The notes under the pieces: model-generated | The model's database searches: none | Told to the model about the DNA's origin: nothing | The model's input: the letters and a program-made list of their open reading frames with translations, nothing else | Position numbers and translations under genes: made by a program | In this document: positions 1-41,284 of the stretch, piece by piece | How the letters are laid out: the number at the start of each line of letters is the position of its first letter | Position numbering within the stretch: the first letter of the stretch is position 1 | DNA from: Desulfobacterales bacterium | GTDB taxonomy: Bacteria > Desulfobacterota > Desulfobacteria > Desulfobacterales > JASJAZ01 | Direction: 5' to 3' | DNA: 41,284 nucleotides | Assembly: GCA_030066785.1 (NCBI GenBank) | Contig: JASJAZ010000011.1 | Span: forward strand, 1 to 41,284

Positions 1-181
1 TATGAAACAGGTCATAAACACTGCATTGATCAGTTGCGGCGATCTTAGCCACCTGCTCTTCAATGCTGCGCAATTGGTTGCGTTGGATGCTTTTCTCCAT
101 ATACCTTTTGCCAAGCACGTAAATTATCGCAATCAAGAAAAAAACAAATGCTTCCGGAGTGAGAATTGCCTGAAATAGCAT
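1..181 (-). CDS. Small membrane-anchored protein, C-terminus off the window
   Basis: This reading frame is open from an ATG at 181 down to the window edge, giving 60 residues, and is absent from the ORF track because it runs off the end. A GGGAG sequence sits about 7 bases upstream of the start. The N-terminus has one hydrophobic helix (roughly residues 11-24, with FVFFLIAIIYVLG in its core) followed by a basic, Gln/Glu-rich stretch that could continue as a coiled coil. That pattern suggests a type of small inner-membrane protein with a cytoplasmic tail. I do not recognise the family. It lies 67 bases beyond the 357-aa gene on the same strand and could share its transcript. Confidence 0.6.
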   Translation of the reverse strand, partial: MLFQAILTPEAFVFFLIAIIYVLGKRYMEKSIQRNQLRSIEEQVAKIAATDQCSVYDLFH

Positions 182-248
182 TGTATTTCTCCCTTTTTTT
201 ATTCGGAGTTAGCAAGGCAAAAATTAGTTAAGGCTGACTCTCTGGTTA

Positions 249-1322
249 TTAGGAAGGCAACAACGCCCTCTCGATTTCATCGCGGGCCCATTGCAAATTG
301 TTTTTTCGTCGCCCTTCACAAAAAAGATCCATAATGGTTTGGGCGGACTTGCGGGCCGTATGGTTTCCAACAGATACCACGTCCTTAATAATCTGCCAGT
401 TGCCGTCTTTTTGAAATTTGCTAAACGCCGGGCGTAACTCCGGGAATAATTCACGCACCAACCCATCAAAAAAAGCAACGTAGAGGCCTAATGAGACGGC
501 TTGGCGGTTACGGATGATATGGGGCAGGGTACCAAAAATCCCGGTATCTGCTAAAAGATCTTTGACTGATCGCGTCAGCAATTCCACAGGCGAATGCGGA
601 AATGCTGCGATCACTTCGCGCCAGATTTCCGTGTCAAATACTGTATCTTGGATTTCACCGATTTCGTGGTAGATGTAGGTATCGCGCTGGGCCGCATAAA
701 GCGTATCCAGATTGTTTCGCAGCGTTTGAGATGTTTGATCCGATAATCCACAGCATTCGAGTGCAAATTGCAGGGCGGGGCGCCCGGATTTTTTGATGTA
801 AAACATCTGATCCCATAAAAACATCCTTCCGGCATCCTGGCGTAATAGAATACATTCGTCCTGGGCCAGCGCTGGAATGGTTAACAGATCACGCGCCAAT
901 TCCTGCCCCAGCGAATAGACCGTACACCCCTCTATCGTTTCTTTGGATTCAATGCGCGCTAGAAAAAAAGTGGGCTTCAATTGGTATGCATAACCAGCGC
1001 CGTAAAAATACCCTTGTGGCTCCAACCTGGCATTCACGGCCTGGGTGTCGAAGGGTCCGAAACTTGAACCATTAATCGGCAGCGGTACGAAGTCTTCCTC
1101 GGTAAGATCATCCCAAAGCTGTTCCTTGTCGCCGATCCACTCGATAATCTCCGCTGAATTTTTCTCCTCCCAAGGAGGAAGTCTATTTTCCCATTTATAC
1201 AAATCGCGCAAGCGCATGGCCAGCCCACAAACTGAGTACAGACCGGCATGTTTGGCATCGGTTATACTGCAATTATGCAAAATATTGCGGACTAAAGGGG
1301 CAATTTCTGGTGTGCTCATCAT
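249..1322 (-). CDS. Conserved-looking hypothetical protein, 357 aa
   Basis: This is a long continuous ORF with coding-like composition and an AAGGAATCAAATGATG start region; either of two adjacent ATG codons could be used. The product looks soluble: there is no signal peptide and no membrane segment. It begins with a short segment of the form APLVRNILHNCSITDAKHAG, contains two Cys near the middle (LECCG), and ends in a basic helix. I do not recognise a catalytic motif or a named domain. The general look (acidic, Trp-rich, with all-helical stretches in the second half) resembles uncharacterised proteins of sulfate reducers, but I cannot name a family with confidence. It follows the broken radical SAM gene on the same strand, 27 bases downstream, so the two were probably one transcription unit. 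Confidence 0.7.
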   Translation of the reverse strand: MMSTPEIAPLVRNILHNCSITDAKHAGLYSVCGLAMRLRDLYKWENRLPPWEEKNSAEIIEWIGDKEQLWDDLTEEDFVPLPINGSSFGPFDTQAVNARLEPQGYFYGAGYAYQLKPTFFLARIESKETIEGCTVYSLGQELARDLLTIPALAQDECILLRQDAGRMFLWDQMFYIKKSGRPALQFALECCGLSDQTSQTLRNNLDTLYAAQRDTYIYHEIGEIQDTVFDTEIWREVIAAFPHSPVELLTRSVKDLLADTGIFGTLPHIIRNRQAVSLGLYVAFFDGLVRELFPELRPAFSKFQKDGNWQIIKDVVSVGNHTARKSAQTIMDLFCEGRRKNNLQWARDEIERALLPS

Positions 1323-1349
1323 TTGATTCCTTATATGGATTACACTCTT

Positions 1350-1858
1350 TTAATACATAGGCATCATTGACAATAGTCTCAAGTCACCTTTCGTTGCGGG
1401 TTTAAGGAACCACATCAATCGGAAAGTTTTTGATACCGTTTCGAAGCCGAAACGAAACCGAGACAGGCCGTCACCTGATCGGCGTAACAGGCCAATAGAT
1501 CTATAAATCTGCCCGGGAATGCGGCCTTTGGTTAAAAAAGAAATGGCAATCCCGCGTTCCAGCAGCACCTTCATGGCATCAAAGGTGTCCGTCAATACTT
1601 TCGGATGCGTCTGAAATGAATCCGATGCGGTGTTAAATATGACGCGGTCCACCACGGATTGTCGGTGGGGGTTATCCAACTCCGTCATCAACTTTTGGGC
1701 GAGATTTGCATAAATTTGAATGGTTCCCGCTGCTGGTACATTTGCATAACCGCGAGCATAGCCATAAAGGCTAGACGCTAAAACGCAGTCAGTTGCCAAC
1801 CAGGCCGCAAGCTACCTGTTTTGTTACGCAAGGTCATTTCATCCCGCTTTATTGCCAT
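1350..1858 (-). pseudogene. Decayed radical SAM gene, spore photoproduct lyase-like
   Basis: An AAAAGGAG site precedes an ATG at 1858 that opens a frame starting MAIKRDEMTLRNK. That frame stops after about 26 codons. The homologous reading continues in another frame as TDCVLASSLYG joined directly to YARGYANV. In spore photoproduct lyase-like radical SAM proteins these two pieces flank the CxxxCxxC cluster motif, so the iron-sulfur Cys residues appear deleted. The middle (FNTASDSFQTHPKVL, SFLTKGRIP) is still family-like. A second frameshift follows: the expected continuation YADQVTACLGFVSASKRYQ is readable only in the +1 frame around 1430-1490. The ORF track shows only the 149-aa central piece. 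The start, deletion and frameshifts are seen directly; the family assignment is from recalled motifs. It is a non-functional remnant. Confidence 0.7.
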
Positions 1859-1980
1859 TGGTCTCCTTTTTTAACCGTTTATCGCTTTTCGTTTGGCTAA
1901 TCATAAAATGTTGCATTAGATTCGAATCAAAAGCGACCATCAAAATATGAATCCGTACTTAAATTTAGAGAGGACAAGCC

Positions 1981-3621
1981 ATGAATTTGAAAGGCATCTC
2001 AAGACGTTCGTTTCTCACGCTGGCTGCCATGTCTACCGCCACCATGGCCTTAAACTGGAAAAACATTGAGGCGTTTGCCGCTAAAATGGGTCCTAAAAAA
2101 GAATATCCGACGATGATCATCGGTGCCGGTTTGGGCGGTTTGTGTTGTGGCGCCTATCTGGCGCGTGAAGGCGTACCGGTCACGATTGTGGAACAGCATG
2201 ATATTCCCGGCGGCTATGCAACCGCATTTGATCGGGCCGGTGGCAAATATCGTTTTGAAGTATCCCTGCACGGAACATCCGTTCGAGACAACCGCATTGA
2301 ACGCATCCTAAAAAATATCGGCGTGTTTGACAAACTCGAATGGGTTGCGCTGCCTGAGGTGTATCGATTGAAAACGCCGCAGATAGATATCTCGGTTCCG
2401 CAACGTGATCCTCAAGCTTATATTCAGTTGCTGAGCCAACATTTTCCAGATGAGGCGCAAGGCATTCGACAATTCGTGCAGGCAATGATCGCGCTGCATG
2501 AAGAAGTCGAAGATTTCAGTAACAAAAAATCTTTTTTTAAACCGCTTTTTCCGTTGCAGTACCGCCGCATGTGGAAAGTGCGCAATCAGACCTTGGCCGA
2601 TTTACTTAATGCGCATGTTAAGCATCCGGCACTGCAAGTCGTTTTGGCGGCACTGTGGGGGTATTACGGATTGCCGCCATCCAAACTTTCCGGTTTCTAT
2701 TATGCCAATGCCACCGGTGGGTATCTAAAAAACGGCTCCTATTCGATTAAAACCCGCTCTCAGTCTTTAAGCAATGCCATGGCAAATGCCATTGAAAATG
2801 CCGGCGGTCAGATAATTTATGGCACCGCCGCTGATAAAATAAACGTGTCTGATGGCCGCGTACAAAGTGTTATATTGTCAAACGGCCTCACACTGCCAGC
2901 ACGGGCAGTGGTGAGCAATGCCAGCGCCTTGACAACTTTCCAGCAATTGCTGCCCCCTAAAACTTTGCCGCATGATTACCTTAAAAAACTGCAAACGTAT
3001 CGGCCCAGCATTTCCTCGTTTATTGTCTGGCTGGGATTGAATCAGCCGTTGCGTGGCAAAATTAATGGGTTCAGCAGCCATATCTCCACCGCTGAAAAGC
3101 CGGAAAAAAATTATGAATATTGCATGGCTGGTGCCATCGATAAAGGACCTTTTTCTGTTAGCATATACGACAATCTGTATGAAGGTTACTCAACGCCCGG
3201 CACGACCAGCGTGATGCTTTTGTTTCTATGCGGCTATGAGCCCTGGCGGCAGTTTGAAGCCGATTATCGCGCCGGAAATAAAAAAGCCTACTATGCGGAA
3301 AAGCGGCGCTGGGCCGCTCAATTAATTCAACGGGCTGAAAAACATTTGATACCCGATTTGACCAGCATGATCGAGGTGCAAGAGGCCGCCACCCCGCTTA
3401 CCAACTGGCGCTATACCGGTAACAGCGAAGGTGCTATTTATGGCTTTGAGCAATCAATGGACAATGCTTTTATGAACCGTATCAAAAACCGTACACCGAT
3501 AAAGGGATTATATTTAGCCAGCGCCTGGGGCAACCCGGGCGGCGGCTACGGCGGCGTTCTGCGTGGGGGTGAGTTGACCTTTCAAAAAATGATGCAGGAC
3601 TGGGGGCGTGATAGTTCCTGA
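1981..3621 (+). CDS. Tat-exported FAD-dependent oxidoreductase, CrtISO/phytoene desaturase-like
   Basis: The 546-aa product starts with a twin-arginine signal (SRRSFLTLAAMS) and an Ala-rich stretch, so it is probably exported folded with its cofactor. A Rossmann FAD-binding motif follows at about residues 46-72 (IIGAGLGGLCCGAYLAREG, then an acidic strand end and IPGGYATAF). The C-terminus carries the second FAD-contact motif of the carotenoid isomerase/desaturase and retinol saturase-like families (GLYLASAWGNPGGGYGGVL). Length fits that family. An AGAGGACAAGCC ribosome site sets the start at 1981. The substrate cannot be read from sequence; carotenoid enzymes are normally cytoplasmic or membrane associated, so a Tat signal is atypical. 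There are no carotenoid synthesis genes nearby. The gene stands alone, 227 bases before the sensor kinase. Confidence 0.85.
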   Translation: MNLKGISRRSFLTLAAMSTATMALNWKNIEAFAAKMGPKKEYPTMIIGAGLGGLCCGAYLAREGVPVTIVEQHDIPGGYATAFDRAGGKYRFEVSLHGTSVRDNRIERILKNIGVFDKLEWVALPEVYRLKTPQIDISVPQRDPQAYIQLLSQHFPDEAQGIRQFVQAMIALHEEVEDFSNKKSFFKPLFPLQYRRMWKVRNQTLADLLNAHVKHPALQVVLAALWGYYGLPPSKLSGFYYANATGGYLKNGSYSIKTRSQSLSNAMANAIENAGGQIIYGTAADKINVSDGRVQSVILSNGLTLPARAVVSNASALTTFQQLLPPKTLPHDYLKKLQTYRPSISSFIVWLGLNQPLRGKINGFSSHISTAEKPEKNYEYCMAGAIDKGPFSVSIYDNLYEGYSTPGTTSVMLLFLCGYEPWRQFEADYRAGNKKAYYAEKRRWAAQLIQRAEKHLIPDLTSMIEVQEAATPLTNWRYTGNSEGAIYGFEQSMDNAFMNRIKNRTPIKGLYLASAWGNPGGGYGGVLRGGELTFQKMMQDWGRDSS

Positions 3622-3878
3622 CAGGCCATGATCAGATGATCGCATAAGAAATGATTGCAAAATTTGAGGGTATCGATCATAGCTATCTTAAAGAAGCCAT
3701 CGGTTGAAAAAGTACTGAATGTCGAATGCTCCCAATATCACCTGAAAGAGGTCGAGTCCTTTTTTTACCGCTTTGCATTATAATATTCCGAAATAAGGAG
3801 TGGCAGCATAAGTGATTGTAGAAAAAACTTTCAATCACGGAACGTTATTTGACAGCCACTACAGGCCCAGAAAACGCA

Positions 3879-4919
3879 ATGAAAGCCAAAATTACACCGT
3901 CCTATGCTTTTAAAGCGCTTGCCATTACGGCTGTGTTCAACACTATCATTGCCATTTTTCTGACAGTTGTACGGTTTAAAGGTGGCGTTTTTCTGACCAA
4001 TTTCACTTTTTCCCAGTGCATCGGCTTGTCAATATGCGTCTGCATGTTGGGCGTACATCATCTGTTTAACGCCTCACGCCCTATTTTGCAGTTGGTGCTC
4101 CATTTGGCCGGCATGATCTTGGGATCCGTTGTCGGAATCGTCTTGGGTGGTCTTCTATCCGGTATCGGGATCATGTATTTCCTCAAAGAGTCGATCTTTT
4201 TCCTTCAGCTGATTTTTTTTGGTCTTCTTTTCGGCTCCGTCGCCAGTTATTTTTTTCTGTCACGGGAGCGCCTGGCAACCTCTGAAACTCTGGCTCAACA
4301 AGAACGGATTCGGCGTCTGGTTAGCGATAAAAAAATGATCGAAACCAATCTGCGATTGCTGCAAGCCCAAATTGAACCGCATTTCCTATTTAACACCCTG
4401 TCCAACATTTTAAGCCTTTTGGATACCGATACCCACAAAGCCCGATCCATGCTCGAAGATCTGATTCGGTATCTGCGTACATCACTTTCCCGCAGCCGGG
4501 AAAAAATCACAACAATTGGTCAGGAATTGGATCAAATCCAAGCCTATATGAATATCTACAAGATCCGGATGGGCCGCCGCTTAACGTTTTGCATCGATGT
4601 GTCGCAAACAGCCAGAGGATTACCTTTTCCACCGATGATGATCCAACCTCTGGTTGAAAATGCCATTAAACACGGTTTGGAGCCTAAAATAAATGGGGGA
4701 GAAATAAGGATAGCTGTTCAGGCCGAAAATAACTTGATTCGGGTCGTGGTGGCTGATACCGGCTTGGGAATGACCGTTGCTGCGCCACCTGGAACAGGTA
4801 TCGCCAATATTCGTGAACGCCTGCACTCCCTTTTCAATGGAAATGCTCAATTAATTTTAGAAGAAAATACACCTTCCGGGCTTAGGGCCACCCTTGAGGT
4901 TCCGCATGTCGCCACCTAA
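3879..4919 (+). CDS. LytS/YehU-type sensor histidine kinase
   Basis: The product has about four N-terminal membrane helices, then a His_kinase domain with the diagnostic motif QIEPHFLFNTLSNIL, where the His is the phosphorylation site. A HATPase domain follows with N-box PLVENAIKHGLEP, G1 box VADTGLGM and G2 box GTGIANIRERL. The ORF track extends to a TTG at 3849; I prefer the ATG at 3879, because the 10 extra residues look non-conserved, but neither has a strong ribosome site. It overlaps the response regulator gene by 14 bases, so the two are co-translated partners. The membrane part is not the classical 5TM-LYT sensor that I would recognise, so the signal is unknown. Confidence 0.9.
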   Translation: MKAKITPSYAFKALAITAVFNTIIAIFLTVVRFKGGVFLTNFTFSQCIGLSICVCMLGVHHLFNASRPILQLVLHLAGMILGSVVGIVLGGLLSGIGIMYFLKESIFFLQLIFFGLLFGSVASYFFLSRERLATSETLAQQERIRRLVSDKKMIETNLRLLQAQIEPHFLFNTLSNILSLLDTDTHKARSMLEDLIRYLRTSLSRSREKITTIGQELDQIQAYMNIYKIRMGRRLTFCIDVSQTARGLPFPPMMIQPLVENAIKHGLEPKINGGEIRIAVQAENNLIRVVVADTGLGMTVAAPPGTGIANIRERLHSLFNGNAQLILEENTPSGLRATLEVPHVAT

Positions 4920-5673
4920 AGTCATTATCGCCGACGATGAGCAAGAACTAAGATCCTTTCTTAAAAGACAGCTTGGTGAGGTTTGGCCGGAACTCACTAT
5001 TTGCGCTGAAGCAGTCGATGGACCGTCAGCACTGCAGCTCATCCGGTCCCATCAACCTGATATTGTCTTTCTGGATATTCACATGCCAGGCCTAACGGGT
5101 ATGGAGGTGGCTCGACAGATTGATGCTAACTGCCGGATTGTTTTCATCACGGCTTATGATCAGTATGCCGTGGAGGCCTTTGAGGCCGAAGCCGTTGATT
5201 ATCTCCTTAAACCGGTAAGTCGCCAACGAATGGAAATTACCGTCAAGCGGCTGAAACACCAGCTGGCAAAAGCTCCACCTTCATCTTCTGAAACGACCGC
5301 CGCCCTGCAACGCCTGATGGAAAAACTTGCGATCGAAAAACCGCCTGTTTATTTGCAATGGCTACGGGTATCAAAAAACAATAGTATTCAGCTTCTTGCG
5401 GTACAGGAGGTAAGCTATTTTAAGGCCAGTGATAAATATACCAGCGTGATCACGGCTTCCGGGGAAGCATTAATCAAAAAACCGATCAAAGAGCTGGCCG
5501 CCGAGCTGGATCCGAAAATCTTCTGGCGTATTCATCGTGCCACCATTGTAAATGTTGCCTGCATCGATAGCGTAAGCCGTTCCGTGACCGGCCGCTATAT
5601 TCTGCGACTCAAACAACCACCCGACACCCTTACGGTCAGCCGAACGTACGCCCACCTTTTTAAACAAATGTAG
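4906..5673 (+). CDS. LytTR-family DNA-binding response regulator
   Basis: The N-terminal receiver domain has the acidic pocket (IIADDEQE), the phospho-acceptor Asp in VFLDIHMPGLTG and the conserved Lys in YLLKPVS. The C-terminal roughly 100 residues are a LytTR DNA-binding domain (SYFKASDKYTSVIT, FWRIHRATIVN, VSRTYAHLF). The annotated ORF begins at a TTG at 4894; the ATG at 4906 is preceded by TTGAGG with proper spacing and gives the usual receiver start, so I use it. It is coupled by overlap to the kinase. Its targets are unknown; LytTR regulators often control a neighbouring membrane protein or envelope gene. No LytTR-type direct repeat was identified in the flanks by eye. Confidence 0.92.
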   Translation: MSPPKVIIADDEQELRSFLKRQLGEVWPELTICAEAVDGPSALQLIRSHQPDIVFLDIHMPGLTGMEVARQIDANCRIVFITAYDQYAVEAFEAEAVDYLLKPVSRQRMEITVKRLKHQLAKAPPSSSETTAALQRLMEKLAIEKPPVYLQWLRVSKNNSIQLLAVQEVSYFKASDKYTSVITASGEALIKKPIKELAAELDPKIFWRIHRATIVNVACIDSVSRSVTGRYILRLKQPPDTLTVSRTYAHLFKQM

Positions 5674-5843
5674 CAGCACGTTAAACTGCCAATAATCTGC
5701 CTCAAATTTATTAAATTGCGTTGTAATGTAATTTCGTTTCATTGGGGAAAGCAGAATTTTAATCTTGAATCAGCCAGGGACCTACAGAGGATGGCTTTTC
5801 GGTGCTTCAGCTGCTGACACGGATATTTTTGCCGTCACGCGGA

Positions 5844-6632
5844 CTAATTGGCGGCCCGATTACTTTCAACTATCTCAATGATCTTTTCAAAATCTTTTAG
5901 CGGCAGAGCCCCCTGGGTGCCGATACCATTAATCACAAATGCGGGCGTACCCTCAAAACCAAAGCGCTCCGATTCCTGAATGTCTTTGGCCACCAGCCGA
6001 ATTATATCGTTGTCAGCAGCATCTTGTTTCAAACGCTCTAAATCCAGTTCGAGGCTTTGGGCAATTTCAATGAATTTGGTCGTTCCTCTATCCACAATTT
6101 CTTGCTGGTGCGCGAATAAATAATCGTGAAATTGCCAAGCTTTTTCCGAACTTTGCAGTGCTGCGGCTTCAAAATAGATGGCAGTTTTGGTCGCCAATTG
6201 ATCGAGGGGATGGTGCTTGAAAACAAACCTGATTTTATCAGGGTATTTTTCCATCAGGGTGTGAATCGTTGCGGCGGCTTGGGCGCAGTAGGGGCAAAGA
6301 AAATCGGAATAAGAAACAATCGTAATCGGTGCCTGCGGGTTTCCCAACATCAATCGGTCTTCGGCAATCGAGGGCTCCAACCGATTGCTAAGCTGTTGCC
6401 GGTAATGTTCTTCACGAACCTGTGCTTCGGCGGCCAGTTGGCCCTCGCGGACGATCTGGGCAAGCTCGATTTTGTGTTTCCGCAAAATATCTAAAATTAT
6501 CTGTGGATCTTGTTTAGTTGCAACCTTCGAATAGTGGCTATCTGAGTGCGGGTGTTTGTCCAATTGCCTGTCAGTGGCACAGCCGGTTATGAACAAACAA
6601 CCGGCAAAAAACCAAAAAAGTATTGCTCGCAT
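5844..6632 (-). CDS. DsbA-family thiol:disulfide oxidoreductase lipoprotein
   Basis: The 262-aa product has a lipoprotein signal (LFITGC, acylated Cys about residue 18). A charged helical linker of about 70 residues follows, then a thioredoxin fold of the DsbA/Thioredoxin_4 type. The redox motif CPYC lies in SYSDFLCPYCAQAA and the cis-Pro loop in EGTPAFVING. The extra N-terminal helical segment is like that of ScsC/BdbD-type proteins, where it can mediate oligomerisation. It should act in the periplasm, anchored to a membrane, in disulfide formation or isomerisation. No DsbB/DsbD partner is next to it. It is divergent from the glycosyltransferase gene and convergent with the LytTR regulator. 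Confidence 0.88.
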   Translation of the reverse strand: MRAILFWFFAGCLFITGCATDRQLDKHPHSDSHYSKVATKQDPQIILDILRKHKIELAQIVREGQLAAEAQVREEHYRQQLSNRLEPSIAEDRLMLGNPQAPITIVSYSDFLCPYCAQAAATIHTLMEKYPDKIRFVFKHHPLDQLATKTAIYFEAAALQSSEKAWQFHDYLFAHQQEIVDRGTTKFIEIAQSLELDLERLKQDAADNDIIRLVAKDIQESERFGFEGTPAFVINGIGTQGALPLKDFEKIIEIVESNRAAN

Positions 6633-6968
6633 GCTGTTTCTCTTTAAATCCTCCAGTTTTTGTTTGAAGACTAAATGCCAGACTCAAAATGTTCCGTCAA
6701 GCAAAACGCTTGATGCAACTGAAATGCACAAATGTCGCCGCCAAACTGTTGCTCATTCAGCATTTATTATGAATTAATTTGCACAATTTTGATGTAATTT
6801 TTTCATAGTATACTTGATGGCTACGACAACCTATAAATAACTATCTGAAATAAATATATAAAAATACTATAGTGGATGGGGTATATGTTTTGCATTGTTG
6901 TTACGGCATCCACTGGGAAATCTTTTATATTTGGATCTGAGTGTTGCTTTGTATTGATTGAGGCCGAT
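6633..6968 (+). other. AT-rich divergent intergenic region
   Basis: This 336-base spacer separates the divergent DsbA-like and glycosyltransferase genes and should hold both promoters. A possible sigma70 pair for the rightward gene is TTTTGA at 6787 and TATACT at 6809 with a 16-base spacer, a weak -35 match. I see no strong inverted repeat and no coding stretch; the ORFs listed here (6556-6777, 6821-7033) lack a ribosome site. Confidence 0.35.
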
Positions 6969-8288
6969 ATGAACATTGGATTTATTTCAACCAGGTTTTC
7001 CGGCACTGATGGTGTTTCGCTGGAATCAAGCAAATGGGCGGAGGTACTGGGTTGTGCGGGTCACAGATGCTATTGGTTTGCTGGCAAACTGGATCAACAT
7101 CCGGAAACAAGTTTCCTGGTGCCGGAAGCCCATTTTAAATTTGAAAATAATCAATGGATCAATCATCAAGTATATGGTGCCAAGCACAGGTCTTCAGCGG
7201 TAACGCAAAAAATCCATGACTTAAGATCATTATTAAAAAAGAATATCGGTTATTTTATCTCCCATTTTCACATTGACCTGTTGATCATCGAGAATGCCCT
7301 GAGCATACCGCTACACATTCCACTTGGAATGGCCATTACAGAGATTATTTCGGAAACTGGGATCCCAACTATTGCACATCATCACGATTTTCATTGGGAA
7401 CGCACCCGGTTTTTAAAAAATGCCGTTAGAGAATATATCCAAATGGCATTTCCACCCGACCTGAATAGTATCCGTCATGCGGTTATCAATACCAATGCTC
7501 AGAAAGAACTGGCCCACCGCCGTGGAATAGTGTCTACGGTCGTTCCCAATGTTCTGAATTTTGAAAAATCGCCGCCCATTGATCAACATAAAGTAGAAGA
7601 AGCCCGGTGTTCATTAGGTTTTACACCGGATGACATCCTGATTCTGCAACCGACCAGGATTATTCGACGCAAGGGTATTGAAATGACCATCGACTTGGTA
7701 AAGGCGCTGGATGATCCCCGATGCAAAATTATCATTTCGCACGAAGGCGGTGATGAGGGATTTGAGTATTTTTTCTGGTTGATTAATTATGCACAAAACT
7801 GTGGCGTTGACTTGCGACTGGTGGGTTCGTCGGTTGAAAGTCCCTGGGCCCAAAACGGTCAAAAGGGCAAGCTGTTTTCATTATGGGATATTTATCCTTT
7901 GGCAGACGTGGTGTCGTTTCCCAGTCGCACCGAAGGGTTCGGCAATGCCCTTTTGGAAGCAATCTATTTTAAAAAACCGATTCTAATCAACCGCTATCCT
8001 AATTTTATCAACGATATTGAACCTAACGGATTTGATCTGATTGGCATTGATGGATTCGTCGACCATAATGCTGTTCAATCGATTAAAGAGGTGTTACGCT
8101 CTGAAGTTCGTCGACATGAAATGACCTTTCGAAATTTTCAGATTGCTTCAAAGCAATATTCATACGCGGTATTAGAAAAAAAGCTGTTGCATTTAACGAA
8201 CAGCTTGATTACCAAAGAGACAAACGATCAAGCGAACCAACCCACAGGTGCTGATAAACCCTCGCTTGCGGTGAATTTTGCAGTTTAA
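6969..8288 (+). CDS. Retaining glycosyltransferase, family GT4-like
   Basis: The product begins MNIGFISTRFSGTDGVSLE, the N-terminal Rossmann strand and Gly-rich loop of GT-B glycosyltransferases. It carries the C-terminal donor-sugar nucleotide motif of GT4 enzymes (FPSRTEGFGNALLEAIYFKKP, with the E-x7-E glutamates). ILQPTRIIRRKGIEM is the second-domain strand that contacts the nucleotide. At 439 aa, length is normal. The ORF track starts at 6876, but the ATG at 6969 has GAGG seven bases upstream and a family-like N-terminus. The enzyme is cytoplasmic or peripheral. The acceptor is unknown; the start resembles GT4 enzymes that make small glycosides or lipopolysaccharide parts, which I cannot decide. 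It is a single gene, with no other sugar genes nearby. Confidence 0.85.
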   Translation: MNIGFISTRFSGTDGVSLESSKWAEVLGCAGHRCYWFAGKLDQHPETSFLVPEAHFKFENNQWINHQVYGAKHRSSAVTQKIHDLRSLLKKNIGYFISHFHIDLLIIENALSIPLHIPLGMAITEIISETGIPTIAHHHDFHWERTRFLKNAVREYIQMAFPPDLNSIRHAVINTNAQKELAHRRGIVSTVVPNVLNFEKSPPIDQHKVEEARCSLGFTPDDILILQPTRIIRRKGIEMTIDLVKALDDPRCKIIISHEGGDEGFEYFFWLINYAQNCGVDLRLVGSSVESPWAQNGQKGKLFSLWDIYPLADVVSFPSRTEGFGNALLEAIYFKKPILINRYPNFINDIEPNGFDLIGIDGFVDHNAVQSIKEVLRSEVRRHEMTFRNFQIASKQYSYAVLEKKLLHLTNSLITKETNDQANQPTGADKPSLAVNFAV

Positions 8289-8368
8289 GGCGCGCATTCG
8301 TTTAACCTGTGTTATATTCTATTACAGCATAACGCCAATAGCAGGTAGCAAAAAAAGGAGGTTGTGAG

Positions 8369-8581
8369 ATGAAAAAAGTTTTTTTTGTTTTGCTAATCGG
8401 CTTATTTTTAGCCGGTTGCAGCAGTGGAATTGATTATGGTGAGGCCAAGTCGAGTTGGAAGAATTGGGATCACATTAAGTTTAGTGCCGTGGGCTATAAA
8501 AACCCGAGCGCTGAAGATCACAAAAAATCGATGGAGCAGGGCTGGTGGGGTGAGCCAATTCCATATATTCCGGCTGAATAG
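8369..8581 (+). CDS. Small lipoprotein, 70 aa
   Basis: A strong AAGGAGG site precedes the ATG. The N-terminus is a typical lipoprotein signal (MKKVFFVLLIGLFLAGC), so the mature chain is only about 54 residues, attached at the Cys. The mature part is rich in Trp, Lys and Gly (SWKNWDHIKFSAVGYKN, GWWGEPIPYIP). I do not recognise a family. It lies 80 bases after the glycosyltransferase and ends just before a terminator-like hairpin, so it may be its own unit or the tail of that transcript. Confidence 0.75.
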   Translation: MKKVFFVLLIGLFLAGCSSGIDYGEAKSSWKNWDHIKFSAVGYKNPSAEDHKKSMEQGWWGEPIPYIPAE

Positions 8582-8613
8582 TACTCGATATCGACCCGCT
8601 CCAACAATTTAAA

Positions 8614-8655
8614 ATGGCCGTGGATGGCTGATTTGCCGCCTGCGGTCATTTTTTT
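8614..8655 (+). terminator. Rho-independent terminator after the small lipoprotein
   Basis: The arms ATGGCCG (8614-8620) and CGGTCAT (8643-8649) pair with one G-U, an inner GGC/GCC helix extends the structure, and a run of seven T follows at 8649-8655. The position fits the end of the rightward glycosyltransferase/lipoprotein transcripts. The leftward gene ends 29 bases beyond. Confidence 0.6.
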
Positions 8656-8683
8656 GAGACATAAAAGGAAGATAGAATACTTA

Positions 8684-9037
8684 TTAAAACAGACGAATAC
8701 CTTCGGCGGCTAGCCCGGAGAGCTTCTTTATCACTAACCACCAAAGATAGGGAATACTCAGAATCGCAATTAAACCGACAAGCCCGTATAACCATTTGTT
8801 AAATGAATTTAAATTCCGCCAGAAGGCCTGATAGCTGCTGGTTGTGTCTGGCTCGCGGTTAGCTTGCTTTGATATCCAGATCGATGCGCAATAAAGCATT
8901 ATAATCAGTAGTGTTAGCCAGTACGGATTTAGTCGAAATTCAAACAATTGGGCGCTATTCAATATCTCTGTTATAATAATACCCAGTCCCGACCATCCCA
9001 CCAATCCCGCAAAAAATTTTCCCATCGTTAATACCAT
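8684..9037 (-). CDS. Small integral membrane protein
   Basis: The 117-aa product from the ATG at 9037 has about three hydrophobic helices (FFAGLVGWSGLGIIITEIL, YWLTLLIIMLYCASIWI, LYGLVGLIAILSIPYLWWLV). The ORF track extends to a GTG at 9115, but those 26 extra residues are Cys- and Thr-rich, unlike a membrane-protein start, and AAAGGTGG lies upstream of the ATG at a rather long spacing. If the GTG is used the gene starts one base after the stop of the upstream lipoprotein gene, which would favour coupling. No family recognised. Confidence 0.6.
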   Translation of the reverse strand: MVLTMGKFFAGLVGWSGLGIIITEILNSAQLFEFRLNPYWLTLLIIMLYCASIWISKQANREPDTTSSYQAFWRNLNSFNKWLYGLVGLIAILSIPYLWWLVIKKLSGLAAEGIRLF

Positions 9038-9116
9038 TTGGTGTTTAAAGCCACCTTTGAGACGGGTGCTATTGCGCCAGGTTGCAGTGTCGCAGCATGC
9101 GATGGAGGGTGCCACC

Positions 9117-9356
9117 TTACTGTTCTTTTATGCTATCCTCCATTGCATCCAACCTATCTTCTTGCTCGTCTTGCAGCGCACGCGCGTTATTAATCGGCGT
9201 TTGAATTCGATGAACGATTTCGTGGGCGGTTTCTTGGGTCATGGTTTCAATGGTACCTTTTTCAGAATCTTCATTAAGGCTTTTTGAACAAGACATCAAA
9301 GCCACATTAACAAAGAGAAATAAAACAATGCCCATATGTATCCATTTATTCATCAC
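9117..9356 (-). CDS. Small lipoprotein, 79 aa, with helical acidic tail
   Basis: AAAGGAGATGTG precedes tandem ATG codons. The N-terminus is a lipoprotein signal ending in the lipobox ALMSC, Cys about residue 23. The mature part is acidic and probably an amphipathic helix (TAHEIVHRIQTPINNA, ALQDEQEDRLDAMEDS). It is immediately upstream of the small membrane protein gene on the same strand, so the pair are likely co-transcribed and may work together in the envelope. No family recognised. Confidence 0.7.
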   Translation of the reverse strand: MMNKWIHMGIVLFLFVNVALMSCSKSLNEDSEKGTIETMTQETAHEIVHRIQTPINNARALQDEQEDRLDAMEDSIKEQ

Positions 9357-9687
9357 ATCTCCTTTTAATTTGGTCTAATTTCAATTTAGCATATATCGGT
9401 TCAAAATCAATAAAACAGACCCTTGCAAGCTAGGTGACAACACTATTGACCTTTGCGCGGATTTGGTTTCAATCGCTTAGTCCGGGCTTGAAACATGCAA
9501 AAGCATGGATAGTAACATGAAACAATTCGCCACGCCGATGTGACTGCCAATTGACAATCGCGCACGCCATTGCTAAGGATGCAAATATTTTTTTGGCTCA
9601 TGCGCAGAAACACTCTGTTTTTTGCCGGCAAGATAATGTCCTATAATTATCCAATTAACGATTAAACGATTGTTTCAGGAGGAATGT
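9357..9687 (+). other. Divergent spacer before the carbonic anhydrase gene
   Basis: This 331-base region lies between the divergent small lipoprotein gene and the carbonic anhydrase gene. Apart from the promoter candidate at 9619-9647 listed separately, I see no open frame with a ribosome site and no strong hairpin. The ORF at 9443-9631 is not supported. Confidence 0.4.
9619..9647 (+). promoter_or_regulatory. Candidate sigma70 promoter of the carbonic anhydrase gene
   Basis: A perfect -10 hexamer TATAAT (9642-9647) is preceded, 17 bases away, by a poor -35 (TTTTTG at 9619). It is about 40 bases before the start codon. The -35 mismatch makes this tentative. Confidence 0.4.
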
Positions 9688-10500
9688 ATGATCTTAGCCC
9701 GTTTTAAAGCTTTGACTGTTATGAATTGTTTAATGGCTGTCAACTTGTTGCTTTTTTTAGGGGCCTGCAAAGTTGAAAAAGAAAAAAGCCATTTTGCCAA
9801 AAAATCAACACCGGATCAGGTTTTAAAAGTTCTGAAAGAAGGCAACCAACGATTTGTCGAGGGTAAGGCCACCCATCCGCATACGGATAGTAAACGACTT
9901 ATCCAGGCCGGCAAGGAAGATCAGGGCAATCACGCCTATGCAACCGTGCTCGCCTGTTCCGATTCGCGTGTGCCGGTTGAAAGGATATTTGACGCGGGTA
10001 TTATGGACCTATTTATTGTACGCGTAGCCGGTAATGTCTGTGATGTGGATGAAATCGGCTCCATTGAGTATGGCCTGGCGCATGTCAATACACCCGTGTT
10101 AGTTGTTTTGGGCCATACCCAGTGCGGGGCGGTCACCGCTGTTACGCACGGAGTCTTGGGAAAAGGCCACGCCTTAGAACGTAACATTCCACCCTTGGTC
10201 GATAACATTGAGCCGGCGGTCAAGCGCGCCATGCAAACCTATCCGGATCAAAAAGGTGATGCCATCATTCCGATGGCCATCGAGGCTAATGTATGGCAAG
10301 CCGTGGAGGATCTCTTCATGGAGAGCCCGGCAACCCGCAACCTGGTCAAGCAGCGCCGGGTAAAGGTGGTTGGTGCGGTTTACGATGTCGGGACCGGAAA
10401 AATTAATTGGCTGCCGGAAGTAAACGTCGCGGCCATTTTGAAAACAGTGGAAAGCAATCCCCAACGGGCCAAAAATGCCATGGCGGCTAAAGCCCATTAA
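9688..10500 (+). CDS. Beta-class carbonic anhydrase with lipoprotein signal
   Basis: The product is a beta-carbonic anhydrase: zinc ligands are in ACSDSRVP (Cys90, with the Asp92-Arg94 dyad) and GHTQCGAV (His143 and Cys146). It interconverts CO2 and bicarbonate. Unusually it begins with a hydrophobic signal ending LLLFLGAC, a lipobox with Cys27, so the enzyme should be exported and lipid anchored rather than cytoplasmic. A CAGGAGGAATGT site fixes the ATG at 9688 (the track's TTG at 9670 is upstream of that site). The 270-aa length fits signal plus linker plus a normal beta-CA domain. It is monocistronic by layout, facing the HtrA-like gene tail to tail with 25 bases between stops. Confidence 0.93.
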   Translation: MILARFKALTVMNCLMAVNLLLFLGACKVEKEKSHFAKKSTPDQVLKVLKEGNQRFVEGKATHPHTDSKRLIQAGKEDQGNHAYATVLACSDSRVPVERIFDAGIMDLFIVRVAGNVCDVDEIGSIEYGLAHVNTPVLVVLGHTQCGAVTAVTHGVLGKGHALERNIPPLVDNIEPAVKRAMQTYPDQKGDAIIPMAIEANVWQAVEDLFMESPATRNLVKQRRVKVVGAVYDVGTGKINWLPEVNVAAILKTVESNPQRAKNAMAAKAH

Positions 10501-10525
10501 AAAAAGTTGTCGTGCTCAACTGCGT

Positions 10526-11587
10526 CTAAAGGGTGCGCTTGGGTCCAAGGCGCAGGTATTTTGAACGATCGGCGGATTGTATGGCAATGTTTTTAATCTC
10601 GGTGCCCTGTAGTATTTTCAGCGGCACCCGCACACCGGCAGTTCCCAGCGACCAAACTTGTCGGTAGAAATCAGCTAATCTGGTGACGGCCTGATCTTGT
10701 ACTTTTAAGATCAGGTCGCCGCCGCGAATTCCTGCTTTGAAAGCGGGCCCCCCGGGGGTCACGCGCATCACCACCACGCGGTCATGGCTTTGTTCAACAT
10801 GCATGCCCAACCATGGCTGGGGCGGTTTGGAAGAATGTCCGGTTGTGGCCAAGCTGTCTAAAATGGGCTTGAGCAGATTGACCGGTACAAACATATTGCA
10901 GGGAACCATTCCAAAATCAGGCACGCTTAGATGGTTTAAAATAGAACCCACCCCTAAGAGTCGTCCGTCACGACCGATTAAGGCCGCACCACCGTAATCA
11001 TTATACGGTGGGGCCGTATAAATGGCATTTTCCAATAGATATTCCCAGTAACCTGCAAATTCCCCCCGAAAAATGACGCGGACGCCCTGGACAGCCTCGG
11101 CGCCCCCATAGCCCACCACCAATGCCGGGTCACCCTCGATAACTTCTTTAGAATCACCCAAGTCCATTGGTGCCGCATCCAACTTGATTGTGGATCGCAC
11201 CAACCCGAATCCCGTTTCGTGATCGTAGCCGACAAAACTTGCTGCCGCGGATTTACCGCCTGGACCGGTTATTTCGATGTGTTCGGCTTCCAGGATTAGG
11301 TAGCCGATGGTCAGCACCAGGCCATCGGCACTAATAAGAATACCATTGCCTTCGCGCTCGGTACCCAGAGCCTGCGCAGTGCGGGCATCCGACGGTATTT
11401 TGGAACGAATCTTAACAACCGCCTTAAGTAGTTTCTCAGGGCTTTGTTCGGCACCAACCGGTGTAATTGCAGCTACAAATAAAACCCCGAGCAGACCTGC
11501 CAAAACAGAGCCGATTGACAGAAAGCGCAGCCTCAAGATCAATTTTGATATGGGTAACTTTTTGTTCATGGATGATAGCAACTTCAT
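10526..11587 (-). CDS. HtrA/DegP-like pseudoprotease with PDZ domain
   Basis: The product has an N-terminal membrane anchor or signal (SVLAGLLGVLFVAAITPVGA), a trypsin-fold domain of the HtrA (S1C) type and a C-terminal PDZ domain (VVVMRVTPGGPAFKAGIRGG, with LVRSTIK-type strands before it). The fold landmarks line up with HtrA, but the three catalytic positions differ. The His of TNxHVV reads Tyr in LTIGYLI, the Asp of the D-I/L-A strand reads Gly in ETGFGLV, and the Ser of GNSGGPL reads Tyr in NDYGGAAL. It should therefore not be a protease; a periplasmic scaffold, chaperone or PDZ sensor is more likely. The start is the first ATG; a later ATG at 11569 is also possible and neither has a good ribosome site. 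Confidence 0.82.
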   Translation of the reverse strand: MKLLSSMNKKLPISKLILRLRFLSIGSVLAGLLGVLFVAAITPVGAEQSPEKLLKAVVKIRSKIPSDARTAQALGTEREGNGILISADGLVLTIGYLILEAEHIEITGPGGKSAAASFVGYDHETGFGLVRSTIKLDAAPMDLGDSKEVIEGDPALVVGYGGAEAVQGVRVIFRGEFAGYWEYLLENAIYTAPPYNDYGGAALIGRDGRLLGVGSILNHLSVPDFGMVPCNMFVPVNLLKPILDSLATTGHSSKPPQPWLGMHVEQSHDRVVVMRVTPGGPAFKAGIRGGDLILKVQDQAVTRLADFYRQVWSLGTAGVRVPLKILQGTEIKNIAIQSADRSKYLRLGPKRTL

Positions 11588-11620
11588 CAACAATCATTAA
11601 AACTGTTAAATAGCTGATTA

Positions 11621-11950
11621 TTACTTGGCCGGTAAGGTGAGGACAAAACCTTTGGCTAGTAGCAACCAATCTTTAAGTATTGCGTCGGTTTGAAAGCCTT
11701 CCGGTGAAACCATCACCCAACCCTTCATCGGTTTGCCAGTAATGTCAAAGGGCTTGGTGAAAGGTTTGGCGAGTGCCTCATCCGCGGCAGTCGGGCCTAG
11801 CCGTAAAATCAGAAAATCCTTATGAACACCGCAAAACATATTGCCGTTTAGCAAATGGCAAACACCACCAAACATTTTTTTGGCATCGACATTGTCCCAC
11901 CTCGATACACACTGTTGGATACGTTGATCGATCTTAATATTATAGGCCAT
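11621..11950 (-). CDS. TfoX N-terminal domain protein
   Basis: The 109-aa protein has the layout of the TfoX_N domain (KKMFGGVCHLLNGNMFCGVH, LILRLG, FDITGKPMKGWVMV). It is a stand-alone version of the N-terminal domain of the competence regulator TfoX/Sxy. Such single-domain proteins are common outside competent bacteria and their role is unclear, so competence should not be inferred. It is 33 bases upstream of the HtrA-like gene on the same strand and may be co-transcribed with it. Confidence 0.85.
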   Translation of the reverse strand: MAYNIKIDQRIQQCVSRWDNVDAKKMFGGVCHLLNGNMFCGVHKDFLILRLGPTAADEALAKPFTKPFDITGKPMKGWVMVSPEGFQTDAILKDWLLLAKGFVLTLPAK

Positions 11951-12292
11951 GATTACTTTCGCACTTCAACTTCCGATTTGAAAGTACCAGTGAATTCATC
12001 TTTCAACCTGATTACCCGTTAGCCTGTTTAACCTCGCCTTTTTTCAGGTAGTTAACAAGAAACGCTAAATAATTGCCAAGAAAACGGGCAATACGTCTGT
12101 ATGATATTATTCTGTACGGCTATGAATGCGGTGCAAGATGCGAATAGCTGAGCCGTTTTGTCGGTGTGAGCAGTAACATCAATTTGAATAGGAAACTTTT
12201 CTATCTTAAAAAATGCATATCAAATGAAAAAATACAAGCTTAAATGAGGATTTCTAAACCGGTGGTGTATTGAATTACAAAGTAATGCGGCT
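11951..12292 (-). other. Intergenic region with no clear content
   Basis: This 342-base gap lies between the end of the nitroreductase gene and the start of the TfoX-like gene, both leftward. I see no open frame with a ribosome site, no strong hairpin and no convincing -35/-10 pair. It should contain the end of one transcript and the promoter of the next. Confidence 0.4.
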
Positions 12293-13201
12293 TCAGGTGG
12301 TAAATGTACGCATTAAAACCGGGAGCCTGCCAGCAGGCCGCTCATAGGTTTCATTGGGGTATCCCACGGTAATAACCACTTGGATGGTCTCGTGCGCAGG
12401 AATCTGAATGCGACCTTGGATTGAAGGCTCGGCATTCATGGCCGCTGCGGCATAACCGATAACACAGGTACCCAGCCCCATGCAGTGGGCGCCCAGAAGG
12501 ATGTTTTGAGCGGCCATCGCGGCATCTTCTTTGGGGCAAGCCGCCTCGGGTTTGGTGGCAATGACAATCACGGCGGGCGCGCCCCAGAAAAGACAATCTT
12601 TACCGCTATCGTCCCATTCCTGCAGCTTTGCTTTTACCGTCCGGTACCGGTCGCGATGGTAGTGCCGCAGTTCTTTCTTTCCCAGCATCGCCAGGAAATG
12701 TCGCAAAAAAGGATTGGCGGCTCTGCGGTTGAGTTTACGGAAAAAATCGCCAATCGTCTGTCCCAGAAAAAGTGTTGCGGCACGCGTCGGCAGCAGGGTA
12801 AACGTCCAAGCCTGACTATTGGTTCCTGAAGGCGCTGAAACCCCGATTTTAACCAAATCCTGAAGCTTTGCGATTTCAACATTGCGTTCATCATAATTTC
12901 GACAGGAACGCCGTGACCGCATCAAATTAACTAAACGACCCGTATCGCAGTCTCCTTGCGCTATCCACCGGTTGCTCGTTTCAAATGTATCAAAGGTCGT
13001 GGTGTCTGTGGAGAGACCGCCCACGGAAATGGCATCCACCGGACAAGCAGCCTGACAGTGGCCGCACAGCATCGATTCCGCCCCGGTGACCACCGCTTTG
13101 TCGGCTTGCATGCTAATGGTTTCCTTGGGACAGACGCGGACACACTCCCCGCAGCCAATGCAGCGCTCAGTGTCAATTATGGTTGCAACCGGCTGGTCCA
13201 T
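12293..13201 (-). CDS. Nitroreductase with N-terminal ferredoxin domain
   Basis: Residues 1-65 are a ferredoxin-like module: CIGCGECVRVCP is a complete first 4Fe-4S motif; the second (SMLCGHCQAACP) has Ser where the first Cys would be. The remainder is an FMN nitroreductase domain (RRSCRNYDERNV, APSGTNSQAW, NILLGAHCMGLGTCVIGY). It should take electrons through the clusters to FMN and reduce an unknown acceptor; such fusions are typical of anaerobes. It begins 21 bases after the siroheme protein gene, in one operon, so a shared electron route is plausible. The start has only a weak ribosome site, which fits coupling. Confidence 0.9.
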   Translation of the reverse strand: MDQPVATIIDTERCIGCGECVRVCPKETISMQADKAVVTGAESMLCGHCQAACPVDAISVGGLSTDTTTFDTFETSNRWIAQGDCDTGRLVNLMRSRRSCRNYDERNVEIAKLQDLVKIGVSAPSGTNSQAWTFTLLPTRAATLFLGQTIGDFFRKLNRRAANPFLRHFLAMLGKKELRHYHRDRYRTVKAKLQEWDDSGKDCLFWGAPAVIVIATKPEAACPKEDAAMAAQNILLGAHCMGLGTCVIGYAAAAMNAEPSIQGRIQIPAHETIQVVITVGYPNETYERPAGRLPVLMRTFTT

Positions 13202-13222
13202 TTTGATTAACTCAAGCGCATA

Positions 13223-13879
13223 TTAGGCAACAATCTCTTTAAAGGCATTCAAGCCGACACGATCAATCATTTTGCCCAACCGCTCGCCTTTTTTAGCATT
13301 TTCGCGATAATACTGAACCACCTTTTCCACGACATTGAGCACCTGGGGATCATCCAGCCCGTCGATTAATTCTTGCCCGATACGAGGCTTGGCACCGACG
13401 TTGCCGCCAATCGATATCATCCAACCGTCCGGCTTGCCCACCAGGCCGATATCGCGAACCGATGATTCGGCACAGTTAAGATTGCAGCCGGAAACCGCCA
13501 TTTTAAGCTTTCCGGGCAATTGCACGCCGTGATAACGCGCATCGAGCGCCATCCCAATGCCAAGGGCATCTGTTTTACCAAGTTTGCAAAATGTCGTCCC
13601 GGGGCAGGCCCGTATGCTGCGCACACACAAACCAACCGCGGCACCCGCCGACATTCCCAGATCTTGCCATACCCGATCGATATCTTTTTCTTCGATACCG
13701 ATAATCGCAATTCGTGTGGCGCCGGTAATTTTCAACGCTTTGGCATGATACTTGTCTGCGATGTCAGCCAGCTTGCGCAAAAGCTCGGGTGTTACCACCC
13801 CACAGGGGATATGGGGCGCAATGGCATACGTTTCATTATCTCTTTGTAAAATAGCTCCCTTTTCGCCCAATTTCAGCAT
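13223..13879 (-). CDS. Low-molecular-weight siroheme 4Fe-4S sulfite/nitrite reductase-like protein
   Basis: The 218-aa chain contains a ferredoxin-like half domain followed by the siroheme/4Fe-4S motif: CPGTTFC (C-x5-C) and CNLNC (C-x3-C), with nearby Arg/Lys for the anionic substrate. The size matches the single-subunit, low-spin 'assimilatory-type' sulfite reductase described from Desulfovibrio and methanogens, not the dissimilatory DsrAB. The reaction would be sulfite to sulfide (or nitrite to ammonia), but the physiological role of this family is unsettled. GGAGGATCAAC sets the start, and a good sigma70 promoter lies upstream. It heads an operon with the ferredoxin-nitroreductase. Confidence 0.88.
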   Translation of the reverse strand: MLKLGEKGAILQRDNETYAIAPHIPCGVVTPELLRKLADIADKYHAKALKITGATRIAIIGIEEKDIDRVWQDLGMSAGAAVGLCVRSIRACPGTTFCKLGKTDALGIGMALDARYHGVQLPGKLKMAVSGCNLNCAESSVRDIGLVGKPDGWMISIGGNVGAKPRIGQELIDGLDDPQVLNVVEKVVQYYRENAKKGERLGKMIDRVGLNAFKEIVA

Positions 13880-13946
13880 GTTGATCCTCCAATTAAAAAA
13901 ATAATCGACTTTTTTTATAATTATGAAAAAATTTAAACAAATTGGT

Positions 13947-13976
13947 TATATAATCGAACGCTTTTTTTACTGTCAA
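13947..13976 (-). promoter_or_regulatory. Sigma70 promoter of the siroheme protein operon
   Basis: Read on the minus strand there is a perfect -35 TTGACA (13971-13976), an 18-base spacer and TATATA (13947-13952). The site is about 70 bases upstream of the siroheme gene, inside an AT-rich leader. This is the best sigma70 match I found in the window. Confidence 0.6.
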
Positions 13977-14009
13977 GCAGATGATCCGGATTTTCACTAT
14001 TTACCATTG

Positions 14010-14366
14010 TTAAGTATCGGTGGGAAAACGCGTATGACCATCAGGCTGGCGATAATCTTCCCGCACGGGATAAAATACATCAATAATACGACAATCGGTT
14101 TTGGCGATGCCGGAATGATCCATATGGGGCGCAATGATCACACCTTCCCCCGGCCCTAGCAAACGGGTTTGCCCATCAACGGTCATTTCAAATTCACCCT
14201 CGATGATATTGGCGATTTGTTCATGCGGGTGCGCATGCCGGGGCACTACTGCACCTGCGGAAAGATTCCAGTAAGACACCGTCATTTTTTCAGAGTGCAA
14301 GAAACGCGCTTTCAATCCAGGTCCCAATTCCTTTATCGCAACGTTGCTAATATCAAAGAATGACAT
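14010..14366 (-). CDS. Small single-domain cupin
   Basis: The 118-aa protein is one Cupin_2 barrel. Metal-ligand candidates are in RHAHPHEQ, the Glu of EGEFEM and HMDHSG, so it probably binds a divalent metal. AAGGAATATGCC precedes the ATG. Function of lone cupins cannot be told from sequence; possibilities are small-molecule binding, isomerisation or dioxygenation. It ends just upstream of the siroheme operon promoter on the same strand and is probably a separate unit, since that promoter lies between the two genes. Confidence 0.85.
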   Translation of the reverse strand: MSFFDISNVAIKELGPGLKARFLHSEKMTVSYWNLSAGAVVPRHAHPHEQIANIIEGEFEMTVDGQTRLLGPGEGVIIAPHMDHSGIAKTDCRIIDVFYPVREDYRQPDGHTRFPTDT

Positions 14367-14699
14367 GGCATATTCCTTTATTCCACATGAAAATCCATCG
14401 TGCCAATTTCCAACCTGGCAAACATTAAAATCACCCCATCACATAAAATCAACCCCGAATCAATATAATATGCGCAAACGCACCGCTCTTAATATTGTAA
14501 ATACGATTGCCACTGAATAGTGAATAGGACCGACGATGCCTTGCCGACAAGCGCCGTGAATGCTATGGTATGCTCGTTTAAAGTGCCCCACAGCCAAGCT
14601 ACGTTTTTAAATCTAGTGACTATGACTGTTTGCCAGTAAAGAGAGCTAAAATTAAGGCATAACGGCCAATTAAAACGAATTAACAAGAATCGCTTATCA
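14367..14699 (+). other. Divergent intergenic region
   Basis: This 333-base region separates the leftward cupin and the rightward hypothetical gene. I see no credible coding frame (the 65-aa minus-strand ORF at 14489-14686 has no ribosome site and a Trp/Phe-rich shadow-like sequence) and no strong repeat. Both promoters are expected here but none stands out. Confidence 0.35.
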
Positions 14700-15026
14700 A
14701 TGAAAATTGCTTTTCACGATCGCGATCGTCGCGGAATTTTCATCCACCAGAAGCAGCTAACCGATTCTTCATTTAAACCAGGGGATCGTTTTGCTCTGAA
14801 AAAAGGCCAGTTTGACCTGTTTACCCTTACTATTATTAAAGATACTGAGGGGGATATCCTGTTTGACAAAAACGGGATTTTTATTGAACGTTCCCGACGT
14901 GTGGATATGCTGCTGGGAGGGATTTTCGATGAATACGTGGTTGAAGTCGAGCCGCACGCGCCAAATACGCTTCAATTGCGGCCGCTGGAAATCGTTGAGG
15001 AAGAACGCGCGACCGGCCAAAAATAA
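14700..15026 (+). CDS. Hypothetical protein, 108 aa, beta-rich
   Basis: I do not recognise a family. The chain looks soluble and beta-rich: DRRGIFIHQKQL, SSFKPGDRFALKKG, LFTLTIIKDTEGDILFD, then RVDMLLGGIFDEYVVEV. The 'KPGDRFALKKG' stretch resembles the swapped-hairpin AbrB-like DNA-binding fold, which is only an impression. The start at 14700 is the first ATG and has no clear ribosome site. It lies 91 bases before the CoA transferase/GNAT gene and points the same way. Confidence 0.6.
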   Translation: MKIAFHDRDRRGIFIHQKQLTDSSFKPGDRFALKKGQFDLFTLTIIKDTEGDILFDKNGIFIERSRRVDMLLGGIFDEYVVEVEPHAPNTLQLRPLEIVEEERATGQK

Positions 15027-15117
15027 TGTAATGGGTCGAACACGAAAATTTTTTTTAAATCATTATTCCCCTATAAAAACGAACCTCGCTTTCCTTTCAA
15101 CAGTTTAGGAGGTGTGT

Positions 15118-16992
15118 ATGTCTAAATCACTATACTGGGCTGATAATTACATCGAAAAAAAACGCACGGTCGCAGATGCCATCAAGAACATCCGGCCTGG
15201 CCAAAGGGTTTTTGTCGGTTCCGCCTGCGGAGAGCCACAGGCCTTGGTCCACGGACTGAGTGAAGCGGCCAAAAGCTTGACCGGTCTCGAAATTGTGAGG
15301 ATGATGAGCCAGGAGACGACCTCATTAACTGCCATAGCCAATCGCACCAAAGATCTAAGCTTAAATATCCGCTCCATATATCTGGGCTCGGCCAGTACTG
15401 AGCAGATCGCCCGCAATATGCGTTTTATAACCCCGATGAACATGTCGGATGTCCCCGGCTTGTTTACAACTAAAAAACTACCGATAAACGTTGCCTTGAT
15501 TCAAACGACACCCCCCGATGACTTTGGTTGGATGAGTTTGGGTATTTCGGTAGATGTTACCATCGCCGCTGCGCTTTCCGCCGATTTTGTGATTGCCCAG
15601 GTCAATACGCGCATGCCGCGTGTATTGGGTCAAAGCTTCATTCATGTCAACGACGTGGATATCATTGTTGAACAGGAAGAAGATCTTCTCGCTATTTCCA
15701 CTGGTTCTCAATCAGATGCGGCCACACGCATCGGGCAGCACATCGCCAGATTAATTGAGGATGGTGCGACCCTGCAAATCGGTCTGGATGCCGCCTCCCA
15801 GGCGACTGTTCAGGGTTTATCTGAAAAAAATGATCTGGGGATTCATTCACAATACTTAACCGAAGATATCATGCACCTATATTCCAAAGGCATTGTCAAC
15901 AATCGCAAAAAAGGTTTTAATGAAGGCAAGATGGTGGCATCCGCCGCCATTGGAACATCCAATCTGTATGAATTCCTGCATGATAATCCGGCGGTGGAAT
16001 TTCACCCTTCCAATTACGTAAATGATCCTTTTATTATCTCAAGACATAACCGTATGGTCTCGATGAACGTGGCGCATACAATGGATATTACCGGACAGGT
16101 AGCCACCGAAGCCTCCGCCCACACGTTCTACGCCGGCGTTTCAGGAATTCCCGATTTTGTGCGCGGTGCCAGACGATCGCTGGGTGGTAAGTCAATCATT
16201 ATGCTGGTATCAACCTCCCCTGATAATAAACACAGCAATATCGTGCCTTTGCTGTCAGATAAAATCGTAACTGTACCGCGTGGTGACATCCATTATGTGG
16301 TAACCGAATTTGGTGCCGTCAACCTTTTTGGCAAGAGCCTCCAGGAAAGAGCGGTGGGCATGATCAGTATCGCCCATCCCGACTTTCGTGAGGAATTGTT
16401 CGATGCCGCTAAGAAGCTCGGCGTGATCGGTCCCGAAAGAACATTGGGTGAAGCGGTACGCGGCATCTATCCGGTTAAGCTAGAACAAACTTTTGAGATC
16501 CATGGCGAAATGATTACGATCCGGCCGGCGAAACCGGTAGATGAACGCCGTATCCAGGAACATTTTTACAGTTTAAGCAAAGAAGATATTTTTTCACGAT
16601 TTTTTCACGAAAAAACAGCCTTTGGCCGATCCGAAGTCGAAAGCAAATCTCAGACAGACTACGTCAAAGATCTGGCCTTGGTAGCCATCGTGGGTGAATT
16701 TGGTTTTAGTCGCGTCGTTGCATTAGGAGAAAGCATGCTATTGAGCCACAATAACATTGCGGAGGTCGCCTTCTCCGTGAACCGCGAATACCAAGGCAAG
16801 GGACTTGGGCGTAGGATTCTGCGCAAGCTGGCAGACTCTGCTAGAGAAAACGGTGTGGCGGGCTTGATGGCGTACACCTCACCTAACAATAGAGGCATGA
16901 TTGGTCTGTTTAAAACATTGCCATATAAAGTCAAAACATCTTTCGATGGTGAAGGCCTTGCCATGCAATGTCGTTTTGACGAATTAGCATAA
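15118..16992 (+). CDS. Acetyl-CoA hydrolase/transferase family protein fused to a GNAT domain
   Basis: Residues 1 to about 460 form a Cat1/4-hydroxybutyrate CoA-transferase-type domain (GQRVFVGSACGEPQAL, TPPDDFGWMSLG, VVTEFGAVNLFGKSLQERA). The last about 150 residues are a GNAT acetyltransferase with the acetyl-CoA loop NREYQGKGLGRRIL. TTTAGGAGGTGTGT fixes the ATG at 15118. The domain order is a known architecture in anaerobes. At the position where 4-hydroxybutyrate CoA-transferase has its catalytic Glu (motif G-I-H-T-E-M), this protein reads GIHSQYL, Gln245. If that alignment is right, the usual glutamyl-CoA intermediate could not form. Plausible roles are hydrolysis or transfer of CoA on short acyl-CoAs, with the GNAT part modifying a protein partner. 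Confidence 0.88.
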   Translation: MSKSLYWADNYIEKKRTVADAIKNIRPGQRVFVGSACGEPQALVHGLSEAAKSLTGLEIVRMMSQETTSLTAIANRTKDLSLNIRSIYLGSASTEQIARNMRFITPMNMSDVPGLFTTKKLPINVALIQTTPPDDFGWMSLGISVDVTIAAALSADFVIAQVNTRMPRVLGQSFIHVNDVDIIVEQEEDLLAISTGSQSDAATRIGQHIARLIEDGATLQIGLDAASQATVQGLSEKNDLGIHSQYLTEDIMHLYSKGIVNNRKKGFNEGKMVASAAIGTSNLYEFLHDNPAVEFHPSNYVNDPFIISRHNRMVSMNVAHTMDITGQVATEASAHTFYAGVSGIPDFVRGARRSLGGKSIIMLVSTSPDNKHSNIVPLLSDKIVTVPRGDIHYVVTEFGAVNLFGKSLQERAVGMISIAHPDFREELFDAAKKLGVIGPERTLGEAVRGIYPVKLEQTFEIHGEMITIRPAKPVDERRIQEHFYSLSKEDIFSRFFHEKTAFGRSEVESKSQTDYVKDLALVAIVGEFGFSRVVALGESMLLSHNNIAEVAFSVNREYQGKGLGRRILRKLADSARENGVAGLMAYTSPNNRGMIGLFKTLPYKVKTSFDGEGLAMQCRFDELA

Positions 16993-17017
16993 TACTACAA
17001 AGAAAAGGAGAAAAGCG

Positions 17018-17692
17018 ATGCATGTTGGCCGAGTGATGCAAACAGAATTGGTAACCGTATCAGCGGATACCTCGTTGACCAATGCAAAAAAAATCATTGA
17101 AGAAAAAAAGATTGCTCATCTTCTCATTGTGGATGCGGATGAAAAACTACTGGGAATTGTTTCTGATCGCGATTTGAAACAAAGCTGGGCGTCACCTGCC
17201 ACGAGCCTAAGCGTACACGAACTCAATTATCTTCTCAATCAAATGACAGTGGGCATGATCATGATTAGTACGCCGATAACGGTAACGCCCAGCACCACCA
17301 TCGAGCGCGCGGCGCGTATTATGCAGGAAAATCGAATCAGTGCACTGCCGGTAGTAGAAAATGATCAATTGGCCGGCATCATAACAACCACCGATGTGAT
17401 GGAGGTACTGCTGCAAGCCATCGGTATCGACACTGACAGCGCACGCTTTACTGTTTTGGTAAAAGACCGCGTGGGTGTAATGGCCGAAATTTCAGAATTG
17501 CTTAAAAACGAAGGGGTCAGCATTCGCAGTCTGGTTACATGGCCCGAGCGCAAGCATCCCGGACTATATCAATTGGTGATGCGGGTGCCTGCCAAAAATG
17601 AAGACCAAGCCATTGAGGCCTTGCAAAAAGAAGGGTTTAAAGTGCTGACCGAATACGTCGATGACTTTGCTTCTTTTTTACCGGAAGATTAG
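17018..17692 (+). CDS. CBS-pair plus ACT domain protein, AcuB-like
   Basis: Two CBS motifs (about residues 1-57 and 78-135; MQTELVTVSADTSL and ISTPITVTPSTTI) form one Bateman module that would bind an adenine nucleotide. A C-terminal ACT domain (FTVLVKDRVGVMAEISELL) follows, typical of amino-acid or small-ligand sensing. The layout matches AcuB-type proteins. It starts 26 bases after the CoA transferase/GNAT gene with AAAGGAG, so the two are an operon. In Bacillus the acuB gene sits with acuA, a GNAT that acetylates acetyl-CoA synthetase, so a sensor/acetyltransferase partnership is an attractive inference here. Confidence 0.9.
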   Translation: MHVGRVMQTELVTVSADTSLTNAKKIIEEKKIAHLLIVDADEKLLGIVSDRDLKQSWASPATSLSVHELNYLLNQMTVGMIMISTPITVTPSTTIERAARIMQENRISALPVVENDQLAGIITTTDVMEVLLQAIGIDTDSARFTVLVKDRVGVMAEISELLKNEGVSIRSLVTWPERKHPGLYQLVMRVPAKNEDQAIEALQKEGFKVLTEYVDDFASFLPED

Positions 17693-17740
17693 AAAACGTT
17701 CACCCAATGTTGATAATTGAATTTGTCTTGAGGAATCTAT

Positions 17741-18766
17741 ATGCCGTTTAAGGTTGTCAACACCATACATATTGCCGGCATCGATTTTGGAAGGAAACTG
17801 CTGGACCCGCTAGATGCCCAATTGGTAAGCGCACCGTCACGTACAGAAACCGAACTCATCAAAAACACATCCGATGCTGACGCCGTTATCTGCTCTGGAC
17901 CCGTGCAGCCCTGGACCGCCAAGGTAATTGCAGCGATGCAGCGATGCCGAATTATTGCCAGTTTGGGAGTAGGCTATGATCGCATCGAGCTTGAAACGGC
18001 CACCCGAAAGGGTATCGTCGTTACCAATGTCCCCGATTATTGTATTGACGAAGTGTCCACCCACACCATCACGCTGTTGCTTGCGCTGGGACGTAAGCTT
18101 TTCCAGGCAGACCAGGCGGTCCGGCAGCAAAATGTCAATTTCGTACCGCCCAGCCGCAGTCCGTTGGTTGAGGTCATGCAACCGGTTTTTCGTTTACAAT
18201 ATCAAACGGTTGGTATCGTGGGGTTCGGTAAAATCGGCACCGCCACAGCGGTCAAATCTAAGGCTTTGGGTATGCACGTCATGGCCTACGATCCCTATGT
18301 CTATGACGCCATCATGGAAAGCCTGGGGGTGCAGCCGGTTAACTTTAACACGCTGCTTAAGGCATCGGATTTTATCTGCGTCAATGCCGCTTTAACGGAA
18401 GAGACCCAGGGTATGTTTGGTGAGGATCAATTTAATAAGATGAAACCCTCTAGCTTTTTCATTAACACGGCCCGGGGGGAAATTCATCAGGAAGATGCTC
18501 TCATCAAAGCGCTACAAAATGGCTGGATAGCAGGCGCTGGCTTGGATGTAACCCATGAAGATCCGGTTGGGTCCACCAACCCCCTATTGACAGTCCCTAA
18601 TGTTATTTTGTCCGGCCACAGCGCTTGGTATTCAACCACAGCGGATTCAGGGCCTGGGTTTTGGCATCGTGCCATGAGCCAGGTAGTACAAGCGTTACAA
18701 GGCGCCTGGCCGGATTACGCTGTCAACACGGAAGTGCGCCCGCAGTGGCATACAAAATGGTCATAA
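17741..18766 (+). CDS. D-2-hydroxyacid dehydrogenase, C-terminal binding protein-like
   Basis: The 341-aa protein has the NAD-binding motif VGIVGFGKIGTATA near residue 158. The catalytic set of the D-isomer 2-hydroxyacid dehydrogenases is present: Arg in NTARGEI, Glu in THEDP and His in GHSAWYS. The GHSAWYS ending is the CtBP-type variant of the family. It should reduce a 2-oxo acid or oxidise a D-2-hydroxy acid with NAD(H); the substrate is unknown. AGGAATCTAT precedes the ATG, and the gene follows the CBS-ACT gene by 48 bases, so it is likely the third gene of that operon. Confidence 0.9.
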   Translation: MPFKVVNTIHIAGIDFGRKLLDPLDAQLVSAPSRTETELIKNTSDADAVICSGPVQPWTAKVIAAMQRCRIIASLGVGYDRIELETATRKGIVVTNVPDYCIDEVSTHTITLLLALGRKLFQADQAVRQQNVNFVPPSRSPLVEVMQPVFRLQYQTVGIVGFGKIGTATAVKSKALGMHVMAYDPYVYDAIMESLGVQPVNFNTLLKASDFICVNAALTEETQGMFGEDQFNKMKPSSFFINTARGEIHQEDALIKALQNGWIAGAGLDVTHEDPVGSTNPLLTVPNVILSGHSAWYSTTADSGPGFWHRAMSQVVQALQGAWPDYAVNTEVRPQWHTKWS

Positions 18767-18849
18767 TACTGATTTGATTTGAATTTGCAAAAGGTTTGGC
18801 GGAGATCTCTGAAAACCCCATCGATGAGCTCAAGCACACCGCCCTGACA

Positions 18850-19770
18850 TTATGATTGTTCTTTTTCTGAATCCACGACTTGGCCGTAAACGTTGTCAAC
18901 CGGTGGCGTTCCCCTTGCTTCCCGGGAAACCGTGATCTGCTGATGGGGCGGCCGATCCTTGCGATTAAAACTGATCAGTGTTTGCACAATATCCCAGCTG
19001 ACTAATCCTTTCTCGGCCATGCGGGTAATTTCTTCCAGGGCCGTGCGATGATCATATGAAACCGGTCGGTAGGGTCGCTTGGCGATTAAGGCATCAAAAA
19101 TATCGCTAATGGCCACAATCTCAACCATCCGATCGGTTAAATGGATGCCGGCCGGATAACCGGAACCGTCCTTGCGTTCATGATGATCTCTGGCAGTCAA
19201 AGCTGCGGGGCTGTTGTAATCTTTCAGATAATAGCTGAGCAGCACGTAGCCGGCCACCGAATGGTGTTCCAGTCGCTGCCTTTCAATCGCATTGAGTGGT
19301 TCGGTTTTACGCAATATTTCCAGGGGAACACTCACTTTCCCGAAGTCATGCGTGGGTGCCGCCAATGCCTCGCGCATCAAGTCCCGGGGATCATCGATCA
19401 ACTCTTGCGCCAACAGCATGGAAAGTGCGAATACCATCAGAATATGGCGGTAGGTATAATAATCATGCGATTTAAAAAAATCGAGCACCTCCAGCAGGGG
19501 CAGGGCCAGCTTCGTAGCTTCCATCAATCCTAATAGTTTGTCGGTGCTTGGGGTATCTGCAAAAATGATAGAGTACGACGGATGATGACAAAAGCTTAGA
19601 ATATCTTGGCGGACAGTGGCATATTGCAGCAACGGCGCTTGGTAGGCAGGTTCTTCAGGCGCAGCCGCGATCATATCCTGCATAGTGGTTTGTGTTAAAA
19701 CAGTTCCGGCCGGCAACAGTTCCTCGCCAGGCAATGTTGTGACCGGGAAATGACATATCAGATCACCCAT
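18850..19770 (-). CDS. HD-GYP domain protein, probable cyclic-di-GMP phosphodiesterase
   Basis: The C-terminal two thirds is an HD-GYP domain: a conserved His (YRH), the HDFGK metal site, HHSVAG, DHHERKDGSGYP (the GYP signature intact) and FDALIAKRPYRP. All the metal-binding positions I can see are kept, so hydrolysis of cyclic di-GMP is plausible. The N-terminal about 90 residues carry no recognised sensor. The track's start is a TTG at 19812; the ATG at 19770 with GGGAG upstream is better. No GGDEF protein is seen in the window. It stands alone and converges on the CtBP-like gene. Confidence 0.88.
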   Translation of the reverse strand: MGDLICHFPVTTLPGEELLPAGTVLTQTTMQDMIAAAPEEPAYQAPLLQYATVRQDILSFCHHPSYSIIFADTPSTDKLLGLMEATKLALPLLEVLDFFKSHDYYTYRHILMVFALSMLLAQELIDDPRDLMREALAAPTHDFGKVSVPLEILRKTEPLNAIERQRLEHHSVAGYVLLSYYLKDYNSPAALTARDHHERKDGSGYPAGIHLTDRMVEIVAISDIFDALIAKRPYRPVSYDHRTALEEITRMAEKGLVSWDIVQTLISFNRKDRPPHQQITVSREARGTPPVDNVYGQVVDSEKEQS

Positions 19771-20077
19771 TTTCACTCCCGCGTATAAATCGATCCATAA
19801 AGATTCGATCAATTAATAACGTTATCCGAGTAATAGGGGATAGTCAAATTGAATATTATCTTCATAAAAGTGGTACAAATATCTTTACATAGCAAACCGG
19901 CCGACCGATATAAAGACCTGGTCAGGTTGATTGAATTCAACCGTATAGATGCCAATTTGTAGCGACCATTTGCCAACAAACTTTATATTGTAATTCAATC
20001 GTTTTTTGGGCATCATAAATAATAGCAGATGAATTCGTCGCTTAAATGGCTATACCCATAAAGTTGAGGATTGGCTC

Positions 20078-20932
20078 ATGGCTGATGCGCACCAAGTAGA
20101 CCTTATTAGTAAAGGGATCGATACCTGGAATGGATGGCGGAATCTCAGCGATATCAAACCCGATTTAAGCGAAATTGATCTTAGCAAAACCCAATTGGAA
20201 GGGGCGAATTTAAGTGAAACAAATCTCACTCGGGCAAACTTGGAAGGTGCGCGCCTAAGTGGCGCACACTTATTCCGGGCGGATCTAACTCAAGCCGATC
20301 TGCGTCATGTAGATCTGAAATACGCTGATATCCGCGAAGCCCGTCTCAATCGTGCCCAATTGGTTAAGGCTGATCTCAGTTATGCCAACATCAGCCATGC
20401 CGTTCTTTATAACGCCGATATTCGACGTGCCAAAATGGTTGAAACTAAAATGTATGCTTCGGATCTGCGCGAGGCAAATCTGAGCATGGCTGTTTTGGTC
20501 CAGGTTAATCTCAGTAATGCCAAAATGAGCGGCGCCAATTTGAACGGCGCGCGGCTCAGCGACACGAATCTTACCGAGGCTGATTTAAGTGAAGCTAATT
20601 TATTTCGGGCCGATCTTAATGAGGCCATCTTGACGACTGCCAGCCTTTTCGGGGCCAACCTGGGAAGTTCCAATCTGCGCGATGCGCAGCTGGATCACGC
20701 CAATCTCACCGAAGCCGACCTCAGCGATGCCAACCTTATCCGCGCTAATCTTAACGGTGCCAATTTAACAGGTGTGATTTTGGACGCTGCGGTCCTGGAC
20801 GATTGGATAACCACAGGAGTTGTATGCGATTACATTTATTTGGATCGGGAACAAACAAAACGGCTGCCGCAAGAGGGTAATTTCGAAGCGGATGCGTTTA
20901 AAGAATTAGCGGTACATTTGTCTTCCAAATAG
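20078..20932 (+). CDS. Pentapeptide-repeat protein
   Basis: From about residue 30 to 235 the chain is continuous A(D/N)Lxx repeats (GANLSETNLTRANLEGARLS and so on), which fold as a right-handed four-sided beta helix. It is unbroken for roughly 40 coils' worth of pentapeptides. A short non-repeat N-terminus (residues 1-30) and a distinct C-terminal tail (WITTGVVCDYIYLDREQ, then RLPQEGNFEADAFKEL) flank it. There is no signal peptide. The role is unknown: some such proteins mimic DNA and act on gyrase, but most are uncharacterised. GAGG lies about ten bases before the ATG. Confidence 0.9.
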   Translation: MADAHQVDLISKGIDTWNGWRNLSDIKPDLSEIDLSKTQLEGANLSETNLTRANLEGARLSGAHLFRADLTQADLRHVDLKYADIREARLNRAQLVKADLSYANISHAVLYNADIRRAKMVETKMYASDLREANLSMAVLVQVNLSNAKMSGANLNGARLSDTNLTEADLSEANLFRADLNEAILTTASLFGANLGSSNLRDAQLDHANLTEADLSDANLIRANLNGANLTGVILDAAVLDDWITTGVVCDYIYLDREQTKRLPQEGNFEADAFKELAVHLSSK

Positions 20933-20945
20933 TGCCATCCCTATT

Positions 20946-21167
20946 TTAGCCCTCCTGATAATATTCTTCAAATTTATCTTCCAGAAAGCGTTCCAGGCGG
21001 TCGATGCGTTTCTGGTTATCCTTGCGTTTCTCAATCATACGTCGCAGGGCCTCGTTGGTCTTTTCACTATGCGCTTTTAATTGCATGATATCCTTACGAA
21101 GCAGGGCGACTTCGGTTTTCATTGCACTAATTTCAACCGTAAGTTGCTGCCAATCATCGTTTGCCAT
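20946..21167 (-). CDS. Small coiled-coil protein, 73 aa
   Basis: GGAGAAATAGAG precedes the ATG. The whole chain after residue 8 is one heptad-type helix (VEISAMKTEVALLRKDIMQL, ALRRMIEKRKDNQKRI, LERFLEDKFEEYYQ), predicted as a coiled coil. It ends 13 bases from the pentapeptide gene stop, in convergent orientation. It could be an oligomeric adaptor or a SlyX-like protein. I have no better assignment. Confidence 0.65.
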   Translation of the reverse strand: MANDDWQQLTVEISAMKTEVALLRKDIMQLKAHSEKTNEALRRMIEKRKDNQKRIDRLERFLEDKFEEYYQEG

Positions 21168-21460
21168 CTCTATTTCTCCTTCAATGGAGCATTTTGTGCC
21201 ATATTAATTACTTTATAAATTCTAATGACTTAAGTTTACCACAATTTCGAATAAATTGTGCAGGATTCATGTCATAAACCAATTTTTCCAGGCACGTAGG
21301 CCGCCAAGGCAAACCATTAACCATGTAACAGTGCGCTAGCTTGCGCCCACACTAAAATAAATCTCCCGCTTTGAAACAAAACAAGTAAATGGAAAGATCA
21401 AATAACGAAAACGTGTATTTAGCAGTCGATGGTCATTGGCGGCAGGATCAACAAAGGTAA

Positions 21461-21516
21461 AGGGGACTTCGTCAGGTAACACACAACGTGTTGACCTTAA
21501 TGTGACGAAGTCCCCT
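21461..21516. repeat. Perfect 14-bp inverted repeat with a nested inner hairpin
   Basis: AGGGGACTTCGTCA (21461-21474) is matched exactly by TGACGAAGTCCCCT (21503-21516). Inside the 28-base loop, AACAC and GTGTT form a second dyad, with GGT/ACC extending it. A third GGGGACA string lies nearby at about 21553. It is in the otherwise empty 21168-21562 gap, 47 bases past the stop of the MFS gene. It could be a terminator for the leftward MFS transcript (weak T content after it), or a REP/MITE-like element, whose GGGGAC start is familiar from such repeats. The rest of the gap shows nothing. Confidence 0.75.
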
Positions 21517-21562
21517 GCTGGCGAGGTGCGACGGTGTTAAACCTCAGGTATTGGGGACAGCT

Positions 21563-22990
21563 TTAGCTTGCCTGACGGGTCTTTTCTTTAAGCGCTACGA
21601 ATAGTTTGGGTATCATTCGAACCGGCTTTTCCGAATCGCCATTGCCCGCGGCTTCAGCGGCGTTATCGACTTCGGGAACATAGGACGGTTGGTAAATAAA
21701 ATACCCGTTATAAAGCTTGCCCGGTTCCAGTTCGGTAATAATGGTCGCTTTTTCCCGTAGACTTTCAGGCGCTTTGGTAAAAAAGGTCATTGCCGCACTG
21801 AAAAACAACAAAAAAGCTGCCAAGATATAAGCGGTCTCCGGGGAACCGGTCTGGGCCACAATCATCTGGGATGCACGCGGAAAAATGAAACCACCAATAC
21901 CCCAGGCCGAAAACACCAACCCATAATTTGTTCCAAAATTTTTCAAACCAAAGAAATCTTTGGTTGCAGAAGGAAACAGGGACAGGTTGGTCCCGTAATT
22001 AAAACCAATTAAAGTAGCCGCCAGTACCAACAAGAATGCTTGGTGTTCGCCGATAAAAATAAGTGAGGAAATCACCACGCCCTGGAAGGACAACATCAAT
22101 AGCAGGGTTTTTGCGCGTCCAATTTTATCAGATAAGATTCCAGCGACAACCCGACCGCCGGCATTGCCAACGGCCATTAAAGCCACAACGATCCAGGCCA
22201 ACTCGCCCATGCTTTTTTTGGCCATGCCGGCCACGCTGCCGATGATAATAAGGCCTGCTCCGGATGCCACAAAAAACATAAACCACAACTGGAAAAACGT
22301 TTTGGTTTTAATCGTTTCGCTGGGTGGAAAATCTTCAGAGGTATTTACCGGCTTCAATGGGGTAATCTTGGGAGGTGCCTTTTCAACCGGCTTATAGCCT
22401 GCCGGAGGATTAACCAAAAACAGAGCCAACCCACAAACAACGATCAAAAAAGAAACCCCGAAAATCATCATTGATTGGCTTAGCCCAAATTTACCGATAA
22501 GATAATTGGCCAATGGCGCAATGTAAACGGATGCCAGTCCAAATCCCGCCACAACAATACCGGCAATCATGCCGGTTTTAGATGCCGGGAACCATTTAAT
22601 AGCCGGTGGTGTCGCCGAGGCATAACCAAAGCCCAGGCCCAAACCCATCAGCACACCAAATCCGAGAATCCAGTTAGCTAAAACCGTGCTTTGCGAGGTA
22701 GCCAGCAAGCCAGCGCCCGTTAAAATACCGCCGAAAATGGCGGTCAAACGTGGATTAACCTTGTCCTGCAGCCGTCCAGCGGCCAACATCGCCAGGGTAA
22801 ACATCAAACAGCACACCGCAAATGGATCGTTCAAAGAAGCGATGTCCCAATTAAAACGACCATCACCGGCTAAAATCGATTCTTTGATTTCAGCCTTAAA
22901 AATACTCCAGGTGTATAAAATCCCCAGTGCCAGATTGATGCCCAACCCGGCCATGGTAACGCTCCAACCTCTATTTCTAATCTGTTCCAT
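21563..22990 (-). CDS. MFS transporter, oxalate/formate antiporter (OFA) family
   Basis: The 475-aa product has about 12 membrane helices and the OFA family look: GWSVTMAGLGINLALGILYT at the start, a central cytoplasmic loop after helix 6 (KPVEKAPPKITPLKP) and a charged C-terminal tail. Members exchange or co-transport small monocarboxylates or dicarboxylates. GAGAGGAAATCCG fixes the ATG at 22990, ten codons inside the track ORF. It is downstream of, and on the same strand as, the Cache kinase and NtrC-type regulator. The intervening spacer has regulator-like palindromes and a sigma54-like promoter, so it is the probable target of that pair. Confidence 0.9.
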   Translation of the reverse strand: MEQIRNRGWSVTMAGLGINLALGILYTWSIFKAEIKESILAGDGRFNWDIASLNDPFAVCCLMFTLAMLAAGRLQDKVNPRLTAIFGGILTGAGLLATSQSTVLANWILGFGVLMGLGLGFGYASATPPAIKWFPASKTGMIAGIVVAGFGLASVYIAPLANYLIGKFGLSQSMMIFGVSFLIVVCGLALFLVNPPAGYKPVEKAPPKITPLKPVNTSEDFPPSETIKTKTFFQLWFMFFVASGAGLIIIGSVAGMAKKSMGELAWIVVALMAVGNAGGRVVAGILSDKIGRAKTLLLMLSFQGVVISSLIFIGEHQAFLLVLAATLIGFNYGTNLSLFPSATKDFFGLKNFGTNYGLVFSAWGIGGFIFPRASQMIVAQTGSPETAYILAAFLLFFSAAMTFFTKAPESLREKATIITELEPGKLYNGYFIYQPSYVPEVDNAAEAAGNGDSEKPVRMIPKLFVALKEKTRQAS

Positions 22991-23135
22991 CGGATTTCCT
23001 CTCTTGATGATCTTGCTCAAAGCCTTTCAAGGTATGAGTGATTTATTTTTAGTTGCTGGCTATATTGGTAGCCGGACCTGAAGAATTTGCCGGCATAAAA
23101 AAATAAGTTACTAAATTCCGATTTCATACTGAATG

Positions 23136-23243
23136 CTATTCATTTATTGAACTATTGAGACCTTGCAAAACGCAATTTGGTAGACAGAATAGCGAAATGC
23201 GTACCAATCGGCTCAATAAACTTTAACTAATTGAAATGAATAG
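23136..23243. repeat. Imperfect inverted repeat bracketing the sigma54-like site
   Basis: CTATTCATTT (23136-23145) pairs exactly with AAATGAATAG (23234-23243), and TATTGAG (23153-23159) with CTCAATA (23212-23218). The arms bracket the sigma54-like element at 23191-23207. Possible meanings are a DNA-bending or regulator site, or the remains of a small mobile element; I cannot decide. Confidence 0.4.
23191..23207 (-). promoter_or_regulatory. Candidate sigma54 (-24/-12) promoter for the MFS gene
   Basis: On the minus strand the sequence TTGGTACGCATTTCGCT matches the sigma54 consensus YTGGCACG-N4-TTGCW with one mismatch in each half and keeps the GG-N10-GC spacing. It points at the MFS gene about 200 bases downstream and lies 80-195 bases from the three palindromes upstream, a normal enhancer geometry. 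The neighbouring regulator has an intact GAFTGA loop for sigma54. Confidence 0.5.
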
Positions 23244-23286
23244 ATTTATTGAATTATTAGCCGGATGCCACTATAGGCAAAAGGTC

Positions 23287-23386
23287 ACAACTAAAATTGT
23301 AAAAAGAGATTGAAAATGAAACAAAACGGGAGGTTGTGAAGGAATCTATCGTCTACAACCAAAGTTGTGAAAACAACTATAGTTGT
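23287..23386. promoter_or_regulatory. Three ACAAC-N4-GTTGT palindromes, likely enhancer sites
   Basis: The copies are ACAACTAAAATTGT (23287-23300, one mismatch), ACAACCAAAGTTGT (23355-23368) and ACAACTATAGTTGT (23373-23386, a perfect palindrome). The last two are 18 bases apart centre to centre, and a half site lies near 23333. They fall between the NtrC-type regulator gene and the MFS gene, and are good candidates for the regulator's upstream activating sequences. The rest of the 22991-23533 gap has no coding frame that I trust. Confidence 0.65.
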
Positions 23387-23533
23387 AGGCTTTTGCATGA
23401 TCAAAGCGGGATGATGCCTTGGATTCTGGCAATAATACCGAAAGGGTCGGCTAACTTACAATGATCATTTTATTAGTGTTACTTGCAGATGATGTATGCG
23501 AGATTCGAGCGTTGCATGGGATCGATCCTCATT

Positions 23534-24970
23534 TTAGCTATCTTTTGAACCTATTTTTTTGAGTCTTTTGCTCAGGGCTTGCTGCGATATGCCCAACATC
23601 CCGGCCGCAATCGATTGGTTGCCGTCTGCCCGGTCCATTGCCTCGGCAACTAACAGCTGAACGGCTTTTTTAATGGTCGGCAATTGTTCTGAAAAGTGAA
23701 TCCGTCGCGACCCCTCCGCAGAAAGCCGAATATCGGTTTCCACAGCTTGCTGCTCCCGGCTCTGGTGCGCTTGAATATGGGCCTTGAAAACTTCTAAAGA
23801 AAGAATACCGCCCTTGTGCCGGCTGACAGCATCAAATATCAGCGTCTGGAGCTCGCGCACATTGCCTGGGAAAGCATAGGTTTTTAACAGGGTTGCTAGT
23901 TCAACCGGTGGTGTGGGCTTTTTTTTGCCAAGCGAACGGGCCGCCTCGTTTAAAAAGTGATCCACCAGCAGAGGAATATCATCGATGCGTTCGCGCAACG
24001 GTGGTATGTATATTCGATGGGTGCGCAGCCGGTAGTTAAGATCTTTACGGAATTTTCCGGCCTTTTGACGTTTCCAAAGATCAACATTGGTTGAAGCAAT
24101 AATGCGCACATCGGTATTTTTTGGTTCGTCTTGTCCCAAGGGAAAATATTCACCTTCCTGCAGCAACCGCAGTAGCTTTATTTGAGAAGCGAGACTTAAA
24201 TCGCCGATTTCATCCAGGAACAGTGTCCCGGCCGTGGCTTTTTCGATCAGCCCGGACCGATCAATATCCGCTCCGGTAAACGCGCCCCGCACGTGTCCAA
24301 AAAGCGTATCCGAAAACACATTGTCATCCAGACCAGCCACATTAACCGCAATAAACTGTCCGCTGCGCCCGCTGAGTTCGTGCAGGGTCTGGGCGATCAA
24401 CTCTTTGCCTACGCCGGTTTCACCCCGAATTAACACCGGCTGGGATGTCTGCGCAATGGACTCGATATATTGAAAAATGGCCAGCATCTTTTTGTTGTTG
24501 GTAATGATGCTGACAAAGGCTTCCGGCTTCTCCAATGTATCTGTTAGAATATGCTGTTTTAGCGCGAAATTTTCACGCTTCAGCTCGCGGAAAGACAAAG
24601 CCCGATGAACCGCGGTAAGCAGCCGCTCCTCTTCAACCGGTTTGACGACATAATCAAAGGCGCCGGATTTCATGCACAGCACAGCGGTTTCGATATCCAC
24701 AGCACCGGTCACAATGATAATGGGTATTTCAGGAAATTCCCGGCTGATTTGATCTAACAATTCACGGCCATCGATATGAGGCATATTAAGGTCCAACAAT
24801 ACAACTTCCGCCGGCTGTTTGTTCAGCTGCTCCATGACCTGGCGACTGTCCTCGCAGGTGCGGGTATGGGTCAGCCCCGCCATTTGGAGTGTTGTTTCGA
24901 TGGCGAGTAAAATCGGTGCTTCATCGTCCACAATTAAAATCGGATGATCGGTTTGAGCTGTATTATTCAT
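23534..24970 (-). CDS. NtrC-family sigma54-dependent response regulator
   Basis: The order is: receiver domain (ILIVDDEAP, phospho-Asp in VVLLDLNMPHIDG, Lys in VVKPVEEE), AAA+ domain (Walker A GETGVGKELIA, sigma54-contacting loop GAFTGA, Walker B GTLFLDEIGDLS) and a Fis-type helix-turn-helix (AAGMLGISQQALSKRLKKI). The 478-aa length is normal. GGGGGAG places the start at the ATG at 24970, not the TTG at 24982. The start overlaps the kinase stop by 8 bases (ATGAATAA), so the two are translationally coupled. It should activate a sigma54 promoter; the palindromes just downstream are the obvious binding sites. Confidence 0.93.
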   Translation of the reverse strand: MNNTAQTDHPILIVDDEAPILLAIETTLQMAGLTHTRTCEDSRQVMEQLNKQPAEVVLLDLNMPHIDGRELLDQISREFPEIPIIIVTGAVDIETAVLCMKSGAFDYVVKPVEEERLLTAVHRALSFRELKRENFALKQHILTDTLEKPEAFVSIITNNKKMLAIFQYIESIAQTSQPVLIRGETGVGKELIAQTLHELSGRSGQFIAVNVAGLDDNVFSDTLFGHVRGAFTGADIDRSGLIEKATAGTLFLDEIGDLSLASQIKLLRLLQEGEYFPLGQDEPKNTDVRIIASTNVDLWKRQKAGKFRKDLNYRLRTHRIYIPPLRERIDDIPLLVDHFLNEAARSLGKKKPTPPVELATLLKTYAFPGNVRELQTLIFDAVSRHKGGILSLEVFKAHIQAHQSREQQAVETDIRLSAEGSRRIHFSEQLPTIKKAVQLLVAEAMDRADGNQSIAAGMLGISQQALSKRLKKIGSKDS

Positions 24971-26489
24971 ATGCTCCCCCAATAACAGTATCGGCCTCAG
25001 ATGCCGACGGCAATCGCAGTTGAACCGTCGTTCCTCGGTCCCTTTGGGACGTAAAAATCATCTCACCGCGATGATCCTGCACGATGCGTTCGGCAATGGC
25101 CAATCCCAATCCGGTGCCGCCGTCATCCCGTTTGGTGGTAAAAAACGGATCTCGAATGTGCTGCAGGGCATCAGCAGGAATGCCACGGCCTTGGTCGCGG
25201 ACTTCTATAACAACCTGCTGTCGCCTGGCATCATAAGCCGTAGACAGATGAACCGCCTTGTCCACCTCGGTCAGGGCCTCGCAGGCGTTAACCAATAGGT
25301 TGATAATAACTTGCTCAATCTTTTGAGTATTACCGCTAATGGCGGGAATGTTGGTACCATAATCCGCCTGAAAATTATGCGTACTTTTTTTTATTAGATT
25401 TCCCACCAGACCAACGGCTTTGGCCGACACCGCGTTGATATCGATGGAATCGTCCATTTCAGGCGGCTGTTGGCGGGCATAATCTTTCAGGTCAGCAACA
25501 ATGGTTTTAATCCGTTCGGCGCCCTCGGCAATATTGGTCATTAACAGGGGAATACGATTGCGAAGCTGCGAATATGGCATCTGACCCACCATAAAATCAC
25601 CATGTCGGTGCTGATGGTCATCCAGGATGGGCAGCGCTATATCCCAGACCTTTTGTAAAATGGGAGCATTCAACATAACAAACGTGACCGGGTTGTTAAT
25701 TTCGTGGGCTACGCCGGAGACAAGCGTACCAAGGGTTGCCATTTTATCGGCCTGAAAAAGCTGTTCCTGGTGCAGTTTTGACTGTTTTTCAGCCTCACTC
25801 CGGCGCCGTTCGCTTTGTAAGTTTTGCCAAATGATATAAGACGACAGCCCCACAATCAATATGGCTATACCCAGACAAACCCAAGTCAGCTTCCGCGTAA
25901 TGGCGGCGATCTCCTCGCGCACATCTTCCACATAAATGCCCGTGCCAATGATCCATTCCCACGGTTTAAAGCCTTTTACGTAAGAAATTTTGGGAACGAT
26001 CCGTTGGGGATCGTCTTTCCATTGCCATTGATAATCCACATACCCGGCACCCTGCGACTGAACGACTTTGACACATTCCACAAACAGCCGTTTGCCATTT
26101 GGATCTTTGAAATCCGAGATGTCCTGGCCCACCAGATCTTGGCGATACGGGTGCATGATTAAAATTGGATGGGTATCGTTAATCCAGAAATAATCTTTGC
26201 TTTCGGGCCCGTAGCGCATCTGCTGCAGGTGTTCGACGGCCTGTGCCTGAGCTTGCGCGCGGCTGAGAAGTCCGTCGCCCTCCTTATTATAATAACTCTG
26301 CAAGATACTCCCGGCCGCTTCGGTTAACTCGCGGATCATTTCCCGTTTAGCGGTCATCAAGCGTTCTTCCATAATCGGCAGCACCAGGAAAAAAATCGTG
26401 CCGACAAAAAGGATCACCGTTAAAACCGCCGGCAAAACAACTCGAACAGGTATGCCCTGAAGTTTGAGGTTAATGGGTCGCGCATGCAT
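24963..26489 (-). CDS. Cache-domain sensor histidine kinase
   Basis: A first membrane helix (about residues 14-34), a periplasmic single Cache (sCache_2-type) ligand domain (YFWINDTHPILIMHPYRQDL, WIIGTGIYVEDV) and a second helix (LGIAILIVGLSSYIIW) precede the kinase core. The core has H-box GVAHEINNPVTFV, N-box INLLVNACEAL, G1 VRDQGRGIP and G2 GGTGLGLAI. The layout is DctB-like: it senses a small extracellular molecule, commonly a carboxylate, and phosphorylates the adjacent regulator. With the regulator and the OFA transporter it makes a complete sense-and-import module. The start ATG at 26489 has only a distant GGAA. Confidence 0.92.
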   Translation of the reverse strand: MHARPINLKLQGIPVRVVLPAVLTVILFVGTIFFLVLPIMEERLMTAKREMIRELTEAAGSILQSYYNKEGDGLLSRAQAQAQAVEHLQQMRYGPESKDYFWINDTHPILIMHPYRQDLVGQDISDFKDPNGKRLFVECVKVVQSQGAGYVDYQWQWKDDPQRIVPKISYVKGFKPWEWIIGTGIYVEDVREEIAAITRKLTWVCLGIAILIVGLSSYIIWQNLQSERRRSEAEKQSKLHQEQLFQADKMATLGTLVSGVAHEINNPVTFVMLNAPILQKVWDIALPILDDHQHRHGDFMVGQMPYSQLRNRIPLLMTNIAEGAERIKTIVADLKDYARQQPPEMDDSIDINAVSAKAVGLVGNLIKKSTHNFQADYGTNIPAISGNTQKIEQVIINLLVNACEALTEVDKAVHLSTAYDARRQQVVIEVRDQGRGIPADALQHIRDPFFTTKRDDGGTGLGLAIAERIVQDHRGEMIFTSQRDRGTTVQLRLPSASEADTVIGGAYE

Positions 26490-26748
26490 ATCTAAAATTC
26501 CATGTAAAACGCCGTCAGATCAATGCAATATGACGCAATGCCGCTTTGTGTGTCAAGCGCCGCTGCAGGCCCATGCGTTGCGGCCTAAATACTTTATAGT
26601 CGATTTTCGGAGTCGGCCAATACAATTAATCATAACGGCCAACTAGATATCTTATGGGCAAAGTATCAAAATTGATTGAAGCGGTAAAAAAACAATCCCA
26701 AGCTTATTTTTCATTTTACCAAAAATAAATTCTCAGCTATAGAGGATG

Positions 26749-26776
26749 GTTGCATCGTTTAAACCCCGGATGCAAC
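26749..26776 (+). promoter_or_regulatory. 8-bp inverted repeat upstream of the peptide-binding protein gene
   Basis: GTTGCATC (26749-26756) and GATGCAAC (26769-26776) are an exact inverted repeat separated by 12 bases, about 95 bases before the ATG. It could be an operator or a leader hairpin. The rest of the 26490-26869 divergent gap (380 bases) is AT-rich with no other feature I can defend. Confidence 0.4.
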
Positions 26777-26869
26777 ATAATCGACGACCTGTTCAAATGG
26801 CAGGTGAACCTCGTTCTTTTCGGGGATGTGAGGGTAAACATTTACAGAGTTTCAAAAAAGGAGGAAGGA

Positions 26870-28423
26870 ATGAAGAAAGTATTTGTGTTTTGTTTAGCGA
26901 TTTTCATGCTAATTCCTTTGGCTACAACTGCAGGTGCCAAAACATTAAAATTAGGCCTCGATGCCGGTCCGGTATCGCAGGATCCCCAGGTGCAGTTGTC
27001 CGGCGGCATGCTGCAGTATTCACATTGGGTGTTTGATCCGCTTGTACGTTATCGACAGGATATGAGTTTTGAGCCGCGCCTGGCGGAAAAGTGGGAACGC
27101 GTTGATGATCTGACCATGCGGTTTTATCTGCGCAAGGGTGTTAAATTTCACAGCGGCAATGCTTTTACAGCCAAGGACGTTAAATTTACCTTTGATCGTT
27201 TTTATAAAAGCGCTGATTTCAAAGGCCTGTTTGCCCCATTTGAGGGTTGCCATATCGTCGATGACCATACCTTGGATATCAAAACCAAAAAACCTTACGC
27301 GCTGCTGATCAACATGGCCACCTATATTTTTCCCTTGGACAGTCAATTTTACTCCGGTACGGATGCTTCGGGTCAGCCCAAAGATGCGGTGGTTAAAATC
27401 GGGCCGTCGTTTGCCCTTCATAATTCCTCCGGAACCGGACCTTACAAGGTGTCCCATTGGGAACAGGGGGCCAAATATGTATTTGATCGCTTTGCCAACT
27501 ACTGGGACAAAAAATCACCCGGCAATGTCGATCAGATTATTCTGACCCCGATTAAAGAGGATGCCACCCGGGTGGCGGCGCTGCTTTCCGGTGATGTCGA
27601 TTTTATTTCACCGGTACCGCCCCAGGATTTCAAAAGAGTCAGCAAAGATACCAAGACCAAGTTGATAACCTATCCCGGCGGCCGTATCATCACGATTCAA
27701 TTGAATCAGAAACGGCGCCCCGAATTCAAGGATGCGCGCGTGCGCCAAGCCATTGTGCATGCCATCAACAACGAGGGTATCGTTAAAAAGATCATGAAAG
27801 GCACCGCCACCACAGCCGGTCAACAGAGTCCCAAAGGCTACATGGGGCACAATCCCAAACTCAAACCGCGCTATGGCCTGCGAAAAGCCAAAAAATTCAT
27901 GAAGGAAGCCGGTTTGGCTGATGGTTTTGAGTGCACCATGATAGCTCCTAACAATCGTTATGTGAACGACGAAAAAATTGCCGAAGCGGTGGTGTCCATG
28001 CTGGCTAAAATTAACATCAAGGTGAACCTCAAAACCATGCCCAAGGCTCAATACTGGGATGAGTTTGATGCCCAGGTGGCCGACATCCAAATGATCGGCT
28101 GGCACTCCGATACGGAAGATTCCGGTAACTTTTCCGAATTTTTGGTCATGTGCCCTAATAAGGAAACTGGATACGGTCAGTACAATAGCGGCAATTACTG
28201 CAATCCCAAAATCGATGAATTGACCATGGCCGCCCAGACCGAAACGGATCTGAAAAAACGGGCAAAGATCCTGAAGGAAATTGAACAAATTCTGTATGAT
28301 GATGCGGCCTTTGTGCCCTTTCACTGGCAAAACCACTCCTACGGCGGCAAGAACAAAGTAGATATCAAGAAAATCGTCAACACCATGAATTTCCCATATC
28401 TGGGTGATTTGGTGATTAAGTAA
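26870..28423 (+). CDS. Peptide-type ABC transporter substrate-binding protein
   Basis: The 517-aa product has a cleavable signal (MKKVFVFCLAIFMLIPL, cleavage after AGA) and the SBP_bac_5 fold of DppA/OppA proteins (VFDPLVRYRQDMSFEPRLAE, RKGVKFHSGNAFTAKDVKF, ARVRQAIVHAIN). It captures a peptide or, as in several relatives, nickel or another solute in the periplasm. AAAGGAGGAAGGA fixes the ATG at 26870, inside the longer track ORF. It is the first gene of a five-gene importer. A hairpin after it probably keeps its level above that of the permeases. The ligand cannot be read from sequence. Confidence 0.93.
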   Translation: MKKVFVFCLAIFMLIPLATTAGAKTLKLGLDAGPVSQDPQVQLSGGMLQYSHWVFDPLVRYRQDMSFEPRLAEKWERVDDLTMRFYLRKGVKFHSGNAFTAKDVKFTFDRFYKSADFKGLFAPFEGCHIVDDHTLDIKTKKPYALLINMATYIFPLDSQFYSGTDASGQPKDAVVKIGPSFALHNSSGTGPYKVSHWEQGAKYVFDRFANYWDKKSPGNVDQIILTPIKEDATRVAALLSGDVDFISPVPPQDFKRVSKDTKTKLITYPGGRIITIQLNQKRRPEFKDARVRQAIVHAINNEGIVKKIMKGTATTAGQQSPKGYMGHNPKLKPRYGLRKAKKFMKEAGLADGFECTMIAPNNRYVNDEKIAEAVVSMLAKINIKVNLKTMPKAQYWDEFDAQVADIQMIGWHSDTEDSGNFSEFLVMCPNKETGYGQYNSGNYCNPKIDELTMAAQTETDLKKRAKILKEIEQILYDDAAFVPFHWQNHSYGGKNKVDIKKIVNTMNFPYLGDLVIK

Positions 28424-28446
28424 GCTGCTAAATTAAACATCAGCAT

Positions 28447-28493
28447 GGGGCAGGTGGTCGTTATAAATCATAGCACCCCTGCCCTACGTTTTT
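28447..28493 (+). terminator. Intra-operon attenuator/terminator after the binding protein gene
   Basis: GGGCAGG (28448-28454) pairs with CCTGCCC (28478-28484), and a TTTTT run follows at 28489. It lies in the 130-base gap between the binding protein and first permease gene, so it is likely a partial terminator or mRNA-stabilising stem-loop that gives unequal expression. Confidence 0.55.
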
Positions 28494-28553
28494 ATAATGG
28501 GTGCGCATTTGGCAAAACAACGCGACCCTTAAACAAAAGAATAATCAACCCCC

Positions 28554-29528
28554 ATGTTCGCATTTATTGTCAGACGTATCATCCAGGCCATTATTGTGAT
28601 GCTGGTCATCGGCCTGGTGGGATTCATCATCCAGCACCAGATTGGTGATCCCGTCCGAGACTTAGTGGGCGAGCGGGTCACACCCGCCGAACGCGAAGTC
28701 ATCCGGGATCAACTGGGCTTAAATGATCCCTTTTACATCCAATATGTCCGTTTTGTAAAAAATGCCGTTAAAGGCGATCTGGGTCTGTCTTTTTTCTACA
28801 AAAAACCTGCTCTCGAAGTCATTTTAGCCAAAGCCCCCGCAACCATCGAGCTGGTCCTTGTTACCGCCCTGATCCTGATCGTTGTCTCCATTCCGTCGGG
28901 TATTTATGCCGCTATTTATCCCAAAAGCTGGTTCTCCCGTATCATCATGGCAGTTAGTACCATCGGGGTGGCCATGCCTGTGTTTCTAACGGCCATCGTC
29001 CTGATTTATTTTTTTGGGGTGGAATTGAACTGGCTGCCGTCCTATGGACGGGGCGAAACCGTCAATCTCTGGGGATGGGAAAGCGGTTTTTTCACGCTGG
29101 ACGGGCTAAAACACCTGATATTACCCAGTGTATCCCTCTCATCGATCATGCTGCCGCTTTTCATCCGACTGGTCCGGGCCGAAATGATGGAAGTTCTGGA
29201 AACCGAATATATCAAATTCGCCTGGGCCAAGGGACTCCACCGGCAGCGGGTCTGGTATATTCATGCCTTTAAAAACACCCTGCTGCCGGTGATCACCGTC
29301 TTCGGCGTTCAGCTGGGAATTCTGGTTGCTTTTACGATTTTGACGGAAACCGTGTTTCAATGGCAGGGAATGGGTTTTATGTTTCTGGAGGCTGTGGAAC
29401 GCTCGGACACCACCCTTCTGGTGGCCTACCTGATTGTGGTGGGTGTCATTTTCGTTGTCGTCAATACCATCGTTGATATCATCTACGGGTTCGTCAACCC
29501 CATGGTAAGAATTGCAGGAACCAAATGA
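28554..29528 (+). CDS. ABC transporter permease, DppB-like
   Basis: The 324-aa protein has six predicted membrane helices and the BPD_transp_1 domain of the DppB type: the N-terminal LGLNDPFYIQYVRFVKNAVKGDLG segment, and the EAA-type loop (EVLETEYIKFAWAKGL) that docks the ATPases. With the next gene it forms the membrane channel for the substrate delivered by the binding protein. Its stop overlaps the next start by four bases (ATGA). Confidence 0.93.
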   Translation: MFAFIVRRIIQAIIVMLVIGLVGFIIQHQIGDPVRDLVGERVTPAEREVIRDQLGLNDPFYIQYVRFVKNAVKGDLGLSFFYKKPALEVILAKAPATIELVLVTALILIVVSIPSGIYAAIYPKSWFSRIIMAVSTIGVAMPVFLTAIVLIYFFGVELNWLPSYGRGETVNLWGWESGFFTLDGLKHLILPSVSLSSIMLPLFIRLVRAEMMEVLETEYIKFAWAKGLHRQRVWYIHAFKNTLLPVITVFGVQLGILVAFTILTETVFQWQGMGFMFLEAVERSDTTLLVAYLIVVGVIFVVVNTIVDIIYGFVNPMVRIAGTK

Positions 29529-30442
29529 AATCCTGGAATCGATTTAAAAATTCTTATCTTTTGTACAGCTTTAAGCGCGATCCCGTTGCAATTATCAGCT
29601 TTTGCGTTCTTGCGGTACTGGGAGTTATCAGTATTTTAGCACCGGTTATCGCACCGTACAATACCTATGATACTGCAACCATTGACATCATGGACGCCGA
29701 AACCCCCCCCACCTGGATGGAAGACGGCGATGAGCGGTTTATACTAGGAACCGATATCCAGGGCAGGGATCTTTTAAGTACGATGATTTTCGGATTGAGA
29801 GTTTCCCTGCTAATCGGCGTCGGTGCGGTATTGTTCCAGTCATTTGTAGGGATCTTGGTAGGCATTATTTCAGGTTTTTTTGGCGGAAAGCTTGATTCCT
29901 TCTTGATGAGGTTAGCTGATATTCAGTTTTCTTTACCCTACTTAATCGTTGCGATCTTCACTATGGCTATCTTCAAAGTGGCATTTGGTATCGGACGCTA
30001 TGAAGATCTAGCCGAACCACTGTTGATCATTATCATTGGATTATCGCAGTGGCCGCATTACGCCAGGACCGTTCGGGCTTCGGTTCTAGGAGAAAAGAAT
30101 AAGGAATATGTGGAGGCGGCCCGGGTGATAGGCATCAGCCGTCAGCTGATCATGTTTCGCCACATCTTACCCAATACCATGACGCCGGTTTTGGTTATTT
30201 CCACCATCCAGGTTGCCAATGCGATCATGAGTGAGGCCGCCCTCTCGTTTTTAGGTTTGGGCATGCCCATTACCAGACCCTCGCTGGGATCTCTTATTCG
30301 CGCCGGATTCGAATATATTTTCAGTGGCTCCTGGTGGATCACTTTCTTTCCGGGAGTCTTGCTGGTTATTTTAATCTTAGTGATCCTGCTGCTCGGGGAC
30401 TGGCTGAGGGATGTACTTAATCCGAAGTTATACAAGGGATAA
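29525..30442 (+). CDS. ABC transporter permease, DppC-like
   Basis: The 305-aa protein has the DppC-type N-terminal segment (FKRDPVAIISFCVLAVLGVIS), the periplasmic loop RFILGTDIQGRDLLSTMIFGLR and the EAA loop (EYVEAARVIGISRQLIMFRHIL). It partners the DppB-like permease and overlaps it by 4 bases, implying coupled translation. There are about six helices and the length is normal. Confidence 0.93.
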   Translation: MKSWNRFKNSYLLYSFKRDPVAIISFCVLAVLGVISILAPVIAPYNTYDTATIDIMDAETPPTWMEDGDERFILGTDIQGRDLLSTMIFGLRVSLLIGVGAVLFQSFVGILVGIISGFFGGKLDSFLMRLADIQFSLPYLIVAIFTMAIFKVAFGIGRYEDLAEPLLIIIIGLSQWPHYARTVRASVLGEKNKEYVEAARVIGISRQLIMFRHILPNTMTPVLVISTIQVANAIMSEAALSFLGLGMPITRPSLGSLIRAGFEYIFSGSWWITFFPGVLLVILILVILLLGDWLRDVLNPKLYKG

Positions 30443-30542
30443 GTTATCGGAGAAGAATAACTTAAAATTTAAATTGGATTACTGCATAAAAAGAATTTGA
30501 TTCATTTGATGATTCACAAAAAGATTGCTCTATTTCGCTATT

Positions 30543-31508
30543 ATGAGTCATTTACTTGAAGTAAAAGATCTGGAAGTAAAATTTGCATTACGATTTGGCG
30601 ACTTGACGGCCATCAACGGCGTTAGCTTGACCTTGGATAAAGGCGAGCGGCTGGGGATTGTGGGGGAAAGTGGGGCTGGAAAGTCGGTGACCGGTTTTGC
30701 GATTATCAACCTGCTGAGCAAACCCGGCTATATTTCCGCCGGGCGGGTTCTGTTAGAAGGCCAGGAATTAAATCGACTGCCGGAAGAAGACATGCGCAAA
30801 ATTCGCGGCAACCGCATCAGCATGATCTTTCAGGACCCCATGATGACCCTCAACCCGGTCCTGACGATCAAAACCCAGATGATCGAAACCATACTGGCTC
30901 ATGCAAATGTCAGCAAGACAGAGGCGACTGACATCGCTCTGGATAAATTAAAAAAGGTTCACATACCGTCTTCGGAAAAGAGAATTCACCAATATCCCCA
31001 TGAGTGCTCGGGTGGGATGCGGCAGCGGATAGTCGTTGCCATTGCTCTGCTGACTAATCCGGCTCTGATCATTGCCGATGAACCGACCACCGCTTTGGAC
31101 GTTACCATTCAGGCGGAAATCATGGATTTGCTTCAAGAGTTGTGCGCATCTGAAAAAATGGGACTCATCCTGATCACCCATGATCTGGGGGTTGTATCCC
31201 AGGTCACGGAAAGAATCGCTGTTATGTATGCAGGCAAAATTGCGGAAATCGGACCTACCCAGGTGGTCATCCATGATCCCCAACACCCTTACACCCAGGG
31301 ATTGATCAAAGCCTTGCCTGGCAGTCTCCAACCGGGATCACGTTTAAACCAGATCCCCGGCATGATGCCAACTTTAACCGATATTCCGCCGGGATGCGCT
31401 TTTCATCCCCGCTGTACCATCAGTGATACGATCTGCCGGATGGAAGTGCCGGCGTTGATCAGCAGACATGACCATGACCACATGATCGCCTGTCATGTGG
31501 TGAAGTAA
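30543..31508 (+). CDS. ABC transporter ATP-binding protein, DppD-like
   Basis: The protein has Walker A GESGAGKS, the ABC signature CSGGMRQR, Walker B ALIIADEPTTALD, and the extra C-terminal oligopeptide-type domain with Cys residues (GCAFHPRCTISDTICR), which in DppD/OppD relatives can hold an iron-sulfur cluster. The track starts at a TTG at 30525; I prefer the ATG at 30543, which gives the usual start but has no good ribosome site. It energises the two permeases together with the next gene. Confidence 0.93.
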   Translation: MSHLLEVKDLEVKFALRFGDLTAINGVSLTLDKGERLGIVGESGAGKSVTGFAIINLLSKPGYISAGRVLLEGQELNRLPEEDMRKIRGNRISMIFQDPMMTLNPVLTIKTQMIETILAHANVSKTEATDIALDKLKKVHIPSSEKRIHQYPHECSGGMRQRIVVAIALLTNPALIIADEPTTALDVTIQAEIMDLLQELCASEKMGLILITHDLGVVSQVTERIAVMYAGKIAEIGPTQVVIHDPQHPYTQGLIKALPGSLQPGSRLNQIPGMMPTLTDIPPGCAFHPRCTISDTICRMEVPALISRHDHDHMIACHVVK

Positions 31509-31605
31509 AGAAATCAAGTTCAGGGGCTCCAGCTCGAGGTTAAATTATCACGAACTTATTGAACCCGGCTTAATTCGGTAGTTTTTAGAGTGAAGGTTCT
31601 TCAGA

Positions 31606-32622
31606 ATGGAAAATGACAACAGCCTGCTGGCCGTCAACAACTTAGTCAAGCATTTCGATATTTCCGGTGGTTTGCTGGAACAGCTGCGCTGGAAAAACGG
31701 GCGAATCGTTCGCCGAAAGACTACGGTCAAAGCACTCAATGATATCAGTTTTTCCATTATGCCACGTGAAATTCTTGGTGTTGTTGGCGAAAGTGGCTGT
31801 GGCAAATCGACTCTGGCCCGAGCGGTGTTGGGTCTATATCCGCCCGACAGCGGGGAGATAAATTATCAAAGCAGCCGAATTGACAATTTAACACCCCATC
31901 AGATGCTGCCCTTTCGGAAAAAAATGCAGATGATTTTTCAGGACCCTTATGCATCCCTGAATCCCCGTATGACCGTAAAAAGAACGCTGGAGGAACCGTT
32001 CCTTTTTCACAATAAATCGGCCACACCCACAGAAGTCAAGGACAAGGTAGAGGAAGTCATGCAGCAGGTCGGGGTTGAGCCCAGCTGGATCACGCGTTAC
32101 CCCCACGAATTTTCCGGAGGCCAGAGACAGCGTATCAGTATTGCCAGAGCCTTGATGGTCGATCCGGAATTTATCGTGGCTGATGAGCCGGTGTCCGCCC
32201 TGGACGTCTCCATTCAAGCCCAGATACTGAACCTGCTAATGGAGGCCCAGGAAAAAAGAGGCCTAACCTATCTTTTTATTACCCATGACTTATCCGTTGT
32301 GGAACATTTCAGTACCCGCGTCGCAGTTATGTACCTCGGTAAAATCTGTGAATTGGCCGCCACTAGCGAACTATTCGAATCGCCCCGTCACCCTTACACC
32401 CAAGCACTGCTTAGCGCGATTCCGGAGCTTGGCCGACAGAAGCCCACGCACATCAAACTGAAAGGCGAGGTACCCACGCCTATCGAACTGCCAGCCGGCT
32501 GTGTATTTCATGGCCGATGTCTCTATACCGATGAGCGCTGCATCCGCGAAGTTCCCCAGTTAATTTCACTGAATTCAGGTGTTGAAGTCGCCTGCCATGC
32601 TGTTGAGGAAAATCGGATTTGA
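31606..32622 (+). CDS. ABC transporter ATP-binding protein, DppF-like
   Basis: The protein has Walker A GESGCGKST, signature FSGGQRQRIS, Walker B FIVADEPVSALD and the C-terminal oligo-peptide domain with CVFHGRCLYTDERC. At 338 aa it is the second, DppF-type ATPase of the importer. It lies 97 bases after the first ATPase gene. No terminator is obvious after the stop; the 176-base gap to the cupin holds a small dyad. Confidence 0.93.
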   Translation: MENDNSLLAVNNLVKHFDISGGLLEQLRWKNGRIVRRKTTVKALNDISFSIMPREILGVVGESGCGKSTLARAVLGLYPPDSGEINYQSSRIDNLTPHQMLPFRKKMQMIFQDPYASLNPRMTVKRTLEEPFLFHNKSATPTEVKDKVEEVMQQVGVEPSWITRYPHEFSGGQRQRISIARALMVDPEFIVADEPVSALDVSIQAQILNLLMEAQEKRGLTYLFITHDLSVVEHFSTRVAVMYLGKICELAATSELFESPRHPYTQALLSAIPELGRQKPTHIKLKGEVPTPIELPAGCVFHGRCLYTDERCIREVPQLISLNSGVEVACHAVEENRI

Positions 32623-32766
32623 TTATCAAAGTATCTCAGGCCTTAATTCTGCAATCAATTTTCAGATATTTTTTTAAATGATCCATGGATTTTAATATAA
32701 ATGCGGATGAATAAACATGCAGCGCAGATTCGGAGTTGCTAGAAAAATTTTTACGATTGCACGGAA

Positions 32767-32779
32767 TGCCGATACGGCA
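32767..32779 (+). promoter_or_regulatory. Short dyad in the leader of the second cupin gene
   Basis: TGCCG-ATA-CGGCA is a perfect 5-bp dyad just upstream of the AAAAGGAGGACCCA ribosome site. It may be an operator or a small leader hairpin; a chance dyad of this size is also possible. Confidence 0.3.
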
Positions 32780-32798
32780 CATTTAAAAGGAGGACCCA

Positions 32799-33200
32799 AT
32801 GGACATAATGAGTTTTAAAGATTGCGAAGATGTGAAGATAGAAAAATTCCCATTTAAAGGCTCGCAGCGGGATGTTACCGGAACCAGTATCCGATGGCTA
32901 TCGCGCCATGGCGACGACGGCAATGGGTATCCCGAGTATGGACTACGTTACTTCACAATTCAGCCGGGCGGCGAAATTCCCATTCACAACCATTTCTATC
33001 ATCAGACCATGTATATTTTGAGTGGCAAATTCGAGTGCTACCAATACGATATAGAAACGGAGAAGGCAGCCGAAACCAAAGTCACCACTTCCGGGGATTT
33101 TGTCTACATTCCCAGCATGGAGGCCCATGGCATGAAAAATATCGGCGATGAACCGGCGACCTTTCTGTGCTGCATCGCCAACGTCTATGAAGACAAATAA
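32799..33200 (+). CDS. Cupin domain protein, 133 aa
   Basis: This single cupin barrel has metal-ligand candidates in PIHNHFYHQTMY and SMEAHGMKN and the Gly-rich turns of the fold. AAAAGGAGGACCCA is a strong ribosome site. It lies after the peptide importer and before a UxaA-type dehydratase, with a dead gene between, so it may belong to the same sugar-acid or amino-acid catabolic set. Isomerase, decarboxylase-like or binding function cannot be distinguished. Confidence 0.85.
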   Translation: MDIMSFKDCEDVKIEKFPFKGSQRDVTGTSIRWLSRHGDDGNGYPEYGLRYFTIQPGGEIPIHNHFYHQTMYILSGKFECYQYDIETEKAAETKVTTSGDFVYIPSMEAHGMKNIGDEPATFLCCIANVYEDK

Positions 33201-33230
33201 TTTGCGGTAGGTAACATAACGCAAACCACC

Positions 33231-33493
33231 GAACGCCTGGATGGCTTTGATGAGCATCGTGTGCCGTCGTTTTTGCATTCAAAGACGCGTAAGAGATCGG
33301 TGTCGAAGTTAAATCGCTGTCCAAAGCCTATAATTCATGTGGTTGGTGAACCGAAACGCTGCCTGGCAATATCGTTATTGCCGCCGGAATGCGTAATATC
33401 AAATCCCCTCCAGACCGCGGTATGTTATATCTGCTGCAGGTTGCTGCTATTTCAGCTAAGCACGATGCGGCCAGTGCATCGATTACGGGCTAA
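33231..33493 (+). pseudogene. Remnant of an LL-diaminopimelate aminotransferase-like gene
   Basis: The gap between the cupin and UxaA-type gene contains short pieces that match, in order, the PLP-lysine region of DapL-type class I/II aminotransferases. GFDEHRVPSFLHSK is in one frame; in the next, EIGVEVKSLSKAYN, where the SLSKAYN Lys is the PLP site, is followed by CGW and a stop. Then comes PGNIVIAAGMRNIK up to another stop at 33491. At least one frameshift and one internal stop are visible. It keeps only about 85 codons of a roughly 400-codon gene, with no start or C-terminal half. Identification is by recalled motifs, so class is more certain than exact name. Confidence 0.6.
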
Positions 33494-33541
33494 CAATATT
33501 TTCAAAACGGCTTTAGATTCGAGTATTGGATTGATCCTAAA

Positions 33542-35062
33542 ATGAAATCGCCGACTATCCATTTACATCCCAAAGATAATGTAATCGTTGCCCTCGTTGA
33601 TATTCCGCGAGGCGCGTCGATACCGCACGCGGATTTGATGATGCGTGATCCTATTCCCGCCGGTCATAAAATCGCCACTCAGCCTATTTCCGTTGGGCAA
33701 CCCGTTTTCAAATACAGTGAAACCATTGGTTTTGCCGCTGAAGATATTGAACCCGGCCAAACCGTGCATACGCACAATCTGACATTGAAAGATATAGAGC
33801 ACGATTATGCTTTTAGCACAGACAGTCAACCGATTGTAGAAACCAAAGCCTCCGAAACGCATACATTTGATGGTATTGTGCGCCCTGACGGGCGCGTTGC
33901 CACCCGCAATTTCATTGGCATTCTAACCACTGTCAATTGCAGCGCCAGTGTGGGACACTTTATTGCGGATGCCATCGAAGCCGAAACTTTGGCAAAATAC
34001 CCCAACGTTGACGGTGTGGTGGCATTGGGTCATGGCACCGGTTGCTGTTTAACTCCGGACGAGCATGGATTTATTTTGCTTCAGCGCACCTTGCAGGGTT
34101 ATGCCCGCCATCCCAATTTCGGCGCCATTTTGCTGGTGGGCCTTGGTTGTGAAGGCAACAACATTGACTGTTTAGTGGGAAACACCGGTTTATCTTCAGG
34201 GCCCTATCTCAAAACTCTCAACATCCAGACCGAAGGCGGGACGCCCCCATCCGTAGCAAAAGGGATTAAACTTGTTCACCAAATGCTGCCGCAAGTAAAC
34301 CAGGTCCGTCGGCAACCGGTCTCAGCCAAACACATTATTCTCGGTTTGGAATGTGGCGGATCGGATGCCTATTCTGGTATCACGGCCAACCCGGCTTTGG
34401 GGGCCGCTGTCGACCGTCTGGTGAGTATGGGCGGCACGGCGGTTCTGAGTGAAACCCCTGAAATATATGGTGCTGAGCATCTGTTGATCAAGCGTGCCGT
34501 ATCACGCCAGGTGGGTGAAAAGTTGGTGGAACGGATTAAGTGGTGGAAAAATTACACCCGCAAGCATGGCGGTGAAATCAATAACAATCCATCTCCCGGA
34601 AACAAGGCCGGTGGCATTACAACGATATTGGAAAAATCGTTAGGCGCCGTTACCAAGGGCGGTAGCAGCCCCTTGCAGGCCGTTTACGAATACGCCCAAC
34701 CGGTGCGTGCCCAAGGATTGGTATTTATGGACACGCCCGGTTATGACGTTGCCTCCATCACCGGCATGACTGCCGGCGGAATTAATGTCGTTTGTTTTAC
34801 CACCGGCAGGGGTACGGTGTGCGGTTTTAAGCCGGTTCCGACCATTAAATTGGCTTCCAACTCACAGATATACCGTCATATGCAAGCGGATATGGATATC
34901 AATTGCGGTCGTATTGTCGACGAGCAAATGTCGGTCCAAGAAATGGGAGATGACATCTTGCAGTCGATTTTAGATATCGCTTCAGGACGCAAGACTAAAA
35001 GCGAGAGGCTTGGGTTTGGCGACCACGAATTTGTGCCCTGGCATATTGGGGCAATTTTATGA
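33542..35062 (+). CDS. UxaA-family (altronate/galactarate-type) dehydratase
   Basis: The 506-aa protein has the small N-terminal SAF domain (residues 1-90, DNVIVALVDIPRGASI) and the large UxaA domain (IVRPDGRVATRNFIGI, ALGHGTGCC, LECGGSDAYSGITANPALG, GLVFMDTPGYDVASITGMT). The family dehydrates sugar acids such as altronate to 2-keto-3-deoxy acids with a bound metal, but many members act on other hydroxy acids, so the substrate is not certain. The two domains are fused, as in the full-length form. The start ATG at 33542 follows a gap that holds the dead aminotransferase and has no strong ribosome site. Confidence 0.9.
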   Translation: MKSPTIHLHPKDNVIVALVDIPRGASIPHADLMMRDPIPAGHKIATQPISVGQPVFKYSETIGFAAEDIEPGQTVHTHNLTLKDIEHDYAFSTDSQPIVETKASETHTFDGIVRPDGRVATRNFIGILTTVNCSASVGHFIADAIEAETLAKYPNVDGVVALGHGTGCCLTPDEHGFILLQRTLQGYARHPNFGAILLVGLGCEGNNIDCLVGNTGLSSGPYLKTLNIQTEGGTPPSVAKGIKLVHQMLPQVNQVRRQPVSAKHIILGLECGGSDAYSGITANPALGAAVDRLVSMGGTAVLSETPEIYGAEHLLIKRAVSRQVGEKLVERIKWWKNYTRKHGGEINNNPSPGNKAGGITTILEKSLGAVTKGGSSPLQAVYEYAQPVRAQGLVFMDTPGYDVASITGMTAGGINVVCFTTGRGTVCGFKPVPTIKLASNSQIYRHMQADMDINCGRIVDEQMSVQEMGDDILQSILDIASGRKTKSERLGFGDHEFVPWHIGAIL

Positions 35063-35079
35063 ATCGAATCCAAATTAAC

Positions 35080-36333
35080 TTAGCGATCTTTCTGTAAAAT
35101 AACGACGGAGCAGGCCGCCTCTTCAAAGCCAATAACACCCCCGCCGTTTTCCTGCAGAGCAAACTCCGAATTCTTGACCTGTCGGGGACCGGCTTCACCG
35201 CGCAATTGGGTCACCAATTCATAAATCATGGAAAGCCCGGTAGCTCCGATGGGATGCCCTTTGGATACAAGCCCCCCGGAAGTATTGACAGGGATTGATC
35301 CTGTCAACTCCGTTGCGCCCGATTCAATAAATTTGCCGCCCTCACCCATAGGGCAGAACCCCAACATTTCCACCTGAAAGATTTCACAAAAACTGGTGGC
35401 ATCATGTACTTCCGCAACATCGATATCTTGCGGCCCGATGCCCGCCCATTGATACGCTTTTTGAGCAGCGGCATGGCTCAGGCTGGGTTCGTCAAATTTC
35501 CGATATTTGCCTCCGGTTAAAGCACTGGCTTTGATTTTAACCGCCCGATCTTGCACACCTGATGGCAGATTATTGAGATAATCCTGTGAACACAGAATGG
35601 CCGCCGCGGCGCCGTCGCCAATGGGTGCACACATGGAGCGTGTCAATGGATAGCTAATGAGTCGGTCTTCAATTACTTTTTCTACCGGGACTTCGAACTG
35701 ATACTGTGCATTGGGATTCAACGATCCATGGTAATGGTTTTTGGAGGCGGCCATGGCAATCTGCTGCTGGGTCGTACCGTAGCGCCACATATGGTAGCAG
35801 GCCTGCATGGCATAAGTGTCCATAAAAATCGTGCGATCGGGTTGGGGATCAAAATCTCGACCGCAATCGGCGGCCGCGGTTTTATAGGCCTCAATGATTT
35901 CCTGCTTATCAAATTGATCTAAACCATCGTCAAATAATCCAAAAGTTTTGGCTTTATCATCCGGCATATATATCTTTTCCACACCAATTGCCAGCGTCAC
36001 TTCAGACTGCCCGCTCAAAATATCTTTCCAGGCCGAATGCAATGCCATGGAGGCAGTGGCACAAGCGCCTTCCACGTTGATAATCGGCACCCGCTCGGGA
36101 AACAAGCCCTCGCGCACCAGCGGAATAAAACAGACCTGGCCGCGTATAAAGCCTTGTCCCCAGTGATGCATGGCACAGTTGCCAAAATAAGCAAATTCAA
36201 TATCAGCGCCATCGGTCATGCCAGCGTCTCTCAGCACACCTAAATAGACATCGCGGGTTAAGTCTTTATAAGATTTTTCCGGCCATTTTTTAAACTGGGT
36301 GGAATCAGCGCCAATGATGTAAACGTCACGCAT
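35080..36333 (-). CDS. Thiolase-fold acetyl-CoA acetyltransferase (SCP-x type)
   Basis: The 417-aa protein has the nucleophilic Cys in GACATAS, the His of EVHDATSF and the C-terminal NTSGGLVSKGHPIGATG signature. This SCP-x/thiolase-like class condenses or cleaves acyl-CoA chains; such proteins often need a DUF35-type partner, which I do not see nearby. AAAGGAGGAAATAAAGTA fixes the ATG at 36333, 31 codons inside the track ORF. Located downstream of the orphan Leu/Ile/Val-type binding protein gene and facing the UxaA gene, it likely acts in fatty-acid or ketoacid metabolism. Confidence 0.9.
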   Translation of the reverse strand: MRDVYIIGADSTQFKKWPEKSYKDLTRDVYLGVLRDAGMTDGADIEFAYFGNCAMHHWGQGFIRGQVCFIPLVREGLFPERVPIINVEGACATASMALHSAWKDILSGQSEVTLAIGVEKIYMPDDKAKTFGLFDDGLDQFDKQEIIEAYKTAAADCGRDFDPQPDRTIFMDTYAMQACYHMWRYGTTQQQIAMAASKNHYHGSLNPNAQYQFEVPVEKVIEDRLISYPLTRSMCAPIGDGAAAAILCSQDYLNNLPSGVQDRAVKIKASALTGGKYRKFDEPSLSHAAAQKAYQWAGIGPQDIDVAEVHDATSFCEIFQVEMLGFCPMGEGGKFIESGATELTGSIPVNTSGGLVSKGHPIGATGLSMIYELVTQLRGEAGPRQVKNSEFALQENGGGVIGFEEAACSVVILQKDR

Positions 36334-36383
36334 TACTTTATTTCCTCCTTTGTATGGCGATTTTGCATCGAACCCATAAGCGA

Positions 36384-37625
36384 TTACTTTTTGCGAGCCG
36401 CCAAGACCTCTGCTTCTGGTCGCCAAAGGTCAGGACCTTTTAATTCCATGAGTTGATGGTAGATCGGAAATGAATAATTGGGATCATCAGCCACCTGTCC
36501 AAAATAGGCCGAGCAGCTGAGTTGATTATCGATACTGCGAAAAAAGAATCGGCCTCGCGTGGTATCTACCGTGGCGCCTTTCAAAGCTTCCTTAACACTT
36601 TCAATGGCGATACTTTGCGCCGCCTCGATACCCTGTTTTAGAATGTAAACGGCATCATACAGCAGGACCGCCCAGTCGCTGGGATAGCGATTGAATTTTT
36701 GACGATAACTGCTGACAAATGCTTGCATGCGCGTATTGTCAAGGTGCGCAAAAAAAGGCGCCCGGCAGCGGCCGTAGAGACCGCGACGCAGACTTTTGGC
36801 TTGCTGGATCATCTCGGTCACGCTGACAAGACCGCCCGGCAATTCAATTTCTTTAAACAAACGATAATCTCTGGCATCGCGCATCCAATAAGTGTTATCG
36901 GCACCGGCGATTGAAGACAGTATGAAATCCGGCTTTTGGGCCATAATATCCACAATAAACGAATTGAAGCGGGTTTGACCCAAACGGGGCCAATAGGCGC
37001 CCAGCAGCGACATTTCCGGCGCAAGCTCGCGCAGCAGATCAATTTGAATTTCTTGGCTTGAGCGCCCCCAGGCATAGTCCGAAGCAATCGTGACATACTT
37101 TTGCCAGCCTTTGGTTTGAGCAATTTTAGCCAGGGCCATAACGGTTGCTTTGGACATCATGTAGGTGTTGGGAACCACAGAGTAGGTGTAGGGGCTGGGA
37201 TCGATTTTGGTGATGTTTTCAGAGTTGCTGATCGGCGCGATGTGCAGGATTTGGAATTTTTGACAGATGGGTTTAATAGCCAGTGCACAAGCACTGGAAT
37301 AAGTGCCAATGACGCATTGGACACGGTCATTTTCGACCAGCGTCGCTACCACTTTTCGAGCCGTTTCCGGATTGGTTTGGGTGTCCCGGATATATAGACG
37401 AATATGATGTTTACCTAGCAAGCCTCCCTTGGCGTTGATTTCATTGACTGCCAACTCCAAGCCTTCCATGGCTTCTTTACAGTAAGGTGCGCCGGTGCCC
37501 GTAAGGGCCAATGCAACCCCTAATCGATAAGATTCGGTTGCAAAGGCAACACCGTGGATGAAGATTCCGCAAAGAATATAGACGCCCAATGCCATCATCG
37601 CAGCACGGATGTATTTGACTTTCAT
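36384..37625 (-). CDS. Orphan Leu/Ile/Val-type (type 1) periplasmic binding protein
   Basis: The product has a cleavable signal (cleavage near AFA) and the Peripla_BP_6 fold of LivJ/AmiC-like proteins (YRLGVALALTGTGAPYCKEA, KGGLLGKHHIRLYIRDT, IGTYSSACALAI). AAGGAGGCTTAAA sets the start at 37625 (413 aa). No LivHMGF permease or ATPase is in the window, so it is an orphan; it may feed a distant importer or act as a sensor. It lies 50 bases upstream of the thiolase gene on the same strand. The ligand is unknown (amino acid, amide, aromatic acid). Confidence 0.9.
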   Translation of the reverse strand: MKVKYIRAAMMALGVYILCGIFIHGVAFATESYRLGVALALTGTGAPYCKEAMEGLELAVNEINAKGGLLGKHHIRLYIRDTQTNPETARKVVATLVENDRVQCVIGTYSSACALAIKPICQKFQILHIAPISNSENITKIDPSPYTYSVVPNTYMMSKATVMALAKIAQTKGWQKYVTIASDYAWGRSSQEIQIDLLRELAPEMSLLGAYWPRLGQTRFNSFIVDIMAQKPDFILSSIAGADNTYWMRDARDYRLFKEIELPGGLVSVTEMIQQAKSLRRGLYGRCRAPFFAHLDNTRMQAFVSSYRQKFNRYPSDWAVLLYDAVYILKQGIEAAQSIAIESVKEALKGATVDTTRGRFFFRSIDNQLSCSAYFGQVADDPNYSFPIYHQLMELKGPDLWRPEAEVLAARKK

Positions 37626-37793
37626 TTTAAGCCTCCTTGGTCTAAAGGAAATTCTGGAGACAGCAGTGGGAGAAAAGCTCAAGCAGCAACTGAGGAGAGA
37701 AGAACGCGACGTTTACAATCCCATTGCGACGTGATCAGCATTCAGGTGTGATGATATCTCCCAAACACCGAACTCTTGGACCGATTGGGTTAT

Positions 37794-39179
37794 TTAGCCA
37801 TAAGCAATGGCCGGCAACCAAATGACCAGTTGCGGCCATATAGCAACGATCAGTAGGCCAATTAGTTGCAAAATAATAAAGGGTATAACGCCTCTGTAAA
37901 TATCTACTAATTCAATTTCCGGCGGGCAAATGCCTTTCAGATAAAACAACGCAAAACCCACCGGTGGTGTGAGAAATGAAGTTTGCAGACTGACAGCAAT
38001 CAGCACGACAAACCAGACCAGTTCGGGATTATCGATCACGCCGTAACCATCAATCTGAAAACCGAGGTTGGATACCACGGGTGCAATCAAAGGGAGCACA
38101 ATAAGAGTGATTTCAATCCAATCCAGAAAAAAGCCCAACAAAAAAATCGCCCCCAGAATGACAGCCATAATTCCATAGGGACCAAAAGGTATCCCAGTAA
38201 GGACACGTTCAATAAATTCATCCCCACCGAGGCTTCTAAGCACGAGCGCAAAGCAGGTAGCACCTAAAAAGATAGCAAAAATGTAGGCGGTTGTATTGAA
38301 GCATGCCTTGGTGACTTCAACGATCACCTTCCATTTAAGCTTTTTATTAATTGCCGCCAGGATGGTCGCCCCTAACGCACCCACACCACTGGCCTCGGTC
38401 GGAGTGGTCATGCCGGCAAAGATGGAACCTAAAACAGCAACAATCAGTGCTGCCGGGGGCAAAATATTCTTAAACACATCCCATACCATGCGCCACTGCA
38501 AGGGCTTGCGGTCCGGATCGAGTGGTGCCGCCTTGGGCCGCACCAAGCTGAAAATAAGGATGTAGGCAATATAAAGCGATCCCAGGATAACACCGGGTAT
38601 CACGGCGCCCATAAACAAATCACCTACCGATAGGCCCAGCTGATCCGCCATAATGACCAGCATGATACTGGGTGGGATTAGAATTCCCAGCGTCCCCGAA
38701 CCGGCGATGGTTCCCAGCGCCAGGGTCTTGGAATAGCCCTGTTTCATCATGGCGGGCAGCGATAGTAACCCTAGCAGAACAACCGATGCCCCGATGATGC
38801 CGGTGGAAGCCGCCAAAATGATGCCGATGGTGGTCACGGTCACGGCTAGACCGCCACGCACCTTGCCAAACAGGCTTTGCATGGACTTCATCAGATTTTC
38901 GGCAATCCCGGACCGATCCAGCATCAACCCCATAAAAATAAACATGGGCAATGCCACCAGCACCCAATTGTCCATGAACTTGTAGATACGGTTGACGGAC
39001 ATTCCCAGGGTTAAGTAATCCAAGCCGGTAATCGTATCAAAATACATATCAGATATGTAACCGACCAACGTAAATAAACACGCAACACCACCCAACACCC
39101 AAGCAATTGGAAAACCCGTAAACAGCAAACCAATGAAGGTCAGAAACATGGCGATGACGAGATAATCGTTGAATTCCAT
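37794..39179 (-). CDS. dctM: TRAP transporter large permease (DctM)
   Basis: The 461-aa protein is the 12-helix DctM subunit (TGFPIAWVLGGVACLFTLVG, GTIAGSGTLGILIPPS, DWIEITLIVLPLIAPV). It forms the Na+-driven permease with the DctQ subunit 3 bases upstream on the same strand. Length fits the family. The stop is near 37794 and the region between it and the binding protein gene is empty. Confidence 0.94.
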   Translation of the reverse strand: MEFNDYLVIAMFLTFIGLLFTGFPIAWVLGGVACLFTLVGYISDMYFDTITGLDYLTLGMSVNRIYKFMDNWVLVALPMFIFMGLMLDRSGIAENLMKSMQSLFGKVRGGLAVTVTTIGIILAASTGIIGASVVLLGLLSLPAMMKQGYSKTLALGTIAGSGTLGILIPPSIMLVIMADQLGLSVGDLFMGAVIPGVILGSLYIAYILIFSLVRPKAAPLDPDRKPLQWRMVWDVFKNILPPAALIVAVLGSIFAGMTTPTEASGVGALGATILAAINKKLKWKVIVEVTKACFNTTAYIFAIFLGATCFALVLRSLGGDEFIERVLTGIPFGPYGIMAVILGAIFLLGFFLDWIEITLIVLPLIAPVVSNLGFQIDGYGVIDNPELVWFVVLIAVSLQTSFLTPPVGFALFYLKGICPPEIELVDIYRGVIPFIILQLIGLLIVAIWPQLVIWLPAIAYG

Positions 39180-39182
39180 TGG

Positions 39183-39710
39183 TTAGGCCCTCCTCAATTG
39201 CGATACTATTCTGACCAAGCGTGATATTGTCGCTATAAACAGCATCCCAAAACTGAGTGGTATGACGGATTTAATCGCCCATCGCCAAGGCAGTCCCATG
39301 GGGGCATCCGAGTGCTCGTTGACTCGCCACGATTCGTAAACAAAGTCCAGGCTTTGATGAAAAATGACGATAATAAAGGGTATCAGCAAAAAAATAATTC
39401 CGAACAGATCCCATCTTAATCTCCATTTGGATGAAAGGCGGGCATGGATGATATCGACCCGAATGTGGGAATCCATCATCATAGAATAAGAGGCTCCAAA
39501 CATAATTCCCAGAGCGTAAAGGTGCCACTGGATCTCCTCGAGGATAACCAGACCGCGGCCAAGACCGTAGCGCAGAAAGACCTGTAAAATAATGACAAAT
39601 ATCAATATCAGATTGGTCCACATGACAACATGCCCGACGCGGCGAATGATGCTGTCCAATCCATCACAAAATTTATTCGGGATTTTTTCCTGCTTTTCTT
39701 CAGCATTCAT
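39183..39710 (-). CDS. dctQ: TRAP transporter small permease (DctQ)
   Basis: The 175-aa protein has four membrane helices and the DctQ motif GRGLVILEEIQWHLYALGIMFG. It is three bases before the DctM gene and should be translated with it. The start at 39710 is preceded by AGGGAGACC. Confidence 0.92.
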   Translation of the reverse strand: MNAEEKQEKIPNKFCDGLDSIIRRVGHVVMWTNLILIFVIILQVFLRYGLGRGLVILEEIQWHLYALGIMFGASYSMMMDSHIRVDIIHARLSSKWRLRWDLFGIIFLLIPFIIVIFHQSLDFVYESWRVNEHSDAPMGLPWRWAIKSVIPLSFGMLFIATISRLVRIVSQLRRA

Positions 39711-39746
39711 TTTGGTCTCCCTGAAAGAACGAAACTAGTTTGGAAC

Positions 39747-39778
39747 CACAAGGGGCGATCGGTCGAACGCCCCTTGTG
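39747..39778 (-). other. Perfect 11-bp stem-loop between dctP and dctQ
   Basis: CACAAGGGGCG and CGCCCCTTGTG pair exactly around a 10-base loop in the 117-base gap between the binding protein and small permease genes. There is no T run on either strand, so it looks like an mRNA-stabilising or processing hairpin, giving more binding protein than permease, rather than a terminator. Confidence 0.7.
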
Positions 39779-39827
39779 TATTTAGCAGATTGCTGAAATT
39801 TTTTAAATAACAACGATGAAATAATTG

Positions 39828-40907
39828 TTATTGTTTCGGCTTTTCACGCGGTAAAAAGCCAAGCGATTCCCAATAAGAATACTCTTCACGAAATGCTTGT
39901 AGATCCTCATAGGCTGCTTTAAATTGAGGGCTTTTGGCAGACAGTTCAGCCGCAACTTCTTCCCAGGCGCCCTTAAAAGCCTTAAGCATTTCATCAGACC
40001 AGTACATGTTTTTTACACCGCGTTTTTCGGCATTTTCCTTAATGACTTTACCCTGAATGGCCTCTGTGTGTGCCAACGTATTGGTGAGGTTGGCCATGCA
40101 AGCCATTTTAATTAACGCGCGCTGCTGATCGGTCATACCTCGCCAAACCTTTCCATTAATCATCAGATCCAAAAAGGTAGCTTGTTGGTGCCAACCTGGA
40201 AAGTAATTATACTTGACGACTTTATAAAATCCCAGTCGCTGATCGATAGCGGGCATGGAAAATTCTGATCCGTCCAAAGCGCGTTTTTCCAAAGCAGGAA
40301 AGATTTCACCGCCGGGCAGCAGGCTTACTGAAACGCCCAGTTTCTCCATGGCTTTGCCGCCCAGACCAAAAAAGCGCATGCGCAAACCTTTAAGATCGTC
40401 TACGGAATTGATTGGCTTCGAAAACCAGCCGGCAGTTTCCGGAGCAAGAACGCAGGCCGGCATGGCCCATACATCGTAACCATTTTTGGTATAATATTCC
40501 TGGTAGAGTTTCAAACCATTGCCTCTAAACATCCAGGCCAAAAATTCCGGGGCTTCCGGGCCAAACGGAACGGCTGTAAAAAGCGAAATGCCGGGCATTT
40601 TTCCTTCCCAATAGCCAGCGGCGTAATATCCCGCGTTCACTTTGCCGCCGGCGACAGCATCGAGAATTTCAAAGGGTGCTACCAATTTTCCCGGTTCATA
40701 AACCTTCATGACAACATCACCGCCGCTGGCCGCTTTCAGTTGATCAGCGAGTTCTACAATAGAAGTTCCTAAGCCCGGCAGAGCGGTTGAAAAGCAAATC
40801 GGAACTTTTAAAAGTACTTTTTTAGCATGCACCGGCTGGGCAGTAGTAAAACTGAAAAAAACAGCAAACATGAAGATGAATACCGTTATTAACGCGAACT
40901 TTTTCAT
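39828..40907 (-). CDS. dctP: TRAP transporter substrate-binding protein (DctP)
   Basis: A signal peptide (KKFALITVFIFMFAVFF, cleaved after VHA) leads a 359-aa DctP/TakP-like periplasmic protein (IVELADQLKAASGGDVVMKV, VNSVDDLKG-type loop, Arg in GLRMRFFGLGGKAMEKLG). The Arg in that loop normally binds the carboxylate of a small organic acid. AAAAAGGAGGATTAAA sets the start at 40907. It is first in the dctPQM operon. The ligand is likely a 2-oxo or hydroxy acid, by family, but is not determined here. Confidence 0.92.
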   Translation of the reverse strand: MKKFALITVFIFMFAVFFSFTTAQPVHAKKVLLKVPICFSTALPGLGTSIVELADQLKAASGGDVVMKVYEPGKLVAPFEILDAVAGGKVNAGYYAAGYWEGKMPGISLFTAVPFGPEAPEFLAWMFRGNGLKLYQEYYTKNGYDVWAMPACVLAPETAGWFSKPINSVDDLKGLRMRFFGLGGKAMEKLGVSVSLLPGGEIFPALEKRALDGSEFSMPAIDQRLGFYKVVKYNYFPGWHQQATFLDLMINGKVWRGMTDQQRALIKMACMANLTNTLAHTEAIQGKVIKENAEKRGVKNMYWSDEMLKAFKGAWEEVAAELSAKSPQFKAAYEDLQAFREEYSYWESLGFLPREKPKQ

Positions 40908-41077
40908 TTTAATCCTCCTTTTTTCGTTGTTGGCGCAAAGCATTTAGTGTTCGAGCCTTTTAGGGTTAACATGGATGTGATGAAATGACCAGTTTAGAAA
41001 TGTTGATTGCGATGATTTGAGAAGCAGACCACCTCCTTTTTACAATTACATTCTTTACATTGTCTAAAAACAATCCG

Positions 41078-41284
41078 TTATGATTTTGTCTCCGCGTAGG
41101 TTTTAACCATGCCGCCGTCAAACAGTAAATCGCCGCCCGTCAAATAACGGGCGTGCTTCGAAAAGCCAAAAATAAATAAATTGGCGACTTCAATGGGCGA
41201 CATCATCTCCTTAACTCTAGAGAAACCCATCATCACATCGGTAACAACCTTTCGCGGAGAAATCCCACGCTGTTTGGCCTGGGC
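41078..41284 (-). CDS. C-terminal part of an SDR, 3-hydroxybutyrate dehydrogenase-like
   Basis: The window cuts the gene; 68 C-terminal residues are visible, ending in a TAA at 41078. They contain QRGISPRKVVTDVMMG, then MSPIEVANLFIFGFS and LTGGDLLFDGGMVKTY. This is the C-terminal pattern of short-chain dehydrogenases, and the KxRGIS-V-x-D-V stretch is like 3-hydroxybutyrate dehydrogenases. It is on the same strand as the TRAP operon and would run into it with a 170-base gap. It is absent from the ORF track. Full family assignment needs the missing N-terminus. Confidence 0.7.
   Translation of the reverse strand, partial: AQAKQRGISPRKVVTDVMMGFSRVKEMMSPIEVANLFIFGFSKHARYLTGGDLLFDGGMVKTYAETKS

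Follow-up and report, generated by a model that had tools for sequence, protein, structure and literature searches.

A two-component system encoded next to a carboxylate carrier gene raises the questions of which signal is perceived, how this signal reaches the carrier gene and which compound is finally imported. Such an arrangement was found on a contig of a Desulfobacterales bacterium (accession number JASJAZ010000011.1), of which a stretch of 41,284 nucleotides was analysed (hereafter referred to as the window). Acetate is a central food of sulfate-reducing Desulfobacterales, and those members of this order that oxidise their substrates completely consume much of the organic carbon of anoxic marine sediment, including acetate. 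In the literature searched, no description of acetate sensing and import in Desulfobacterales was found, and the system presented here was not described in the searched literature on regulation and acetate transport in Desulfobacteraceae. Likewise, no description of the literal operator motif or of this regulon was found in the literature searched, the coverage of which was partial.

Gene order and control elements of the locus

The genes in question are located on the minus strand in the order (in the sense of transcription) of histidine kinase, overlapping response regulator, a gap of approximately 520 nt, and MFS carrier (Table 1). According to Pfam, the kinase comprises a periplasmic sCache_2 domain followed by HisKA and HATPase_c, with His262 as the putative phospho-acceptor. 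The regulator features a receiver, a sigma54-activator AAA+ domain with a GAFTGA loop at residue 229, and a Fis-type HTH, which together characterize NtrC-type sigma54 activators. Its HTH recognition helix, SQQALSKRLKK, is kept in orthologues. The overlap between the kinase and regulator genes, pointed out in an earlier sequence-only reading of the window, amounts to 8 bp; the regulator starts with ATG, a TTG at 24982 being a possible alternative, and the ATG of the carrier gene at 22990 is preceded by AGAGAGGA. Divergent from the kinase, a complete operon for a peptide/nickel-type ABC importer was observed (window 26750-32622; family 5 binding protein, two permeases, two ATPases), the binding protein of which matched no NCBIfam equivalog above cut-off. 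Moreover, genes for a pentapeptide-repeat protein and an HD-domain protein adjoin the module (window 20078-20932 and 18850-19812, respectively).

Table 1. Genes and control elements of the locus (positions refer to the window; a dot marks elements without strand)
Feature	Position	Strand	Family assignment
Sensor histidine kinase	24963..26489	-	Pfam PF17200 (6.7e-41), PF00512, PF02518
NtrC-type response regulator	23534..24970	-	Pfam PF00072, PF00158, PF02954
Operator palindrome 1 (distal), ACAACTATAGTTGT, exact	23373..23386	.	
Operator palindrome 2, exact, 18 bp from palindrome 1	23355..23368	.	
Operator palindrome 3 (promoter-proximal), one mismatch, 68 bp from palindrome 2	23287..23300	.	
Sigma54-type -24/-12 element TGGTACG-catt-TCGCT, GG-N10-GC	23191..23206	-	
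MFS carrier, OFA/SfMCT branch	21563..22990	-	Pfam MFS_1; NCBIfam NF049980

Three ACAAC-N4-GTTGT palindromes had been claimed for the gap upstream of the carrier gene. Two of them are exact, but the third is a near-copy with one mismatch. Allowing at most one mismatch, the motif occurs five times in the window versus 0.89 expected occurrences, a number reached by none of 100 shuffles. The whole 4.6-Mb genome contains three exact palindromes, two of these being located in the carrier gap; the third one (contig C240), lying inside a 543-aa ORF and not forming a pair, was taken as a chance occurrence. The two-site pair was found once in the genome, even when three mismatches were allowed. Single palindromes with one mismatch were not used, as they are at background level (110 versus 222 for the reversed control). 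Measured from their starts, the palindromes precede the sigma54 element by 94, 162, and 180 bp, in agreement with the 80 to 195 bases proposed earlier and with palindromic upstream activating sequences situated about 80-200 bp before a promoter.

The minus-strand element proposed as the promoter (TGGTACGCATTTCGCT, with GG-N10-GC spacing) was found as well. It represents the best match in the gap and was equalled by none of 200 shuffles. Taken alone, the sigma54 pattern shows no enrichment in the window (8 one-mismatch matches versus 10.5 expected) and was therefore judged by comparison between loci, its position alone being informative. Both the GG-N10-GC at a conserved place (see below) and the presence of rpoN in the genome speak for a sigma54 promoter. 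Deduced from position and sequence, this putative promoter would direct a transcription start near 23180. On both sides of the element, AT-rich near-repeats were noticed (TTCAATAAATCTATTCAT and TTCAATAAATGAATAG; window 23115-23260), possibly representing an IHF-type or other accessory site.

Conservation of the operator layout and the recognition helix

To compare the layout among relatives, a protein search with the regulator was performed among named genomes, resulting in 48 loci. The relatives L001, L002, L004, and L007 (regulator identity between 64% and 76%) feature the same kinase-regulator-carrier order with an intact gap. Each of these loci contains three palindromes, of which some deviate by one or two mismatches; the first and second lie exactly 18 bp apart, and the -24/-12 element follows the third. 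Palindromes in orthologous loci had been set beforehand as a test, and they were present in every kinase-regulator-MFS locus with sequence across the gap; the -24/-12 element was likewise detected at the conserved place in the loci compared by sequence. With both elements conserved in orthologous loci, the earlier reading of the module as a self-contained sense-and-import switch survives.

The pair alone was also searched for in 390 genomes belonging to the same class; matches were obtained in 99, although those with three mismatches include chance matches, as judged from the reversed control. Among the close matches listed, the pair is located overwhelmingly before an MFS carrier of this kind or before SatP, and usually directly after the same regulator. 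In 378 genomes from elsewhere in the phylum, a single, chance-like pair was found.

For a detailed comparison of operator and carrier, 53 loci were used (42 with MFS carriers and 11 with SatP; L007 and L124 lie on the same contig), which are mutually related, so that their number overstates their independence. Across them, the spacing of 18 bp within the pair is conserved, and the refined operator site reads YACAAC-N4-GTTGTR. Between the second and the third site, 45 of the 51 loci with a third site show a distance of 67-73 bp; the outlying distances (83 and 89-93 bp) are longer by approximately one and two helical turns, which suggests that the helical phase matters. The third site is followed by the sigma54 element at 79-96 bp in 48 of 51 loci, and the position of this element relative to the palindromes is conserved in 50 of the 51. 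GG-N10-GC is exact in 49 of the 53 loci, and in all of them the element is better than dinucleotide-sampled shuffles (p <= 0.015).

Two unusual arrangements were observed among the loci. L084 carries two operator triplets 1.8 kb apart (positions 4741-6604), one before SatP and the other before an MFS carrier, its regulator being encoded about 46 kb away. L027 (2026-2201), on a contig binned as Acidobacteria, encodes a QQAISKR regulator and shows a strong sigma54 element and two palindromes 87 bp apart (18+69), which would result from either mis-binning or lateral transfer.

Presence of the operator was found to follow the recognition helix of the regulator. When only the loci retrieved by the protein search are considered, palindromes accompany every intact QQA[LI]S[KNS]R regulator for which downstream sequence is available, and none were present for regulators with RQALNKR, RTALNNR, QPALSKR, or QSALSRR helices. 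A well-supported clade of the tree contains, besides QQALSKR regulators, the QPALSKR regulator (L006) and the QSALSRR pair (L025/L026); a changed helix and an absent site therefore go together among close kin. The genome analysed here encodes one QQALSKR regulator among the close relatives and one operator; in its second close regulator (C18, 55% identical), the helix reads RQALNRR, and palindromes are absent. In four genomes (G241, G196, G091, and G256) and at a second locus of G353, an operator without adjoining regulator was identified, the QQALSKR regulator being encoded elsewhere in the genome. The exception is G224, in which the pair is present and no QQALSKR regulator is encoded; chance or incompleteness may account for this. 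Six of the 25 near-complete genomes without the pair encode a QQALSKR regulator, and these six possess a degenerate operator directly before the acetyl-CoA synthetase gene (acs). Based on covariation and genome-wide co-occurrence, the QQALSKR helix is predicted to bind ACAAC-N4-GTTGT.

Signal and cargo of the switch

The module had further been regarded as the regulon of one carrier, which applies to the genome studied here: acsA does not adjoin the carrier gene, the acsA encoded elsewhere and the other ligase genes of this genome lack the operator, and SatP was not found in it. In relatives, however, the same operator also precedes genes for acetate--CoA ligase, PrpE-type ligase, SatP, and AdhE. 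Family f12, taken to be Desulfobacteraceae-like, has the acetyl-CoA synthetase gene directly after the carrier gene (MFS-acsA operons) in about 25 loci. The operator was located before AcsA itself in L119 and in the six genomes with a degenerate operator, before a PrpE-type ligase in L123 and L126 (in mirror image in L094 and L089), before SatP, an acetate carrier unrelated to the MFS carrier, in 11 loci, and before AdhE in L120. Six loci featuring the pair (L085, L086, L128, L130, L131, and L005) were left out of this acetate picture, as their targets are ambiguous. From the targets in relatives, the theme of the regulon is most likely the acquisition and activation of acetate.

Some loci feature additional genes or operators. 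In L094 (about 2186-2380, with the locus turned so that the regulator reads forward) and L005 (2832-3012), the kinase gene is preceded by a further operator triplet in mirror image, which possesses a sigma54 element of its own and faces a divergent gene that encodes a PrpE-type ligase in L094 and a 98-aa ORF of no known family in L005. In the Desulfobulbales-type loci L009, L011, L021, L039, and L040, a CoA-transferase gene follows SatP and a PrpE-like ligase gene lies upstream of the kinase, the CoA-transferase of L009 being fused to a GNAT acetyltransferase.

The sensor domain of the kinase is 46% identical to that of PscD, and all seven ligand contacts of PscD (Y90, W92, H103, F126, Y143, W145, and K156) are represented by identical residues (Y100, W102, H113, F136, Y153, W155, and K167), as expected for an sCache_2 sensor of C2/C3 monocarboxylates such as PscD and McpP. 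These residues are identical in 42 of the 43 kinases compared, the exception (L092) being due to an alignment gap. PscD was described to bind glycolate and acetate, and more weakly propionate and pyruvate, and did not bind the C4 and longer acids tested (PMC5062169). The sCache_2 domains of PscD, McpP, and Adeh_3718 are parts of chemotaxis receptors (PMC5062169), whereas the domain described here belongs to a histidine kinase. With this pocket, the kinase would also accept glycolate, propionate, and pyruvate. Operator targets and pocket agree on a C2/C3 monocarboxylate as the signal, most likely acetate in the first place.

The carrier had been addressed as OFA-type. It does not pass the oxalate:formate antiporter model TIGR04259 (159.6 versus 335 bits), and oxalate/formate exchange was rejected on these scores; what stands is an MFS carrier nearest to the SfMCT branch. 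The NCBIfam model NF049980 (L-lactate MFS transporter, SfMCT) is matched with 413.7 bits (cut-off 320), and the nearest solved structure (33% identity) is 6g9x, representing SfMCT, the L-lactate/H+ carrier of Syntrophobacter fumaroxidans (PDB 6g9x; PMC6573034). The SfMCT anchor residues L28, Y119, N276, R280, Y331, and F359 are kept, those holding the carboxylate (Y119, N276, R280, and Y331; SfMCT numbering) among them. For lactate transport by SfMCT, D257, D378, and Y383 are essential and H250 is strongly needed (PMC6573034). In the carrier studied here, these proton-relay residues (H250, D257, D378, and Y383) are replaced by S, K, A, and P, respectively; they are not conserved in the 39 carriers compared, and the pocket residues L145, F335, and C362 are changed to F, L, and W throughout the carrier branch. 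With the relay absent and the pocket changed, 'L-lactate MFS transporter' becomes a doubtful name for this carrier, and the automatic annotation may be misleading for this branch as a whole. On the other hand, among the linear unsubstituted monocarboxylates tested with SfMCT, competition was seen for propionate and butyrate only (PMC6573034), so that acetate is not a known ligand. We propose that the protein represents a carrier for acetate or short-chain monocarboxylates. The NF049980 matches in the window and in L001, L002, L004, and L007 all concern carriers without the SfMCT relay, and carriers matched by this model sit in acetate operons in relatives.

Considering regulator, operator, pocket, and targets, the locus quite probably represents a sigma54-dependent uptake regulon of Desulfobacterales that responds to acetate (C2/C3 monocarboxylate), in analogy to DctBD and LurSR. 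The same switch with L-lactate (or C3 acids) as signal and cargo, i.e., a LurSR-like uptake system with an SfMCT-type carrier, appears unlikely to us. The NCBIfam score, the nearest structure, and the conserved carboxylate anchor of the carrier would fit such a role, and related sCache sensors such as McpP bind lactate too (PMC5062169). However, the operator precedes acsA, SatP, and PrpE-type ligase genes in relatives, no lactate dehydrogenase was found among the operator targets scanned, PscD with its identical pocket prefers C2 acids (PMC5062169), and the carrier has lost the relay and pocket residues of SfMCT named above.

It is far less probable that another transcription factor binds the palindromes, or that they serve as terminators or RNA hairpins behind the regulator gene, their proximity being incidental. 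Inverted 5-bp arms separated by a 4-nt loop could allow the RNA to fold into a small hairpin, and in many loci the sites follow shortly after the stop codon of the regulator. Yet they are also found at a great distance from regulator genes, preceding acs, SatP, MFS, and adhE, as well as in mirror-image copies accompanied by a divergent promoter (L094, L089), keep a conserved spacing to the sigma54 element, and track the recognition helix. Chance occurrence of palindromes and promoter in an AT-rich gap, the carrier being expressed independently of the kinase-regulator pair, has next to no probability left: the -24/-12 pattern alone is no rarer than chance in the window, but shuffles, genome-wide counts, the conserved spacing of triplet and promoter in dozens of loci, and the clade-restricted occurrence have already refuted it as far as sequence comparison can do.

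Proposed mechanism and comparison with known systems

For the acetate-responsive regulon, the following course of events is conceivable. The periplasmic sCache_2 domain would bind a C2/C3 monocarboxylate, most likely acetate, and the kinase would phosphorylate the regulator, as suggested by the domains and the conserved pocket. Through its QQALSKR helix, the regulator would contact the ACAAC-N4-GTTGT palindromes and presumably form an oligomer on the 18-bp pair and the third site, so that GAFTGA loop and ATPase could open sigma54-RNA polymerase at the -24/-12 element approximately 94 bp downstream. The resulting transcript, with a predicted leader of about 190 nt, would encode the MFS carrier, which would import the monocarboxylate sensed. 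The module probably serves the carrier alone in this genome; in relatives, the same regulator and operator would also drive acetyl-CoA synthetase and SatP genes.

In a wider sense, the module could be the main regulon for acetate acquisition in sulfate-reducing Desulfobacterales, in which a single operator design, served by an orthologous pair of sCache kinase and QQALSKR regulator, is combined with interchangeable targets (MFS carrier, SatP, AcsA, and PrpE-type ligase), with the MFS carriers as an unrecognised acetate-carrier family devoid of the SfMCT proton relay; we consider the chances of this extension to be even. If true, another type of coupling may be at work in carriers without the relay (sodium, anion exchange, or facilitated uptake). 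For acetate acquisition, the analysis provides a regulator with its DNA site, the layout of the promoter, and candidates for the sensor ligand and the carrier. Operator, helix, and promoter represent a clean natural case of an enhancer architecture that is kept while the target genes are exchanged.

Among known systems, DctB/DctD combines a periplasmic Cache/PAS-like sensor kinase, an NtrC-type regulator, upstream enhancers, and the sigma54 promoter of one carrier gene. The analogy to DctBD drawn in the sequence-only reading is appropriate in that the module would work likewise, but it is not a member of this system: its target is an MFS carrier instead of a DAACS (DctA) or TRAP (DctPQM) carrier, and the kinase pocket matches sensors of C2/C3 monocarboxylates, not those of C4 dicarboxylates. 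In CrbS/CrbR systems, the regulator CrbR is of the LuxR type and is not known to depend on sigma54. CrbS/CrbR (also MxtR/ErdR) was described to control acs and acetate use in Vibrio and Pseudomonas, with CrbS sensing via an SLC5-type domain (PMC5715377, PMC9927547). Two-component control of acetyl-CoA synthetase is common to both systems, the only domains known to be shared being the kinase core and the receiver.

LurSR of Desulfovibrio, with LurR (DVU3023), is a two-component sigma54 activator system for lactate uptake and oxidation; its targets comprise lactate oxidation genes and lactate permeases, and it is reported to be conserved in Desulfovibrionales (PMC6456213). LurR differs in recognizing 16-bp sites resembling GTCCGCTTTTTCAGAC (PMC6456213), a site absent from the locus described here, where ACAAC-N4-GTTGT is found in its place. 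Nevertheless, both represent sigma54-dependent two-component control of short-carboxylate use in sulfate reducers with a carrier among the targets, and in both three binding sites are located upstream of one sigma54 promoter (PMC6456213).
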